Part shown: positions 1-64,000 of the stretch, piece by piece
Layout of the letters: each line of letters starts with the position of its first letter
How positions within the stretch are numbered: position 1 is the first letter of the stretch
Assembly: GCF_000733945.1 (NCBI RefSeq)
Contig: NZ_JPOL01000002.1
Span: 1,861,001 to 1,925,000, forward strand
DNA length: 64,000 nt
Direction: 5' to 3'
DNA from: Flavimarina sp. Hel_I_48
GTDB lineage: Bacteria > Bacteroidota > Bacteroidia > Flavobacteriales > Flavobacteriaceae
Position numbers and translations under genes: made by a program
The notes under the pieces: generated by a model
The model's input: the letters and a program-made list of their open reading frames with translations, nothing else
Database searches by the model: none
What the model was told of the DNA's origin: nothing

Positions 1-1
1 T

Positions 2-229
2 CAAAATGCGCGTATTCTTTCCGGTGGAAATATTACGCTTCAGGGAAATTTTGACCCTACGCGTCTTTTTTCGCCCCCGGCGGAAATAAAACGTATGGTC
101 AAAGAAATGATTGACGCTTTTGGAAAAGATAAATATATCGTGAACCTGGGTCATGGTATTTTACCGAATATCCCACTTGAAAATGCCGGGGCCTTCATTG
201 AAGCGGTAAAAGAATACAAACAGGACTAA
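2..229 (+). CDS. hemE: uroporphyrinogen decarboxylase, C-terminal fragment
   Basis: HemE decarboxylates the four acetate side chains of uroporphyrinogen III to give coproporphyrinogen III, a cytoplasmic step of heme synthesis. Only the last 75 codons are in the window. They contain the family's LQGNFDP segment, which lines the tetrapyrrole pocket, and the NLGHGI signature, then a normal C-terminus. The stop TAA shares its last base with the ATG of the next gene, so the two are translationally coupled. hemF and hemB follow within 4.5 kb, which supports the call. Confidence 0.93.
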
Positions 230-711
230 TGTTAATGAACGTGCTGCGCTCCGCCGACTTTAAACAGCTTCCCGGGCTGTTTTGGATAGCGTGCTCCCAT
301 CCGCTTTTTATAATCCCCACATTAAAGGCGACACGGGAAACAATGAAGATCGCGCAGCAGGAATATGGTAATGCACACAAAGGGAACACACCAGCAAATG
401 CTTTTAGGCATGCGCTGTGGAATGTGCTCATCGCAAAACACTGTCTCAAACGAAAACAAAACTTTAAAAAAGTGCTTCTCTGGACCGAAAAAATAACCGC
501 AAAACATGAAAAATTAGCACCAAATAAAACGCTGGAGCGTGCTATGGACCTGCACAATAACCAGATAGGTTTGATGCATTGCAGTGAACTGGTCTCTCAG
601 GATAACCGCGAGATCATTGCTTTTTTAAAGAACGAAGCCGGGCGGGCAAAAAAAGTCAACCAACTAGCTGAAATAGAAAAGGCGAATAAAGAAATGGTTT
701 ATCTCTCATGA
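229..711 (+). CDS. DUF6973 domain-containing protein
   Basis: A 160-residue soluble protein of unknown function. It resembles the DUF6973 family through the FRHALWNVL segment (about residues 58-66) and the MDLHNNQIG segment (about 107-115), where conserved His, Asp and Asn could form a metal or catalytic site. The ATG at 229 overlaps the hemE stop; a second in-frame ATG at 235 is an alternative. Its end overlaps the start of the following membrane-protein gene by 4 bp, so it sits in the same transcription unit as hemE. A role in heme metabolism is only inferred from position. Confidence 0.75.
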   Translation: MLMNVLRSADFKQLPGLFWIACSHPLFIIPTLKATRETMKIAQQEYGNAHKGNTPANAFRHALWNVLIAKHCLKRKQNFKKVLLWTEKITAKHEKLAPNKTLERAMDLHNNQIGLMHCSELVSQDNREIIAFLKNEAGRAKKVNQLAEIEKANKEMVYLS

Positions 712-1466
712 TAAAAAGTTGTTTACATGCCATAAACGCGTATCGCCGCTCCTTTAGGCTCATCAACGAACTGGGACTGTGGAAATATTATATGATCCCC
801 ATGGTTATCAGTCTTTTAACAGCGGTAATCATCGGCTTTTCGGCATGGGGATTTTCTGATGACATTGGCGCTTTGATCAGTCGGTTGTGGTTCTGGGAAT
901 GGGGCGCGAAGACTTTTGCCACAGTGAGTACGTTTTTTGGCGGTTTGCTGGTGATATTGCTCGGTTTGATCCTATTTAAACACGTGGTCATGGCATTTTC
1001 AGCTCCTTTTATGAGTTCGGTTTCCGAAAAAATAGAAATGCACCTTTATGGTAAAAATGAAATGTATCGCGACACTTCAAATATGGGGCAATTGTGGCGC
1101 GGTATAGGTATAAACATGCGCAACCTTGTCTGGGAATTGCTGATTACGCTTCCCCTGCTCCTTTTAGGATTAATTCCGGTAGTAAACTTTATCACTACAC
1201 CACTGGCATTTCTGGTCCAGGCATATTATGCGGGTTTTGGTAATATGGACTGCACGTTAGAACGGCATTTTAGCTATCAGCATAGTGTTGATTTTGTAAA
1301 GAAAAACCGTGGTCTCGCCATAGGTAACGGGATTGTTTTTATGGGTTGCCTCTTGATACCGATCATTGGGATTATCCTGGTGCTGCCACTTTCTATTACC
1401 GCTGCGAGTGTTGTAACGCTTCAAGCGTTAGAGGATAAAAAAACAGACACGACCTGCAAGGTATGA
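708..1466 (+). CDS. EI24/CysZ-like membrane protein
   Basis: A 252-residue integral membrane protein with hydrophobic segments at about residues 29-50, 72-100, 140-175 and 207-235, the arrangement of the EI24 (CysZ/etoposide-induced 2.4) family. The family includes a sulfate permease, but in Flavobacteria its substrate is not established. The ATG overlaps the preceding stop (ATGA). Its last codons (TCKV) and stop lie inside the left arm of a palindrome starting at 1451, so the C-terminus appears to have been rewritten when that repeat arrived. The preserved family core ends at about residue 240. Confidence 0.8.
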   Translation: MIKSCLHAINAYRRSFRLINELGLWKYYMIPMVISLLTAVIIGFSAWGFSDDIGALISRLWFWEWGAKTFATVSTFFGGLLVILLGLILFKHVVMAFSAPFMSSVSEKIEMHLYGKNEMYRDTSNMGQLWRGIGINMRNLVWELLITLPLLLLGLIPVVNFITTPLAFLVQAYYAGFGNMDCTLERHFSYQHSVDFVKKNRGLAIGNGIVFMGCLLIPIIGIILVLPLSITAASVVTLQALEDKKTDTTCKV

Positions 1467-1493
1467 GCGAGAAACGAGCGATCCTTGTAGGTC
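1451..1493. repeat. REP-like palindrome upstream of RAYT gene
   Basis: GACCTGCAAGG (1451-1461) pairs with CCTTGTAGGTC (1483-1493), an 11-bp stem with one G-T wobble and a 21-nt loop. Its reverse complement has the same outer arms as the palindrome at 2128-2173, so the two copies bracket the transposase gene in opposite orientation. The left arm encodes the end of the EI24 protein. Confidence 0.8.
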
Positions 1494-1588
1494 TAACCAA
1501 GCATATGTACAAGAACCTAAAACCATGTTGATACCTCAGAGCAACCTCACGAAAAATGTGGAACACTTTGTAGGATAATTAAAAAAGT

Positions 1589-2127
1589 ATGAAGCTGGAA
1601 CAACTACAAAAAGATCATTATTACCACATATATAACCGTGGCATCAACGGCTGTACCATTTTCAAAAATGACAAAAACAAAGACTACTTTCTGAAATTAT
1701 TCAATAAATATCTTTCTAAAAAAGTGTCCGTTCTGGCTTATTGTTTAATGCAAAATCATTATCATTTTGTAATACGAATTTCTTCAGAGGAAGATAGAGT
1801 AATCCAATCTTTTTCAAATTTTTTAATGCGTATGCCAAAGCTTTTAATAAGAGTGTAAATAGAACCGGTAGTTTATTTGAAAAACATTTTAAGCGAAAAG
1901 AAATCAGTGGCAATAATTATTTACGGAATCTTATCATTTATGTTCATCAAAATCCGCAAAATACGATTGGTGAACGTTTTTCCTCTTATGGGTTTTATTT
2001 AAGAAATAATAAACAATCTCCCTTTCCTTTAGCAACGAAAGAAGGAATTGAACTTTTTGAAAGTATAGAAAATTTTAGGTTTATGCATGAGAAAAAAGTT
2101 TTTGACAATGAAGAAGGCTTGGGCTTA
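1589..2127 (+). pseudogene. REP-associated tyrosine transposase (IS200-like Y1), frameshifted
   Basis: The N-terminal frame (1589-1858) encodes a Y1 transposase start with the HUH motif in MQNHYHFVI (about residues 54-62). It then stops early after FSNFLMR. Shifting one base at the T6 run at 1819-1824 restores the family sequence: FFNAYAKAFN, NRTGSLFEKHFKR, then IIYVHQNP, whose Tyr is the expected nucleophile. A single missing T in a T7 run therefore explains the break; it could be a true mutation, a slippage site or an assembly error. The restored frame stays open through the second palindrome and into hemF. Flanking palindromes identify it as a REP-associated (RAYT) type. It nicks single-stranded DNA in intact relatives. 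Confidence 0.85.
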
Positions 2128-2173
2128 GACCTACAAGGTACTCCGCCAAAAAGCGGAGAATACCTTGCAGGTC
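2128..2173. repeat. REP-like palindrome downstream of RAYT gene
   Basis: GACCTACAAGGTA (2128-2140) pairs with TACCTTGCAGGTC (2161-2173) with one mismatch. An inner CTCCGC/GCGGAG stem (2141-2146 and 2153-2158) is closed by a 6-nt loop, with a 2-nt AA bulge at 2159-2160. It is the inverted counterpart of the repeat at 1451-1493 and lies 29 bp before the likely hemF start. Confidence 0.85.
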
Positions 2174-2202
2174 AGTCTGAGAAAAAAGGACATCCTTTAG
2201 GT

Positions 2203-3114
2203 ATGAAAAACATGAAACAAGAATTTGTCAACTACATACATAACTTACAAGACCAGATCACCACTGCACTTGAGCAAGTAGATGGCAAGGCCAAATTTCA
2301 CGAAGACCCCTGGGAGCGCGAAGAAGGGGGCGGTGGCCGTACCCGCGTTATAGAAGATGGCGCTGTGATTGAAAAAGGCGGTGTTAATATTTCTGAAGTG
2401 CACGGCGCGCTGGCACCTGCGATGCAGCAGTATTTTGGTGTAGGCGATGTTGATTTTTTTGCCTGCGGACTCAGTCTGGTCATTCATCCTAAAAATCCGT
2501 ACGCGCCCACGGTGCACGCGAACTGGCGTTATTTTGAAATGTACGAGAAAGATGGTACGCTGGTTGACAGTTGGTTTGGTGGCGGGCAGGACCTTACCCC
2601 CTACTATCTTTTTGAAGAAGATGTGCAGCACTTTCACCAGGTTTGTAAAACTGCGTGTGATGCCCATGATCCCAATTTTTACCTGAAATTTAAAGCCAAG
2701 TGCGACGCTTATTTTTATAACGAGCACCGCGGGGAAGGCCGGGGTGTGGGCGGACTGTTTTTTGACCATTGCAAAGCTCAGGAAGGAAGGACAATGCAGG
2801 ACTGGTACAATTTTGTGACCGAAGTGGGCAATAGCTTTCTGGATGCTTATTTACCTATTCTGAAAAAAAGAAAAGATATTGCCTACGGCGAAAAAGAAAG
2901 CACCTGGCAACAAATACGCCGGGGACGTTATGTAGAGTTTAACCTTGTACACGATAAGGGGACGCTCTTCGGTTTAAAAACAAACGGAAGGATAGAAAGT
3001 ATTTTAATGAGCCTCCCTCCCATTGTACAATGGAAATACGACCACAACCCAGACCTGGGCAGTGAAGAGGAAAAGCTCCTTGAGGTACTCAAAAACCCTA
3101 AAAACTGGGTCTAA
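2203..3114 (+). CDS. hemF: oxygen-dependent coproporphyrinogen III oxidase
   Basis: HemF uses O2 to decarboxylate coproporphyrinogen III to protoporphyrinogen IX, the step after HemE. The 303-residue product carries GGGGRTRV, HANWRYFEM, SWFGGGQDLTP and RRGRYVEFNLVHDKGT, all family signatures, and has the family's normal length. I chose the ATG at 2203 (next ATG at 2212) because family homology begins there. The frame is open further upstream (ATG at 2083), but that part is the tail of the transposase and its palindrome. The insertion must have replaced whatever originally lay between the EI24 gene and hemF, so hemF may depend on read-through. Confidence 0.93.
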   Translation: MKNMKQEFVNYIHNLQDQITTALEQVDGKAKFHEDPWEREEGGGGRTRVIEDGAVIEKGGVNISEVHGALAPAMQQYFGVGDVDFFACGLSLVIHPKNPYAPTVHANWRYFEMYEKDGTLVDSWFGGGQDLTPYYLFEEDVQHFHQVCKTACDAHDPNFYLKFKAKCDAYFYNEHRGEGRGVGGLFFDHCKAQEGRTMQDWYNFVTEVGNSFLDAYLPILKKRKDIAYGEKESTWQQIRRGRYVEFNLVHDKGTLFGLKTNGRIESILMSLPPIVQWKYDHNPDLGSEEEKLLEVLKNPKNWV

Positions 3115-3448
3115 AATGAATTGTATATTGATTATTGTAAAATGTAAACTGAAAAATAAAATATCTTAAAAGAAATTGATAAGTGCATTTAACCAATATT
3201 CATCGTTATTTTATTTAGAAACGGCCTATCAAAAATTTATCGTGAAATTTGAGGTGAAGACACCGCAAAAACTTTAGGCTGTCTGAACCCGATTTTTCCT
3301 TGGGTGAGTTCCTAAAATTTAGGTGTTGAACAATAAAATTTAGATAAAGGTTTGTAAGCCTAGATTTTTTTTGGTTCGTTTTTTCATCAATGGAAAAAAT
3401 GAACAGATTTCATTAAAAAATAGTGTTTAATCGTAAATAAAGAAAAAC
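3115..3448. other. intergenic region hemF-hemB
   Basis: About 330 bp with no credible gene. The left half is AT-rich. The right half holds a palindrome (3374-3404) and should contain the hemB promoter, but no clear TAnnTTTG box was found. Confidence 0.6.
3374..3404. repeat. intergenic palindrome upstream of hemB
   Basis: GTTCGTTTTTTC (3374-3385) pairs with GAAAAAATGAAC (3393-3404): a 12-bp stem with one G-T wobble and a 7-nt loop. No T tract follows, so it is not a typical terminator. From memory the segment resembles a dispersed intergenic repeat of Flavobacteria, which was not verified. Confidence 0.6.
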
Positions 3449-4438
3449 ATGTATCCCTTACGCAGAAATAGAAGATTACGCACCACCCCGGCTCTACGCG
3501 CGCTTGTGCGGGAGATAAGCATTACGCCAGATGATTTTATCGTTCCCCTATTTGTGGTGGAGGGAAAAGGCAAAAAAGAGGAAATCAATTCTATGCCCGG
3601 CTATTACCGTTATAGCCTCGATACGCTTAAAACGGAGGTAAAAAGCCTCTGGGACTTAGGACTTAAGTCGGTATTGCTTTTTGTGAAAGTAAGTGATAAG
3701 CTGAAGGATAATGCGGGTACTGAAGCCATCAATCCTGATGGACTCATGCAGCACGCCATACAGACCGTTAAAGAAGTATGTCCCGATATGGTCGTAATGA
3801 CCGATGTAGCGCTTGATCCCTATTCGCAATTTGGCCATGATGGTATTGTGGCAAATGGTCAGGTCATCAACGATGATTCTAACGCAATCCTGGCAGAAAT
3901 GGCACTTTCGCACGCGCGTGCCGGTGCGGATATCGTGGCTCCCAGTGATATGATGGACGGCCGTATTTTTGAGATGCGCACACTGCTTGAAGATGAAGGT
4001 TTTGTAGATACCGGCATTATGAGCTATTCGGCTAAATATGCTTCGGCATTTTATGGGCCGTTTCGTGATGCGCTGGATTCTGCACCCGTAGATGCCCAGG
4101 ATATCCCGAAAGATAAAAAAACGTATCAGATGGATCCTGCCAATAGAGATGAGGCCATTAAAGAAACACTCATGGATATCGAAGAAGGTGCTGATATTGT
4201 TATGGTAAAACCGGGTCTATGCTACCTGGATATTGTGCGCGATATCAAAAATACGGTCAATGTACCGGTAGCCGTTTATCAGGTAAGTGGTGAATATGCA
4301 ATGATCAAAGCAGCTTCAGAGCGTGGCTGGTTAGATCACGATGCTGTTATGATGGAACAGGTTACCGCCATAAAACGCGCCGGTGCAAACCTGATTGCCA
4401 GTTATTTTGCCAAGGATGTGGTAAAGTTATTGGGATAA
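3449..4438 (+). CDS. hemB: porphobilinogen synthase (delta-aminolevulinate dehydratase)
   Basis: HemB condenses two 5-aminolevulinate molecules into porphobilinogen. The 329-residue protein has both Schiff-base lysines, K196 in MSYSAKYASAFYGPFRDA and K254 in VMVKPGLCYLD. At the metal site it reads DVALDPYSQFGHDG (from D119), with Asp in place of the Cys triad of zinc enzymes, so it should belong to the zinc-independent, magnesium-dependent class. It closes the heme block that starts with hemE but has its own 330-bp upstream region, so it is probably transcribed separately. Confidence 0.96.
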   Translation: MYPLRRNRRLRTTPALRALVREISITPDDFIVPLFVVEGKGKKEEINSMPGYYRYSLDTLKTEVKSLWDLGLKSVLLFVKVSDKLKDNAGTEAINPDGLMQHAIQTVKEVCPDMVVMTDVALDPYSQFGHDGIVANGQVINDDSNAILAEMALSHARAGADIVAPSDMMDGRIFEMRTLLEDEGFVDTGIMSYSAKYASAFYGPFRDALDSAPVDAQDIPKDKKTYQMDPANRDEAIKETLMDIEEGADIVMVKPGLCYLDIVRDIKNTVNVPVAVYQVSGEYAMIKAASERGWLDHDAVMMEQVTAIKRAGANLIASYFAKDVVKLLG

Positions 4439-4509
4439 GAACTCAATTGCTTTTTAAAAGTTCTTTATTGAAAATTGTTTGCTATCAACGTATATCTACG
4501 TTTTCTGAA

Positions 4510-4565
4510 TTGGAGAAAAATCAACGTTTCCGAAGTCTGGGACTTTGGAAACGATTTTCTCCCAA
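4510..4565. repeat. long imperfect palindrome between hemB and DinB-like gene
   Basis: The left arm (TTGGAGAAAAATC, then GTTTCCGAAGTC) pairs with the right arm (GACTTTGGAAAC, then GATTTTCTCCCAA) around a 3-nt loop. The stem is about 25 bp with a few bulges. There is no following T tract, so a mobile palindrome is more likely than a terminator. It lies in the leader of the DinB-like gene and stays open in that reading frame. Confidence 0.75.
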
Positions 4566-4584
4566 TACAAATTTCCAGCCCTTT

Positions 4585-5103
4585 ATGAAAATCCTCACTT
4601 TTCTCTTTTTTATTATGGTTTTCAACCTTTCCGCACAAGAAAAGCAGTCAACCTTTACTCTTTACAAAACTGCATATTTGGAAAAATTAGAGAATTCCAA
4701 AAAATATTTGATCGCTTTTGCGGAAGCAATGCCAGAAGAATATTATGATTTTAGACCTGCGCAGGTTGAGATGACTTTTAGTGAGCAATTAAACCACATT
4801 CAGCAAAATATGGAATGGCTTTCTTCAACTTATTTGAACAAAGAAGAAAGCGAATTATCAATGATAACGAATGAAAAACAGCGCATTATTGCCAATTTGA
4901 AATTTTCCTTCAATGCAGTGTCCAAATGTGTTCAAGATTTAAAAGAAGAAAATCTGGACGAAAAAGTGGATTTTTTTGCCGGGGAAAAAAACAAACTCCA
5001 AATCCTTAATCTCCTACAGGATCATGTAACCCACCATCGTGGTCAATTAGCGGTCTATCTTAATTTGAAAGGCATTAAACCGCCAGCTTATACAGGATGG
5101 TGA
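4585..5103 (+). CDS. secreted DinB-like four-helix protein
   Basis: A 172-residue protein with a signal peptide (residues 1-18, ending LSAQ) followed by a DinB_2/YfiT-type metal-binding four-helix domain. Putative metal ligands are the His of LNHIQQNMEW and the pair in DHVTHHRGQ, spaced as in the family. The frame continues upstream to 4447, but the ATG at 4585 gives the signal peptide and excludes the palindrome. Family members include thiol-dependent transferases, usually cytoplasmic; an exported copy is less common. The substrate is unknown. Confidence 0.75.
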   Translation: MKILTFLFFIMVFNLSAQEKQSTFTLYKTAYLEKLENSKKYLIAFAEAMPEEYYDFRPAQVEMTFSEQLNHIQQNMEWLSSTYLNKEESELSMITNEKQRIIANLKFSFNAVSKCVQDLKEENLDEKVDFFAGEKNKLQILNLLQDHVTHHRGQLAVYLNLKGIKPPAYTGW

Positions 5104-5141
5104 TTTAAAAAAGCTTTAACCCTGCAACTTTTAACCCTTCG

Positions 5142-6218
5142 CTACTCCTGTAATTCTTTATAAATTCCTACCTGTAAGTCCCCATTTTCATTCATATACG
5201 CGCGGTACATACCGGGCGTATTGAACTCCATGGAAAGATTGCCGTTATGGTCTAGCGAAACCACACCGCCGGTACCGCCCATATCGGTAAGTTTTTTCTG
5301 AATTACCGCGTCTGTAGCTTCTTTTAGGGATATTCCACTATATTCCATCATTGCGGAAATATCGTAAGCTACCAGTCCGCGCATAAAATACTCACCCCAA
5401 CCGGTAGAAGATACACCACAGGTTTTATTGTTCGCATAAGTTCCCGCGCCAATAATGGGCGCATCGCCAATACGATTATAACGCTTATTGTTCATGCCAC
5501 CTGTGGAAGTTCCCGCAGCAAGATTTCCATTTTTATCAAGGGCAACACATCCTACGGTCCCATATTTATCATCTTTAATAAAAGGATCGTAAAAGGCTGT
5601 TTTTGTATCTTTTTCAGCTGTTTTTTCGGCTTCTAAAGTACGTTGCAGACCGTCATAGCGCTTTTGGGTAAAAAAGTAGGAAGGATCTACGATTTCCAGA
5701 CCCTGTTCTTTGGCAAATTCTTCGGCACCTTTTCCGCTGAGCAGGACGTGTTCTGAGTTGGTCATGACTTCATAGGCCAGATTGATGGGGTTTTTAATAG
5801 TGGTTACCCCTGCAATTGCACCCGCATTCAATGTTTTACCATCCATGATAGAAGCGTCCAATTCATTTTTCCCATCATGGGTAAACACGGCGCCTTTGGC
5901 GGAATTGAACAACGGCGAATTCTCCATCACATTAATAGTGCGCTGTACCGCTTCTAAACTTGTGCCACCGTTTTGAAGGATTTTATAACCTGTTTTAATG
6001 GCTTCGGTAAGTTTTGCTTCATAAGCAGCTTCCAGGCTATCGGTCATATTTTCCTTTAAAATCGTTCCGGCACCGCCATGAATCACAATCGCGAAATCCT
6101 GAACGGAATCCTGCACCGTTTCCATATTGGTCGTGGTTGTTTCCCCATTTTCCGAAGGGTTCTCTTTGCAGCTATAAAGACAGCTGGCAATGGCAATAGC
6201 GTAAAAAAATTGTTTCAT
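5142..6218 (-). CDS. isoaspartyl peptidase / plant-type L-asparaginase, lipoprotein
   Basis: An N-terminal-nucleophile hydrolase that removes isoaspartyl residues from peptides or hydrolyses asparagine. The 358-residue precursor begins with a lipoprotein signal (lipobox LYSC, Cys17), so the enzyme should be anchored in the periplasm or at the surface. Autocleavage is expected before T221 in YGTVGCVALD, with the glycine-rich AAGTSTGG loop after it. IHGGAGT (about residue 47) is the usual N-terminal signature. It stands alone on the minus strand between convergent and divergent neighbours. Confidence 0.93.
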   Translation of the reverse strand: MKQFFYAIAIASCLYSCKENPSENGETTTTNMETVQDSVQDFAIVIHGGAGTILKENMTDSLEAAYEAKLTEAIKTGYKILQNGGTSLEAVQRTINVMENSPLFNSAKGAVFTHDGKNELDASIMDGKTLNAGAIAGVTTIKNPINLAYEVMTNSEHVLLSGKGAEEFAKEQGLEIVDPSYFFTQKRYDGLQRTLEAEKTAEKDTKTAFYDPFIKDDKYGTVGCVALDKNGNLAAGTSTGGMNNKRYNRIGDAPIIGAGTYANNKTCGVSSTGWGEYFMRGLVAYDISAMMEYSGISLKEATDAVIQKKLTDMGGTGGVVSLDHNGNLSMEFNTPGMYRAYMNENGDLQVGIYKELQE

Positions 6219-6412
6219 GTGGCGTGAGTTAGGTCTCTAAAGTAAGGAAAATCGATCAAAACTAATCTTCAAATATGTTCCATTATTGGCAATAAACGGG
6301 TAAATATCAGCTTAAAAAGACAATAAAATGAGCTATTCTTAATGCTTTGCTAAAGCTTATAAATTAAGTTCTGGCAGCCACCAAAATGACTATTTTTATG
6401 GAAACTGAAACC

Positions 6413-6952
6413 ATGGCCATAAAAAAACCGTTCAACCTTAATAAGTGGGTAGAAGAAAACAGAAGTTCACTGAAACCGCCCGTGGGCAACAAGAATTTGT
6501 ACCAGGATGCCGGGGATTATATTGTGATGGTCGTGGCGGGCCCCAACGCGAGAAAAGATTATCATTACAATGAAACCGAGGAGCTTTTTTACCAGCTGGA
6601 AGGGGAAATTGAAGTGCATGTGCAGGACGAAGGTAAAAAACAAACCATGACATTAGGGCCCGGGGATATGTATTTGCATCCTGCTAAAATTCCGCATTCC
6701 CCGGTACGCAAAGAAAATTCCATTGGTCTTGTGGTTGAGCGAAAACGTATCGATCTCAAAGGAAAAGACGGACTGTTATGGTTTTGCGATAATTGCAACA
6801 ACAAACTTTACGAAGTCTATTTTCCCCTAAACAACATAGAAACCGACTTCTTAAAACATTTTAAGCATTTTTATGCCAGTAAAGAACTGCGCACGTGTGA
6901 GAATTGCGGTACGGTAATGCCGGTAGATCCCAAATTTGTCGCACAGGAATAG
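6413..6952 (+). CDS. nbaC: 3-hydroxyanthranilate 3,4-dioxygenase
   Basis: A cupin Fe(II) dioxygenase that opens 3-hydroxyanthranilate in the kynurenine pathway, giving the quinolinate precursor. The 179-residue form starts at ATG 6413 (MAIKKPFNLNKW), where homology begins; ATGs at 6398 and 6386 only add a few residues. Visible motifs are the metal-site HYNETEELFYQLEG and HPAKIPHSP, and two CxxC pairs (CDNC and CENC) forming the second, rubredoxin-like iron site typical of bacterial enzymes. An ALDH gene follows 79 bp downstream, suggesting a tryptophan/kynurenine breakdown unit. Confidence 0.93.
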   Translation: MAIKKPFNLNKWVEENRSSLKPPVGNKNLYQDAGDYIVMVVAGPNARKDYHYNETEELFYQLEGEIEVHVQDEGKKQTMTLGPGDMYLHPAKIPHSPVRKENSIGLVVERKRIDLKGKDGLLWFCDNCNNKLYEVYFPLNNIETDFLKHFKHFYASKELRTCENCGTVMPVDPKFVAQE

Positions 6953-7031
6953 TTTCATTTAAAATGACATTTAGCATAGCAAATCAGTACCTTCACAACT
7001 AAGGTTTTAAAATAAAAGAATACTTATAATT

Positions 7032-8585
7032 ATGGCTTCTACCACTGCAAATTTCAATTTAAATGAGGTACTTAAGGCGCTTTCTATTTCAGAAAAAAAT
7101 GCCGGTACATCTACCGGTTCAAAAACATATGATAAGGGTGAGGTTTTTGAATCCATTTCGCCGGTAGATGGTAAAACGATCGCCCAGGTTACGACAACGA
7201 CTTCAGAAGAGTACAATACGGTTTTGCAAACCGCTACAAAGGCTTTTAAGACCTGGCGGAAAATGCCAGCACCACAACGTGGGGAAATTGTACGCCAATT
7301 CAATGAAGAACTACGCAGACTCAAAGAACCGTTAGGCAAACTGGTTTCTTATGAAATGGGAAAATCCTATCAGGAAGGCCTAGGCGAAGTACAGGAAATG
7401 ATAGATATCTGCGACTTTGCAGTGGGGCTATCGCGCCAACTGCACGGTCTTACCATGCATTCTGAACGGCCTGGACATCGTATGTACGAGCAATATCACC
7501 CGCTGGGAATAGTGGGCATTATATCAGCATTTAATTTTCCGGTGGCGGTATGGGCCTGGAATACGGCATTGGCCTGGGTTTGTGGTGATGTCACCGTGTG
7601 GAAACCTTCAGAAAAAACACCTTTGACCGGTGTGGCGTGCCAACATATAGCGGCCCGTATTTTCAAGAAAAATGATCTTCCGGAAGGAATTTCCAACCTT
7701 ATCAGTGGGGATTATCATGTGGGGGAAATGATGACCGGTGATTCTCAGATTGCGCTTATTTCTGCAACAGGATCCATCAATATGGGTAAAAAAGTGGCTG
7801 CTGTTGTAGGTGAACGCCTGGGCAAGACCTTACTGGAACTTGGCGGTAACAACGCGATTATCGTTACCCCGGATGCTGATCTCAAAATGACGGTAATAGG
7901 TGCTGTATTTGGAGCGGTAGGAACTGCCGGGCAGCGCTGTACCTCTACCCGTAGGCTTATCGTGCATGAATCGCGCTACGATCAGGTAAAAAACGCCCTG
8001 GTCGAAGCTTATAAACAATTACGAATAGGCGACCCGTTAGACGAGACGAATCATGTAGGGCCATTGATTGATAAAGAGGCTGTTAAAAACTATCAGGTAG
8101 CCCTTGAAGAAGTGGTAAAAGAAGGTGGAAATATCATTGTGGAAGGTAGCGTCCTCAAAGGCGAAGGTTATGAGAGTGGTTGCTACGTAAAACCTGCGAT
8201 CGTAGAAGCCAGTAATGACTATGAGATCGTACAACACGAGACTTTTGCCCCTATTTTATACCTCCTCAAGTACAGCGGAAATGTAGAAAATGCCCTTGAT
8301 TTACAAAATGGCGTAAAACAAGGACTTTCATCTGCAATTATGACCAATAATTTGCGCGAAGCGGAACATTTTTTAAGTGTGGAAGGCAGTGACTGCGGAA
8401 TCGCGAACGTGAATATAGGTACTTCTGGAGCGGAAATTGGTGGCGCTTTTGGTGGCGAGAAAGAGACCGGGGGCGGCCGCGAGAGTGGTTCTGATGCCTG
8501 GAAGATTTATATGCGCCGCCAGACCAATACCATCAATTATACCACGGAATTGCCATTGGCACAAGGGATAAAATTTGATTTGTAA
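7032..8585 (+). CDS. aldehyde dehydrogenase, ALDH7 (aminoadipate-semialdehyde) type
   Basis: An NAD(P)-dependent aldehyde dehydrogenase of 517 residues. Catalytic residues are in place: N168 in SAFNFPV, E269 in LLELGGNNA and C303 in GTAGQRCTSTRRL. The C-terminal SGSDAWKIYMRRQTNT segment is diagnostic of the ALDH7/antiquitin group, which oxidises alpha-aminoadipate semialdehyde in lysine breakdown. Its neighbour is a kynurenine-pathway dioxygenase, whose usual partner (2-aminomuconate semialdehyde dehydrogenase) is an ALDH8 enzyme. The true substrate is therefore open. A strong terminator follows. Confidence 0.9.
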   Translation: MASTTANFNLNEVLKALSISEKNAGTSTGSKTYDKGEVFESISPVDGKTIAQVTTTTSEEYNTVLQTATKAFKTWRKMPAPQRGEIVRQFNEELRRLKEPLGKLVSYEMGKSYQEGLGEVQEMIDICDFAVGLSRQLHGLTMHSERPGHRMYEQYHPLGIVGIISAFNFPVAVWAWNTALAWVCGDVTVWKPSEKTPLTGVACQHIAARIFKKNDLPEGISNLISGDYHVGEMMTGDSQIALISATGSINMGKKVAAVVGERLGKTLLELGGNNAIIVTPDADLKMTVIGAVFGAVGTAGQRCTSTRRLIVHESRYDQVKNALVEAYKQLRIGDPLDETNHVGPLIDKEAVKNYQVALEEVVKEGGNIIVEGSVLKGEGYESGCYVKPAIVEASNDYEIVQHETFAPILYLLKYSGNVENALDLQNGVKQGLSSAIMTNNLREAEHFLSVEGSDCGIANVNIGTSGAEIGGAFGGEKETGGGRESGSDAWKIYMRRQTNTINYTTELPLAQGIKFDL

Positions 8586-8635
8586 GTTCTGCTGATCTTA
8601 AAAAGTAAAGATTTATAATCCATATAGTAAAAGAC

Positions 8636-8672
8636 AAAAACCTCACAGGTTACGAGATCTGTGAGGTTTTTT
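8636..8672 (+). terminator. intrinsic terminator after ALDH gene
   Basis: CCTCACAG (8641-8648) and CTGTGAGG (8659-8666) form a perfect stem extended by A/T pairs and followed by a T tract. The A-rich left side lets it work in both directions, but the convergent gene starts its stop at 8742. Confidence 0.9.
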
Positions 8673-8741
8673 AGTATGTTAATTCTAGATATTTTTTAAG
8701 TAAGTACTTTTAAAAGGTTCTGAAAGTTCTTAAATTTTAAT

Positions 8742-9410
8742 TTACCTACTCCCCTCCCATTCCCCATAAAACTGCTCCAGGAAACCCTCCATATACTTAT
8801 GACGGTCTTCAGCGATTTTTCTCGCGGTTTCCGTATTCATTCGGTCTTTTAGCAATAATAATTTCTCGTAAAAATGATTAATGGTGGGCGCCGCCGACTT
8901 TTTGTAGGTTTCTGCATCCATATCCATACGGGGTTTTACCTCAGGATCATGGAGTTTACGGTTTTTAAAGCCGCCATAATTGAATGTTCGCGCGATTCCA
9001 ATAGCTCCTATCGCATCTAATCTGTCTGCATCCTGTACCACCTGTAATTCGGTAGAGTCAAACTCCTTTGCCCTATTGCCACCTTTAAAAGAAATGTTCT
9101 TTATAATTAGAATCACATGATCAGTAACACGCTTTTCAACTTTATGCTGATCCAGAAAATCCTGCGCTATTTTTGGCCCTACCGTTTCATCACCATCATA
9201 AAATTTTGAATCTGCGATGTCGTGCAACAGCGCTCCCAGTGCCACAATAAAAAGATCAACCTTCTCCCCTTTTGCAATGAGCATTGCGTTCTTGTACACG
9301 CGCTGCGTATGAAACCAGTCATGGCCACCTTCCGCATTTTTCAGCGTTTTTTGCACAAAATTAGCCGTAGCGGCTACAAAATCTGCCTGTTTTTCTGATA
9401 ATTCCATCAT
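8742..9410 (-). CDS. HD-domain phosphohydrolase
   Basis: A 222-residue HD-superfamily hydrolase of the single-domain bacterial type (YedJ-like). The metal ligands are visible: the first His in GGHDWFHTQRV, the HD doublet in LLHDIADSKF and the last Asp in DADRLDAIGAIG. The physiological substrate is unknown. I set the start at ATG 9410, which overlaps the stop of the upstream acyltransferase gene (ATGA). A longer frame to 9611 only shadows that gene. It ends a dus-plsC-HD minus-strand run. Confidence 0.88.
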   Translation of the reverse strand: MMELSEKQADFVAATANFVQKTLKNAEGGHDWFHTQRVYKNAMLIAKGEKVDLFIVALGALLHDIADSKFYDGDETVGPKIAQDFLDQHKVEKRVTDHVILIIKNISFKGGNRAKEFDSTELQVVQDADRLDAIGAIGIARTFNYGGFKNRKLHDPEVKPRMDMDAETYKKSAAPTINHFYEKLLLLKDRMNTETARKIAEDRHKYMEGFLEQFYGEWEGSR

Positions 9411-10204
9411 ACGTTGGTTTTTTTTGCAGTGGTTTTTCTTGGCTCTCTTTCGCGACGGCGCACTTCTGGGAAGTCTGCCAATACTATTTCCTGAACTTTC
9501 TGTACGAGCTGTCGTACAGGCATGGAAGACACAGGGATGGGCTCGTGCACGATATGCTTGACATTTACGCCCAGATCTATAGGATAATTGCCCCAGCGCA
9601 TTAATTTCCAACTGTTATGAATGGTAAGCGGAAGCACCATTGCATCTGGCATTTCCGTAAATAAAGTAATTAAGCCACCAGGGGAAAATGCCCTGGGAAT
9701 ACCGTCTTTGCTTCGCGTTCCCTCAGGGAAAATCACCACGCTTCGTTTCGTTTCGTTCAACGTTTGCGTGAGCTCTTTTATCGTTCTAAGCGATTGTAGC
9801 TTATCGTTGCGGTCAATAAGTGCAGAACCGCCGTGACGCAAATTAAAAGAAATACTGGGCACCCCTTTTCCCAATTCCTTTTTACTGATGAATTTGGGAT
9901 GCACGCGACGCAGATACCAGATTATGGGCGGAATATCATATGGACCCTGATGGTTTGCCACAATAATATAAGGCTGATCACGATTTAATGTATGCGGATT
10001 GTCAAAATGAAAAGTCGTTCCCAAAATATTCAAGGAACGCATGAGCATAAAATTGAGATAATCTACACTCTTTTTATGCGCCTGATAGCCAAAAACTTTC
10101 AAACACAACCACTGAATAGGATGGAAAAAGACAAGACTTCCAAAAAAACCAAGAAAGAAAAGGATGCTCAGCGGGTAAGCGAATATTTTTCTTAGTAATA
10201 GCAT
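9407..10204 (-). CDS. plsC: 1-acyl-sn-glycerol-3-phosphate acyltransferase family protein
   Basis: A membrane acyltransferase of the PlsC family that adds the second acyl chain to lysophosphatidate. The 265-residue product has a hydrophobic N-terminus (about residues 8-35), the catalytic NHQGPYD box (N-H-x4-D) and the substrate-binding FPEGTRS motif. The ATG at 10204 is preferred because the membrane segment starts there; the frame runs up to 10246 inside the dus gene. The last base of the dus coding region is about 20 bp upstream, and it is translationally coupled to the HD gene downstream. Confidence 0.88.
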   Translation of the reverse strand: MLLLRKIFAYPLSILFFLGFFGSLVFFHPIQWLCLKVFGYQAHKKSVDYLNFMLMRSLNILGTTFHFDNPHTLNRDQPYIIVANHQGPYDIPPIIWYLRRVHPKFISKKELGKGVPSISFNLRHGGSALIDRNDKLQSLRTIKELTQTLNETKRSVVIFPEGTRSKDGIPRAFSPGGLITLFTEMPDAMVLPLTIHNSWKLMRWGNYPIDLGVNVKHIVHEPIPVSSMPVRQLVQKVQEIVLADFPEVRRREREPRKTTAKKTNV

Positions 10205-10223
10205 AACTCCATTTTTTTTAGAA

Positions 10224-11216
10224 TTAGGCGAAACTATAATTCGCAAAATCTTCTTCTACGGCATCAAAAGCGGCAAAAACATCTGCAGAATCATCGCTGG
10301 TCACCATTCTCATACGGTATTCTTTAAAGTTTGGGATTCCCTTAAAATAATTTGTGTAATGTCTGCGGGTTTCAAAGACGCCCAACTTTTCCCCTTTCCA
10401 GTCAATGGCCATTTCCAGGTGCCTTCTAGCAGCATCCAGGCGGTCCTGCATACTGGGCGGTGGTAAATGTTCGCCAGTTTTAAAAAAGTGCTTTACTTCC
10501 TTAAAAAACCAGGGGTAACCTATGCTCGCACGGCCTATCATTGCCCCGTCCAGACCATAATCATCTCGCATTTGTACCGCTTTTTCAGGAGAATCCACAT
10601 CCCCATTACCAAAAACTGGAATATGCATGCGCGCATTGTTTTTTACCTCAGCAATAGGTTTCCAGTCGGCTTCGCCCTTGTACATCTGAGCGCGCGTACG
10701 ACCGTGAATGGCGATCGCTTTGCAACCCACGTCCTGCAAACGTTCGGACACTTCTACGATTTTTATGGAATCGTGGTCCCAGCCCAATCGCGTTTTAACG
10801 GTGATAGGAAGTTTAGTATGTTTTACCATAGCTTCGGTAAGCGAGACCATAAGGTCAATATCCTTGAGGATACCGGCACCAGCGCCTTTGGAAACCACCT
10901 TTTTTACCGGACAGCCAAAGTTGATATCAATCATATCTGGCCCAGAAGCTTCCACGATTTCCACACTGCGCAACATAGATTCTAAATTGGCTCCAAAAAT
11001 CTGAATGCCCACAGGGCGTTCTTTCTCATAAATGTCCAGCTTCATGGTGCTTTTTGCCGCATCACGAATGAGGCCTTCACTAGAGATAAATTCGGTATAC
11101 ACCACATCTGCTCCCTGCTCTTTGCAAAGTGCGCGAAAAGGGGGATCGCTCACATCTTCCATGGGGGCGAGCAATAAGGGGAAATCCCCTACATCTATGG
11201 TATCAATTTTAGCCAA
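10224..11216 (-). CDS. dusB: tRNA-dihydrouridine synthase
   Basis: A flavoenzyme that reduces uridines in the tRNA D-loop to dihydrouridine with NADPH. The 330-residue TIM-barrel protein has the catalytic Cys102 in DINFGCPVKKV, the LAPMEDVSDPPFR start of the FMN site, KTRLGW, AIHGRTRAQ and FGNGDV. These fit the DusB group. A TAnnTTTG box lies just upstream, suggesting its own promoter independent of the barrel gene 144 bp further upstream. Confidence 0.94.
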   Translation of the reverse strand: MAKIDTIDVGDFPLLLAPMEDVSDPPFRALCKEQGADVVYTEFISSEGLIRDAAKSTMKLDIYEKERPVGIQIFGANLESMLRSVEIVEASGPDMIDINFGCPVKKVVSKGAGAGILKDIDLMVSLTEAMVKHTKLPITVKTRLGWDHDSIKIVEVSERLQDVGCKAIAIHGRTRAQMYKGEADWKPIAEVKNNARMHIPVFGNGDVDSPEKAVQMRDDYGLDGAMIGRASIGYPWFFKEVKHFFKTGEHLPPPSMQDRLDAARRHLEMAIDWKGEKLGVFETRRHYTNYFKGIPNFKEYRMRMVTSDDSADVFAAFDAVEEDFANYSFA

Positions 11217-11235
11217 AACAGTTTTTTTGCAACTG

Positions 11236-11243
11236 CAAAATTA
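11236..11243 (-). promoter_or_regulatory. -7 promoter box (TAnnTTTG) for dus
   Basis: The minus strand reads TAATTTTG, a match to the Bacteroidetes primary-sigma -7 consensus. It lies 19 bp before the dus ATG. Confidence 0.6.
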
Positions 11244-11360
11244 CGAAGAAAAAACAAGATTAAACTGTCTGATAAAATAGCGTAGAAATAAAAGGTTTTG
11301 ATTCCGAAGAACCATACTAAACATTTTATTTTCAGCACTGTACTTTCATTCCCAATAATT

Positions 11361-13799
11361 TTACGGCCTGTCCATAATACCTTGCTCTTTGAGGCGTTCA
11401 CTTTCCTCAGTTGTACTTGCGCGTTCATTATCACTTAGTTTAAAGTTCCCAAAGTTGTAACGCAGTCCAAAACGAACCATACGTGACTCTGGGCGGGCAA
11501 AAAAGGAATTATCCTGATTGAGATAACGGGAAGACAAAGGGATATTCATTTGATTAAAAATATCATCAAAATCAATGGTAGCAACCAGGCGATCATCAAA
11601 AAACACTTTTCTCACACCCAGATTTACCCCCAGTTGCGATTCATCAAAATGATAGGATCCCGAAATATAATCTGTCATATAATACGTTGTCAGTAATGTC
11701 GAAAATGTGCCTTCTTTATCTAATGTAAAGGAATGAACTGTCTGTAAAAACGCACCATTTACATCAGTTTTTACCTGCTGTGCCCCACTTTCTATAGCTG
11801 TAAATTGATTTTCCATATTAAAAAAAGAACTATAAATAGATAAATAATACCAGTCCAGGGGAAAGCTGTTGTACGATATATCAAAACTATATTGCCGTGA
11901 ATAATCCATATTTGTGGTAATAGACTGTAAAGTTCTATTTTGGTTATTTTGAAAGGGCAAAACCGCAGTGGCAGCATCTGTATGGTCATAATACAGATCA
12001 AAGGAAAGTTTATTCTTGAAAGTGTAATTAAGGGTAATATTATTTGTGATTGCAGGTTGAATATTAGGGTTTCCCTGATTGAAGTTGTTTTCATTGATAA
12101 AAGTCCTAAACGGATTTAAACTCTGGAAACGTGGTCGATCAATACGCCTGCTATAACTGAAACCAAAAGAATGAGTGTCATTTGGCATATGCATCAAATA
12201 GAACGTAGGGAAAGGCTCAAAATATTCCTGTGTGTTTACCTGGCCAAGAGAAAGGGAATTGCCCGAAACATCAGTATATTCTCCCCGCAGGCCTAACTGC
12301 AAGCTCCATTTGTCCCAATCACGGGAAATGCTCGCGTAAGCTGCATAGATATTTTCCCTGTAGTCGTAAAAATCAGAAAGCGCACCTATAAATTGAGGGT
12401 TTTGTTGTTGTATATTAAAAAATATCTGACGGCTTTCTGAATCAATTCCTGAGTACTTCACACCGCTTTCCAACGAAAAACTACCCAGAGCACCAGAATA
12501 ATCAACCTGACCGGTATAAATATCTGAATTTTGGATCGGAAAGGTGCGGAAGGAATTTTCATTTAAAAGATCGCCATTTCCCATGGTATAGCGCGTAGCA
12601 ACATCTTGTTGCTGCTCATCTTTGTAATTAATATAATTCGCCTGAGTGGAAATACTGGCGCCGTTTTCTCCCAATTGCCGTGTATAATTTAAATTAAAAA
12701 GATAATTATGACCTTCAGTAAGCAACTGACTCTGAGTTGTAAAAAGCGAGTCAAGTTGTGCCTGTGGACCATAAATTTCGGTAAGCCCACCAATGTCTGA
12801 ATCACTTTTAGGAGTATAGAGCAGGTTTGCACTGACACTCAGCGTATTTTTTTCGTCTATCGTAAAATCCAAAATCGAATTTAAGCTGTGGGAATTGGTA
12901 CGAGTTGTACGGTCAAAATCGGTTTCCCAATTGGAATTCGTACTTCCGTCAGGTTCAAAAAACCGAATACGGCTTTCTTCAAGTTTGTTATCCTTTCTCG
13001 TATTAAAATTATAGGAAGCAAAAGCGTTGAGCCAATCGTTCTTGTAAAATTGACTCGTACCAAAGGAATATTTAGGTACTCGCGCCTGTGTATTTGAGGC
13101 ATTGACACTACCTTTATAACCTATTGAAATATTCTTTGAAGTAACTATATTTAAAATCGCACCACCCTCAGCATCATATTTTGCAGGCGGGTTTGTAATT
13201 ACTTCCACAGATTTTACGTTTTCACCGCTAAAACCTTCCAGCAATTGCTGCAGTTCCTGCGCGGTTAGATATACGCGGCGATCGTTGATATACACCTGCG
13301 CCGGTCTATTTTTCACGAGGATCTGGTTCTGGCTAACAATAACACCAGGTGTTCTTCGTATAATATCATAGGTTGTACCAGAGGAAACCACGGTGTTTTC
13401 AACATTAAAAACCAGCCGGTCTATTTCTTTGCGTATCGTGGGTTTCTTTGTGATAATTATAACCTCATCCAGACTTTCGTGATCATTTTGTAAGATCATG
13501 AGCGGGGCTTCCGTAGATCCTTCCACTTCAAAAGGAGCAGAAAAATTGTCCAAAAAGCCCACAAAACTGCCTTTTAGCAGGTATTTTCCCTGCTTTACGG
13601 AAGCAAATGAAAAGCTGCCATTTTCTTCAGAAACCGCACCCAGTACAAAGGTGGAGTCTGCCGCAGCAAGCAAAAGAATATTGGCATATCCTATAGGCTC
13701 TTGCTGAGCATCCACAACATTACCGTTAATAATAAAATCTTGTGCAAGGCTAAGGTTGGCAATGCAAAAAAATAGCAGAAATAAAAGTCGGTTCTCCAT
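11361..13799 (-). CDS. outer-membrane beta-barrel protein, TonB-receptor-like
   Basis: An 812-residue outer-membrane protein: signal peptide (residues 1-19, ending SLAQ), a carboxypeptidase-regulatory-like beta domain (about 22-105), a plug-like domain (about 115-220, with YDIIRRTPGV and RRVYLTAQELQQLLE), then a long Tyr/Asn/Ser-rich barrel ending in RFGLRYNFGNFK with a short charged tail. This is the outer-membrane beta-barrel family (OMP_b-brl_3) often linked to iron or peptide uptake. No SusD or regulator gene is adjacent, so a nutrient role cannot be assigned. Confidence 0.9.
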   Translation of the reverse strand: MENRLLFLLFFCIANLSLAQDFIINGNVVDAQQEPIGYANILLLAAADSTFVLGAVSEENGSFSFASVKQGKYLLKGSFVGFLDNFSAPFEVEGSTEAPLMILQNDHESLDEVIIITKKPTIRKEIDRLVFNVENTVVSSGTTYDIIRRTPGVIVSQNQILVKNRPAQVYINDRRVYLTAQELQQLLEGFSGENVKSVEVITNPPAKYDAEGGAILNIVTSKNISIGYKGSVNASNTQARVPKYSFGTSQFYKNDWLNAFASYNFNTRKDNKLEESRIRFFEPDGSTNSNWETDFDRTTRTNSHSLNSILDFTIDEKNTLSVSANLLYTPKSDSDIGGLTEIYGPQAQLDSLFTTQSQLLTEGHNYLFNLNYTRQLGENGASISTQANYINYKDEQQQDVATRYTMGNGDLLNENSFRTFPIQNSDIYTGQVDYSGALGSFSLESGVKYSGIDSESRQIFFNIQQQNPQFIGALSDFYDYRENIYAAYASISRDWDKWSLQLGLRGEYTDVSGNSLSLGQVNTQEYFEPFPTFYLMHMPNDTHSFGFSYSRRIDRPRFQSLNPFRTFINENNFNQGNPNIQPAITNNITLNYTFKNKLSFDLYYDHTDAATAVLPFQNNQNRTLQSITTNMDYSRQYSFDISYNSFPLDWYYLSIYSSFFNMENQFTAIESGAQQVKTDVNGAFLQTVHSFTLDKEGTFSTLLTTYYMTDYISGSYHFDESQLGVNLGVRKVFFDDRLVATIDFDDIFNQMNIPLSSRYLNQDNSFFARPESRMVRFGLRYNFGNFKLSDNERASTTEESERLKEQGIMDRP

Positions 13800-13914
13800 A
13801 GGCAGTTAAAATTAAGTTAATAGTTAAATATACAATTAGGCTTTAGACATTTTAACGAAAATTTCGCAATGGATAGGTTAGATAAATTTATTAGCCATTG
13901 GGCAATCTAAGCCT

Positions 13915-13922
13915 TATATTTG
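13915..13922 (+). promoter_or_regulatory. -7 promoter box for lepA
   Basis: TATATTTG matches TAnnTTTG and lies 41 bp before the lepA ATG, in the intergenic region divergent from the outer-membrane barrel gene. Confidence 0.6.
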
Positions 13923-13963
13923 CCGGTCAAAGCGGTACTTAAGTATCGGCCTAGGAACTTCTT

Positions 13964-15760
13964 ATGAAAAACATCCGTAATTTTTGCATCATTGCCCATA
14001 TAGATCACGGCAAGAGTACACTGGCAGACCGTCTGCTCGATTTTACAGGCTCTGTCACTTCCCGTGAAAAAAAGGAACAGCTTCTGGATAGTATGGACCT
14101 GGAACGCGAGCGCGGTATTACCATAAAGTCACATGCCATACAGATGGATTATGTACATAACGGTGAACCGTATGTACTAAATCTTATAGACACTCCTGGC
14201 CACGTTGATTTCTCTTATGAAGTATCGCGCAGCATCGCTGCCTGCGAAGGTGCACTTCTTATTGTGGATGCGGCACAGAGCATACAGGCGCAGACCATTT
14301 CAAATTTATACCTGGCGCTAGAGAATGATTTGGAAATTATTCCCGTGCTCAATAAAATTGACCTTCCCAGTGCAAATCCTGAAGAAGTTACAGACGATAT
14401 CGTTGATCTTCTGGGTTGTAATGCGGAAGATGTAATCCCGGCGAGTGCAAAAACCGGTATTGGTATCCAGGAAATCCTCAATGCAATCATTGACCGTATC
14501 CCTGCGCCTAAAGGAACTGTTGACGAACCGCTACAGGCACTTATTTTTGATTCGGTTTACAACCCTTTTAGGGGCGTTGAAACCTATTTTAGGGTCATTA
14601 ACGGAAGCATCAAAAAAGGGCAGGAGATCAAATTTATAGCAACAAATAAGTCTTATTTTGCTGATGAAGTAGGTACCTTAAAATTAGTTCAGGTACCTAA
14701 AAAAGAAATCAAAGCTGGTGATGTGGGCTATCTAATTACCGGTATCAAAGATGCTCGCGAGGTAAAAGTAGGGGACACCATTACCGATACAAAAGAACCC
14801 ACTAAAAATCCAATTTCTGGATTTGAAGATGTAAAACCCATGGTTTTTGCGGGAATTTATCCGGTAGATACAGAAGACTATGAAGATCTGCGCTCTTCAA
14901 TGGAGAAATTACAGCTCAACGATGCCTCCCTCGTATTTCAGCCAGAAAGTTCGGCCGCACTTGGTTTTGGATTCCGTTGTGGATTTTTGGGAATGTTGCA
15001 CCTGGAAATTATTCAGGAGCGCCTGGAGCGTGAGTTTGATATGACCGTGATCACCACGGTACCTAACGTTTCCTATCACGCGTTCACCATCAGGGATAAA
15101 GAAACACCCATTTTAGTCAATAATCCTTCAGATTTACCAGATCCATCGGGAATGGATAGGGTTGAAGAGCCGTTTATCAAAGCTTCGATCATTACAAAAG
15201 CAGATTTTGTAGGTCCCGTAATGTCTTTGTGTATAGAAAAAAGAGGCCTGGTAACCAATCAAACCTATCTTACCACAGAACGTGTGGAACTTACATTTGA
15301 TATGCCGCTGGCAGAGATTGTATTTGACTTTTATGACCGACTCAAAACGGTCTCCAAGGGTTATGCTTCGTTTGATTATGCGCCTATAGGTATGCGCGCT
15401 TCACATCTTGTAAAAGTAGATGTGCTGCTCAATGCAAATGTGGTCGATGCCTTGTCTGCACTTTTGCACAAGGACAATGCCTATGATATAGGGAAAAAAA
15501 TGTGTGAAAAGTTAAAAGAGCTTATTCCGCGCCAGCAATTTGATATTCCCATACAAGCTGCCATAGGTGCTAAAATTATTGCCAGGGAGACCGTAAAAGC
15601 TCTTAGAAAGGATGTTACCGCAAAATGTTATGGTGGTGATATCTCACGGAAGCGAAAATTGCTTGAAAAACAGAAAAAAGGTAAAAAACGTATGCGCCAG
15701 GTAGGTAACGTGGAAATTCCACAGGAAGCCTTTATGGCCGTACTGAAGCTCAACGACTAA
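13964..15760 (+). CDS. lepA: elongation factor 4 (back-translocating GTPase)
   Basis: A ribosome-associated GTPase that can back-translocate stalled ribosomes and aids initiation or assembly. The 598-residue length is standard. G motifs are AHIDHGKST (G1), DTPGHVDF (G3) and NKIDLP (G4); the C-terminus has the LepA-specific [19 protein letters not shown] segment (here [13 protein letters not shown]). The stop overlaps the ATG of a 54-codon membrane-protein gene, so the pair is translationally coupled. Confidence 0.97.
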
Positions 15761-15924
15761 TGAAGCAGGTTCAACTCCTTGGGCTGGGCCTCATAATACT
15801 CAGTGGCGCTTTATCGCAGTTTACGGGTATAAAGCAGGTTGAGTGGGGGGTATGGGCAATGGCGATCCTTGCGATGGTAGGGATGATACTTGTAATGTAT
15901 AACTGGTTTAAAACCTGGAAATAA
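15760..15924 (+). CDS. small two-helix membrane protein coupled to lepA
   Basis: A 54-residue open frame whose ATG overlaps the lepA stop (TAATG). Two hydrophobic stretches (about residues 5-22 and 30-47) separated by a short polar turn (TGIKQVEWG), then a basic/aromatic end (YNWFKTWK), predict a small inner-membrane hairpin. The overlap, the clean membrane pattern and the terminator 33 bp after the stop support a real gene. I do not recognise a family. Confidence 0.65.
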   Translation: MKQVQLLGLGLIILSGALSQFTGIKQVEWGVWAMAILAMVGMILVMYNWFKTWK

Positions 15925-15956
15925 AGGTTTATCCATTTTCAATAAGAACATAAAAC

Positions 15957-15984
15957 AAAAAACCCCGCGTGTGCGGGGTTTTTT
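15957..15984. terminator. bidirectional intrinsic terminator
   Basis: CCCCGC/GCGGGG with flanking A6 and T6 runs and a GTGT loop. It sits between the lepA unit and the convergent antiporter gene and can serve both. Confidence 0.92.
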
Positions 15985-16022
15985 GTTTCATATTCTTAAA
16001 AAGCTCTACGAATAGTTTAAAT

Positions 16023-18071
16023 CTAAGATTTGCCTGATTCAGAAGGATTTATTTTATTTTTTTCGTCTTTTTCATTGGAGCCTTCCGTAGCGTCTGCTGT
16101 CTGTGAAGAAAGGGTCGATTCTTCTGCTTTATTTGTATTGTTTTCCTCTTCCTTCTCGTTAGTCCCTTCGGTCGCGTCTGCCGTTTGTGAAGAAAGGGTG
16201 GACTCTTCTTTCGGATTGGTTTCTATACCTTCCAGTTCTTCAACATCAAAAGGTTTACCCATATAGACCAGTTTACAGCCTTCAAACGTTTCTACTTCCA
16301 GTTCACTCATATCAGATTTTAAAATCTGAAGATCTTCCTCCTGATTTTTGATAAAAATTGGTATAATGCTTTTATCCTTACGGCTTATTTGTATTAGCCT
16401 TTTAAAAGAAGCCTCACTTTCTATCTCAATTTCCTGCATGGAGGGGTAGCTGCGGGCTACTTCGGTAAGGTTGATAAAGTCATCTGTGGGAGAAAATAGC
16501 GCCGCATCTGGGGTGGTGAGCGTATCGTTCATCTCATCTGGTGTGATTAAACGGTAAGAGCCATTTTCACCAAAAACATGCTCAAAACGATCAAGCGCGT
16601 ACTTATTGATATCCCCATTACCGGTAAGGGCCATAAGGTAACCTATGTCATTAAGTTCTATATTGTTCATTAAACTATCGGAGTAAATACTTTCTTCAAT
16701 AGCATCAAGACCGCGTTCTTTTGCTTTGGAAATATTACCGCTGTTACTATCTACAAGTACTACATGGCGACCGTTTTTCATAAGATATTCCGCGATAATT
16801 CGGGAAGCTTTTGAGGCGCCTATGATCACGATACCTTCAGAATTTTTAAGGAAAACACCTACTAATTTGGCAAAAAGCCTTGCCGTGGTGGCATTGAGCA
16901 ATACCGTACCCAGCACGATCATAAAAACGAGCGGTGTAATATATTCTGCATTGTTAACGCCTTCACTGGCCAGTTTAAGACCAAAAAGGGAAGCGATACC
17001 GGCAGCCACAATACCCCGCGGACCTACCCAACTGATAAACAGTTTTTCATTGAACTTTAAACCAGATCCCTTTGCACTCAAGAATACGCCTATGGGTCGC
17101 AATACAAAAACCACAACGGCAAAAAGAAGGGCCGCATTCCAGTTATAAACCAGGAACAGATCGTTCATTTCAATATTTGCCGAAAGCAGGATAAAAAGAA
17201 TGGAAATAAGCAGTACGCTCAAGGATTCCTTAAAGTAGAGCAGCTCTTTGATATTTGGCAATTTCATGTTCCCCATGACCATACCCATGACCACAACGGC
17301 AAGCAGGCCGCTCTCGTGGGCAAACATATCAGAAAGCACAAATACGCCCAGCACCGCAGCCAAGGTGAAAACATTGAGTAGATAATGCGGGATGACATTG
17401 CGTTTTATGGCAAAAGCCAAAGCGTGTGCAAAGGTGAACCCAAACGTAAATCCAAAAAGAACGATTTTACCAAATTCTTCAAGCGCCACAAGCGTAAATT
17501 CACTACCGGCTCCCACACTGATAAATTCAAATACCAAAACCGCAACAAGCGCACCTATGGGATCAATAAGAATCCCCTCCCATTTCAATACAGCAGAAAC
17601 ATCTTTCCGTAAAGGGATATTCCTTAATATCGGAGTAATAACGGTAGGACCGGTGACTATAATAAGCGCGGCAAACAAAAAGGAAATACGCAGATCCAGA
17701 TCAAAAATATAATACGCGGCCGCACCAGCACCAAAAAAAGTTACCAGCGAACCTATTATAATAAGCTTCGTAATGACCGGGCCCACATTCTTAATTTCAC
17801 CCAGGCGAAGGGTGAGTCCACCCTCAAAGAGAATAATACCTATGGCAAGGGACACAAAGTTAAAAAGTCGTTCGCCTGGGAAGATACCCAGACCGGTTTC
17901 GGCATTCCAAATGGGTTCAATCCATTTTCCACCATCATGGCTCAGTAATGTTGATATGGGACCTACAAAAAGCCCTATCAATATCAAGGGCAGGATGGCC
18001 GGAATCTTAAATTTCCAGGCTACCCATTGCGCCAAAATTCCCAATATTATAATTCCACCAAGTTCTAGCAT
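16023..18071 (-). CDS. cation:proton antiporter with C-terminal TrkA-type domain
   Basis: A CPA1-type Na+ or K+/H+ antiporter of 682 residues. About 12 hydrophobic segments span residues 1-400; a Rossmann RCK/TrkA_N domain follows (IVIIGASKASRIIAEYL, about 415-530), then a TrkA_C-like part. The last 60 residues are an acidic, disordered tail made of two near-identical 28-residue repeats starting EESTLSSQTADATEG at residues 622 and 650. The tandem copies lie at 16125-16208 and 16041-16124. Ligand binding to the RCK domain probably gates transport. Whether sodium or potassium is moved cannot be read from sequence. Confidence 0.88.
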   Translation of the reverse strand: MLELGGIIILGILAQWVAWKFKIPAILPLILIGLFVGPISTLLSHDGGKWIEPIWNAETGLGIFPGERLFNFVSLAIGIILFEGGLTLRLGEIKNVGPVITKLIIIGSLVTFFGAGAAAYYIFDLDLRISFLFAALIIVTGPTVITPILRNIPLRKDVSAVLKWEGILIDPIGALVAVLVFEFISVGAGSEFTLVALEEFGKIVLFGFTFGFTFAHALAFAIKRNVIPHYLLNVFTLAAVLGVFVLSDMFAHESGLLAVVVMGMVMGNMKLPNIKELLYFKESLSVLLISILFILLSANIEMNDLFLVYNWNAALLFAVVVFVLRPIGVFLSAKGSGLKFNEKLFISWVGPRGIVAAGIASLFGLKLASEGVNNAEYITPLVFMIVLGTVLLNATTARLFAKLVGVFLKNSEGIVIIGASKASRIIAEYLMKNGRHVVLVDSNSGNISKAKERGLDAIEESIYSDSLMNNIELNDIGYLMALTGNGDINKYALDRFEHVFGENGSYRLITPDEMNDTLTTPDAALFSPTDDFINLTEVARSYPSMQEIEIESEASFKRLIQISRKDKSIIPIFIKNQEEDLQILKSDMSELEVETFEGCKLVYMGKPFDVEELEGIETNPKEESTLSSQTADATEGTNEKEEENNTNKAEESTLSSQTADATEGSNEKDEKNKINPSESGKS
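16041..16208 (-). repeat. tandem 84-bp duplication in antiporter tail
   Basis: Two adjacent 84-bp in-frame units encode EESTLSSQTADATEG followed by TNEKEEE or SNEKDEK. Silent differences at several third positions show the duplication is not recent or is under protein-level selection. Confidence 0.85.
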
Positions 18072-18215
18072 GTATCAAATTTGTGCTATTATACGATTTT
18101 CCTATTAAAAACGTGGTAAAGCTAGTCGATTTGGTTGTTAAATATAGCTTAATGGCTACGCATATAAAATCCATTTTAAATGCCTTTCGTACTTTGCATG
18201 ACTTGATCAAAACCT

Positions 18216-19079
18216 ATGAAACTACATGCTATAGAAGCAGGAAATTTTAAGTTGGACGGTGGTGCCATGTTTGGTGTAGTACCAAAATCTTTATGGTCAC
18301 GCACAAACCCGGCAGATGCTGATAATATGATAGATATTGCCGCGCGATGTCTGCTCATTGAAGATGGGAAGCGGCTAATTCTAATTGATACGGGAATGGG
18401 GGACAAACAAAGTGATAAGTTTTTTTCCTATTATCATCCCTGGGGCGATGCCACGCTTGAGCGTTCCCTAAAAACTAAAGGTTTTCATCCAGATGATATT
18501 ACTGATGTTTTTCTTACCCATCTGCATTTTGATCATTCTGGAGGATGCATAAAAACTGCTGAAAATGGTCAAAAATTGCTCCCCAGCTTTAAAAATGCGA
18601 CCTATTGGAGCAATAATGACCATTGGAAATGGGCTACTCAGCCCAATGCACGTGAAAAAGCTTCCTTTTTAAAAGAGAATATTCTTCCTATTGAAGAAAG
18701 TGGCCATCTTAAGTTTGTTGAAAAAGGCGAAAAGCCTTATTCTTTTTCCGAAGAAATGGGTTTCGGCATTCTGTTTGTAGATGGTCATACAGATAAACAA
18801 ATGATCCCGCACATCACCTATAAAAATAAAACCGTTGTGTTTGCAGCAGATCTTTTACCTACGGTGGGCCATTTGCCGTTGCCCTACGTTATGGGTTTTG
18901 ATACCCGGCCGTTGCTCACACTGGATGAAAAGGAACGTTTTTTAAACAAAGCAGCAGATGAAAATTTCTACCTCTGGCTTGAACATGATGCCCATAATCC
19001 CATAATAACGGTAAAACATACTGAAAAAGGGGTTCGTATGGACGAGCGTTTTGAACTTGAAGACTTTTTTGATTTATAA
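18216..19079 (+). CDS. MBL-fold metallo-hydrolase
   Basis: A 287-residue metallo-beta-lactamase-fold enzyme. The binuclear metal site is visible as LTHLHFDHSGG, followed by the distal His in VDGHTDKQ and the Asp in FAADLLP. The layout matches lactonase/AHL-lactonase-like and related quinol hydrolases, but the substrate cannot be told from sequence. It is divergently transcribed from the antiporter, with 144 bp between them. The subtilase gene follows 42 bp after its stop, so they may be co-transcribed. Confidence 0.88.
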   Translation: MKLHAIEAGNFKLDGGAMFGVVPKSLWSRTNPADADNMIDIAARCLLIEDGKRLILIDTGMGDKQSDKFFSYYHPWGDATLERSLKTKGFHPDDITDVFLTHLHFDHSGGCIKTAENGQKLLPSFKNATYWSNNDHWKWATQPNAREKASFLKENILPIEESGHLKFVEKGEKPYSFSEEMGFGILFVDGHTDKQMIPHITYKNKTVVFAADLLPTVGHLPLPYVMGFDTRPLLTLDEKERFLNKAADENFYLWLEHDAHNPIITVKHTEKGVRMDERFELEDFFDL

Positions 19080-19121
19080 ACTATACTACCTTGCCCCAGT
19101 GGCAAATAATTCTTGATTTAC

Positions 19122-20786
19122 ATGAAAAAAATGATGTTAGCGGCCGTAGGTGCTGCGCTATTTTTAAATGCCTGTGATACACCGGCCAGACTGATTTCCA
19201 TCCCGGTGGAAAATGTTGATAATAATCCATTAAAAGTTGCTCCGCTAAGCGAGAATACAGAAAAAGCCTGGAGCGCAAAAGACCTGGTAAAAGATACGAT
19301 CCCGGGAATGAGCGTAGAGCTCGCCTATGCTGAATTTATTAAAGAAGGCGGCGTACCGGTCATTGTAGGTGTCATAGACAGTGGGGTGGATATTGAGCAT
19401 GAAGATCTCAAGAACAAAATATGGACCAATACAAAGGAAATTCCAAACAATGGAAAAGATGATGACAAAAACGGTTATGTAGATGATGTTCACGGTTGGA
19501 ATTTTCTGGGAGATGTAGTGGAAGAGCAATTGGAATTCAGCCGAATCATTCAGCAATATGAGCCTATGTACAAAGGAAAAAGCCTTTCTGATATTCCAAA
19601 AAAAGAACAGGAGACTTTTAAGATGTACAAAAGCGCCCGGGAAGAATATGATAAGCAGTACAACGAACTTATTGAGCAGAAAAACCAGTACGACCAGATC
19701 GTTGAGGTGGTGAAAGCAGCGCATGCAGAAGTAAGCAAAAAACTGGGCAAAGAAGATTATACCGTAGAAGACCTTGAAAAAATGGATGCTAGCGCGCCAG
19801 ATGCGCAACGCAACAAGGCCATACTTACCCAAATGCTGAGTTATGAACCCAGCATACCAGAATTCCTGACCATGATCACCGAAGGTCTTGAAGACATGAA
19901 CAAGCGTTTAGAGACTAATTTTAGCCTGGATGCCAATTACCGCAACGTTTTGGGTGATAATCCTGACGATTTGAAAGATGATAACTACGGTAATAACAAT
20001 GTTATGGGCCCAGACGCAGAGGGTGCCCTTCATGGTACACACGTTGCAGGGATCATCGCTGCACAACGTGACAACAATTTAGGTATGAACGGTGTTGCTA
20101 ATGACAATATTAAAATCATGGTAGTGCGTGCAGTACCAGACGGTGATGAGCGCGACAAGGACATAGCCCTTGCTTTTAGATACGCAGTAGATAATGGCGC
20201 AAAAGTGATCAATACCAGTTTCGGTAAGTACTTTTCAACACATCCAGAATGGGTTTATGATGCGATTAAATACGCAGCAAAAAATGATGTACTGATCGTA
20301 AATGCAGCTGGAAATGATGCTGTAGATCTGGACGGCGGAAAAACCATCTATCCCAATGACCAATTAAACAATACAGAAGAATTTGCAAATAATTTTATCA
20401 CCGTGGGCGCAATCAATGAAACCTATGGTGGAGAGCTTGTTGCTCCGTTTTCGAATTATGGAAAATCAAATGTTGATGTTTTTGCACCAGGAATGCGTAT
20501 TTATTCTACCGTTCCCGGAAATGAATACAAATTTTTGCAAGGTACATCTATGGCTTCGCCAGAAGTTGCTGGCGTAGCCGCAATGTTACGTTCCTATTAT
20601 CCGCAGTTTTCCGCAGCGCAGGTAAAAGAAATTTTAATGCAAAGTGGGGTAACTACGAATACGAAAGTAATTGTAGGCGGGGATGCCGAAAATATCCAAA
20701 ACTTCAGCGCGCTTTCTAAGTCTGCCAAAATGGTAAATATGTACAACGCCTTTAAAATGGCGCAACTTTCAACACAGAACCAATAA
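19122..20786 (+). CDS. S8 family subtilisin-like lipoprotein peptidase
   Basis: A 554-residue exported serine peptidase. The lipobox LNAC puts the lipidated Cys at residue 18. The catalytic triad is D86 (GVIDSGVD), H304 (LHGTHVAG) and S476 (QGTSMASP), with N398 of AAGND forming the oxyanion hole. Between Asp and His sits an unusually long, charged, probably coiled-coil insertion (about residues 130-295). The ATG at 19122 is preferred over the in-frame TTG at 19113. The M1 peptidase gene begins 3 bp after its stop, so the two envelope proteases form an operon. Confidence 0.93.
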   Translation: MKKMMLAAVGAALFLNACDTPARLISIPVENVDNNPLKVAPLSENTEKAWSAKDLVKDTIPGMSVELAYAEFIKEGGVPVIVGVIDSGVDIEHEDLKNKIWTNTKEIPNNGKDDDKNGYVDDVHGWNFLGDVVEEQLEFSRIIQQYEPMYKGKSLSDIPKKEQETFKMYKSAREEYDKQYNELIEQKNQYDQIVEVVKAAHAEVSKKLGKEDYTVEDLEKMDASAPDAQRNKAILTQMLSYEPSIPEFLTMITEGLEDMNKRLETNFSLDANYRNVLGDNPDDLKDDNYGNNNVMGPDAEGALHGTHVAGIIAAQRDNNLGMNGVANDNIKIMVVRAVPDGDERDKDIALAFRYAVDNGAKVINTSFGKYFSTHPEWVYDAIKYAAKNDVLIVNAAGNDAVDLDGGKTIYPNDQLNNTEEFANNFITVGAINETYGGELVAPFSNYGKSNVDVFAPGMRIYSTVPGNEYKFLQGTSMASPEVAGVAAMLRSYYPQFSAAQVKEILMQSGVTTNTKVIVGGDAENIQNFSALSKSAKMVNMYNAFKMAQLSTQNQ

Positions 20787-20789
20787 TTT

Positions 20790-22628
20790 ATGAAGAATAT
20801 TTTAAGCACTTTAAGTCTTTTAGTTGTCTTTGCTTCGGCAATGGCTCAAGAAAGTTCCTACTGGCAACAGCACGTAGACTACACGATGGATGTAGATATG
20901 AATGTGGAGGATTACAACTATACCGGTACGCAAAAACTGGTATATACCAATAATTCACCAGACACCTTAAATCAGGTGTTTTATCACCTGTATTTTAACG
21001 CTTTCCAACCCGGCAGCGAGATGGATGTACGTTCTCGTACGATCGAGGATCCAGATGGACGCGTCAAAGATCGTATCTCAAAACTGAGCGATACGGAAAT
21101 GGGATTTCTCAAAGTCAATAATCTTATGCAGGACGGCAAAGAGCTAAACTATGAGGTAGCGGGTACCGTACTTGAAGTTAAACTGTCGCAACCTATCATG
21201 CCGGGAGCGAGTACCACCTTTGATATGGAATTCAACGGACAGGTTCCCGTCCAGATTCGACGTAGCGGTCGCAATAACGAAGAAGGTGTCGCGCTTTCCA
21301 TGACCCAGTGGTATCCTAAATTAGCCGAATATGATGTGACCGGCTGGCACGCAGATCCTTATATAGGTAGGGAGTTTTATGGTGTTTGGGGTGATTTTGA
21401 TGTAAATATCACCATTGATGCTGCCTATACCCTGGGCGGTACGGGTTATTTGCAGAACCCTGATGAAATAGGACATGGATATGATGACAAGAAAATGTCA
21501 AAAAAGAAGAAAAAAGGCAAACTTACCTGGCATTTTAAAGCACCACGCGTACACGATTTTGCCTGGGCCGCAGATCCTGAATTTGTTCATGATATGATAG
21601 ATGGAGAAAATGGCGTAAAACTTCATTTTTTCTATAAAAACGATCCAAAACTTGCTGAAAACTGGAAAAAATTACAACCTAAAACCGCTGAATTATTGGC
21701 TTATTATAACGAGCATGTAGGTCCATATCCTTATGAGCAATATTCTGTCATACAAGGTGGCGATGGCGGTATGGAATATGCGATGTGCACCCTTATCACA
21801 GGAGATCGCAAATACGGCAGCCTGGTAGGGGTAACCGCGCACGAGATGGCGCACACGTGGTTTCAGTTTTTACTGGCCAGTAATGAAACTAAAAATGAGT
21901 GGATGGATGAAGGATTTACCACCTACATTTCTACAGAAGCGATGAACGTCATCATGGATGAGAAGAATCCCAACCCACAGTCTGGTAATTACGATTCCTA
22001 CATCAGGTTAGCAAACAGTGGTATTGAACAACCACAATCTACAAATGCAGACCGTTATGCGCGCAATGCAGCGTATGGCGCTTCGGCGTATTCTAAAGGT
22101 GCTGTTTTTCTTGCACAACTGGGCTACATTATGGGAAAAGAGAACCTTGATGAAATGATTCATAAATACTTCCATGATTATAAATTCAAACATCCCAACC
22201 CAGAGAATGTAATTCGCACCGCAGAAAAAGTTTCGGGCATGCAATTGGATTGGTATTTGACTGACTGGACACAGACTACAAATACGATAGATTATGCGAT
22301 AAAGGAAGTAAAAGACGCAGGTGAAGGCAAAACCGAAATTACGCTAGAACGCAAGGGACTTATGCCCATGCCCATAGATTTGTATACAGTGGCAAAAGAC
22401 AGCACGCAGCAGAGTTATTACATCCCTTTGCGGATGATGCGCGCAGAAAAACCAAATCCTTTTTCTAACATAGAGCGTACGGTTGAAGAAGACTGGCCAT
22501 GGGCGATGCCCACGTATACCTTTACCATAGATACGCCTTTTGCAGACCTCAAGGAAATCATGATTGATGCAGAGCAGCATATGGCAGATGTGGACCGCGA
22601 TAATAATGGATGGTCGTCCCCAAAATAA
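20790..22628 (+). CDS. M1 family zinc metallopeptidase
   Basis: A secreted aminopeptidase-like enzyme of 612 residues. A signal peptide (residues 1-20, ending AMAQ) is followed by a beta-rich N-terminal domain and the gluzincin core. The zinc site is H351-E352-x2-H355 (HEMAHTW) with E374 18 residues later in NEWMDEGF. The exopeptidase loop reads GGMEY, where classical M1 enzymes have GAMEN, so substrate preference may differ. It follows the subtilase gene by 3 bp and is closed by a strong terminator. Confidence 0.94.
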   Translation: MKNILSTLSLLVVFASAMAQESSYWQQHVDYTMDVDMNVEDYNYTGTQKLVYTNNSPDTLNQVFYHLYFNAFQPGSEMDVRSRTIEDPDGRVKDRISKLSDTEMGFLKVNNLMQDGKELNYEVAGTVLEVKLSQPIMPGASTTFDMEFNGQVPVQIRRSGRNNEEGVALSMTQWYPKLAEYDVTGWHADPYIGREFYGVWGDFDVNITIDAAYTLGGTGYLQNPDEIGHGYDDKKMSKKKKKGKLTWHFKAPRVHDFAWAADPEFVHDMIDGENGVKLHFFYKNDPKLAENWKKLQPKTAELLAYYNEHVGPYPYEQYSVIQGGDGGMEYAMCTLITGDRKYGSLVGVTAHEMAHTWFQFLLASNETKNEWMDEGFTTYISTEAMNVIMDEKNPNPQSGNYDSYIRLANSGIEQPQSTNADRYARNAAYGASAYSKGAVFLAQLGYIMGKENLDEMIHKYFHDYKFKHPNPENVIRTAEKVSGMQLDWYLTDWTQTTNTIDYAIKEVKDAGEGKTEITLERKGLMPMPIDLYTVAKDSTQQSYYIPLRMMRAEKPNPFSNIERTVEEDWPWAMPTYTFTIDTPFADLKEIMIDAEQHMADVDRDNNGWSSPK

Positions 22629-22643
22629 CAATTATTTGATTTT

Positions 22644-22680
22644 AAAAAGCCCGCAATGCTAACCGTTGCGGGCTTTTTTT
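22644..22680 (+). terminator. intrinsic terminator after M1 peptidase
   Basis: AAAAAGCCCGCAA (22644-22656) pairs with TTGCGGGCTTTTT (22666-22678); T tract follows. Confidence 0.93.
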
Positions 22681-23006
22681 ATTACAAATAATGACATTTT
22701 TAACCATTTTTAAGGTTGAAAATGGCAATGAATCGGTTTTGTTTTACTTGTTTATCTTTACCGCAATAGATTTATATTCCACGGTAAAAGAGAATATACT
22801 GCACAGTTACTATGTCTCGTTGAGTATTTTGCGAGAAAAGTATTTTATGGCTGGTAGAGGCCACAATAATAAAGGTTCGTCCGCTGAGAAGTAACTTTAT
22901 TCCTGGTTTCTTTAAGAGAAAAGAAATGTGTGATTTTTAGAAGGAACAATATCTTGATTATCTGATAGTTAACCAATATTTCATAATGCTAAGTAAAAAT
23001 AAATAA
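22681..23006. other. intergenic region with promoter-like module
   Basis: 326 bp without a convincing gene; a 67-codon frame from 22691 looks like noncoding DNA. It holds CAAATAAT at 22685 and TATCTTTA at 22753-22760 preceded by ACTTGT. The same order and near-identical spacing occur after the next terminator, upstream of rnpA. The TATCTTTA box could start a transcript with a roughly 240-nt leader for the DUF2971 gene. Confidence 0.5.
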
Positions 23007-24002
23007 ATGGAAAAATTTAAAATATCAGAATCACATGTAATGTTAGGACTAAGAACTGCAATGTCTAATCTTATTATATCTAACTCTTTTATAGATAAAG
23101 AACTTCATAATAGTGCAAGCCTAGGAGAAACTATTTATCATTATACTTCATTAGATAGCTTTGTCTCAATTTTAGAAACACAGACATTGTTTTCATCAAA
23201 TATAAATTTTTTAAATGACAGAAAAGAATACGAATATGGAGTTGACTTAATAAAAGAAGTTATTTCGGGATTTAAAAAAGATAAACAAAATGCACAAATT
23301 TTAAACTTATTAGAAAATCATTTAAACCTAATCTATAAATCCGAAAGATATATAACTTGCTTTTCGTTGGATGGTGATTTACTTAGTCAATGGAAGGCTT
23401 ACGCCAATAACGGAAAAGGTGTTTCAATAGGTTTTGATACAATAAATATTGAGGATCAATGTTTTTCACAAATTATTGGTGGTAAATTAATTGAATATGA
23501 TAAAGAAAGACAAATAAAGAATATAAAAAGTATTATTAGTCAAATAATACTTTTTTTTGAAACTAATAAACCCAATATTGATTGGGAAGGACACGATTAT
23601 AACTCAGTAATTGTCCACACAATTTTAGATTTCTTGAGAGAAATTATATCCTCGTTTAAGCATCCAAGTTTTCAAACTGAAAAAGAATTTCGATTAGAAT
23701 ATGAAATAAATGATACATGGAATAAACATGATGATGAAGTTATTAATTTTAGAACAACAGAAAATCTAATAATTCCCTACATAAAATTAACTACACAATA
23801 TCAAGATTACTTACAAGAACAAAGGGAATCACCAGATGGCTTTCCTGATACGTTTCCAATAAAAAGATTACCTATAAACCAAATTATTATTGGACCATCA
23901 TTGGAATTCAAAGCTATAAAATTAGTTTTGAATAAATTATTGAAAAAAAAGGGTTACGACAATATCGATATTTCAAGTTCCACAATACCTTATAGAATTT
24001 AA
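23007..24002 (+). CDS. DUF2971 domain-containing protein
   Basis: A 331-residue protein recognised by YHYTSLDSFVSIL (about residue 45), FLNDRKEYEYG, CFSLDGDLLSQWKAYANNGKGVSIGF (about 120-145) and the late FRTEFR-like FQTEKEFRLEY segment. These are hallmarks of DUF2971. Members are scattered across bacteria, often in accessory regions, and have no settled biochemical role; a link to phage defence is conjecture. The gene is visibly richer in A+T than its neighbours and is bracketed by similar terminator-promoter modules, which suggests it was acquired. Confidence 0.85.
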   Translation: MEKFKISESHVMLGLRTAMSNLIISNSFIDKELHNSASLGETIYHYTSLDSFVSILETQTLFSSNINFLNDRKEYEYGVDLIKEVISGFKKDKQNAQILNLLENHLNLIYKSERYITCFSLDGDLLSQWKAYANNGKGVSIGFDTINIEDQCFSQIIGGKLIEYDKERQIKNIKSIISQIILFFETNKPNIDWEGHDYNSVIVHTILDFLREIISSFKHPSFQTEKEFRLEYEINDTWNKHDDEVINFRTTENLIIPYIKLTTQYQDYLQEQRESPDGFPDTFPIKRLPINQIIIGPSLEFKAIKLVLNKLLKKKGYDNIDISSSTIPYRI

Positions 24003-24014
24003 AATAAGGGATTT

Positions 24015-24049
24015 AAAAGCCCGAAATACTTGATATTTCGGGCTTTTTT
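24015..24049 (+). terminator. intrinsic terminator after DUF2971 gene
   Basis: AAAAGCCCGAAATA (24015-24028) pairs with TATTTCGGGCTTTT (24034-24047); T tract follows. It resembles the terminator at 22644-22680 in its GCCCG core. Confidence 0.93.
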
Positions 24050-24123
24050 ATGCCAAATAATACACTCTTTTTCAGGTTTTTTGGATTACAAAATCTTAGA
24101 AACTCAGTTTCGATTGACTTGTC

Positions 24124-24131
24124 TATCTTTG
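24124..24131 (+). promoter_or_regulatory. -7 promoter box for rnpA
   Basis: TATCTTTG matches TAnnTTTG, preceded by TTGACTTG, and lies 29 bp before the rnpA ATG. Confidence 0.65.
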
Positions 24132-24160
24132 CCATTAATTTCCGCCGAAGGCGCACAACC

Positions 24161-24553
24161 ATGAACGAGCAATTTCCCAAGCCCGAAAAACTTAAGCGCG
24201 ATAAATTAATAGAACAGCTCTTTAAAAGCGGGAAAAGTGCAAAGGCGTTTCCACTGGTTTTAATTTATGGCCAGGCCATTCTTCCAGAAAAAGTACCCAT
24301 ACAAGCCGGTTTTTCGGTTCCTAAACGCAATCATAAGTTGGCCGTTACCCGCAATCGCCTCAAGCGTATTACAAGGGAAACCTACCGTAAAAATAAAACG
24401 CTTTTTGAAGTAGGGGAGCAGACCTACACATTTATGTTCATTTATGTGGGAAAAGAAAAAATGAACTACGCCCAGATCAACCGCAGTATGGAAAAACTTA
24501 TCGCCAAGTTTAATACAGAAGTCAAGAAAGAACAGGAATCTTCTCCAGATTAG
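24161..24553 (+). CDS. rnpA: ribonuclease P protein component
   Basis: The small protein subunit of RNase P, which helps the catalytic RNA mature tRNA 5' ends. The 130-residue basic protein has the family's FSVPKRNHKLAVTRNRLKR segment (about residues 53-71), containing the RNR RNA-binding motif. The ATG at 24161 fits both family length and the promoter box just upstream; the frame to 24050 runs through the promoter. rnpA usually lies beside rpmH and dnaA near the replication origin; neither gene is here, but see the origin candidate at 28.4-29.3 kb. Confidence 0.95.
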   Translation: MNEQFPKPEKLKRDKLIEQLFKSGKSAKAFPLVLIYGQAILPEKVPIQAGFSVPKRNHKLAVTRNRLKRITRETYRKNKTLFEVGEQTYTFMFIYVGKEKMNYAQINRSMEKLIAKFNTEVKKEQESSPD

Positions 24554-24599
24554 TTTGTAAAGTAATAGGATTAAAAAATCTATGATTTGGGAAGGATTC

Positions 24600-24687
24600 T
24601 TGCGTTAGGGATTGCAGTGGAAATCCTTTTTGTGAGGCACGAACAAAAAGATTGAAACGCAAAGCCCGACCCAAAGGGTAACGCCCA
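24600..24687. repeat. 88-bp structured repeat, copy 1
   Basis: The ends GCGTTA (24602) and TAACGC pair to close the unit. Inside are three hairpins: GGATT/AATCC, CTTTTTGT/ACAAAAAG and ACCC/GGGT. The result is a cloverleaf-like fold on either strand. A second copy of the same length starts 128 bp later. It resembles a dispersed Flavobacteria repeat I recall, but this was not checked. Confidence 0.8.
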
Positions 24688-24727
24688 AAAACTATAAAAG
24701 AATAAAAGAATTAAGCTATTACGGATG

Positions 24728-24815
24728 TTGCGTTAGGGATTGCAGTGGAAATCCTTTTTATGAGGAACGAACAAAAAGATTGAAACGTAAAGCCCGACCC
24801 AAAGGGTAACGCCCA
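24728..24815. repeat. 88-bp structured repeat, copy 2
   Basis: Differs from copy 1 at only a few positions: G to A in the second hairpin arm, C to A in its loop and C to T in the linker. The closing stem and the other hairpins are unchanged. The 40 bp between the copies is not repeated. Confidence 0.8.
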
Positions 24816-25141
24816 TAATTAACTAAAAGTCCAAAAAGTAATTCATAAACTTAAAAATACAAGCTACCCTTAAGAACGTTAACTTCAAAATTGAGATGCT
24901 TTCCACTTCATTAACTTTCCCATTATCGATTTTAAAATTCCATTAAAAGTTAAAAAATCATAAAAAAATTTTAAATTCCCACCCAGAAGACAGGAGCCTA
25001 AAGCCAGTAGCGTGGGGATTAGGTACCAGCTTTAAACCTTCTTGTAAAAAAACTATCTAAATGTAAATAATTTCATTTCTATCAAAATATACTGATAGAG
25101 AATGAGTTAATACTATATGACCTTTACAAAGTAAGCACCGT

Positions 25142-26767
25142 ATGAAAAAGAAAATACTTGTTAGCCTAAGTTTGGGAGTGCTCCTTTTTACCACCGTAAG
25201 CTTTAAGAGTGACTTTTTTGAAATAGCAAAACAGCTTGAAATTTTCACTACCCTTTTCAAGGAAATCAACATGAATTATGTGGATGAAGTAAATCCCGCA
25301 GAACTTATGGATAGTGCCATTAAGGGCATGTTGCAGGATCTTGATCCTTATACCAATTACTGGACAGAGCAGGAAGTGGAAGATGCCCGCATTACCAATA
25401 GCGGTCAATACACGGGGATAGGTGCCGCGGTACTTACAAAAGATAAAAATATAACCCTGATGGAGGTTTATAAGGGGTACCCCGCAGACCAGGCAGGCCT
25501 CAAAGCTGGTGATGAGCTCATAGCAATAGGTGGGGTCAACCTTGCGGAATTTGAAAATGATGCCGGCGATCTTCTTAAAGGTGCCCCCGGAACAGAAATC
25601 CCCATTGTTTATAAAAGACAGGAAAAGCAACTGGAAACCACTATTAAACGAGAAGAAATTGAAGTAAAAGCGGTTCCTTTTTATTCCCTGATGCCAAATA
25701 ATGTGGGCTATATTGTACTGTCACAGTTCAATAGAAAAGCCTCTGCGGAAACCGAAGCGGCCATAAAGGATTTAAAAGAAAAAGGAGCAACCTCCCTTGT
25801 TCTCGATCTTAGGGGAAATCCCGGTGGCCTTCTTACCGAAGCCATAAATGTGAGCAACCTATTTTTACCTAAAGGGAAACTTATTACCACCACAAAATCT
25901 ACCATAAAAAAATACAATAAGGATTATCTAACCACTAATGAACCGCTGGATGCGCAAATACCCCTTGCCGTATTGATAAATGGTCGCAGCGCTTCTGCCA
26001 GTGAGATCGTTTCAGGGTCACTGCAAGATTATGACCGTGCGGTTGTGATAGGGGCGAGAAGTTTTGGCAAAGGACTTGTGCAGCGCCCTAAAGAACTTAC
26101 TTATGGCACACAGGTCAAAATAACAATTTCCCGCTATTATACACCCAGCGGCCGCTGTATACAGGCACTGGATTACTGGCATCGAGATGAAGAAGGAAAT
26201 GCGGTACGTAGGGGAGTGGCAGACTATAACGAGTTTACGACGACTAACGGCAGAACCGTATATGATGGAGGCGGAATTTTGCCAGATGTAGAAGTTCCTT
26301 CTGCAAAATTAAGTGCCATCACTGAAGCCTTATTGAGCGATTTTGCCATTTTTGATTTTGCTACGCGGTATTATTATAACCATACTTTTAAAGATCTAAA
26401 GGATTTTAAGTTTACAAACGGAGATTATAGGGACTTTGAGGCCTATTTAAAGAGTTCTGGATTTGTTTATAGGACCGAAACAGAAAAGGCACTTGAGAAA
26501 GCCTATCTTATTTCAAAAACTGACGACTTGCAGCAGGATATTAGCAGTACTTTTAGTGAACTTTCCAAAACAATTGATATCGCCAAGGAAAAAGAACTTA
26601 AGGAAAAAGAGAATGAGATATCAAAACTGCTTATTGATGAACTTGTCAAACGTTATTTTTATAGGGACGGTCTTTACAGATATCAATTAGAAAACAATGA
26701 AGTCATCAAACAAGCGGTAGCAGTGTTACAAGATACCAGACAGTATACAGAAATTTTGAATCCGTAA
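25142..26767 (+). CDS. S41 family C-terminal processing peptidase
   Basis: An exported tail-specific protease of 541 residues. After an N-terminal signal or anchor (about residues 1-20) come a PDZ domain (about 88-165, with the GIGAAV carboxylate loop) and the S41 core. The catalytic Ser is in NGRSASASEIVSG (S285) and the Lys in SFGKGLVQ (K310). It has a long charged helical C-terminal part (about 440-541). It degrades or trims envelope proteins in related organisms; the native substrates are unknown. Confidence 0.94.
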   Translation: MKKKILVSLSLGVLLFTTVSFKSDFFEIAKQLEIFTTLFKEINMNYVDEVNPAELMDSAIKGMLQDLDPYTNYWTEQEVEDARITNSGQYTGIGAAVLTKDKNITLMEVYKGYPADQAGLKAGDELIAIGGVNLAEFENDAGDLLKGAPGTEIPIVYKRQEKQLETTIKREEIEVKAVPFYSLMPNNVGYIVLSQFNRKASAETEAAIKDLKEKGATSLVLDLRGNPGGLLTEAINVSNLFLPKGKLITTTKSTIKKYNKDYLTTNEPLDAQIPLAVLINGRSASASEIVSGSLQDYDRAVVIGARSFGKGLVQRPKELTYGTQVKITISRYYTPSGRCIQALDYWHRDEEGNAVRRGVADYNEFTTTNGRTVYDGGGILPDVEVPSAKLSAITEALLSDFAIFDFATRYYYNHTFKDLKDFKFTNGDYRDFEAYLKSSGFVYRTETEKALEKAYLISKTDDLQQDISSTFSELSKTIDIAKEKELKEKENEISKLLIDELVKRYFYRDGLYRYQLENNEVIKQAVAVLQDTRQYTEILNP

Positions 26768-26927
26768 TCTCTATAGTTTTCAAAAACACCAGAAATATAT
26801 CAAAAATTGACCATTATTTGTCTAAAAACGTTTCTCAATGGTGTAAATGCTTATCTCAAACTGGATTAGCTATGTGTTTTAACTAAAAGTTAAGGAAACT
26901 TTAAGTTTTTATAATTATCTTTACTGT

Positions 26928-27305
26928 ATGATCACATTAGATAAAAGTACAGAGAAAAACACAGATTTTTTAAGTGAAACCATCCAATATCTAGAGGATA
27001 GGGGTTTTGAGAATATCAAAGCTGATATTGAAGGCTTTGAAACTCCAAAATCCTATTTAAAGAAAGGTAGTGAGGTTAGCATAACTCCAGATATCGTTGC
27101 TGAACGAGATGGAGAAAGGCATATTTTTGAGATTAGTCTCAAATCTAAAAAACCGAGATTGCTTAAATCCAAGTGGTTGTTTCTTGATGTTTTAAGCAAC
27201 ATGAAACAATACCGATTTAAAATCGTAACTACCCGGGGACATTATAAGTTTACTGATGAAACTTTAAGTTCAATAAATTTAGATAAAAAGATGATTAAAA
27301 TCTGA
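26928..27305 (+). CDS. small PD-(D/E)XK-like hypothetical protein
   Basis: A 125-residue protein with no family I can name. The segment TPDIVAERDGERHIFEISLKS (about residues 52-72) has the spacing of a PD-(D/E)XK nuclease core: Pro-Asp, a beta hairpin, then Glu-x-x-x-Lys (E69 to K72 region reads EISLK). A helix with KSKW and a later KIVTTRGHY strand would complete a restriction-endonuclease-like fold. It stands alone with its own TATCTTTA box about 15 bp upstream and a terminator after it. Nuclease activity is inference. Confidence 0.6.
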   Translation: MITLDKSTEKNTDFLSETIQYLEDRGFENIKADIEGFETPKSYLKKGSEVSITPDIVAERDGERHIFEISLKSKKPRLLKSKWLFLDVLSNMKQYRFKIVTTRGHYKFTDETLSSINLDKKMIKI

Positions 27306-27327
27306 TTTTACTAACTTTTAAAATGAC

Positions 27328-27357
27328 AAACCCTGATGATTAATTTTATCAGGGTTT
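27328..27357 (+). terminator. intrinsic terminator
   Basis: AAACCCTGAT pairs with ATCAGGGTTT, followed by a T-rich stretch; convergent with the acetyltransferase gene. Confidence 0.75.
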
Positions 27358-27402
27358 CTTATTTTTGATCTTTTTATAGATAATGATTCAGTCAGAATGA
27401 CA

Positions 27403-27861
27403 TTATTTGGCGATCCTAAACATACGTATATGGGGAATATTATCTTCGAGATATCCTTCTCCCTGTTGCACAAAACCCAGTTCATTATAAAATTTTCTTA
27501 AGTATTCCTGAGCAGAAATTTCAATAATCAAGTTTCCGTAAAGTTTTATGACTTCATTTATTGATTGCTGCATAAGTTCTTTACCATAACCGTATTGACG
27601 CTCTTTTTTTGCAACTACAACCCTTCCTATACTCGCGTTCTCGAAATAACCACCTGGTTTAAAAATGCGGGTATACGCCACAAGTGATTCATTTTTATAG
27701 CCTAATATATGAACGGCTTTTTGATCTTTATTATCTACATCCTGATAGGGACAATCTTGCTCAACAACAAAAACTTCTGCCCTTAAACGTAAAATGGCAT
27801 AAAGTTCATCTTTATTAAGTTCGGTGTAGGTCTTTATAGTATAAGTTAGGTTTTTTTCCAT
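27403..27861 (-). CDS. GNAT N-acetyltransferase, ElaA family
   Basis: A 152-residue acetyl-CoA-dependent N-acetyltransferase. RLRAEVFVVEQDCPYQDVDNKD (residues about 26-47) is the ElaA signature. The acetyl-CoA site is IGRVVVAKKERQYGYGKELM (a V/I-x-x-x-x-R/Q-x-x-G-x-G/A type loop). The acceptor substrate is unknown. It lies 39 bp downstream of rpiB on the same strand and may share its transcript. Confidence 0.9.
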   Translation of the reverse strand: MEKNLTYTIKTYTELNKDELYAILRLRAEVFVVEQDCPYQDVDNKDQKAVHILGYKNESLVAYTRIFKPGGYFENASIGRVVVAKKERQYGYGKELMQQSINEVIKLYGNLIIEISAQEYLRKFYNELGFVQQGEGYLEDNIPHIRMFRIAK

Positions 27862-27900
27862 AACATGAAATAATGTGGTTTTATAGTGGGTAATCTGTTC

Positions 27901-28332
27901 TTAAGTGCAGGCAATTTTTGATACACGATCTAGGTGTCGCCCACCTTCAAAGGGCGTATTCAAAAAAGTTTCCACCAGTTCAACAGCTTGCTGTTCTGAT
28001 GTGTACCTGGCGGGTATGCTTAGTATATTCGCATCGTTGTGCGCACGTGCGAGTTGGGCAATTTCCTTGATCCAGCAAAGGGCAGAACGCACTTGTTGAT
28101 GTTTGTTAGCGGTGATGCTTGCGCCATTTCCGCTTCCGCAGATAATAATTCCATATTCTACTTGCTTACCCGCTACCGCTTCTGCCACAGGATGTACAAA
28201 ATCAGGATAGTCTACACGATCATCAGAGTCTGAACCGAAATTCAGGACATCATGGCCTTGTTCCTTTAAATAATGCACAATACGGTTTTTATACGCTACA
28301 CCGGCGTGATCATTACCTATGGCTAGTTTCAT
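27901..28332 (-). CDS. rpiB: ribose 5-phosphate isomerase B
   Basis: Interconverts ribulose 5-phosphate and ribose 5-phosphate in the pentose phosphate pathway. The 143-residue protein has AIGNDHAGVAYK at its start, the catalytic Cys in GIIICGSGNGASITANK (about residue 70) and HNDANILSIPAR. It is divergent from rnr across the 1-kb AT-rich gap. A TAnnTTTG box (TACTTTTG on the minus strand) stands 26 bp before its ATG. Confidence 0.95.
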   Translation of the reverse strand: MKLAIGNDHAGVAYKNRIVHYLKEQGHDVLNFGSDSDDRVDYPDFVHPVAEAVAGKQVEYGIIICGSGNGASITANKHQQVRSALCWIKEIAQLARAHNDANILSIPARYTSEQQAVELVETFLNTPFEGGRHLDRVSKIACT

Positions 28333-28357
28333 AAGGATAAATTTTAGAGATAAATTT

Positions 28358-28365
28358 CAAAAGTA
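28358..28365 (-). promoter_or_regulatory. -7 promoter box for rpiB
   Basis: The minus strand reads TACTTTTG, matching TAnnTTTG, 26 bp upstream of the rpiB ATG. Confidence 0.55.
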
Positions 28366-28439
28366 CTAAACAAAGTACTGCGAGTTTGAGCAAACAAAGC
28401 TATTTATTGAATTTTATGTATGTTTTCATGAAGTTCATA

Positions 28440-28860
28440 GGGCTGTGTATAAGTTGTCATCAACTTGTTACAACCAAAGTTTGTTTATTCAATTAAAAAA
28501 GCCATACGTGCTTACAAAGTTTCCGTGCAAACATTTATTTCATAAAATCATGAGCCGTTTGTACTCAAAAATAAAGTGCATTTTTAATAAACCCGATACA
28601 AAACTTATTAGAAAAAAATGGTTAGAGCGGGTTATCAACAGTTGTGAACAGTGTTCTACAAATCCTTGTAAAATAATTTATTACCTATCTAACAAGTGTT
28701 TCATGATACGTTAATAACTCTCAATAAAACATAATACCACAAAAGGAATGTAAAAGTTATACCGTTATTAACAAGCCATAATAAGCAGCATTTATATTTT
28801 AAAATTTAAAAAAAGAAAAATGTAATTATATAGAATGTTGATAACTGCAATACCCTAAAA
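28440..28860. other. candidate chromosomal replication origin (oriC)
   Basis: Within the 1-kb gap between divergent rpiB and rnr. TGTGTATAA (28444-28452) is a perfect DnaA box on the minus strand (TTATACACA). Near matches are TTATCAACA (28632-28640), CTGTTCACA on the minus strand (28643-28651), TTATTAACA (28765-28773) and TTATCAACA on the minus strand (28836-28844). An A/T-only-like stretch at about 28790-28832 could be the unwinding element. rnpA, mnmG and two parS sites lie within 18 kb. An 89-codon frame here (28445-28714) looks noncoding. dnaA is not in the window, so this is a candidate only. Confidence 0.5.
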
Positions 28861-29003
28861 AAAGTGACGTATTGTTTTTTTAAAAAAAAGGGAAAGATCC
28901 GTTTATGGAAAAAAAGAGGGTTGCAGGATTTGATCAAATAAGGATTCTGAACACAATCTTGACTATTTGTAAGAAAGAAAAATAGGATTCGAATTATTAT
29001 CTA

Positions 29004-29108
29004 TTAGAAGGATGAATTGATATACCCAATAACCATAAAAATTCCAGCAATAAAAATTAAAATGAAAAGCAATGACGGCAAATGTTCAGTATTCTTCAAG
29101 ATTTTCAT
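29004..29108 (-). CDS. possible 34-residue single-helix membrane peptide
   Basis: A short minus-strand frame with a basic N-terminus (MKILKNTEHLPS), one strongly hydrophobic segment (about residues 13-29) and a polar tail (YINSSF). The sequence pattern is that of real membrane peptides, and TATATTCG about 25 bp upstream could be a -7 box. No family is recognised, and AT-rich DNA yields such frames by chance, so the call is tentative. Confidence 0.35.
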   Translation of the reverse strand: MKILKNTEHLPSLLFILIFIAGIFMVIGYINSSF

Positions 29109-29302
29109 AGGTCTAATTTTGATTATAAACGAATATAAGCAACATATAGTGTAACAATATTATGATAAAATTATGATAACGTAAAGAAATAGCAAAGTTT
29201 TTTTTGCATTAATTCTTAATATACAGGGTATTAAAGGTATTTCACCTCGTAATATTAACGTAATGTTTATGCTGGCCTGCTGTTAGTCTCAAAGATTAGC
29301 CC

Positions 29303-29310
29303 TATTTTTG
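29303..29310 (+). promoter_or_regulatory. -7 promoter box for rnr
   Basis: TATTTTTG matches TAnnTTTG, 24 bp before the rnr ATG. Confidence 0.6.
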
Positions 29311-29334
29311 ACAATTAATTTTAGAATACATTTA

Positions 29335-31542
29335 ATGCCAAGGAACAAAAAGAAGAAAACTTCAAATAAATTATCAGATCTTACACAGAGAATACTCAAA
29401 TTTCTTAGAAAGAGCCCCGGTAAAACTTTTGACCATAAAGAGATTGCAGAACATCTCAATGTAGATGATGCCAAAAGCCGCAATCAGATCGTTAAAGAAC
29501 TCAATAAGCTAAGCGAAAAAAAGAAAGTCGTTCAACCCAATAAAGGCGAATTTGTCGTAAAAGACAGCAAGCATTACCATACTGGGATTCTGGACGTGGC
29601 CTCTAGGGGTGGTGGCTATGTAATGGTTGAAGGTCTGGAAGAGGATATTCACATTTCAGAAAAAAAATTAAACCACGCACTTCACGGTGACGAGGTGAAA
29701 CTCTATATACATAAACAACGCAGAAGTAAAAAACACGAGGGCGAGATCGTTGAGATCATCAAACGTAAAACCGATGAATTTATAGGGGTTATACAGATAC
29801 TTGATAATTTTGCTTTTGTTAATACCTCTGCAGAAGGAAAAATGTACACCGATGTTTTTGTACCAAAATCCAATTATAATGGTGCTAAAAACGGAGAAAA
29901 AGTACTCGTAAAGCTCGAGGAATGGGAAGAAAAGAGAGATTCACCCACGGGTAAAGTGATCAAAATCCTGGGTATGCCGGGTGAGCACAATACAGAAATA
30001 CATGCGATACTTGCGCAATATGGTCTTCCCAGCGATTTCCCAGAAGAGGTTGATGATTTTGCCAATAAAATAGATACTTCCATCCAGGCTTCGGAAATTA
30101 AGAAAAGACGCGATATGCGCCGTGATCTTACGTTTACCATTGATCCTAAGGATGCCAAGGATTTTGATGACGCGTTAAGTTTTACCATCCTTCCTAACGG
30201 AAATTACGAAGTAGGGATTCACATCGCAGATGTGAGCCATTATTTAACTCCAGGTACTATCCTGGACGATGAGGCCTATGAGCGTGCAACATCCGTTTAT
30301 CTGGTGGATAGGGTAGTGCCCATGTTGCCAGAGATCCTTTCCAATAATGCGTGTTCATTAAGGCCGCATGAAGAAAAATATACCTTTTCAGCAGTTTTTG
30401 AAGTAGATAAGGAAACCGCAAAAGTGCATAAAGAATGGTTTGGCCGCACGGTGACTTACAGTGATGCGCGTTTTGCCTATGAGGAAGCGCAGCAAATTAT
30501 AGAGACTGGAAAAGGCTTTATCCCCGCAGATATTTCCATCAATGGAAAAGAATATTCCGCAGATGATAAAGTTGTTGAAGCCACTTTAGAACTTAATAAA
30601 CTTGCAAAAATCATGCGCCGTCAGCGTATGAAAAACGGTGCTATTTCTTTTGATAAGGTGGAGGTTAAATTCAACCTTGATGAAGATAATGAACCGGTGG
30701 GCGTTTTCTTTAAAACTGCCAAAGATGCCAATAAACTTATTGAGGAGTTTATGCTTCTTGCTAACAGGAAAGTTGCTGAATATATAGGAAAACAAAGCCA
30801 GAAAAAGACTTTTGTGTACCGTATTCATGATGAACCTAATGAAGAAAAACTAGCTGCACTGGGTACAATTGCTGGTAAATTTGGTTATAAAACCAACTTT
30901 AAGGACCGTAAATCAACCGCTAATTCCCTTAATGGGCTTCTAGAGAACGTACAGGGTAAAAAGGAACAGAACCTTATAGATACCCTCACTATACGTACCA
31001 TGAGCAAAGCGGTCTATAGTACAGAAAATATAGGCCATTACGGTCTTGCATTTGATTATTATACGCATTTTACATCCCCTATTAGACGTTATCCTGATGT
31101 TATGGTACATCGCCTACTACAGCGGTATCTGGACGGCGGTAAATCGGCCAGCGAGGACGAATATGATGCGAAGTGCAAGCACAGTTCAGATATGGAATAT
31201 CTAGCGACCAGTGCAGAGCGTGATTCCATAAAGTACATGCAGGTGAAGTTTATGCAGGATCACAAAAACGAGATTTTCCTTGGGGTTATATCTGGTGTAA
31301 CTACCTGGGGTATTTTTGTTGAAATCGTAGAAAATAAATGCGAGGGCATGATACGCGTACGGGATATTGAAGGCGATTATTATGAATTTGATCAAGAACA
31401 ATATGCGGTTGTAGGCAGAAAAACAAAGAAAGTGCTCACTTTAGGTGATGAAATATACGTTCGCGTAAAAGAAGCAGATCTTGTCAAGAAGAATCTTGAT
31501 TTTACTTTAGTAGGAAAACAAGAAGAAGTTGATGATGTTTAA
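29335..31542 (+). CDS. rnr: ribonuclease R
   Basis: A processive 3'-5' exoribonuclease that degrades structured RNA. The 735-residue protein begins with a helix-turn-helix-like region (about residues 10-75), then cold-shock OB domains, the RNB catalytic domain with TIDPKDAKDFDDALSF (acidic Mg2+ ligands, about 272-287) and HYTHFTSPIRRYPD-like YYTHFTSPIRRYPDV, and a C-terminal S1 domain (about 645-725). The ATG at 29335 (MPRNKKKK) is preferred over 29308, which overlaps the promoter box. Confidence 0.96.
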   Translation: MPRNKKKKTSNKLSDLTQRILKFLRKSPGKTFDHKEIAEHLNVDDAKSRNQIVKELNKLSEKKKVVQPNKGEFVVKDSKHYHTGILDVASRGGGYVMVEGLEEDIHISEKKLNHALHGDEVKLYIHKQRRSKKHEGEIVEIIKRKTDEFIGVIQILDNFAFVNTSAEGKMYTDVFVPKSNYNGAKNGEKVLVKLEEWEEKRDSPTGKVIKILGMPGEHNTEIHAILAQYGLPSDFPEEVDDFANKIDTSIQASEIKKRRDMRRDLTFTIDPKDAKDFDDALSFTILPNGNYEVGIHIADVSHYLTPGTILDDEAYERATSVYLVDRVVPMLPEILSNNACSLRPHEEKYTFSAVFEVDKETAKVHKEWFGRTVTYSDARFAYEEAQQIIETGKGFIPADISINGKEYSADDKVVEATLELNKLAKIMRRQRMKNGAISFDKVEVKFNLDEDNEPVGVFFKTAKDANKLIEEFMLLANRKVAEYIGKQSQKKTFVYRIHDEPNEEKLAALGTIAGKFGYKTNFKDRKSTANSLNGLLENVQGKKEQNLIDTLTIRTMSKAVYSTENIGHYGLAFDYYTHFTSPIRRYPDVMVHRLLQRYLDGGKSASEDEYDAKCKHSSDMEYLATSAERDSIKYMQVKFMQDHKNEIFLGVISGVTTWGIFVEIVENKCEGMIRVRDIEGDYYEFDQEQYAVVGRKTKKVLTLGDEIYVRVKEADLVKKNLDFTLVGKQEEVDDV

Positions 31543-31568
31543 AGGCTAACATTTTTGAATATATTTTA

Positions 31569-31606
31569 AAAGGGAATACAGCATTTGTTGTATTCCCTTT
31601 TTTTTT
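31569..31606 (+). terminator. intrinsic terminator after rnr
   Basis: AAAGGGAATACA pairs with TGTATTCCCTTT around an 8-nt loop, followed by a T9 run. Confidence 0.93.
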
Positions 31607-31719
31607 ATTGACATACTTTTCCTTTCAGTTTTTATCTATTTAGCAGTATATAAGAAATTATAGAAAGCGATTTAATGATTGCAGGATTAAGATTATGCGG
31701 TAAAGAGGGCTAAAACTGC

Positions 31720-31727
31720 TACATTTG
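31720..31727 (+). promoter_or_regulatory. -7 promoter box for LysE-family gene
   Basis: TACATTTG matches TAnnTTTG, 21 bp before the ATG. Confidence 0.6.
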
Positions 31728-31748
31728 TACAAACGATCCTCCTTTTAA

Positions 31749-32474
31749 ATGCTTCAAGATCTTTCTACAGCCATACCACTAGGATTTTTCCTAGCTTTTT
31801 TAGTCGGTCCCGTATTTTTTGTTCTTCTGGAAACGGCCGCAATTAAGGGATTTAGGGCTGCATTATTATTTGATATAGGCGTCATAACCGCAGATATTCT
31901 CTTTATTTTAATCGCTTACTTTAGTACAAATAAACTCCTCAACGAACTCAAAGACGATCCGGGCTTATTTATTTTTGGCGGCATGTTGCTTGCGACTTAT
32001 GGAATTATAAGTTTTTTAAGGGCAAAAAGCAGAGATTTAGATGCTGAAGAAGAGCATCCCACCGTCATTATGAGCCGAAGGAATTATCTTGGAATGGTAA
32101 TTAAAGGTTTCCTGCTGAATTTTATAAATATAGGGGTATTGGGATTTTGGTTGGTCCTATTAATATCTGCGGGTCCCACCATGGATATGAATCCTGACCG
32201 ACTCATATTTTTCTTTTCGGTAATTCTATTGACCTATTTAATCGTTGACATTATTAAAATTCTGGTTGCAAAGAAACTGCGCAGCAAGCTAACGCCCTCC
32301 CGGGTTGCCAGGATCAAAAAAGGTATAAGTGTAGTGCTTTTTATCTTTGGTCTGGTTTTTATAGTAAAGGGTGCATTCCCTTCAGAGATCTCTAAAATTG
32401 AAGAAAAATTTGAGCAGTTTACCCCAGAAACACCTTTTCAGGAGCAGGAAAAGGCTCTTGATAGTGTCCACTAA
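31749..32474 (+). CDS. LysE/RhtB family exporter
   Basis: A 241-residue inner-membrane protein with about six hydrophobic segments. The N-terminal PLGFFLAFLVGPVFFVLLE matches the LysE family's GPG-type loop (here VGPVFF). A charged linker (about residues 93-110) separates the two halves. The family exports amino acids or similar metabolites; the substrate here is unknown. The last 35 residues are an unusual Glu/Gln-rich cytoplasmic tail (EEKFEQF and FQEQEK). Confidence 0.85.
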   Translation: MLQDLSTAIPLGFFLAFLVGPVFFVLLETAAIKGFRAALLFDIGVITADILFILIAYFSTNKLLNELKDDPGLFIFGGMLLATYGIISFLRAKSRDLDAEEEHPTVIMSRRNYLGMVIKGFLLNFINIGVLGFWLVLLISAGPTMDMNPDRLIFFFSVILLTYLIVDIIKILVAKKLRSKLTPSRVARIKKGISVVLFIFGLVFIVKGAFPSEISKIEEKFEQFTPETPFQEQEKALDSVH

Positions 32475-32494
32475 GAATAAATCAACGGCATAAA

Positions 32495-32525
32495 AAAAGC
32501 TATCTTCTAATTGAAGACAGCTTTT
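32495..32525. terminator. bidirectional intrinsic terminator
   Basis: AAAAGCTATCTTC pairs with GAAGACAGCTTTT with one mismatch around a 5-nt loop. A and T runs on both sides let it end both the LysE-family gene and the convergent tRNA-Cys transcript. Confidence 0.85.
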
Positions 32526-32533
32526 AAAAAGAG

Positions 32534-32604
32534 AGGTGTCGAGCGGATTCGAACCGCTGTACGAGGTGTTGCAGACCTCTGCCTAGCCACTCGGCCACGA
32601 CACC
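32534..32604 (-). tRNA. tRNA-Cys (GCA)
   Basis: A 71-nt cloverleaf on the minus strand: acceptor GGTGTCG/CGACACC, D arm GCC/GGC, anticodon stem GAGGT/ACCTC with loop CTGCAAC (anticodon GCA), and T arm with TTCGAAT. The discriminator is T. No CCA is encoded, so it must be added after transcription. Confidence 0.97.
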
Positions 32605-32657
32605 TTATATCTTTAAGGGGATGCAAATTTAACTAATTTATTGGGATTTTAAAGCGA

Positions 32658-33014
32658 TTAACGTTTTTTAGTCAATTCTACGCTTACCGCATGTACATCA
32701 CCATTTATGGGCGGGTTTAATTTACTGACTTCTACCTTTGCTTTTGTAACCATTGATAATTCATCAAGTGCCCTGTTTAGTATACGCTGGCAGACTTCTT
32801 CAAGCAATTTGCTTCGTATCGCCATTTCCTCTTTGACGATCTTGTTAAGATGCACATAATCCACCGTATCTTCCAGTTGGTCAGAAACGGAAGCTTCCGT
32901 TAAGTCTGCCCATACTTTTAAATCCACCCTGTAATCAGAGCCTATCATGCCCTCTTCCCGCATACAACCGTGATAGGCGTACACTTTTATGTTGTTCAAT
33001 CGTATTATACCCAT
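32658..33014 (-). CDS. folB: dihydroneopterin aldolase
   Basis: Cleaves 7,8-dihydroneopterin in folate synthesis. The 118-residue protein starts MGIIRLNNIKVYAYHGCM, with the family's YAYHG and the substrate-binding DYRVDLKV segment. The catalytic Lys is in the late KAKVEVSKLNPPI region. TACCTTTG on the minus strand (33019-33026) ends only 4 bp before the ATG, so transcription probably begins at or next to the start codon, giving a leaderless mRNA. Confidence 0.93.
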   Translation of the reverse strand: MGIIRLNNIKVYAYHGCMREEGMIGSDYRVDLKVWADLTEASVSDQLEDTVDYVHLNKIVKEEMAIRSKLLEEVCQRILNRALDELSMVTKAKVEVSKLNPPINGDVHAVSVELTKKR

Positions 33015-33018
33015 TGTT

Positions 33019-33026
33019 CAAAGGTA
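33019..33026 (-). promoter_or_regulatory. -7 promoter box for folB, leaderless spacing
   Basis: The minus strand reads TACCTTTG, matching TAnnTTTG; its last base is 4 bp from the folB ATG. Confidence 0.6.
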
Positions 33027-33201
33027 TTCATTTTACAGAATTTTTTGTTGCTATAATACCTTTTATGAGGACAAAGTGAAAAGCATATGGAGCCGAAGGA
33101 ATGATAAAGAATAAACCTTCGGCGGAAGCCTAACAGAAATAACCATTAAATAGATGGTAACAACGTATTTTTAGTAATTTTACCCCTTTACATAAACAAT
33201 C

Positions 33202-35232
33202 ATGGCTGAAGAATATAAAGCACTTAATTTTATAGAACAGATCGTAGAAGAAGATCTAAAAAATGGATACGATAAGAGCGATCTGAGGTTTCGTTTTCCA
33301 CCAGAGCCTAATGGCTATTTACATATAGGACATTGCAAGGCCATCTGTTTAAACTTTGGCCTTGGGGAAAAATACAATGCCCCGGTCAACTTGCGTTTCG
33401 ACGATACAAACCCTTCTAAAGAAGAAAAAGAATACGTAGATGCCATTAAACAGGATATAGAATGGCTGGGTTACAAATGGGACAAAGAGTGCTATTCTTC
33501 AGATTATTTTGAGCAGTTGTACATCTGGGCAGTTCAGCTTATCAAAGATGGCAAGGCCTATATAGATTCGCAGAGCAGCGAGGTTATGGCAGAACAAAAG
33601 GGAACACCTACCAGTCCCGGTACAAACAGCCCGTATAGAGATCGTAGTGTTTCAGAAAACCTGGAGCTTTTTGAACAAATGAAAGAAGGCAAGTTTGAGG
33701 AGGGAATGCATGTTCTAAGGGCAAAAATTGATATGCAGGCGCCTAACATGCTCTTGCGCGATCCTTTGTTGTATAGGGTTATAAAAAAAGCGCACCACCG
33801 TACTGGCACAAACTGGTCTATTTACCCTATGTACGACTGGGCACATGGCGAGAGCGATTACATTGAACAGATCAGTCACAGTTTGTGTTCGCTAGAGTTT
33901 AAGCCGCACCGGCCACTTTATGAATGGCTCGTGGACGAGGTGTATACCAGTAATACCAAACCAAAACAACGAGAGTTTGCGCGCTTAAATTTGAATTATA
34001 CCATTATGAGCAAGCGTAAATTGCTTACGCTCGTAGAACAGCAGGTAGTCAACGGTTGGGACGATCCCCGTATGCCCACTATCTCTGGATTACGCAGAAG
34101 GGGCTACACACCAGGGGCTATACGTAGTTTTATTGACGCCGTAGGTGTTGCAAAAAGGGACAATATCATTGATGTTTCTTTGTTGGAATTCCATATACGT
34201 GAAGATCTTAATAAAACCGCGCCCCGGGTTATGGCGGTTCTTGATCCAATTAAAGTGGTCATAACCAATTATCCTGATGACAAAGTAGAATGGCTTGACG
34301 CGGAAAATAATCCTGAAGATGAAAGTGCCGGTGAACGTAAAGTGCCTTTTGCAAAAGAATTATACATAGAACGCGAGGATTTTAAAGAAGATGCTGGTAA
34401 AAAATTCTTCCGTCTAACGCTTGGAGAAGAAGTGCGGTTGAAAAACGCATACATCATAAAAGGGGAGCATGTCGTAAAGGATACCAGCGGAAACATTACC
34501 GAAATCCATTGTAGTTATGATGTGGATTCATTGAGTGGAAGCGGTACCGAGGCCAGTAAGCGCAAAGTTAAAGGGACGTTGCACTGGGTAGCGATAAATC
34601 ATGCGATTAAGGCTGAAATCAGGCTTTATGACCGTCTTTTCTTAAATGAATCGCCAGATGGTGACAAAGAAAGAGACTTTATGGAGTTCCTAAACCCAAA
34701 AAGCCTGCAAAAAATCGTGGGCTACCTTGAACCCAGTTTGAAAGATGTACAGGTAGGGGAAATGTTCCAGTTTCAACGTATGGGTTATTTTAACGTAGAT
34801 AAGGATAGTACGAGTGATCAACTGGTTTTTAACAGTACCGTACCGCTTCGCGATACCTGGGCTAAAGTTTCTCAGGAAAAACCCGCCGAAAAGAAACAAG
34901 CACCAAAACCCAAGCAGCAAATGCCTCAAAAATCTCCGATGGATTACATTAAAAAATCGGGTAAGAAACTGGCAAACCTACCGGATGCAAAACGTATCAA
35001 TACCATTGCCCAGATCCAGGAGCATGCTAAAAAGGTTGATTACGAAGAGTTGAGTGAACTTTTCAATACTTCGGTAAAGAAAATAGGAACACGTCTGGCG
35101 GTTTTAGAAACCTTGAAAGTGCTGATAGCAATGAATAAAGCTAAAAAGACAGACCCTGAAGTCGCTCAATATATAGAAGATATGAGAACTTCTGGTAACG
35201 AACTGCTTGAAAACGCAGTTAGTGATCTTTAA
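33202..35232 (+). CDS. glnS: glutamine--tRNA ligase with C-terminal extension
   Basis: Class I synthetase charging tRNA-Gln. The 676-residue protein has PPEPNGYLHIGHCKA (HIGH at 41-44) and the KMSKS-type IMSKRKL (about 271-277). The Gln-specific beta-barrel anticodon domain follows to about residue 555. A lysine-rich linker (KKQAPKPKQQ) leads to an extra C-terminal domain of about 90 residues, in the place where Bacteroidetes enzymes carry a YqeY-like domain; here it is shorter than that domain usually is. TAATTTTA about 20 bp upstream may be the promoter. Confidence 0.94.
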   Translation: MAEEYKALNFIEQIVEEDLKNGYDKSDLRFRFPPEPNGYLHIGHCKAICLNFGLGEKYNAPVNLRFDDTNPSKEEKEYVDAIKQDIEWLGYKWDKECYSSDYFEQLYIWAVQLIKDGKAYIDSQSSEVMAEQKGTPTSPGTNSPYRDRSVSENLELFEQMKEGKFEEGMHVLRAKIDMQAPNMLLRDPLLYRVIKKAHHRTGTNWSIYPMYDWAHGESDYIEQISHSLCSLEFKPHRPLYEWLVDEVYTSNTKPKQREFARLNLNYTIMSKRKLLTLVEQQVVNGWDDPRMPTISGLRRRGYTPGAIRSFIDAVGVAKRDNIIDVSLLEFHIREDLNKTAPRVMAVLDPIKVVITNYPDDKVEWLDAENNPEDESAGERKVPFAKELYIEREDFKEDAGKKFFRLTLGEEVRLKNAYIIKGEHVVKDTSGNITEIHCSYDVDSLSGSGTEASKRKVKGTLHWVAINHAIKAEIRLYDRLFLNESPDGDKERDFMEFLNPKSLQKIVGYLEPSLKDVQVGEMFQFQRMGYFNVDKDSTSDQLVFNSTVPLRDTWAKVSQEKPAEKKQAPKPKQQMPQKSPMDYIKKSGKKLANLPDAKRINTIAQIQEHAKKVDYEELSELFNTSVKKIGTRLAVLETLKVLIAMNKAKKTDPEVAQYIEDMRTSGNELLENAVSDL

Positions 35233-35396
35233 TTATTGGGTATTATAATCTTTATGCTTACTTATAAATGACAAATAATACGGGAATAGCTGATTTTCAG
35301 TCTAAAATAGCCGGTTTTTGAGCTGTTTTGACAAATATTTAAGCTTATTTCTTAATTATTAACCGGTTATTAACGGAGATATACTTGGAACCCTTG

Positions 35397-35404
35397 TATA
35401 TTTG
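35397..35404 (+). promoter_or_regulatory. -7 promoter box for YtxH cassette
   Basis: TATATTTG matches TAnnTTTG, 24 bp before the ATG of the YtxH-like gene. Confidence 0.65.
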
Positions 35405-35428
35405 GGTTTACTAAACAAAACAATCACC

Positions 35429-35815
35429 ATGTCAAAAACAGGAAACACTTTACTAGCCTTAATAACAGGAGCCGCAATAGGTTCTGTAGTTGCATTGCTT
35501 TATGCTCCAGAAAGCGGAGATGAAACACGCAAGAAGATTTCAAAAAATGCTAAAGACGCTAAAAGAAAGTTAGATAAGCAGATCAAAGAAACTTCGGAAT
35601 CTTTAAGCAGTTCTGCTCAGAAGGCAAAAAAAAACTTTGATCACAAGTTAGAGGAAACCCTTAGCTCAGCAAGTGGAAAAGCAGACGATATTCTCGTTGC
35701 AATGGAAAAAAAGCTTGAAGATTTGAGAAGAAAAAATGCACATGCTACAGATAAAGCGGAAGGCGTTGTAGATAATGTAAAAGATATGAATGTACCTAGA
35801 GGTGCAAAAGCATAA
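35429..35815 (+). CDS. YtxH domain-containing protein
   Basis: A 128-residue protein with an N-terminal hydrophobic helix of the YtxH type (GNTLLALITGAAIGSVVALLYAP, residues about 5-27, written here in part only as ALITGAAIGSVVA) followed by a long charged, probably helical region rich in Lys, Glu and Ser. YtxH proteins are membrane-linked stress proteins of unknown mechanism. The ATG at 35429 is preferred; an upstream TTG lies inside the promoter. It heads a three-gene cassette with tight spacing. Confidence 0.85.
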   Translation: MSKTGNTLLALITGAAIGSVVALLYAPESGDETRKKISKNAKDAKRKLDKQIKETSESLSSSAQKAKKNFDHKLEETLSSASGKADDILVAMEKKLEDLRRKNAHATDKAEGVVDNVKDMNVPRGAKA

Positions 35816-35822
35816 TCAGCCT

Positions 35823-36221
35823 ATGTCTATTTTTAATTTATCTGAAAATTTTAAGATTTTAAGCGATGATTTTCAAACTGCCATGGAGAGCAGTATGGAA
35901 TTTTACAAGCTTGATTTCTTCGGAAAATTTATGAAAGGTGCTGTTTCTATGGTCAATTTATTGATCATAGGAAGTGCTTTCATGATCTTTCTATTGTTTT
36001 TTTCAGTCGCAATTGCCATTGTTATTGGCGATGCTTTAGAAAGCCTCAGTGCCGGGTATTTTATCGTCGCGGGATTTTATTTTGTGTTATTCTTGTTCAT
36101 GCTTATTTTTGGTAAGCCTATTATTACTAAAAAAGTATTGACTAAATATTCTAAAGTAGTCTTCAACGAGGAAACCCAAAAACAGGTCTTAGATGACAAA
36201 TTTAAAAAATTAGTAGATTGA
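35823..36221 (+). CDS. phage-holin-family-like membrane protein
   Basis: A 132-residue membrane protein with two or three hydrophobic segments (about residues 38-65 and 72-100) and a basic C-terminus. It resembles the PF07332-type 'phage holin family' proteins that commonly follow YtxH genes in Bacteroidetes; despite the name, there are no phage genes nearby. The ATG at 35823 starts 7 bp after the YtxH stop. The DUF6327 gene follows by 1 bp. Confidence 0.8.
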   Translation: MSIFNLSENFKILSDDFQTAMESSMEFYKLDFFGKFMKGAVSMVNLLIIGSAFMIFLLFFSVAIAIVIGDALESLSAGYFIVAGFYFVLFLFMLIFGKPIITKKVLTKYSKVVFNEETQKQVLDDKFKKLVD

Positions 36222-36222
36222 T

Positions 36223-36456
36223 ATGAAAGTATATTCTTCCTTCGAACAAATTGAGCACGATCTTAAAATTTTAAAATTGCAACAGCAGATCGATAAAGAA
36301 CAGCTAAAGGCTGACGTTAACGATATGAAAAGCAATTTTAACCCTGTGGGTTCCATTGCTAATACCGTGGGGGCTATTGTCAAGAAAGCTTTTGTTTACA
36401 AGGCTGTTGATAAGCTAGTAGGTATTAAAAAGGTCAAGAATAAAAATTACGAATAG
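36223..36456 (+). CDS. DUF6327 family protein
   Basis: A 77-residue mostly helical protein: an amphipathic, Leu/Lys/Gln-rich helix (FEQIEHDLKILKLQQQI) followed by a glycine-containing hydrophobic stretch (PVGSIANTVGAIVKKAF) and a basic end. This fits DUF6327, the usual third member of the YtxH/holin-like cassette. The cassette probably acts at the inner membrane in stress adaptation, but no mechanism is known. Confidence 0.75.
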   Translation: MKVYSSFEQIEHDLKILKLQQQIDKEQLKADVNDMKSNFNPVGSIANTVGAIVKKAFVYKAVDKLVGIKKVKNKNYE

Positions 36457-36477
36457 CATAAGTACATCAGTACAACT

Positions 36478-36514
36478 AAAAAATCCCAGATCAAGATTGA
36501 TCTGGGATTTTTTT
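36478..36514 (+). terminator. intrinsic terminator after DUF6327 gene
   Basis: AAATCCCAGATCA pairs exactly with TGATCTGGGATTT around a 4-nt loop; A and T runs on both sides. Convergent with the SPFH gene. Confidence 0.93.
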
Positions 36515-36537
36515 GGTTTTATAAAGTAGCTAATCAC

Positions 36538-37533
36538 TTAGTCCAAAGAAGGATCAAAGTCGTCAGTATCTATGCGACCAATAGGAGGTTTTTTACGAGG
36601 CTTTTTATTCTTGCCAAGTCCATTTTCAGCATTTTGCTTCTTCATTTGTTCACCTATCTGATTAGAAGCGGCAAAACTAGCGATCATGTTATTGAGCATT
36701 TCACTTCCTGCCTGTGGCGAATTTGGCATAAGAATCAGGTTTGAATTGGTTGCCTCTCCCATAGATTGCAGGGTGTCGTAATGCTGCGTTACCACAATTA
36801 GTGCAGATGCTTCCTGAGAGTTTATGCCCACATTGTTCAAAACCTCTACAGACTCTTCCAGACCGCGTGCGATCTCCCTGCGCTGGTCTGCTATACCCTG
36901 ACCCTGTAAACGCTTGCTTTCGGCTTCTGCACGCGCTTTTGCCACGATTTTAATACGATCTGCTTCTGCTTCATATTCTGCAGCAACTTTTTCCCGTTCT
37001 GAAGCGTTAATACGGTTCATGGCAATTTTTACCTGCTGGTCAGGATCAATATCTGTTACCAGTGTTTTGATAATATCATAACCATAATCAGTCATGGCCT
37101 GATTAAGTTCGCTTTTTACGGCAACGGCAATATCATCTTTTCTTTCAAATACATCATCCAGTTTCATTTTTGGCACTTCAGAACGTACCACGTCAAAAAC
37201 ATAAGAGGTAATCTGGTTTTGTGGATCTTCAAGTTCATAAAAGGCATCATATACGTTTGTTTTCACCACCCTGAACTGTACCGAAATCTTAAGACGTACA
37301 AAAACGTCATCTTTCGTCTTGGTTTCCACGATAACATCCAGCTGTTGAATACGCAGGTTTACGCGACCTACCACACGGTCTATAAAAGGGATTTTAAACT
37401 GAATACCAGATTTACGAACGCTGGTAAACTTACCCAGACGTTCAATTATTGCCGCAGTCTGCTGGCGCACAATAAATATGGAGGAAAAGAGCAGAATTAG
37501 GAGTAGGAAGCCTACAATGGGAAGAATAAACAT
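36538..37533 (-). CDS. SPFH/Band 7 (stomatin-like) membrane protein
   Basis: A 331-residue scaffold protein of the QmcA/stomatin group, which organises membrane microdomains. One N-terminal transmembrane helix (residues about 3-24) precedes the SPFH domain (RQQTAAIIERLGKF to about residue 190). A long Ala/Glu/Arg-rich coiled coil follows (AAEYEAEADRIKIVAKARAE region), then a basic, Pro-rich tail (KNKKPRKKPPIGR). The start at 37533 gives the standard N-terminus; the frame extends to 37587. A partner NfeD gene, common beside stomatins, is absent. Confidence 0.9.
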   Translation of the reverse strand: MFILPIVGFLLLILLFSSIFIVRQQTAAIIERLGKFTSVRKSGIQFKIPFIDRVVGRVNLRIQQLDVIVETKTKDDVFVRLKISVQFRVVKTNVYDAFYELEDPQNQITSYVFDVVRSEVPKMKLDDVFERKDDIAVAVKSELNQAMTDYGYDIIKTLVTDIDPDQQVKIAMNRINASEREKVAAEYEAEADRIKIVAKARAEAESKRLQGQGIADQRREIARGLEESVEVLNNVGINSQEASALIVVTQHYDTLQSMGEATNSNLILMPNSPQAGSEMLNNMIASFAASNQIGEQMKKQNAENGLGKNKKPRKKPPIGRIDTDDFDPSLD

Positions 37534-37650
37534 AATTGTGAATTTAAGTGAAAATAAAAAACTGGGTAATGGCTTTAAAATTACCATTCCCAGTTCATAT
37601 TTTCTAACTTAATAAACTATAGTTTATCTTTTTAGCTATTTAGAGGGACA

Positions 37651-39165
37651 TCAAAGGCTTTCAATGGCAAAGCGAATACGTTCCAGCGTTTTTTCTTTAC
37701 CAATGGAGGCAGCTATCTCAAATACATCAGGACCCTGCATCGCACCTACAAGACTCAACCTAAAAGGTTGCATTACCTTACCAAAGCCAAGACCAGATCC
37801 CTGAATCCATTCTTTTACGGCAGCAGAAAGAGCTTCTGCGTTAAAAGGTTCTGTTTTGTAGATTATTTCGCATATTTTACTCATGATCTCACCGGTATCC
37901 TCTTTCCATATTTTCTTCACTGCTTTTTCATCATAGGAGGTAGGACGTTCAAAAAAGTACCAGCCAGATTCCCATAAATCTGAGATAAAAACAGCACGTT
38001 CTTTTAGTAAATGAACCACTTTAGCTACATATTCAGCTGAACTTTCAATGCCTTTTTCTTCAAGGATTTCTTTAAAACCAGCTACTAAAACTGACTCATC
38101 TGCAAGCTGCAAATGTTGTTGTTGAAACCATTTGGTTTTATCAGGATCAAATTTTGCTCCGGATTTATGTACGGTATTCAGTTCAAAATCTGCAATAAGT
38201 TCTTCTAAAGAGTAGATTTCTTTTTCGATTCCGGGGTTCCATCCTAGAAAAGCGAGCATGTTAATAACCGCTTCTGGCAGGTAACCATCTTCCCGGTATC
38301 CGCTGGAACGTGTATCAGATTTTGGATCTTTCCATTCTAAAGGAAATACGGGAAAGCCCATTTTCTCACCATCCCTCTTGCTTAATTTTCCTTTACCTAC
38401 GGGTTTCATGATCAGTGGGAGGTGGGCAAATTGTGGAGCATCCCAACCAAAGGCACGATAAAGCAACTTATGAAGTGCCAGGGAGGGCAACCATTCTTCA
38501 CCACGTATTACATGCGTGATTTCCATAAGATGATCATCTACGATATTCGCAAGGTGATAGGTGGGCATGCCGTCACCTTTAAAAAGTACTTTATCATCAA
38601 GCACGCTAGTCTGAACTTCCATATCCCCACGTATAATATCATCAAGATAGAGCGTTTCATCTGCAGGTGATTTAAACCGGATCACATGTTCTTCCCCACC
38701 GTCCAGCCTTTTCTGAACCTCTTCCGCAGTAAGATTTAAAGAATTATCAAGCTTGTTGCGGTTGTGCCAGTTGTAAATAAAAGTTTTTCCCTGCGCTTCG
38801 TGTTCTTTTCGTTCTTTATCTAAAGCTTCTTCGCTATCAAAAGCGTAATATGCATCACCAGAATCAATAAGTTGTTTCGCAAAGGCGAAATACTTATCCT
38901 TGCGCTCACTTTGTCTATAGGGTCCAAAATCTCCTTCTTTCCCCGGGCCTTCATCAAATGGAATTCCGCACCAGTTCAACGAGTCAATAATATACTCTTC
39001 TGTACGTTCTACATAACGCTGCTGGTCTGTATCTTCAATACGCAAAATGAATGTACCGTTGTTCTTCTTTGCAAATAGATAATTGTATAATGCGGTACGT
39101 ACGCCGCCTATATGAAGTGGGCCGGTGGGACTGGGTGCAAAGCGCACTCTGGGATTTTGTGACAT
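37651..39165 (-). CDS. gltX: glutamate--tRNA ligase
   Basis: Class I synthetase charging tRNA-Glu. The 504-residue protein has APSPTGPLHIGGVRTALYN (HIGG at about 18-21, the usual variant of HIGH) and KLSKRDG (about 263-269). The C-terminal anticodon-binding helical bundle is complete. Supply of glutamyl-tRNA feeds both translation and, in bacteria of this type, the first step of heme synthesis. A TACCTTTG box lies 19 bp upstream of the ATG. Confidence 0.96.
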   Translation of the reverse strand: MSQNPRVRFAPSPTGPLHIGGVRTALYNYLFAKKNNGTFILRIEDTDQQRYVERTEEYIIDSLNWCGIPFDEGPGKEGDFGPYRQSERKDKYFAFAKQLIDSGDAYYAFDSEEALDKERKEHEAQGKTFIYNWHNRNKLDNSLNLTAEEVQKRLDGGEEHVIRFKSPADETLYLDDIIRGDMEVQTSVLDDKVLFKGDGMPTYHLANIVDDHLMEITHVIRGEEWLPSLALHKLLYRAFGWDAPQFAHLPLIMKPVGKGKLSKRDGEKMGFPVFPLEWKDPKSDTRSSGYREDGYLPEAVINMLAFLGWNPGIEKEIYSLEELIADFELNTVHKSGAKFDPDKTKWFQQQHLQLADESVLVAGFKEILEEKGIESSAEYVAKVVHLLKERAVFISDLWESGWYFFERPTSYDEKAVKKIWKEDTGEIMSKICEIIYKTEPFNAEALSAAVKEWIQGSGLGFGKVMQPFRLSLVGAMQGPDVFEIAASIGKEKTLERIRFAIESL

Positions 39166-39184
39166 GTTTGTGGTTTTTGGCCTG

Positions 39185-39192
39185 CAAAGGTA
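39185..39192 (-). promoter_or_regulatory. -7 promoter box for gltX
   Basis: The minus strand reads TACCTTTG, matching TAnnTTTG, 19 bp before the gltX ATG. Confidence 0.6.
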
Positions 39193-39425
39193 AATTAATT
39201 TTGAAGTACTGCCTATTCAGAACGCATTTGTAGCCTGACGAATACTAGCGGTCAAATTTTTGTAATTTATTTCAGTACAATGCGGTTTATAAATTTTTTA
39301 ATATATATAGCTTGATGCTAATATACTGTGCACTACGCAGAAAACACGTAAATTTGTGTAAAGCTGCGGGTATTTATATACCTCAAAACACCGTTTTATC
39401 AATTTATAGAATAATTTAAGCCAAG

Positions 39426-42400
39426 GTGAAAAAGCATAATGTCATAGAGGCGAAGCTGGAAGCATTTATCAGCAAGTATTACAAAAACAAACTCCTGCGC
39501 GGACTTTTGTTCTTTGTGGCCATAGGTGTGAGCTATTTTCTCCTTGTATTGCTTATAGAATATTTTTTCTGGCTAAGGCCCGCAGGTAGGGCTTTCTTGT
39601 TTTGGTCCTTTGTGTTGGTAGAACTTTTTCTTCTTTACCGCTTTATAGGAATTCCCGCTGCGCGATTGTTTAAATTAACTAAAGGAATTGATTTTAGGGA
39701 AGCCTCTTATTTAATAGGAGCGCACTTTCCAGAGGTGAGCGACAAACTTACGAACACCCTCCAGCTAAAAGGGCAGGGGAGTGGCTCTGATCTTGCAATG
39801 GCCAGTATTGCTCAGAAAGAAAAAGAACTTGACCCCATACCTTTTTCCCTCGCTATAAACTACAGGAAGAATGCTAAATATCTAAAGTATGCCGTTATAC
39901 CGTTGCTGCTTTTTGTAATTATCAATTTTGTCTTCGGGAAACCTATATTTAAGACCAGTTATGAGCGAATGGTTAATTACGATAAGGCCTATGCTCCGCC
40001 TGCTCCTTTCTCTTTTCTGATAGATGAAACAGATTTAAGCACCATTGAAAACAAAGATTTCACAATCCATGCTAATGTAGCAGGATCAGAAATTCCCGAA
40101 AATGTACAGGTTTTTATTGATGGTAATGCCTTTTATATGACCAGCGCTGGCGGCGGAAAATTCAGTTATAGGGTAGAGCAACCGGCTACGGACATTGATT
40201 TTCATTTGGAAGCGAATGACGTGCGCTCCAGGAATTATAAACTTTCCGTGGTAAAGGCTCCGTTAATTGTTGATTTTGAAATGGCTCTTGATTACCCGGC
40301 GTATACATCAAAAAAGGATGAAACTGTGGAAAATACGGGTAACCTTACCGTTCCCGAAGGAACACGCGTCACCTGGAATCTGCAAACTTTAAATACCGAA
40401 GAAATCAAATGGATTACTTCAGATTCTACGTTGAACTTTAAGCAGAAAAGCACAGAAGTTTTTAGCATACAACGCACCCTTAGCAGAACTCTTGCTTATG
40501 GAATCAGTACGAGTAATGCGGCACTTGCAAATTATGAAACATTGGATTATCGTATTGACGTTATTCGTGATGCCTATCCCACCATAAATGTTTCCATAAA
40601 AGAAGATACGGTTAACGGTTTGCAAAATTACCATCAAGGTAGGGTTTCAGATGATTATGGACTTCGAGAACTTCGTCTCGTTTATTATGAAGAAGGGAAG
40701 GAAAGAGATAAAAAGTCAAAAAAGTTAGACATTAATGATGGAAATGTGGACCAATTTATTGCCGCTTTTCCAGATACGTTAAACCTGATTCCCGGCACAG
40801 CGTATACTTATTATTTTGAAGTGACCGATAATGATGCGGTAAACAAGTATAAGAGCGTTCGTTCCAATGTTTTTAATTTTAAAAAATTAACAAAAGAAGA
40901 AGTACAGGATGAACAATTGGACAGGCAACAGGAAACCATAAAAAACCTTGATAAATCACTTGAGAAACGGGAAAAAACAGATGAAGAACTGAAGAAAATT
41001 GCCCAGCTTCAGAAGGAAAAACAGGAACTCAATTATAGCGAGCAGCAGCAGCTCAAAAGCTTTATCAATAAGCAACGGCAGCAAGACGCGCTAATGAAAA
41101 AATATTCCGAAAGGTTAAAGGAAAATTTGAGAAATTTTAGAGAGAAAAACCAACCGGAAGATAAACTAGATGAACAACTGCAAGAACGTCTTGAGCAAAA
41201 TGAAGAAAAGTTAGAGGAGCAGGAAAAGTTACTCAAAGAACTTGATGAACTGCGCGAAAAAATAAGCAAAGAAGAACTCAGCGAAAAGTTGGAGAAAGTC
41301 AGTCAGCAAAATAAGAATTCAAAGAAGACTTTGAAACAATTGCTGGAACTAACGAAAAAGTACTACGTAGAGCAAAAAATGAAGCGTATTGCGGAGCAAA
41401 TCAAAGAGTTAGGTGAAAAACAACAGGAATTAAGCAAAAAAGAGGACAATTCACCCGAAAAACAGGAAATATTGAACCAGGAGTTCAAAGAAGTTCAGGA
41501 AGATCTTGAAAATTTAGATAAAGAAAATGAAGAACTGACGAAGCCTGTTGACCTTCCAAAAGAGGAAAAACTGGAAGAGGAAATTATAAAAGAACAACAA
41601 GATGCTACGGAAGAATTAAAAAAGGAACAAGAAGATCAGGATGAAGGGGAGAAGCAAAACCCGGAAGAAAACAAAAGCGATAGTTCTAAGAAAAAGGCTG
41701 TTCAAAAACAACAAAAAGCAGCCGATAAAATGAAACAATTGGCTCAGAAAATGGAGTCACAAATGAATCAGGCCGGTGCGCAAACCTTAGAAGAAGATGT
41801 GGATATGTTGCGTCAAATCTTGGATAATCTTGTTCTGTTTTCCTTTAATCAAGAAGATTTAATGCTCGAGTTTAAGGAAATGGACGATCGTAACCCCATG
41901 TATTCAAAAAAGCTGGTTCAGCAAAACGTGCTAAGAGAGAATTTTGAACATATTGACGATAGCCTCTTTGCGCTTTCCCTGAGGTTACCTCAGTTGGGAG
42001 AGAAAATAAGTGAGGAACTCACAAATGTAGATTACAATTTAGGTCAATCCCTTGAGAGATTAGCTGAAAATCAAATTATGCAAGGAGCCGCAAGCCAACA
42101 GTATGTTGTTACCGGAGCGAACACGCTTGCAGATATGCTTTCTTCGATCTTGAATAACATGCAGCAACAGCTTTCCGGTAGTGGCAGCGGTAAGGGAGGT
42201 AAACCAACTCCCGGAGCTGGTAGTGCAGGGGAACAATTATCTGATATTATCATGTCACAGGAAGAATTGTCAGAAAAAATGGGAAAGGGTGAATCCCCCG
42301 GTAAAGGCGGAAAGAAAGGCGAAAAAGGCGAAGACGGTGATCAGGTTAAACAGGGCGAATCCGGTAAAGATGGTGAAGAAGGCGGTAATGGTGAATCTGG

Positions 42401-42881
42401 AAAAAATGGTGGTTCTGGTGGAAGTCAGGGTCAAAATGGAATGAAAGAAGGTGATAGATTGAGTGAGGAGCAACGTCTGAAACAATATGAGATTTTTAAA
42501 GAGCAGCAGCAAATACGGGAACAATTAGAAAATTTGATTCAGAAGGAAGGTTTAGGTGAAGATGCCAATAATCTGGTCAGGGAAATGAGAAATTTAGAAG
42601 ATCAGTTATTAAGCGGTGGTATTGATGAAGCAGCTCATAAGCGTATGCAAAACTTGAAACACGAATTGATGAAGCTTAAAGTGGCAGAGCAAGAGCAAGG
42701 TCAGGATGAGGAAAGAGAATCCCAAAGCAATAGAAAAGTGTTTGATAATTCCGCCAAATCCATTGAGAAAGAAGCAAAAAATTATTTCAATACCGAAGAA
42801 TTGTTGAACAGGGAGCCGCTTCCCCTTAATGGTGAATATAAAATTAAAGTGCAAAGTTATTTTAATGGAAACGATGATTGA
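39426..42881 (+). CDS. DUF4175 family large membrane protein
   Basis: An 1151-residue protein of the DUF4175 family. Two N-terminal transmembrane segments (about residues 24-75) and another (about 152-170) are followed by a beta-rich presumably periplasmic region (about 190-490). A very long coiled coil rich in Glu, Lys and Gln runs from about 495 to 780. A Gly/Ser/Lys/Glu low-complexity stretch (about 920-1010) has collagen-like GxxGxx character. It starts with GTG, judged from the position of the first hydrophobic helix. It overlaps ybeY by 8 bp. Its function is unknown; the architecture suggests an envelope-spanning scaffold. Confidence 0.85.
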   Translation: MKKHNVIEAKLEAFISKYYKNKLLRGLLFFVAIGVSYFLLVLLIEYFFWLRPAGRAFLFWSFVLVELFLLYRFIGIPAARLFKLTKGIDFREASYLIGAHFPEVSDKLTNTLQLKGQGSGSDLAMASIAQKEKELDPIPFSLAINYRKNAKYLKYAVIPLLLFVIINFVFGKPIFKTSYERMVNYDKAYAPPAPFSFLIDETDLSTIENKDFTIHANVAGSEIPENVQVFIDGNAFYMTSAGGGKFSYRVEQPATDIDFHLEANDVRSRNYKLSVVKAPLIVDFEMALDYPAYTSKKDETVENTGNLTVPEGTRVTWNLQTLNTEEIKWITSDSTLNFKQKSTEVFSIQRTLSRTLAYGISTSNAALANYETLDYRIDVIRDAYPTINVSIKEDTVNGLQNYHQGRVSDDYGLRELRLVYYEEGKERDKKSKKLDINDGNVDQFIAAFPDTLNLIPGTAYTYYFEVTDNDAVNKYKSVRSNVFNFKKLTKEEVQDEQLDRQQETIKNLDKSLEKREKTDEELKKIAQLQKEKQELNYSEQQQLKSFINKQRQQDALMKKYSERLKENLRNFREKNQPEDKLDEQLQERLEQNEEKLEEQEKLLKELDELREKISKEELSEKLEKVSQQNKNSKKTLKQLLELTKKYYVEQKMKRIAEQIKELGEKQQELSKKEDNSPEKQEILNQEFKEVQEDLENLDKENEELTKPVDLPKEEKLEEEIIKEQQDATEELKKEQEDQDEGEKQNPEENKSDSSKKKAVQKQQKAADKMKQLAQKMESQMNQAGAQTLEEDVDMLRQILDNLVLFSFNQEDLMLEFKEMDDRNPMYSKKLVQQNVLRENFEHIDDSLFALSLRLPQLGEKISEELTNVDYNLGQSLERLAENQIMQGAASQQYVVTGANTLADMLSSILNNMQQQLSGSGSGKGGKPTPGAGSAGEQLSDIIMSQEELSEKMGKGESPGKGGKKGEKGEDGDQVKQGESGKDGEEGGNGESGKNGGSGGSQGQNGMKEGDRLSEEQRLKQYEIFKEQQQIREQLENLIQKEGLGEDANNLVREMRNLEDQLLSGGIDEAAHKRMQNLKHELMKLKVAEQEQGQDEERESQSNRKVFDNSAKSIEKEAKNYFNTEELLNREPLPLNGEYKIKVQSYFNGNDD

Positions 42882-43287
42882 ATTTAATAGTCAGAATGAG
42901 TTCGAACTCAAGGGAGAAAGTGCCTATGAAAGTTGGTTAAATACCGTAGCCGAAGAAGAGAATAGAATCATTCAGGAATTGGGTTATGTTTTTTGCAGTG
43001 ATGCATTTCTTTTAGACCTCAATCAGCAATATCTGGATCATGATACGTTTACTGATATCATAACATTTGATTATTGTGAGGAACAGTTCATTAGGGGTGA
43101 GATTTACATTAGTACAGATCGTGTTCGGGAAAATGCTGTAAAGTATGAAGTTTCTTATACGACAGAGCTTAAACGGGTTATGGTTCATGGTTTATTGCAC
43201 TTGTGTGGGCATGGAGATAAGGGGGGTGCGGAGAAAGCCTTAATGCGCGATATGGAAACGTTTTACATTGATAAGTTCACTTCGTAA
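42874..43287 (+). CDS. ybeY: endoribonuclease YbeY (rRNA maturation factor)
   Basis: A metal-dependent RNase needed for 16S rRNA 3'-end maturation and 70S quality control. The 137-residue protein has the zinc motif VHGLLHLCGHGD: His-x3-His, then Asp where many bacteria have the third His. That His-to-Asp variant is what I recall for Bacteroidetes members. The start at 42874 (MIEFNSQ) matches the family's MI-F opening and overlaps the DUF4175 stop; ATG 42865 is an alternative. Confidence 0.92.
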   Translation: MIEFNSQNEFELKGESAYESWLNTVAEEENRIIQELGYVFCSDAFLLDLNQQYLDHDTFTDIITFDYCEEQFIRGEIYISTDRVRENAVKYEVSYTTELKRVMVHGLLHLCGHGDKGGAEKALMRDMETFYIDKFTS

Positions 43288-43318
43288 GTCTAATATTACC
43301 TATTTCTCTTATATTTAG

Positions 43319-43326
43319 TAACTTTG
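43319..43326 (+). promoter_or_regulatory. -7 promoter box for mnmG
   Basis: TAACTTTG matches TAnnTTTG. The predicted transcript would have a leader of about 40 nt that contains the parS-like palindrome. Confidence 0.65.
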
Positions 43327-43356
43327 CGCCCCTTTTAGAAAGGATTGTTAATTAAA

Positions 43357-43372
43357 TGTTTCACGTGGAACA
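43357..43372. promoter_or_regulatory. parS-like site (ParB binding), left of mnmG
   Basis: TGTTTCACGTGGAACA matches the ParB/Spo0J parS consensus TGTTNCACGTGAAACA when read on the minus strand, with no mismatch. It directly abuts the mnmG ATG. Confidence 0.85.
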
Positions 43373-45250
43373 ATGAGTTTATTTCAAGATATATACGATG
43401 TTATTATAGTGGGAGGTGGACACGCTGGTTGTGAAGCTGCTGCTGCTGCCGCTAACAGAGGAAGCAAAACACTTCTTGTCACCATGAATTTACAGACCAT
43501 CGCACAGATGTCCTGTAATCCCGCTATGGGCGGTATTGCAAAAGGCCAGATTGTGCGAGAAATAGATGCGATGGGTGGATATAGTGGTATTGTTTCAGAT
43601 AAGACTGCCATTCAGTTTAAGATGCTCAATATGTCTAAAGGACCCGCAATGTGGAGCCCGCGGGTACAGAGTGATCGTATGCGCTTCGCGGAGGAGTGGA
43701 GGCACATGCTTGAGCGAACGCCAAATCTTGACTTTTATCAGGAAATGGTGAGTTCACTAATCGTGGAAGGAGACAATGTTCAGGGTGTGGTTACTTCCCT
43801 GGGTATAGAAATTAGATCAAAAAGTGTGGTGCTGACTAATGGTACTTTTCTTAATGGTTTAATACATATTGGAGAGAAAAATTTTGGTGGTGGACGTTCT
43901 GGAGAGCGAGCTTCAAGAGGTATAACAGAACAGCTAGTGGAACTTGGTTTCGAATCTGGCAGAATGAAAACAGGTACACCTCCGCGCGTAGATGGAAGGT
44001 CATTAGACTTTACTAAAATGGTCGAGCAACCTGGCGATGAACATCCTCAGAAATTTAGTTTTAGTGCTGCAACAAAGCCTTTGGAAACTCAGCGTTCTTG
44101 CCATATGGCATATACTAGCAATGAGGTCCACGAAATTTTAAAGACAGGCTTTGATCGATCGCCCATGTTTAATGGGAATATACAGAGTAGTGGTCCCAGA
44201 TATTGCCCATCAATCGAGGATAAAATAAACAGGTTTGCAGATAAGGACAGACACCAGTTATTTGTTGAACCTGAAGGATGGAATACCGTCGAATATTATA
44301 TTAATGGCTTTTCGACCAGTCTACCAGAAGATGTACAGTTTAAAGCTTTGAGTAGTGTAAAAGGATTTGAAAAAGTTAAGTTTTTTAGACCTGGTTACGC
44401 TATTGAATACGATTATTTTCCACCTACACAATTAAAACATACGCTTGAAACGAAATTGATTTCAGGACTCTATTTCGCCGGACAGATAAATGGTACCACC
44501 GGTTATGAAGAAGCTGCTTGCCAGGGAATGATGGCAGGTATTAACGCAAGTCTAAAAGTAGAAGAGCAAGAGCCTTTCATTCTCACCAGAAGTGAGGCCT
44601 ATATAGGGGTTCTGATAGACGATCTTATTACTAAGGGTACAGAAGAGCCTTATCGTATGTTTACCTCCCGTGCAGAGTACCGTACGCTTATGAGACAGGA
44701 TAATGCTGACGCCAGACTTACCCCACTATCCTATGCTATTGGTTTAGCTTCTAAAGAAAAATTGAACGCGGTAGAGCAGAAAAAGGAAGAAGCAAAAGAT
44801 CTTATTGAGTTCTTTGAAAATACCAGCGTGGCTCCTGAAGAAATCAATCCTATTCTAGAAGATTATAATTCTTCTCCGATGTCTCAATCTGATAAAATGG
44901 TCAAGGTCTTTAGAAGGCCCCAAATAGCATTAAAAGATATGCTTCTTCTTCAAGATGTAAAGAAATACGTTTCTGATAATAACCTATCTCACGAAGTTTT
45001 AGAGCAAGCGGAAATTCAAATAAAATATGCAGGATATATAGAAAAGGAAAAGGCGAATGCCGATAAGTTACAACGCTTAGAAAATATTCGTATACCTGAT
45101 AATTTTGATTATAAATTATTAAAATCTTTGTCCTACGAGGCACGCGAAAAGCTTACTAAAATACGGCCTACATCCATTTCACAGGCTTCAAGAATTAGTG
45201 GTGTATCACCAAGTGATATTTCGGTTATGCTTGTTTATATGGGAAGATAA
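43373..45250 (+). CDS. mnmG: tRNA uridine-5-carboxymethylaminomethyl modification enzyme
   Basis: MnmG (GidA), with MnmE, adds the cmnm5 group to the wobble uridine of certain tRNAs, using FAD and NADH. The 625-residue length is standard. The FAD site is VIIVGGGHAGCEAA (about residues 10-24); other signatures are CNPAMGGIAKG, GTPPRVDGRS, PRYCPSIEDK and GQINGTTGYEEAA. mnmG is a frequent origin-neighbour gene. Here it is flanked on both sides by inverted parS-like sites, the left one in its 5' leader. Confidence 0.97.
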   Translation: MSLFQDIYDVIIVGGGHAGCEAAAAAANRGSKTLLVTMNLQTIAQMSCNPAMGGIAKGQIVREIDAMGGYSGIVSDKTAIQFKMLNMSKGPAMWSPRVQSDRMRFAEEWRHMLERTPNLDFYQEMVSSLIVEGDNVQGVVTSLGIEIRSKSVVLTNGTFLNGLIHIGEKNFGGGRSGERASRGITEQLVELGFESGRMKTGTPPRVDGRSLDFTKMVEQPGDEHPQKFSFSAATKPLETQRSCHMAYTSNEVHEILKTGFDRSPMFNGNIQSSGPRYCPSIEDKINRFADKDRHQLFVEPEGWNTVEYYINGFSTSLPEDVQFKALSSVKGFEKVKFFRPGYAIEYDYFPPTQLKHTLETKLISGLYFAGQINGTTGYEEAACQGMMAGINASLKVEEQEPFILTRSEAYIGVLIDDLITKGTEEPYRMFTSRAEYRTLMRQDNADARLTPLSYAIGLASKEKLNAVEQKKEEAKDLIEFFENTSVAPEEINPILEDYNSSPMSQSDKMVKVFRRPQIALKDMLLLQDVKKYVSDNNLSHEVLEQAEIQIKYAGYIEKEKANADKLQRLENIRIPDNFDYKLLKSLSYEAREKLTKIRPTSISQASRISGVSPSDISVMLVYMGR

Positions 45251-45255
45251 GGTGA

Positions 45256-45271
45256 TGTTCCACGTGAAACA
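45256..45271. promoter_or_regulatory. parS-like site (ParB binding), right of mnmG
   Basis: TGTTCCACGTGAAACA matches TGTTNCACGTGAAACA exactly and is the reverse complement of the site at 43357-43372. It begins 5 bp after the mnmG stop. Confidence 0.87.
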
Positions 45272-45346
45272 TTCGATAAAAAAGTTTCTATAGTATTTAA
45301 AAAATCTACTTGAACTAGGTTTCAATTCATTTAAAACAACTTTGTT

Positions 45347-46204
45347 TTGGGATACCCATCAAATAAAAATTTTACTGTAAAGGATTATTCGGTAAGTAAA
45401 AAAGAATTTGAACTTTGTTATGATGAGCATTATGATCTTTGGAACACGTATCCAAAACCATCCCCAGAAGAATTGAGCGAATATTACGATAGCTCAGATT
45501 ATATTTCCCATACAGATTCACGACGCTCTTTAACAGATAAATTATATCAACAGGTCAAGAAATGGATGTTTTCCTATAAATTTAATGTTCTTCAAAAACA
45601 TAAAAACAAAGGAAAAATTCTAGATATTGGGGCAGGAACGGGAGATTTTTTAGAGGAAGCGAAGAAAAGGAATTGGAAAATTACAGGGGTAGAACCTAAT
45701 TCCGCCGCCAGGGAATTAGCAAAATATAAAGGTGTCAAACTTGAAAGTGAGCTTTCAGAAATTTCAGGTTTCTATGATGTCATTACGCTTTGGCACGTTC
45801 TTGAACATGTCTATGATTTGAAGGAATATATTCGATTTTTAAACGCGCATTTAGCTGAAAATGGAGTATTGTTAATAGCTGTTCCTAACTTTAAAAGTTG
45901 GGATGCCAGAAAATACAAAGCACAATGGGCGGCTAATGATGTGCCAAGACACTTATATCATTTTTCAAAATCAGCTATTGAACGCTTATTTGCCGAAGTA
46001 AATATGGAGCTCATAGATACAAAGCCACTTTTTTTTGATTCTTTCTATGTAAGCATACTTTCTGAAAAATATCGAGAAAACAATTCTCCTTTATTGCGCG
46101 GGCTATTATCAGGGTTGAAGTCCAATCTCTCTGCATTGCATTCAAAGGAATATTCTTCCCAAATTTACATTTTAAAACATCAAAACCGCACTACGAGCTC
46201 CTAA
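45347..46204 (+). CDS. class I SAM-dependent methyltransferase
   Basis: A methyltransferase of about 285 residues. The SAM-binding motif I is ILDIGAGTGDFLEEA (about residue 90), with motif II-like GVEPNSAARELA and the WHVLEHVYDLKEYI post-motif. The N-terminal part (PSPEELSEYYDSSDYISHTD) is typical of a Bacteroidetes group with an unknown acceptor. No ATG precedes the conserved region; TTG at 45347 is the only start candidate in frame before a stop, so the start is uncertain. It follows the right-hand parS-like site by 75 bp. Confidence 0.85.
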   Translation: MGYPSNKNFTVKDYSVSKKEFELCYDEHYDLWNTYPKPSPEELSEYYDSSDYISHTDSRRSLTDKLYQQVKKWMFSYKFNVLQKHKNKGKILDIGAGTGDFLEEAKKRNWKITGVEPNSAARELAKYKGVKLESELSEISGFYDVITLWHVLEHVYDLKEYIRFLNAHLAENGVLLIAVPNFKSWDARKYKAQWAANDVPRHLYHFSKSAIERLFAEVNMELIDTKPLFFDSFYVSILSEKYRENNSPLLRGLLSGLKSNLSALHSKEYSSQIYILKHQNRTTSS

Positions 46205-46402
46205 ATCAATTCAGATCGCATTAAATGACATTGATAAGCTAATAATTTTAAAAGCCCTTAAACAGGTTTATACGGCTTTAGATTTAATAGTTTTTATAGA
46301 TATTTACAATAAATACTATAAATAATAGCTATACGACAGTTTTTAAAGCTATTTCTTTAAAAATTGATCAGACTTTATATTTTTACGTAAAATTAGAAAA
46401 AC

Positions 46403-46921
46403 ATGAAACGAATATTAGGAGGTATACTTTTAGCAAGTACTTTTTTAAGTTGCAATCAGCAAAAGACTGCGTATGTAAATACCGAAAAAATTGTCAAGGA
46501 ATATAAGACCATGGCAAATACGCAAGACAAATATGCTAAAATGAATGATGCGCTAATGGCAGAACTTGAGCAAAAAGCTAAAGCATATCAAACTCAGGTA
46601 GAGGAGTACCAAAAGAATCAAGGTTCTATGAGCAGTAGCCAGCGTGAGAAAGCAGAACAAGATCTTATGAGTCAGCGTCAACAATTGCAACAGGAACAGC
46701 AAATGCGTGGAAGACAAATACAACAAGAGAGTCAGGCGGCAATAGATTCTATTATTAAAGAAGTAAAGGACGAGGTAAAATCTTACGGAGAATCAAACGG
46801 CTATGACTTTATATATGGTCAAAACGATGCGGGTAGCATTATGTATGGTAAAGAAGAATACGATGTTACTGAAGAGGTAATCGCCGCTCTTAATAAAGAC
46901 ACCAAAGATTCGATTAAATAA
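46403..46921 (+). CDS. OmpH/Skp-family periplasmic chaperone-like lipoprotein
   Basis: A 172-residue exported protein with a lipobox (FLSC, Cys17), then the OmpH/Skp pattern: YVNTEKIVKEYKTM, a long Gln/Glu-rich coiled coil (about residues 50-130), and a return strand (YDFIYGQNDAGSIMYG). Skp-like proteins hold unfolded outer-membrane proteins; the lipid anchor would tether this one to a membrane. It has a terminator and no operon partner. Confidence 0.88.
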   Translation: MKRILGGILLASTFLSCNQQKTAYVNTEKIVKEYKTMANTQDKYAKMNDALMAELEQKAKAYQTQVEEYQKNQGSMSSSQREKAEQDLMSQRQQLQQEQQMRGRQIQQESQAAIDSIIKEVKDEVKSYGESNGYDFIYGQNDAGSIMYGKEEYDVTEEVIAALNKDTKDSIK

Positions 46922-46947
46922 TGGCCTTAAAAGGACAAAAAATCAAT

Positions 46948-46977
46948 AAAAAAAGCCCATTTTTCGGGCTTTTTTTA
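46948..46977. terminator. bidirectional intrinsic terminator
   Basis: AAAAAAAGCCC and GGGCTTTTTTT around an ATTTTTC loop, between the convergent OmpH-like gene and holB. It overlaps the end of holB. Confidence 0.85.
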
Positions 46978-48123
46978 TGCTTTTCGATGTAGTAAACGCG
47001 TGAGTTTTATAGATAAATCGGTTAAAATTATCTTGGCATTTCCGTTTCGTTCAATATGGTAAGCGGCATCTTGAAGCTCGGTTACAATAGCTTCAATATT
47101 ATTCCCGTGTACAAAAGGTGCAAATTTAGAAAGATCAAATTGCGTTTGCGGTTGAAGGTACACTAAGGTCTCTGCTTTATAATTGAGCAGGAGCGCCTGT
47201 CTGAAAAAATCTACACAATAATCAAGAAAGTTCTTTTGAGTTTCCCTGCCCATACCTGCGATTTGTTCGCTCCAGGAAATAAGGTCCAGTATTGATTTTT
47301 TATTTCCCTTTGCCTTAAAAGCTGTTCTCACCCATGCAATAAACCAGAGTTCAAAGTCGTCATCTTCCCCATCATGTTGTAAGAGATGTAACGCTTTATT
47401 ATAATCACCATTGGCCTGATGTGCTAATTTCTTAGCCAGGGCAGGATCGCAATCTTTGTTTTTTATGAGTGCATTTTGCAAAGCAGCTTCGCCCAGCGCA
47501 GGAAATTGTAAGAGTTGGCAGCGGGATTTAATAGTATCAATAATGCGGTCTGCATCTTCTGCGATCAATATAAAAACGGTCCTTTCTGGTGGTTCTTCAA
47601 TTAATTTCAAGAGTTTATTAGCTCCAGCAGTGTTCATTTTTTCGGCCATCCAGATAATCATCACCTTATAACCGCCCTCGTAACTTTTTAAAGAAAGGGA
47701 TTTGACCACATCCAGTGCCTCGTCAACACCTATCTGTCCCTGTTTTTTTTCAATACCGATGTGTTGATGCCACTCAAAAAGGCTTCCGTAGGGCTTTTTT
47801 GCTACAAAATCCCCCCATTCCTTCAAAAAATGGTTAGAAACCGGATGTTTTTTAACTGTTTCGTTAGTCGCGACAGGAAAAGCAAAATGAAGGTCTGGAT
47901 GGGAAAGATGATTAAATTTAACGTTACAAGCCGCCGGTCCTCCTTGATTTTCCCCCTGTGAGTTATTGCATATGAGATACTGGGCAAAGGCGATGGCCAT
48001 GGGCAATACTCCGCTACCGGCTTTACCCACAAAAAGCTGCGCATGTGCCACACGGTTTCTATCTACACTAGTAGTCAGATGATTTTTTATAAATTCCTGA
48101 CCTATGATATCACTAAATTGCAT
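46975..48123 (-). CDS. holB: DNA polymerase III delta-prime subunit
   Basis: A clamp-loader subunit that helps open and load the beta clamp. The 382-residue protein has the AAA+ fold, but the phosphate loop reads LFVGKAGSGVLPMA, lacking the GKS/T, so like other delta-prime proteins it should not hydrolyse ATP. LLKLIEEPPERTVFIL and SRCQ (arginine-finger SRC motif) are clear. The SRC motif lies at about residue 200. A TATATTTG box ends 4 bp before the ATG, suggesting a leaderless transcript. Confidence 0.93.
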   Translation of the reverse strand: MQFSDIIGQEFIKNHLTTSVDRNRVAHAQLFVGKAGSGVLPMAIAFAQYLICNNSQGENQGGPAACNVKFNHLSHPDLHFAFPVATNETVKKHPVSNHFLKEWGDFVAKKPYGSLFEWHQHIGIEKKQGQIGVDEALDVVKSLSLKSYEGGYKVMIIWMAEKMNTAGANKLLKLIEEPPERTVFILIAEDADRIIDTIKSRCQLLQFPALGEAALQNALIKNKDCDPALAKKLAHQANGDYNKALHLLQHDGEDDDFELWFIAWVRTAFKAKGNKKSILDLISWSEQIAGMGRETQKNFLDYCVDFFRQALLLNYKAETLVYLQPQTQFDLSKFAPFVHGNNIEAIVTELQDAAYHIERNGNAKIILTDLSIKLTRLLHRKA

Positions 48124-48127
48124 GGCT

Positions 48128-48135
48128 CAAATATA
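48128..48135 (-). promoter_or_regulatory. -7 promoter box for holB, leaderless spacing
   Basis: The minus strand reads TATATTTG, matching TAnnTTTG, with only 4 bp between it and the ATG. Confidence 0.65.
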
Positions 48136-48169
48136 ACAGATTTGTAACGGTTTGTAAGTAGGCATCTGT

Positions 48170-48177
48170 TATATTTG
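48170..48177 (+). promoter_or_regulatory. -7 promoter box for pgk
   Basis: TATATTTG matches TAnnTTTG. It lies 140 bp before the pgk ATG, divergent from the holB box, so pgk would have a long leader. Confidence 0.5.
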
Positions 48178-48317
48178 TTTTGCTGAAATGGGCAAAATGA
48201 CGGCCCTAAATCGCGATAATGATTAAAAAAAGTCAATATATTAGTGGAAAATCCCTAACGGACTAATTATTATAGAATACCAACCCTTTATAAAGGATCA
48301 CATAAACAAATTTTGAA

Positions 48318-49505
48318 ATGAAAACCATAGACGATTTTAATTTTGCAGACAAGAAAGCACTTTTACGTGTAGATTTTAATGTTCCCCTTAATAATGATCA
48401 TGAGGTTACAGATGCAACACGTATTGAAGCGGCAAAGCCTACTATAATAAAAATCCTTGAAGATGGTGGCGCGGCCATTCTCATGTCTCATCTGGGCAGG
48501 CCAAAAGCGCAGGAATCTGAGTTTTCATTAAAGCATATAAAGGAGAAAGTTTCTGAGGTACTTGGAGTAGAGGTAAAGTTTGTGAGCGACTGCGTAGGTG
48601 ATGAAGCAGAAAAAGCTGCTAAAGACCTAAAATCTGGTGAAGTCCTTTTGCTGGAAAACCTGCGTTACCACAAAGAAGAAGAAAAAGGGGATAAGGATTT
48701 TGCAAAAAAGCTGTCTAATTTGGCTGATATCTATGTAAATGATGCCTTTGGAACTGCACACCGCGCACATGCGTCTACAACCGTAGTTGCTCAATTCTTT
48801 CCTGAAAAAAAATGTTTTGGTTACTTGATAGCACAGGAAATTGAGAGCCTTGATAAAGTGATGCACAGCGATAAAAAACCAGTATTGGCTATTTTAGGCG
48901 GCGCGAAGGTTTCCTCTAAAATTACAGTTATCAAGAATATCCTTGATAAGGTTGATGATCTAATTATAGGTGGCGGGATGGCCTATACTTTTATTAAGGC
49001 GCAAGGTGGAAATATAGGCAGTTCAATTTGTGAAGACGATCTGCAGGATCTTGCCCTTGACATATTAAAACAGGCCAAGGAGAAAAACGTTAATATTCAC
49101 CTACCCGTAGATGTTATTGCAGCAGACGCGTTTTCAGAATTTGCAAACACCCAGGTAGAAGACATTTACAAAATAGCAGATGGATGGCAGGGTCTGGATG
49201 CAGGTCCTAAAAGCCTAGAGCATTTTGCCGAAGTTGTAAAGAAAAGCAAAACCATTTTATGGAATGGCCCATTAGGGGTATTTGAGATAGAGCCTTTTTC
49301 TAACGGTACCATAAAGTTGGGCGAAGCTATTGCAGAAGCAACAAGCGATGGCGCATATTCCCTTGTGGGCGGTGGAGATAGTGTAGCTGCAGTCAAGGAA
49401 TTTGGCTTTGATGATAAAGTAAGTTACGTTTCCACAGGGGGTGGCGCAATGTTAGAAATGCTAGAAGGAAAAACACTTCCTGGCATAGCAGCCATTCAAG
49501 ATTAA
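48318..49505 (+). CDS. pgk: phosphoglycerate kinase
   Basis: Transfers phosphate between 1,3-bisphosphoglycerate and ADP in glycolysis. The 395-residue length is typical. Motifs include RVDFNVPLN (substrate Asp/Asn), [29 protein letters not shown] and the nucleotide loop GNGPLGVFE with GGGDSVAA. Divergent from holB. The lytic transglycosylase gene follows 24 bp after its stop and may be co-transcribed. Confidence 0.97.
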
Positions 49506-49529
49506 GTCTAAAAATTAATCTGTTCCATT

Positions 49530-50936
49530 TTGATCAAAGAAAAAACGGTTAACAAGCTAGGCTTAGCTGTACTTTTTAGTGTTTCATTATTCGCAGGCGT
49601 ACATGCCCAGAAAAACCAGAATTCTATTTTGAGGGATTCTCGGGAAAATGGGGTAGTACGCCGCGGTGACACGACTGTGCAATTAAAAAAAATGACAGAT
49701 CTGCATAAGGATGAAACGGTTAATCTCATTCTTGAAAAGATAAAGGAAGGCGATTCACTGGTTTATCAACTTGATGATGATTCATACGCTTCCGCACTTG
49801 ATGCGAAGTGGATTGAAGAACTTACCACAGAATCCCTTTATGACTCTATTACAGAAATGGTTCAGGAACAGGACCTGGGAGAAATAGAGTATTCTGAATT
49901 GCCTACAGATACCCTAAAAAAGCGTTTAGCGCGATTAAATGCTATTACACCGTTTGATATAGAGTATAACCCCTATCTGGAACGGGTGATCAAGAATTAC
50001 CTAAAACGGCATAGACCTGCTATGGAAAGACTTATGGGTCTAAGTCATTTTTATTTTCCAGGTTTTGAAGAAACATTAGATAAGTATGACCTTCCATTAG
50101 AGCTTAAATATCTGGCCGTTGTAGAGTCCGCTTTGCGACCCCGCGTACGTTCTAGAGCGGGTGCCACGGGGATGTGGCAATTTATGTATGCCACAGCAAA
50201 AATACATGATCTGGAAATCAATTCGTACGTTGATGAGCGAATGGATCCTGAACGTTCCACCGAAGCAGCAAGCGAATATTTATCCCGGCTTTATGAGATT
50301 TTTGAAGATTGGGATCTTGCTTTGGCCGCCTACAACTCTGGACCTGGAAATGTTTCCAAAGCGATACGGCGGAGTGGGGGATATAAAAATTACTGGAACT
50401 TAAGGCCTTATTTACCCAGGGAAACGGCAGGTTATGTTCCTGCTTTTTATGCATTTATTTACGTTTTTGAATATGCAAAAGAACATGGCTATAATCCTGA
50501 AAAGCCGCAGTTTAATTACTTTCTCACAGATACTGTACATATCAAAGAGAGCCTGACCTTGAATGAAGTTTCTGAATTTACGGGCGTTTCACTCGCTGAG
50601 CTTGAATATCTCAACCCGGTTTATAAATTGAATATTATCCCTAAAACCGAAGATGATCAGTATGCGTTGCGACTTCCCAGAAAGGAAGTAGGTAAATTTG
50701 TATACAACGAAGACGCCATTTACGCCACCGTACAGGCAAAGAATGATCAGCGGGAGAAAACCCTTCCAGAACTGCTAGAACAGGCTGCAGGGATCAATTA
50801 TAGGGTCAAAAGCGGTGATTTTTTAGGTAGGATAGCAAATCGTTATGGCGTTGGGATCTCTCAGATAAAACAATGGAACAATTTACGCTCCAATAAATTG
50901 AAAATAGGTCAGCGCCTGCTTATATATCCCAAATAA
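49530..50936 (+). CDS. lytic transglycosylase with LysM domain (MltD-like)
   Basis: A peptidoglycan-cleaving enzyme of 468 residues. A signal peptide (about residues 1-26, ending VHAQ) precedes the SLT domain. The catalytic Glu is in VVESALRPRVRSRAGATGMWQFM (about residue 197); AAYNSGPGNV is the second signature. The C-terminus holds a clear LysM repeat (YRVKSGDFLGRIANRYG to the end) and a weaker one before it (LNEVSEFTGVSLAELEYLNP). No ATG precedes the signal peptide; TTG at 49530 is the start. Confidence 0.92.
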   Translation: MIKEKTVNKLGLAVLFSVSLFAGVHAQKNQNSILRDSRENGVVRRGDTTVQLKKMTDLHKDETVNLILEKIKEGDSLVYQLDDDSYASALDAKWIEELTTESLYDSITEMVQEQDLGEIEYSELPTDTLKKRLARLNAITPFDIEYNPYLERVIKNYLKRHRPAMERLMGLSHFYFPGFEETLDKYDLPLELKYLAVVESALRPRVRSRAGATGMWQFMYATAKIHDLEINSYVDERMDPERSTEAASEYLSRLYEIFEDWDLALAAYNSGPGNVSKAIRRSGGYKNYWNLRPYLPRETAGYVPAFYAFIYVFEYAKEHGYNPEKPQFNYFLTDTVHIKESLTLNEVSEFTGVSLAELEYLNPVYKLNIIPKTEDDQYALRLPRKEVGKFVYNEDAIYATVQAKNDQREKTLPELLEQAAGINYRVKSGDFLGRIANRYGVGISQIKQWNNLRSNKLKIGQRLLIYPK

Positions 50937-51198
50937 TGCCGACTTAAAATTGAGTTTTCATAACTCAGTTATAGTTTCTCTGCGTATCGTTAAAACACTT
51001 TGCCTTACGCTGGAATACTTATATTTTTTCCAAAACAAATTGTACAACATCTATTTACGGAGTGATGGATATTTATTGGATTGAATTTTTGGAGCTAAAA
51101 TCCACCTCTTTTTCTTCCGTAGGAACTATTTAGACCATTTTGGAATGATTTTAGTGATAGTCTAAAAAACTTCAACTAACAAAAAAGAAGAACCTATC

Positions 51199-52176
51199 AT
51201 GCAAAAATTACCTTTGGCATTAATGCTATGCGCCTCCCTTATTTCCTGTAACGATAAGCCAGGCAAACGTATTCTCAGTAGTTCTTCAGGAGGCTTGAAT
51301 ACTTTGACCATCGTTATGCCAAATGAGCTTTGGCAGGGGCCTTTAGGTGAAACCGTTCGAGCAAAATTTGCAGGTTCGGTAGAGGGTTTGCCGCAGGTGG
51401 AACCTCTATTTGACATCAACCAAATGCCAATTGAAGCCTTTAAGGGGTTTATGCGCAAGCAGCGTACATTTCTTAAGATAGAAAAGAGCGACACTTTAGA
51501 TCTAAGCATATTGAATAACCCTTACGCAAAACCACAAACAGGGATTGTCGTAAAAGGGCCAGATATAAATTCAATTATTGGTCTGATTGCAAAAGACAGT
51601 GCAACTATTGTAGAAACGTTTAAGAATACAGAGCGAAAAGAGAAGCTCCGTAGAGTCAATCTCGCCCCACAGGAAGACGATATGTTGAGGAAGAATTTTG
51701 GTATTTCAATGAAATTTCCCGATGCTTACCGTTATGCAGAAACCAAGAATGATTTTTTCTGGATAAGAAAGGATGTGCCTAATGGCGATATGGATATTAC
51801 GGTGTACGAAGTACCATTTTCAATGATAGATAAGGATACCAATACTATTGCCGCAATCATAAAAATGCGTGATAGTATAAGCGGAGACAATATTTTGACA
51901 GATGAAGGTACTCGTTTTAGAACAGAGCCCGCGTACGCCCCTTATTTGAAAAAAACCACTATAGATGGTAAACCTGCCTGGGAGACAAAAGGCACATGGG
52001 ATGTAAAAGGAAGGTTTATGGCGGGTCCTTTTGTGAATTACGCCATTAAGGATGAGAAAAATAAAAGGTATTTAATTCTTGAAGGTTTCGTATTTAAACC
52101 TTCCTCAAATAAAAGGGATAATATGTTTGAACTTGAATCGATACTGCGATCTGTTCGTTTTATCGATGAGAAATAA
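51199..52176 (+). CDS. DUF4837 family lipoprotein
   Basis: A 325-residue exported protein with a lipobox (LISC, Cys17). It matches DUF4837 by overall pattern: LTIVMPNELWQGPLGETVR, PQVEPLFDINQMP, the central NFGISMKFPDAYRYAETKNDFFWIRKD region and the late ILEGFVFKPSSNKRDNM. Its function is unknown; position beside a lytic transglycosylase, tatA and an M23 peptidase hints at envelope maintenance. A terminator follows. Confidence 0.85.
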   Translation: MQKLPLALMLCASLISCNDKPGKRILSSSSGGLNTLTIVMPNELWQGPLGETVRAKFAGSVEGLPQVEPLFDINQMPIEAFKGFMRKQRTFLKIEKSDTLDLSILNNPYAKPQTGIVVKGPDINSIIGLIAKDSATIVETFKNTERKEKLRRVNLAPQEDDMLRKNFGISMKFPDAYRYAETKNDFFWIRKDVPNGDMDITVYEVPFSMIDKDTNTIAAIIKMRDSISGDNILTDEGTRFRTEPAYAPYLKKTTIDGKPAWETKGTWDVKGRFMAGPFVNYAIKDEKNKRYLILEGFVFKPSSNKRDNMFELESILRSVRFIDEK

Positions 52177-52190
52177 TTAAATGAACCAAG

Positions 52191-52226
52191 AAAAAGCCCG
52201 ATACAAGATTTTGTATCGGGCTTTTT
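52191..52226. terminator. bidirectional intrinsic terminator
   Basis: AAAAAGCCCGATACAA pairs exactly with TTGTATCGGGCTTTTT around a GATT loop, between DUF4837 and the convergent tatA gene. Confidence 0.95.
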
Positions 52227-52251
52227 TATTTTTTAAAAACTGTTGGATTGT

Positions 52252-52455
52252 TTAAGATTTTTTTTCTTCAATCTTTTCGTCAGCCAGCGGTGTGTTGTCT
52301 TCTTTAGAAGCATCTTTAAATTCTTTTATACCGCTTCCCAGACCGCGCATCATCTCTGGAATTTTCTTACCTCCAAAAAGAAGTAAAATAACCAGAACGA
52401 TAATACCAATTTGCCAAGGGCCTACCATTCCTAAAAATATTGTCAATGCGTTCAT
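52252..52455 (-). CDS. tatA: twin-arginine translocase subunit TatA/TatE
   Basis: Pore-forming subunit of the Tat system, which exports folded proteins. The 67-residue protein has one transmembrane helix (residues about 12-26, GIIVLVILLLFGGK), the FGGKKIPE hinge, an amphipathic helix (MMRGLGSGIKEFKDA) and an acidic tail. The length is typical of TatA/E. tatC is not in the window. Confidence 0.95.
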   Translation of the reverse strand: MNALTIFLGMVGPWQIGIIVLVILLLFGGKKIPEMMRGLGSGIKEFKDASKEDNTPLADEKIEEKKS

Positions 52456-52548
52456 AACTTTTTATTTAGAAAGTAAATATAAAAAGAAAAGTACAAACGC
52501 AAGCCTTTCTTAAGAAAAATTAGCATGTGTCATCCTATCATTTAATTT

Positions 52549-52556
52549 TATATTTG
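52549..52556 (+). promoter_or_regulatory. -7 promoter box for M23 peptidase gene
   Basis: TATATTTG matches TAnnTTTG, 18 bp before the ATG at 52575. Confidence 0.65.
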
Positions 52557-52574
52557 TCCTATGCTTTATTAACT

Positions 52575-53447
52575 ATGACGGCAAAAAAGAAAATAAGTAA
52601 AATAAGACTAAAGAGAAGGCTCATGCACAAGTACCGCCTGGTCATTCTCAATGAGGATACCTTTGAGGAGCGGGTATCATTTAGACTTAATCGTCTGAAT
52701 GTCTTTATACTGGTGGGTTTTTCTACAATTGCAATTATCCTTCTCACTTTTTTTTTAATCGCCTACACGCCCCTTCGGGAATATATTCCCGGCTATCCTT
52801 CCTCAAAGCTTAGAAAGCAAGCTACCCAGTTGATGTTTGAAACAGATTCTCTAAAACGTAGTTTTGATATTAACAGGCAATATTATGCGAGTATACGCAA
52901 AGTACTTACAGGTGATAGTCTGGCGGTAGATTTTAATAAGGATTCTACGATTGCGACAAATGAAAATCAAAGTTTCACCATTGATGTTCAGCCTTCAAGA
53001 GCTGACTCCCTATTGCGTGAAAAGGTGGCGCAAGAAGATCGCTATAACCTGTTTAGTCCAGCCACAGCAGCGGTGACCAATACCCTTTTCCCACCCGTCA
53101 AGGGAACCATCACCGAAGCGTATGATATAGATACCAAACATTATGCAGTTGATGTGGCCGTGGTAAATGACGAGCCCGTTAAAGCAGCGGCAGATGGGAC
53201 GGTTATTTTTTCTGAGTGGACGGCAGATACAGGTTTTGTGATTATTTTAGAGCATGCCGGTAATTTGATTTCAGTATACAAACATAACGCTACCTTAAAT
53301 AAAGAACAGGGTGATCTTGTAAAAGCGGGCGAAGTTATAGCTACGGTGGGCTCCACAGGTACTTTAAGTACGGGGCCTCATCTCCATTTTGAATTGTGGA
53401 GCGGCGGCTATCCAGTAAACCCCGTTAATTATATAAATTTTGAATAG
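52575..53447 (+). CDS. M23 family metallopeptidase
   Basis: A 290-residue cell-wall endopeptidase-like protein. A basic cytoplasmic N-terminus, one transmembrane helix (about residues 43-65) and a periplasmic linker lead to the LytM domain (about 180-290). Zinc ligands appear as HYAVD (H-x3-D) and HLHFELW (H-x-H), so it should be active. The ATG at 52575 follows the promoter; the longer frame to 52527 overlaps it. The GH3-like gene follows by 3 bp. Confidence 0.92.
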   Translation: MTAKKKISKIRLKRRLMHKYRLVILNEDTFEERVSFRLNRLNVFILVGFSTIAIILLTFFLIAYTPLREYIPGYPSSKLRKQATQLMFETDSLKRSFDINRQYYASIRKVLTGDSLAVDFNKDSTIATNENQSFTIDVQPSRADSLLREKVAQEDRYNLFSPATAAVTNTLFPPVKGTITEAYDIDTKHYAVDVAVVNDEPVKAAADGTVIFSEWTADTGFVIILEHAGNLISVYKHNATLNKEQGDLVKAGEVIATVGSTGTLSTGPHLHFELWSGGYPVNPVNYINFE

Positions 53448-53450
53448 CGC

Positions 53451-54944
53451 ATGTCTATAAAGTCTTTTGCAGCAAAAATTTTTGCGCGTTATACCGTTTC
53501 CAAAACCCAAAAATGGTCTTCCCAACCCATAAAGACCCAGGAAAAAGTATTTCAGGAATTGATCAAAAAAGCAGCTTCAACAAAATTTGGCCAGGATCAT
53601 CATTTTGATAAGATTGAAAATCCAGCACAATTTGCCAGGCAGGTGCCCGTACGGGATTATGAAGAACTCAAAGGGTATATAACACGTGTGGTAGATGGTG
53701 AAAGTGATATTCTCTGGCCTGGAAAGCCCATTTATTTTGCCAAAACTTCAGGTACAACTTCCGGGGCGAAATATATTCCTATTACCCATGAATCTATGCC
53801 CACTCACATTAAGGCGGCAAGAAACGCGATCTTAAGCTATATCGCAGAAACCGGTAACGCAGATTTTGTAGATGGAAAAATGATCTTTTTACAGGGAAGT
53901 CCCACCTTAGATGAAAAAAATGGAATTAAGTTGGGTCGGCTTTCCGGCATTGTGGCGCACTACGTACCAGGCTATCTGCAAAAGAACCGTTTACCCAGCT
54001 GGGAGACAAACTGTATTGATAACTGGGAGGATAAGGTGGAAGCTATCGTAGCGGAAACTACATCAGAAGATCTACGGGTAATAAGTGGCATTCCATCATG
54101 GGTGCAAATGTATTTTGAACGTTTACAGGCAAAAAATGGTCAAAAAGTAGGTAAAATCTTCCCCAATTTCAATCTTTTTATTTACGGTGGGGTTAATTAT
54201 GAACCTTACCGAAAAAAGTTTGAAACCCTTATAGGCAGGCGCGTAGACAGTATAGAGCTTTTTCCTGCAAGTGAAGGTTTTTTTGCTTATCAGGATACCC
54301 AAAAAGAGAACGGAATGCTATTGCTGCTTGATTCCGGTATTTTTTATGAGTTCATAATCGCAGATCAATTTTTTGAAACAGACGCAAAGCGCTTGACCAT
54401 TGGCGAAGTGGAACTGGGCGTTAATTATGTCATGATCATTTCAACAACGGTAGGTTTATGGGCTTATAATGTGGGAGATACCATTCAGTTTACGAGCAAT
54501 TCCCCTTATAGGATCATTGTTACGGGACGCATAAAACATTTTATATCTGCGTTTGGTGAACACGTTATTGGTAATGAAGTAGAACGCGCGATCGCTTTGG
54601 CAGGAGCAGGTTTTGATGCAGAGGTAACCGAATTTTCGGTTGCTCCACAGATAAATCCCGTTGAGGGCCTTCCTTATCATGAATGGTTTATTGAATTTGA
54701 GAAAGAGCCAAAAAACCTTAACGCTTTCGCGGAAGCGATTGACAACGCGCTACAGGATCAGAATTCCTACTACAAGGATCTGATTACCGGCAAAGTATTA
54801 CAAACCTTAAAGATAAGTCTCGTAAAGCGGGGTGGTTTTAACGATTATATGCGATCTCAAGGCAAGCTGGGCGGACAAAATAAACTACCGCGCCTGGCGA
54901 ATGATCGAAAAATTGCAGATGCTTTACCAATAAGCGATTTTTAA
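53451..54944 (+). CDS. GH3 family acyl-adenylate/amido synthetase-like protein
   Basis: A 497-residue member of the GH3 auxin-responsive promoter family, ATP-dependent acyl-adenylating enzymes that in plants conjugate amino acids to hormones. Visible motifs are the phosphate loop FAKTSGTTSGAKYIPIT (about residues 98-115), YGGVNYEPYR, the EGFFAYQD motif II and the GDTIQFTSNSPYRIIVTGR motif III. The bacterial substrate is unknown. It is sandwiched between the M23 and DUF6909 genes with short gaps. Confidence 0.92.
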   Translation: MSIKSFAAKIFARYTVSKTQKWSSQPIKTQEKVFQELIKKAASTKFGQDHHFDKIENPAQFARQVPVRDYEELKGYITRVVDGESDILWPGKPIYFAKTSGTTSGAKYIPITHESMPTHIKAARNAILSYIAETGNADFVDGKMIFLQGSPTLDEKNGIKLGRLSGIVAHYVPGYLQKNRLPSWETNCIDNWEDKVEAIVAETTSEDLRVISGIPSWVQMYFERLQAKNGQKVGKIFPNFNLFIYGGVNYEPYRKKFETLIGRRVDSIELFPASEGFFAYQDTQKENGMLLLLDSGIFYEFIIADQFFETDAKRLTIGEVELGVNYVMIISTTVGLWAYNVGDTIQFTSNSPYRIIVTGRIKHFISAFGEHVIGNEVERAIALAGAGFDAEVTEFSVAPQINPVEGLPYHEWFIEFEKEPKNLNAFAEAIDNALQDQNSYYKDLITGKVLQTLKISLVKRGGFNDYMRSQGKLGGQNKLPRLANDRKIADALPISDF

Positions 54945-54963
54945 AAAAAGTATATTTGCCCCT

Positions 54964-56655
54964 ATGAGTATAACCAATACAGACGATAGAACGAGGGCTC
55001 AGGAAAGCTCTAGTGCAATTGAACGTATGTATATCACCATGCGCCACCTTTTTAATCGTGGTTTCTATAAGCCCATGGGCGTTTCTGGTGAGACTTTACG
55101 TGAATCGCTCCTTATCCTAAGGCCCGAAATTTATGGCGCGGTAGCTGAGCAAAAAGTAGAACTTGATGGACTTCTTTATGTCATAGACCGTCTTCCCGAA
55201 GGTATTGAAGAATGCCGTTACATAAACCTCACCAGTGACGAAGGTTATAAAAATTCGCATTTTAAGCCTATAATTCCCCCTAAAAGGAGAAGAAACTGTT
55301 ACCGTATCGATGAGGAACAGATGAATATTGAAATTACGCGCGGCAGGTCTGAAATCTATGACATACTTACACACCTCACCTTTTTGTTTATAGAATCGCA
55401 TAAAATAATGCGCCGTGTAATCATCAATGAAGAGGGCAGCACCACCAGAGACTGGAAAAAGTTGGAAAAAATGGTGCTGAGTGAAGAAGAGCCCACACAA
55501 GCCGAGCGCGAGATTGCACTTACACACACCGCAAATATCCTGGGCAGGACATTTCAGGAAGTAAGTACCATTTATGGAAAATTCGCCACTGTAAAAAACA
55601 ATAAACGCTTCTTAAAAATCATTTACTGGTTAGGCAAACGCGCTATTGAAGAACGGCTGGAAAGTGATAAACGCATAGTTTCCTTTACTCCGGTATTACG
55701 AGAACGTCTAGGCCATCACATACACGGTGAGGTCTGGGCAAATAATATTAAAAAGACCCTTGTTGAGAATGGCCTGATCAACCGGCCACTTCATATCATA
55801 AGTGCTAATATGCACAGTGTGATGAATACCCTTTTTGCTCCCGTGGCATTAGAAAAGGAAATGAAGAAAAAGACTAACCTCGAAATCTATGAAATACTGA
55901 GCGATTCTTCTAACGGAAAATTGCGAACCAGGGTAGAAAAAACGGCCCTTGCAAATGGCATGTTATTTTTACCAGATCAAAGCGGGACCAATATAGATAT
56001 ACAGATTTTTGATACCTCAAAACTGGAGATTTCACTCAATAATTTTTGTCACAAAAAAGATTACGATAAAGGAAAAGAGCCCGTTATCATTGTAATGGAT
56101 TATGCCTTTGGTGAGCAGGCCTATGAAACGATGGAAGAACTTCTTAAACCCTATGAAAAGGGAAGGGAAACCATTTATCTGGACGTTTCTTCCATTTCTA
56201 TGATGGGTAAGGCCGGCGTTCTTGAAGGGGATAAAGGCGACATTATGATCCCTAAAGCGCATCTTTTTGAAGGTACGGCAGATAATTATCCATTTGATAA
56301 TGAGCTTAAAAAGGAAGATCTGGAAGGCAATGATATCTCCGTATTTGAAGGTGCTATGATCACTGTTTTAGGTACTTCATTGCAAAACCGTGATATCCTT
56401 AAGTTCTTTTACGAGAGTTCCTGGAATGTTATAGGGCTGGAGATGGAAGGAGCCCACTATCAGAAAGCCATTCAGGCAGCAGCAAAATTGAGAGGAAATA
56501 TAAGTGATAAAGTGAAAGTACGTTACGCTTACTACGCATCAGATAACCCGTTAAAGACAGGAAGTACGCTCGCAAGTGGTGGTTTAGGGACTTCTGGTGT
56601 AAAACCCACGTACCTTATTACCGAAAAAATCCTTGAACAAATATTCAATTCATGA
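54964..56655 (+). CDS. DUF6909 family protein with phosphorylase-like C-terminus
   Basis: A 563-residue soluble protein that I place in DUF6909. The N-terminal 300 residues are helical and charged. The C-terminal 230 resemble the nucleoside-phosphorylase fold: IIVMDYAFGEQAYETM, then NVIGLEMEGAHYQKAIQAA, where the Glu-Met-Glu of the nucleoside site in MTA/SAH nucleosidases would lie (E..EMEG). Function is unknown. It is 19 bp after the GH3-like gene and overlaps the Wzz-like gene by 4 bp. Confidence 0.75.
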   Translation: MSITNTDDRTRAQESSSAIERMYITMRHLFNRGFYKPMGVSGETLRESLLILRPEIYGAVAEQKVELDGLLYVIDRLPEGIEECRYINLTSDEGYKNSHFKPIIPPKRRRNCYRIDEEQMNIEITRGRSEIYDILTHLTFLFIESHKIMRRVIINEEGSTTRDWKKLEKMVLSEEEPTQAEREIALTHTANILGRTFQEVSTIYGKFATVKNNKRFLKIIYWLGKRAIEERLESDKRIVSFTPVLRERLGHHIHGEVWANNIKKTLVENGLINRPLHIISANMHSVMNTLFAPVALEKEMKKKTNLEIYEILSDSSNGKLRTRVEKTALANGMLFLPDQSGTNIDIQIFDTSKLEISLNNFCHKKDYDKGKEPVIIVMDYAFGEQAYETMEELLKPYEKGRETIYLDVSSISMMGKAGVLEGDKGDIMIPKAHLFEGTADNYPFDNELKKEDLEGNDISVFEGAMITVLGTSLQNRDILKFFYESSWNVIGLEMEGAHYQKAIQAAAKLRGNISDKVKVRYAYYASDNPLKTGSTLASGGLGTSGVKPTYLITEKILEQIFNS

Positions 56656-57614
56656 GAAATGACAATGACGTTTATGTAGATGACGTTTTTGATAAGTTAA
56701 AGCAATTTATCAAACGTATTCTAAGGCTTATTTTTAAGTTTTTTAGTCTGCTATGGGCAAAAAAACTAATTTTTCTAGCCCTTATAATCATTGGTCTTGG
56801 TATTGGGTTTTTTCTGGATATGAACAAGGAAACGCATTATGAGTCAATTTTGCAGATCAGAACTTTTCAGCCCGGTACAGAATACGTTTATAATAGCATT
56901 GACAACCTCAATAAAAACCTGAGGGATTCTACTTATTTGAGAGAAAATGGTTTTGAAAGCCAGGAGTTGCAAAGCATTGAAATCACTCCTATGGCAAATA
57001 TGGAAGATCTGCTTTCTACATTCGGGAGTGAGGATTCAAGGACGTTGGAAACCCTGATCCTTAATACAAGTACGCAGGATTTGCTTACTTCGGAATTTTT
57101 TAGGTCACAATATGCGCAGCACCGTATTGACATGAAATTCGGTAAGAACTTTGATAAAAATACGGTATCAAATTTTTTAAAATTTATAAACGAAAACCCT
57201 TATTATCAGGATCTTTATATACTCAATCATGAGTCTTTAGCCAAGCGGATTGAAGAAGATCAAAATTCCATCAAACAAATAGATTCCGTTATTATCAACT
57301 ACAACGGAAATTTGAAAGAGGGAAATTCGAATGGACCAGTTACCGCCTTTATAAGTGAGCAGCGGGCAAGTAGTATTTTTGAGTTACTTCAGTTCAGAAA
57401 TTCACTTGTAAAAGAAGTAGAAGTGCTCAAAGCAGAAATGCAAGAACTTAAATCCCCTGTCACCCTGACAAACAATCCCATTATATTAGAGCAGGATGGC
57501 CTTGTGAAAAACAGTACATTGTTTCTTCCGTTACTGTTAGCAGGTATTTTTATAGCCCTTTTACTTATAGTTGCATTGTATAGAAAAATGAAACTCTGGG
57601 TTCAACAACCTTGA
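56652..57614 (+). CDS. Wzz/chain-length-determinant-like protein
   Basis: A 320-residue inner-membrane protein with two transmembrane helices (about residues 35-55 and 290-310) flanking a large periplasmic domain with a coiled coil (about 200-270). This is the Wzz/polysaccharide co-polymerase layout, but without a kinase domain. It opens the polysaccharide block and is coupled (ATGA) to DUF6909 upstream. The ligase gene starts right after. Confidence 0.78.
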   Translation: MRNDNDVYVDDVFDKLKQFIKRILRLIFKFFSLLWAKKLIFLALIIIGLGIGFFLDMNKETHYESILQIRTFQPGTEYVYNSIDNLNKNLRDSTYLRENGFESQELQSIEITPMANMEDLLSTFGSEDSRTLETLILNTSTQDLLTSEFFRSQYAQHRIDMKFGKNFDKNTVSNFLKFINENPYYQDLYILNHESLAKRIEEDQNSIKQIDSVIINYNGNLKEGNSNGPVTAFISEQRASSIFELLQFRNSLVKEVEVLKAEMQELKSPVTLTNNPIILEQDGLVKNSTLFLPLLLAGIFIALLLIVALYRKMKLWVQQP

Positions 57615-57625
57615 TCAATTTTATC

Positions 57626-59041
57626 ATGAGGACACCCAGTTTACGTACCATATATACGGTTTTGTTCTTACTGGGTATGTTTTTTATACCATTCAATTCC
57701 TGGAGTGGAATTTCTGCTTTAGGAGAATATAGCAGGGAGTCTGCCACTCTTTTTTTTCTTATGGGTGGGGGTATACTTGGTCTCGAGTTCCTTTTAAATA
57801 GAAAGATTGTTTTCCCCTTGAAGAACGCAGTTTTTTGTTCTGTGCTTCTTTTTCTTATTTGGTGTGTTTTAACGACACTTTTTAATATTTCAGGTGTAAA
57901 TAATCATTTTTACAAAGGTATCTCTGGTATTGAACGTTTTTACAGGCAATATTTGTCAATTTTGATCATTGCCTTTTTCTTTTATATTTTTTATATAAAC
58001 GTTTTAAGAAAAATGACCACGATACTACTTTTAAAACGACTTCGCCTTGTATTTTTAGTTTCTCTAATTGTTATTTCTTTTTATTGCGCATTTGAAACTT
58101 TAATTGTTGTTTTTGGCTTAGTCCAATTAAAGCCCATACTTTCTATATTCAACTATTTTCCTTTTACTAAAGTATATTTTATAGGTGATCGCATCTCGGG
58201 TGTATCTTATGAAGCTCCCGCCCTGGCGCTTTATCTTATTACCATATGCGGGTGGATGCTTAGTTATATAATCACTTCAAAGGGAATATGGCGTTTTATC
58301 CCGGCATTTCTAGTGTTGGAGCTTACTTTTTTTTCTGGGTCCCGTACTGGACTTGTAGTCGTAACTTTACAATACCTGATCTTTTTTGCTGTTTTGGCTT
58401 TCTTCAAAAAACATCGAAAAAATATTATTTATCTTTTTTCGGGTTTTACACTTTTAGTGGCCGTTGTGCTGGCCATTAGTGGAGGTAAAATCATTGAGGA
58501 GGCCAAGGTTAAATTAAATTCTCTCAATTTTGAGCAAAATTTGCTTACCAGTATTTCAAACCGAAGTCGTTTTGGTATGCAGTATGCCTCGCTGCAGGTT
58601 TTTAAAGATAAGCCGGTGATAGGCGTTGGCTTTGGCCAGTTGGCATTTCAAGCCTATAAATATTATCCTGCATGGGCCATTACAGATAATTATGAATTTC
58701 GGTCAAATTATAAAAATCAGCGCCGGGATTCTTTTCCCCCTACATACAATCTTTATTTAAGAGTTATGGCAGAATGCGGTATCGTGGGACTTCTTTTGTT
58801 TGTGAGCATTATTGTTCTTGCCATATACAGATGCTTTAAATTGATTCGAGATCCAGATGACACTGTTAGAACGTTAGGGATTGTTACCTTGGTTTCGATA
58901 ATAGGCTTTGCGCTAAACTGGTTCCAGACTGATGCTTTTAGGATCTTTGGATTTTGGATTTGCCTGGCTTTTTTAAGTATACCCTTAAAAACCAGTACAG
59001 CTGAACCCACTACAAAAAGCGTAACCAAGATCGTTTCTTAA
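57626..59041 (+). CDS. O-antigen polymerase/ligase family protein
   Basis: A 471-residue polytopic membrane protein of the Wzy_C (O-antigen ligase) family with about 10-12 hydrophobic segments. The signature loop is FSGSRTGLVVVT with the late PPTYNLYLRVMAECGIVGLLLF. At the position where the ligase family usually has His-Asn-x-Tyr/Leu, this protein reads TYN, so the expected catalytic His is Tyr. The ATG at 57626 is preferred; TTG at 57611 overlaps the upstream stop. Confidence 0.85.
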   Translation: MRTPSLRTIYTVLFLLGMFFIPFNSWSGISALGEYSRESATLFFLMGGGILGLEFLLNRKIVFPLKNAVFCSVLLFLIWCVLTTLFNISGVNNHFYKGISGIERFYRQYLSILIIAFFFYIFYINVLRKMTTILLLKRLRLVFLVSLIVISFYCAFETLIVVFGLVQLKPILSIFNYFPFTKVYFIGDRISGVSYEAPALALYLITICGWMLSYIITSKGIWRFIPAFLVLELTFFSGSRTGLVVVTLQYLIFFAVLAFFKKHRKNIIYLFSGFTLLVAVVLAISGGKIIEEAKVKLNSLNFEQNLLTSISNRSRFGMQYASLQVFKDKPVIGVGFGQLAFQAYKYYPAWAITDNYEFRSNYKNQRRDSFPPTYNLYLRVMAECGIVGLLLFVSIIVLAIYRCFKLIRDPDDTVRTLGIVTLVSIIGFALNWFQTDAFRIFGFWICLAFLSIPLKTSTAEPTTKSVTKIVS

Positions 59042-59179
59042 ACTCGAAATTTCACCTAATTTACCGAAACACATACTTTCCAATATTTTTACTTTTGTCG
59101 TGGTTTTCCAGTATTTTCGCAGAATAGATTTAAATATCTAAATGACAGTCTATACTTCATCCCTGAGCAAATTACAATT

Positions 59180-60295
59180 ATGAAGTTATCGTATATCGTA
59201 GAAGTGGATCCTCTCGTGCATTCTGGGATTATAAAGAAAATAAACAATCAAATTCGTATTTGGAAGGGAATGGGTCACGTTGTGCAAATACTTGTACTCT
59301 GGCCAAAAGCTTCTACAACTGATTCAATTAAATATATTGAGGGAGATTATATTTCAAACAAATTTCTAGATAAATTACCACAGGGTTTTCTAAACACATA
59401 CGCGACTAAAATAATAGGAATAAAAAAAGTTGAAAGCGCTTTACGCGTCTTTCAACCAGATGTAGTCTATATACGTCAGGGAATTTGGTATCCAGGGCTT
59501 ACAAGCGTTTTAAAGCGTTATAGGACCATTATGGAATTAAATACAGTAGACTTTTTAGAAATGGAGTTTTATTCTGGTCTGAAGAAAAATGTCTATTTAT
59601 GGGGTAAAAATCGGATTTTAGCATCGATTTCTGGACTCGTGGCGGTTACACCAGATATTTTGAAGCACTATAAAGACCTGGCCATTCCGCAAAAAGTAGT
59701 TTCTAACGGTATTGATTTAAGAAAATTTGAAGTCAGGTCAAATACAGATTCCACTCCATCTGTTAACCTTGTATTTGTGGGAAGCGAAAATATGTACTGG
59801 CACGGTCTTGATAAAATTCTTGAACTCGCCAACTTATTACCAGAATATCAATTCAATATTGTAGGTTATGATCGCAAAAACATAGAATCGCCTATTACAG
59901 ATAACGTCAAATTTTATGGCTGGCTGAGTGCTCAGGAACTCAGCGCGGTTTATTCTAAAAGCAATTTAGGAATAGGCTCTTTTGGCAATTATCATGTGGG
60001 CAAAAATACAGATAGCACGCTCAAGGTTCTTGAGTATCTGGCTCACGGGCTACCTGTTCTTATGGGGCATCAAGATGTGGATTTTCACGACAGTGATTTT
60101 GTTTTTAAAGCAACGGATAAAGATCATAATTTTCTGCCTATAAGTATTATAAAATCATTCATTGAAAACAATAAAAATAGAAGAATTAACCCTACTGAAA
60201 TAGAACAGGTGGACTCTTCAAATAAAGAGCGAGAACGTCTTGCTTTCTTTGAAGCAGTTGCTAAAGATGTTCCACCCACCGCAAATAATTTTTAA
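59180..60295 (+). CDS. glycosyltransferase family 4-like protein
   Basis: A 371-residue GT-B fold glycosyltransferase. The N-terminal half is variable; the C-terminal donor domain has LVFVGSENMYWHGLDKILELA, FYGWLSAQELSAVYSKSNLGIGSF and the LKVLEYLAHGLPVL segment in which the family's conserved Glu lies. Donor and acceptor sugars are unknown. Two bp separate its stop from the next glycosyltransferase gene. Confidence 0.87.
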   Translation: MKLSYIVEVDPLVHSGIIKKINNQIRIWKGMGHVVQILVLWPKASTTDSIKYIEGDYISNKFLDKLPQGFLNTYATKIIGIKKVESALRVFQPDVVYIRQGIWYPGLTSVLKRYRTIMELNTVDFLEMEFYSGLKKNVYLWGKNRILASISGLVAVTPDILKHYKDLAIPQKVVSNGIDLRKFEVRSNTDSTPSVNLVFVGSENMYWHGLDKILELANLLPEYQFNIVGYDRKNIESPITDNVKFYGWLSAQELSAVYSKSNLGIGSFGNYHVGKNTDSTLKVLEYLAHGLPVLMGHQDVDFHDSDFVFKATDKDHNFLPISIIKSFIENNKNRRINPTEIEQVDSSNKERERLAFFEAVAKDVPPTANNF

Positions 60296-60297
60296 CA

Positions 60298-61101
60298 TTG
60301 AGTAGTAAGGCTGAAATTGCAATTCTAATTCCCCATTTTAATAATCCGCAGGGATTATTGAAGTCCATAAAATCCATTCAGGAAGATATAGCCTTAGATG
60401 TTATTATTGTAGACGATGGCAGTACGAATGAAAGGATCAACGAGGTAGCATTGGATATTTTTGAAAATGAATTACTTAAACTTCATTATATCTATTTGTC
60501 AAAAAACTCAGGTATTGAAAACGCATTAAATACGGGTTTAAATTATATCTTGAATAGATCCTATTCATTTATTGCACGTTTAGATTGTGGCGATCTCTGC
60601 GTTTCTCATAGGTTTGCTATTCAAAAAAAAGTCCTTTGTGCTGATAAAGCACTTGGCCTTGTAGGCACTTATGTAAAATACATAAACCTTGAGGGGGAGG
60701 TTGTACATTCTTTCAAAACCCCCACGAGCTATGGGGAAGTACGAAACAAAATGCATATCAATTCCATGTTTGTACACCCTACGGTAATGATAAAAAGAGA
60801 GGTTGTGGAAAATGTGGGTTTATATCCCTACGGTTATCCTGCTGCTGAAGATTTTGCATATTTTTTTAAAATAATCAAGACCTATAAAGCATTCAATATT
60901 CCGCAATATTTGCTTTATTATGAGATTAATCCTAATGGTATCTCTTTAAGCCGACGGAAAGAACAGCTTAACAGTCGGTTTAAAATCTTGAAAGAAGAAT
61001 TTTATTGGGGTTTTTATCCCTGTTATGGCATAGTGCGCAATTTTATAATAAGCAAACTGCCATATTCACTTATTCACAAATTAAAAAAAATACTCAGATA
61101 G
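60298..61101 (+). CDS. glycosyltransferase family 2 protein
   Basis: A 267-residue GT-A fold glycosyltransferase. Motifs are ILIPHFNNPQGLLKSIKSI, VIIVDDGSTN (nucleotide site), ARLDCGD (metal-binding D-x-D-like) and AAEDFAYFFKI (catalytic Asp). It starts with TTG at 60298; no ATG is available before the conserved strand. The next gene begins 2 bp after its stop. Confidence 0.88.
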   Translation: MSSKAEIAILIPHFNNPQGLLKSIKSIQEDIALDVIIVDDGSTNERINEVALDIFENELLKLHYIYLSKNSGIENALNTGLNYILNRSYSFIARLDCGDLCVSHRFAIQKKVLCADKALGLVGTYVKYINLEGEVVHSFKTPTSYGEVRNKMHINSMFVHPTVMIKREVVENVGLYPYGYPAAEDFAYFFKIIKTYKAFNIPQYLLYYEINPNGISLSRRKEQLNSRFKILKEEFYWGFYPCYGIVRNFIISKLPYSLIHKLKKILR

Positions 61102-61103
61102 GA

Positions 61104-62306
61104 ATGGTTGAGGAGTTTAAAAATGACCGCCTTGGTTTTTCTTATGATGTACTCCTGGCATTGCTCACACTCTGCATTCCGCTTTCGAGTGCATTTCCTA
61201 ATGTATTGCTCGCGCCCATAGCAATTTTATTGTTTTTTAAATTTAACAGGAGAAATATTTACCTAAAACCAGTTTTGTTTTTTGTGCTTACGCTTGCTTT
61301 TTTAATACTGTTGGCCTTCATTAAATGGAGTATTTTCAGCGAATTTGACTTTTATTCCCGTATTTTTATAAGTCTTTTTTTACTGGTTTCCGTAGCACAC
61401 ACCACGCGTTTAAAATATATGGAGCGCGCTTTTATAATGGGTACCATACTCGCCATTTTTATTGCAGTTTACAATATAATGGCTTTTGAAAACTTTAAAT
61501 TTTCGTTTTCCGCTTTTGGAAACACCGCAGAGGTGAATGAACTTTTGCATATAGAGCGCCCCTATTTTGGGTTTTTACTTGCACTGGTGGTTTTTTTATG
61601 CCTGCGCCGTAAGGGATGGTTGCATTGCAGTATAGCGGTTATTGCATCAGCTTTTTGCCTTCTTATCGCCGCTAGACTGAGCCTGGGCATTATTGTACTG
61701 TTGTGGGCGGTATGGTTTTTCCAGCTATTAAAACCCTTAAACAAATGGCGCATACCGCTTGTGCTGGGAACGATTTTTTTATGCGGAATTGCTCTTTTCA
61801 GTAATGAGAATATTCAAAAACGTTTCAAGATACAGGGCGATCTTGATCAAAGCATGGCAAAAGCACTTGATTATGAACCTCGCTACGTGATTTGGCCCTG
61901 TACATTTACCACCCTTGGCAGTACCGCAGAAATTCTTTTTGGAGTTGAAAGCAACCAGCAACTTGAACAGCGTCTGGTGGCTTGCTACGGAAACAGTATC
62001 AAAAATAACGACTCTAAAAAGACCTATTATTTAGATGAAAAATTCAATCCACACAATCAGTATTTACATATTTTATGTCTGGGCGGTGTGGTGACGTTAC
62101 TCCTTTTTCTTTTGGGTTTTGGAAGGGTTTTATCTTCTGGTAAGGTACCATTTGACCTAAAAGTACTTACGGTAATGTTTTTACTTTTTTTTATGTTTGA
62201 AGCGTTGCTCTATAGGCAGTTAGGCTGTTATCTTTTTGGGATATTTCTTGGCTTATTGGCCAGGGAGGAAAATTATGTTGACGCGATTAAAAAAGCCTCT
62301 TTGTAG
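61104..62306 (+). CDS. second O-antigen polymerase/ligase-like protein
   Basis: A 400-residue membrane protein with about 10 hydrophobic segments and a large loop carrying FNPHNQYLHILCLGG, which retains the His-Asn pair of the Wzy_C family. The ATG at 61104 is preferred over 61005, which overlaps the preceding gene. Its last 34 bp overlap the convergent glycosyltransferase gene. Two such proteins in one locus suggest that one is the polymerase and the other a ligase, or that two glycan products are made. Confidence 0.83.
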   Translation: MVEEFKNDRLGFSYDVLLALLTLCIPLSSAFPNVLLAPIAILLFFKFNRRNIYLKPVLFFVLTLAFLILLAFIKWSIFSEFDFYSRIFISLFLLVSVAHTTRLKYMERAFIMGTILAIFIAVYNIMAFENFKFSFSAFGNTAEVNELLHIERPYFGFLLALVVFLCLRRKGWLHCSIAVIASAFCLLIAARLSLGIIVLLWAVWFFQLLKPLNKWRIPLVLGTIFLCGIALFSNENIQKRFKIQGDLDQSMAKALDYEPRYVIWPCTFTTLGSTAEILFGVESNQQLEQRLVACYGNSIKNNDSKKTYYLDEKFNPHNQYLHILCLGGVVTLLLFLLGFGRVLSSGKVPFDLKVLTVMFLLFFMFEALLYRQLGCYLFGIFLGLLAREENYVDAIKKASL

Positions 62307-63376
62307 ATTTCTATTAACTTCTTATAGTTTTTATTGCTGTCAAAGTAGGTTTTACAGCGCTCCAGGCTGTTTTTGCCCATAATTAATCGATTTTTTGACT
62401 CCTCAAGCTCTTTTAGGGCTTTATTGAAATCTTCGAGATTTTCACATAAAAAACCGGTTTTACCATCTATAACAACATCTTTGTTACCTATTATATTTGT
62501 GGCGACTATTGGTTTTTCAAAAGCCATTGCCTCAAGAAGTGCGATAGGCAGACCTTCCCAGGCTGAGGTTTGTAGGTATATATCTATTTCTGAGAGGTAT
62601 TTTAGTCCAGAGGATCTGGAAATAAACCAGCCGGTTATTTCTATATTGGGTGCGCTAAGTTCTTTTTTCAATTCACCATCCCCTATCCATAAAAAGCGAA
62701 TGTGAGGATTCTCAAGCGCTACTTTGTTGAATAAGGTGGGGTTTTTCTGTGGCATGGCGCGACCCAGCACACCTACGGTAAGTTTATGTTGGTATTCAGG
62801 TTTTGCTCCATAATGCGCGCGCAGTTCTTCTATATTAACACCGTTACGGACTAATTTTGCCGGACCTATTTTTTTTGCAAAGTCATATTCTGTATCACCA
62901 CATGCGATCGTGGTGCCGGGCACAAAGAATTGAGCTGTTCTTTCTATGCCGTAGTACATTTTAAGGGTTGTGTTTGAAACATCCTTGCGCAAAAAAGAAT
63001 ACCCGTGCGGAGTATAGTAAAGTTTAGACTTAGAGCCTGAGAACAAATGTGCGGCACGACCTAATATACCTGCCTTTGAAGAATGCAAATGCAGCACATC
63101 AGGTTTAATTTCCTTTAAAACCTTTTTAAGACTTAAAAAGGAAGAGAAGTCAGCCCTAGGAGATAGCTCCCTTTCCATGGGCACAACAATAAGTTTTATT
63201 TTAGAACTTATTTTAGAGCGTATTTTGAGGGGGTCAATACCTTCTCTTTTTTCACTGTAAACGATAGTGGTCTCAAGCATTTCTTCTCCTTCCAAAACCG
63301 CTGAAAGATCTTTGAAATAGGAATAAATACCACCGGTTAATGCTTCCACGACATGAAGCACTTTTAACTTTCGCAT
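62273..63376 (-). CDS. glycosyltransferase family 4 protein
   Basis: A 367-residue GT-B enzyme, the only minus-strand gene of the polysaccharide block. It has VLHLHSSKAGILGRAA, the LTVGVLGRAMPQKNPTLF donor-domain start, and SAWEGLPIALLEAMAFEKPIVATNI with the family's E-x7-E motif. The ATG at 63376 (MRKLKVLHVVEALTGG) is the natural start; the frame runs further to 63490. A TACCTTCG box (-7 variant) is about 20 bp upstream. Divergent from the sugar-transferase gene. Confidence 0.9.
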   Translation of the reverse strand: MRKLKVLHVVEALTGGIYSYFKDLSAVLEGEEMLETTIVYSEKREGIDPLKIRSKISSKIKLIVVPMERELSPRADFSSFLSLKKVLKEIKPDVLHLHSSKAGILGRAAHLFSGSKSKLYYTPHGYSFLRKDVSNTTLKMYYGIERTAQFFVPGTTIACGDTEYDFAKKIGPAKLVRNGVNIEELRAHYGAKPEYQHKLTVGVLGRAMPQKNPTLFNKVALENPHIRFLWIGDGELKKELSAPNIEITGWFISRSSGLKYLSEIDIYLQTSAWEGLPIALLEAMAFEKPIVATNIIGNKDVVIDGKTGFLCENLEDFNKALKELEESKNRLIMGKNSLERCKTYFDSNKNYKKLIEIYKEAFLIAST

Positions 63377-63593
63377 AAGGTAAAATTGATTCGTGCGAAG
63401 GTAAAGTTTTTTTAAAGATTGGGTATGGGGTATGCCATGTACTTGCATTATAACGATGAAGTTTATCATGCATATGTACGGGTAGGACATATTTGTTAGT
63501 TAGTTGCTTGAGGTATGCATTCAGATACTTCAATAGTTCCACTCTGTTAATTTTTGGAATGTACGATTACTTTAATATGTTTTAATTTTGAGG

Positions 63594-63601
63594 TATCTTC
63601 G
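63594..63601 (+). promoter_or_regulatory. possible -7 box for sugar-transferase gene
   Basis: TATCTTCG differs from TAnnTTTG at one position and lies 42 bp before the ATG. Confidence 0.4.
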
Positions 63602-63643
63602 CGCCCCCTTTCTTTTAAAAGGTAATAGGATAACTGATTGATT

Positions 63644-64000
63644 ATGAATTCGAGTTCTGGCAAATATTCATTTGTGATAAGGCCCATACTTTATGTACTG
63701 GACTTGCTCATAATATTGAGCCTGGCTCAGATTTTCATAAGTACTTCGCGCGGCTATTTTATTTTCTGCTTTTATATGATCGCCAGTTGGTTAATTACCG
63801 CTATGGGGCTGGATTTTTATAAAGTTTACCGTTTTACACCGCTTACCAGAATAGGATATTTACTTCTAAAGCAGTTTGTGGTCTTTACCATGCTGGTCTT
63901 TGCTTTTTTTGGCTTTTATAAAGAGTATAACCCGGCATTTATAGTGCTTGCAAAATATATAATGCTATGTTTTGGTGGTGTGGGCTTGTTGCGTATTATT
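63644..64000 (+). CDS. priming sugar transferase, N-terminal part (truncated by window)
   Basis: The first 119 codons of a membrane protein with hydrophobic segments at about residues 11-30, 38-52, 70-90 and 100-119. The set (SFVIRPILYVLDLLII and an LxxYKVYRFTPLTRIGYLLL-type linker) resembles the N-terminus of WcaJ/exopolysaccharide polyprenyl glycosylphosphotransferases, which start glycan assembly on undecaprenyl phosphate. The catalytic domain lies beyond the window, so the assignment rests on this N-terminus and on the neighbouring genes. Confidence 0.7.
   Translation, partial: MNSSSGKYSFVIRPILYVLDLLIILSLAQIFISTSRGYFIFCFYMIASWLITAMGLDFYKVYRFTPLTRIGYLLLKQFVVFTMLVFAFFGFYKEYNPAFIVLAKYIMLCFGGVGLLRII

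Follow-up and report, generated by a model that had tools for sequence, protein, structure and literature searches.

The two palindromes that flank mnmG in Flavimarina sp. Hel_I_48 very probably constitute its chromosomal centromere, parS, and ParB is predicted to bind them. Sequence data provided the computed results: the sites themselves, how unique and how conserved they are, the genes for ParA and ParB, the ParB residues and a nearby skew switch. Within the 64,000-nucleotide stretch of DNA that was analysed (the window), predicted parS site 1 (TGTTTCACGTGGAACA) occupies positions 43357..43372 of the plus strand and directly adjoins the mnmG start codon (ATG at 43373). Predicted site 2 (TGTTCCACGTGAAACA), its exact reverse complement, lies on the minus strand at 45256..45271 and begins five bases after the TAA stop at 45248-45250. 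Between both sites, mnmG (gidA; 43373..45250, plus strand) encodes a tRNA-modifying enzyme of 625 amino acids (Pfam GIDA, E 4.3e-163); a TIGR00136 match places it at 1904394-1906244 on contig C2 of the genome, where the site pair falls at 1.904 and 1.906 Mb, with a spacing of 1.9 kb. These coordinates confirm the arrangement described in the initial annotation, namely an exact 16-mer at the start of mnmG and its reverse complement 5 bp past the stop. The accompanying statement that both sites match the ParB consensus without mismatch holds for one strand of each site: compared with TGTTNCACGTGAAACA, each has zero mismatches on one strand, but the upstream site, perfect on the minus strand, differs at position 12 on the plus strand. 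Because the sites are near-palindromic, their reported inverted orientation amounts to one asymmetric base pair per site. Among 60 two-site loci of relatives, both sites were symmetric in 24, opposite in 12 and in the same orientation in five, and the other 19 had one symmetric site; with 12 opposite against five same, orientation is not kept, and the suggestion that it is meaningful finds no support.

Exact copies of the 16-mer are confined to this pair, in the window and in the genome alike. With up to three mismatches allowed, the 16-mer gave four matches in the window, that is, two places read on both strands, compared with a mean of 0.53 in shuffled sequence (four matches were reached in 1 of 100 shuffles); the window thus holds no further match, as had been judged by eye. 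Over the whole genome (4,140,757 bases, four contigs), exact TGTTYCACGTGRAACA occurs at two places only, both flanking mnmG. No place with one mismatch was found in this genome and four with two mismatches were, and since the reversed control pattern yields five places when up to two mismatches are allowed, we regard the two-mismatch places as background. A genome-wide scan at up to one mismatch, as the initial annotation had proposed, therefore returns just the two places at mnmG, which rules out sites spread evenly round the genome. A chance repeat without function is an explanation to which we give almost no credence: the motif is short, and nothing else was found in its favour, whereas only 0.004 exact places per genome would be expected from base composition, the core bases are conserved while the flanking bases vary, and the exact pattern is present in 39 of 50 genomes (this one included) against none of the 50 for the reversed control. 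The expectation that two chance matches would be very unlikely is thereby borne out. A plasmid search with a 60-base query spanning site 1 returned short matches only, none covering 80%.

Recurrence at mnmG is a further line of evidence for a centromere. In 30 of the 39 genomes with an exact site, one site per genome was followed up (own genome included), and mnmG lay at most 121 bp from the perfect site in 30 of 30 loci. In 12 of the 50 genomes there were two exact sites, separated by 1.89 to 2.02 kb. When ten genomes were scanned at up to one mismatch, all ten had a pair of sites no more than 2 kb apart (in G052 the separation is 37 bp), with one extra place elsewhere in G003 and in G009; the reversed control gave places in three of the same ten. 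Judged by its best MnmG relatives, this flavobacterium is Leeuwenhoekiella-like, and the mnmG loci named here are the best 80 of 201 relatives, a set that leans to close relatives for that reason. In these best 80 of 201 loci, at up to two mismatches, the upstream site was found in 67, the downstream site in 66 and both in 60 (both exact in 28); the other 20 loci had a site on one side in 13 cases and on neither in seven, and L141 and L171 offered just 19 bases of sequence upstream of mnmG. At up to one mismatch, site density in the same best 80 of 201 loci was about 240 times higher around the ends of mnmG (147 in 43,678 positions) than elsewhere (14 in 1,010,127 positions). Mismatches fell mostly at the outermost two bases and the inner bases, including CACGTG, were nearly invariant, in a profile drawn from sites preselected at up to two mismatches.

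The pattern extends across the class. In an even draw of 80 genomes across the class, mnmG was found in 76, and a site with up to one mismatch was present somewhere in 75 (reversed control in nine). A site at this threshold lay no farther than about 0.7 kb from mnmG in 39 of the 47 genomes that were judged; these 47 of the 76 were judged by combining 27 genomes among the matches listed, the 30 mnmG loci and the genomes without any site, in a tally made by hand from which G065, with sites but no mnmG match, was dropped. The eight of 47 without a near-mnmG site at up to one mismatch are G062, G067 (128 bases available before mnmG), G076, G080, G090, G109 (sole site 25 kb from mnmG), G112 and G119. 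Larger groups of sites were also seen. G007 has, besides a single site on another contig, four perfect TGTTTCACGTGAAACA sites at places 36 to 3724 of contig C80, which may be a plasmid carrying a separate parS, and G085 has seven parS-like sites spaced 98 to 99 bp apart on contig C24 (13202-13810) and two 99 bp apart near mnmG on contig C40.

The immediate neighbours of mnmG help to discriminate between a centromere and a regulatory element. Usually, mnmG is preceded by the endoribonuclease gene ybeY (42829..43287, plus strand; Pfam YbeY, E 2.8e-23) and followed by a gene for a SAM-type methyltransferase (45347..46204, plus strand; Pfam Methyltransf_23, E 5.7e-30). Both were sought in relatives by tblastn with the window proteins at E 1e-6, a threshold at which diverged neighbours may have been missed; a site was counted if it lay within 1.4 kb at up to one mismatch. 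Among the best 80 of 201 loci, all 72 with ybeY or the methyltransferase beside mnmG had a site, as did two of the eight in which neither was found; in the 30-locus class set, the corresponding counts were 24 of 25 and one of five. The statistics of this trend are weakened by relatedness and by contig ends (L141, L171 and L287), and the trend suggests that parS tracks the ybeY-mnmG neighbourhood and not mnmG as a gene. A DUF4175 protein of 1151 amino acids is encoded before ybeY (window 39426-42881), with a relative in 25 of the 30 loci taken around perfect sites.

The palindromes might instead be operators of mnmG, with a regulator, possibly ParB itself, blocking transcription when bound before the start codon. 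As the upstream site adjoins the start codon, both in this genome and in all 12 same-genus loci taken around perfect sites, a bound protein could indeed hinder mnmG transcription. We nevertheless consider it very improbable that this is what the sites are for: 66 of the best 80 of 201 loci have a site past the stop codon as well; some sites lie inside mnmG (G127 and L278) or 0.6 kb from it (G092); and in loci without ybeY and the methyltransferase the site is usually gone, although a contig end explains some of the missing neighbours. Still less plausible, at odds that we judge to be minimal, is that the palindromes act as RNA hairpins, one as a leader structure of mnmG and the other as a terminator. 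Both are self-complementary and stand at gene ends, as hairpins of this kind would, but folding was no better than in shuffles in either region (z 0.10 and 0.68), no terminator-like match was found at the downstream site, and the central bases, which would form the loop, hardly vary. In several loci, a third site with one mismatch occurs between 6.3 and 7.4 kb past the mnmG start. Five were inspected: in three of the five (L101, L104 and L110) it coincides with codons for a conserved LPRETAG stretch, so it is likely a coding coincidence. The same stretch was recognized by eye in the window ORF at 49530-50936, presumably a LysM transglycosylase.

A chromosomal centromere is also indicated by the position of the sites relative to the GC skew. 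Along C2, skew was computed in 40 stretches of 20 kb with runs of N excluded; left of 1.815 Mb its mean was -0.025 (positive in 5 of 19 stretches) and right of it 0.043 (positive in 20 of 21). The best switch point could be at any position between 1.82 and 1.90 Mb. In the gap-free 215 kb at 1.710-1.925 Mb, cumulative skew is lowest at 1,815,493, which puts this minimum 89 kb to the left of site 1. For four relatives with single-contig genomes (G011, G052, G051 and G047; 20 stretches each), the share of origin positions scoring above parS was 0.5, 0, 6.9 and 4.6%, respectively. In G051, parS (171 kb) does not coincide with the origin position of best fit (300 kb). An origin placed at parB scored negative in all four relatives, and one placed at dnaA in three of the four. 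From the switch on C2 and these four relatives, we conclude that the sites lie near the skew origin. The sites are few and clustered near this putative origin, whose position is taken from skew, in agreement with the clustering anticipated in the initial annotation. No DnaA-box cluster stood out above other stretches.

In many described systems the parAB genes are close to parS and the origin, an arrangement that is common and not required for function. It was not found here, nor was parB near the sites in the single-contig relatives. In our draft genome the sites are on C2, and parA, parB and dnaA are all on C3. Seven single-contig genomes (G011, G032, G043, G047, G050, G051 and G052) were checked for the location of parB and dnaA, and both genes were far from the site pair in all seven. 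Expressed as a fraction of half the chromosome, the distance from the sites in six genomes was 0.56-0.95 for parB and 0.37-0.99 for dnaA; in G032, with a chromosome of about 3.1 Mb, the gaps were 1.18 and 1.16 Mb, respectively. The genes of an ancestral origin cluster, as given in PMC2099444, include gidA, rnpA, parA, parB and dnaA. The mnmG address fits an old origin cluster that parB and dnaA would have left in the course of evolution. As a separate observation, rnpA (ribonuclease P; Pfam E 5.9e-20), another gene of the cluster in PMC2099444, is encoded in the window at 24050-24553, 19 kb from the sites.

The genome encodes a partition protein suited to such sites. A TIGR00180 match (E 4.9e-49) at position 328004 of C3 identifies a ParB of 300 amino acids that aligns to solved Spo0J/ParB chains, and a ParA-type ATPase gene directly precedes it; the absence of a ParB gene, which would have spoken against a centromere, can thus be dismissed. 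The protein carries GERR and EN-x-QR motifs, which we take to be the CTP-binding motifs of ParB. In Caulobacter numbering, assigned purely by an ungapped count from the GKNR motif, its residues are Q162, G170, K171, N172, R173, N178, Y179, K184, G201 and R204. The parS-type DNA contacts R173 and G201 are therefore present together with five of six others, the exception being N172, where E, A and S are found in the aligned solved chains. According to PMC7383237, R173 and G201 are absolutely conserved in ParB and replaced by Q and R in the paralogue Noc, S172 is a contact common to both proteins, and the palindrome bound by Noc, NBS, differs from parS at two positions. We rejected a Noc/NBS identity: the sites match parS, and Q173 and R201 are absent, with R and G there instead. 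The C3-encoded ParB has parS-type specificity residues, as read from its sequence. Another protein that combines a ParB N-terminal domain with an HTH domain (598 amino acids; C2, 2469394-2469831, L006) has matches of similar length in three of four same-genus genomes; our guess is that it is perhaps a mobile-element protein.

The proposal in the initial annotation that the flanks of mnmG are the centromere region of the chromosome is thus supported by site uniqueness, the ParA-ParB pair, the skew switch and recurrence at mnmG. From these features we infer how the locus may work, including ParB binding and the reason for two sites. Clamp loading and ParA-driven segregation are general behaviours of ParABS systems. 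ParB from the C3 parA-parB pair would recognize each site through its helix-turn-helix, load there as a CTP-dependent clamp, slide onto neighbouring DNA and form a partition complex, and ParA would then separate the origin regions after they are copied. A pair of sites with a spacing of 1.9 kb may provide redundancy and one local focus, and mnmG may lie between them because its flanking intergenic spaces are where sites persisted.

One partner known from other bacteria did not appear. In this genome, the best match to Smc (TIGR02168) reached 21.5 bits, below the cut-off of 567.35 that was passed in 10 of 14 control genomes; the Smc-like matches were short stretches below the cut-off and nothing else. 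The Smc on which ParB-loaded Smc-ScpAB depends was therefore not found at this cut-off, in a condensin search that consisted of the Smc profile. In Bacillus subtilis, by contrast, ParB recruits Smc to parS, as stated in PMC13342612.

Compared with the chromosomal ParABS systems of B. subtilis (Spo0J) and Caulobacter (ParB), the locus has 16-bp palindromes of the same family, a genome that encodes both ParA and ParB, parS-type ParB residues and sites near a skew switch; unlike in those systems, parB is not beside parS, and unlike in B. subtilis, no Smc passes the cut-off. Bacteroides caecimuris and Muribaculum intestinale belong to another order of the phylum. They were included in a Hi-C study of gut bacteria, the accessible sections of which report that parS clusters and GC skew placed the origin in 12 genomes, that dnaA was not systematically at the origin, that no known condensin was found in the two Bacteroidetes and that the chromosome arms of B. 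caecimuris were aligned without one, by machinery called unidentified (PMC10197239). Our locus resembles these parS clusters in that parS goes with the skew origin, dnaA need not lie there and no known condensin was found (here, no Smc above the cut-off); those sections differ in leaving unnamed both the gene beside parS and the genomes without dnaA at the origin. Literature on parS with mnmG/gidA or Bacteroidetes yielded no mention of the mnmG address, within partial coverage and with a search term that also matches parsimony. Although parS is a known kind of element, the novelty of its mnmG address is therefore uncertain.

In summary, our results suggest a broader picture that we put forward tentatively and hold to be less probable than not: a ybeY-mnmG centromere may be fixed near the skew origin across much of the class, with parB and dnaA having moved, mostly to the far half of the chromosome (parA too, at least here), and in the absence of Smc the ParB clamps may act through ParA alone or through an unidentified condensin. 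The site pair would provide a sequence-defined centromere address in a group whose dnaA is a misleading guide to the origin, and origins in draft genomes could be located with it. In addition, a locus of this kind, with just two parS sites, in flavobacteria that can be cultured would open the question of which machinery aligns the chromosome arms to direct testing.
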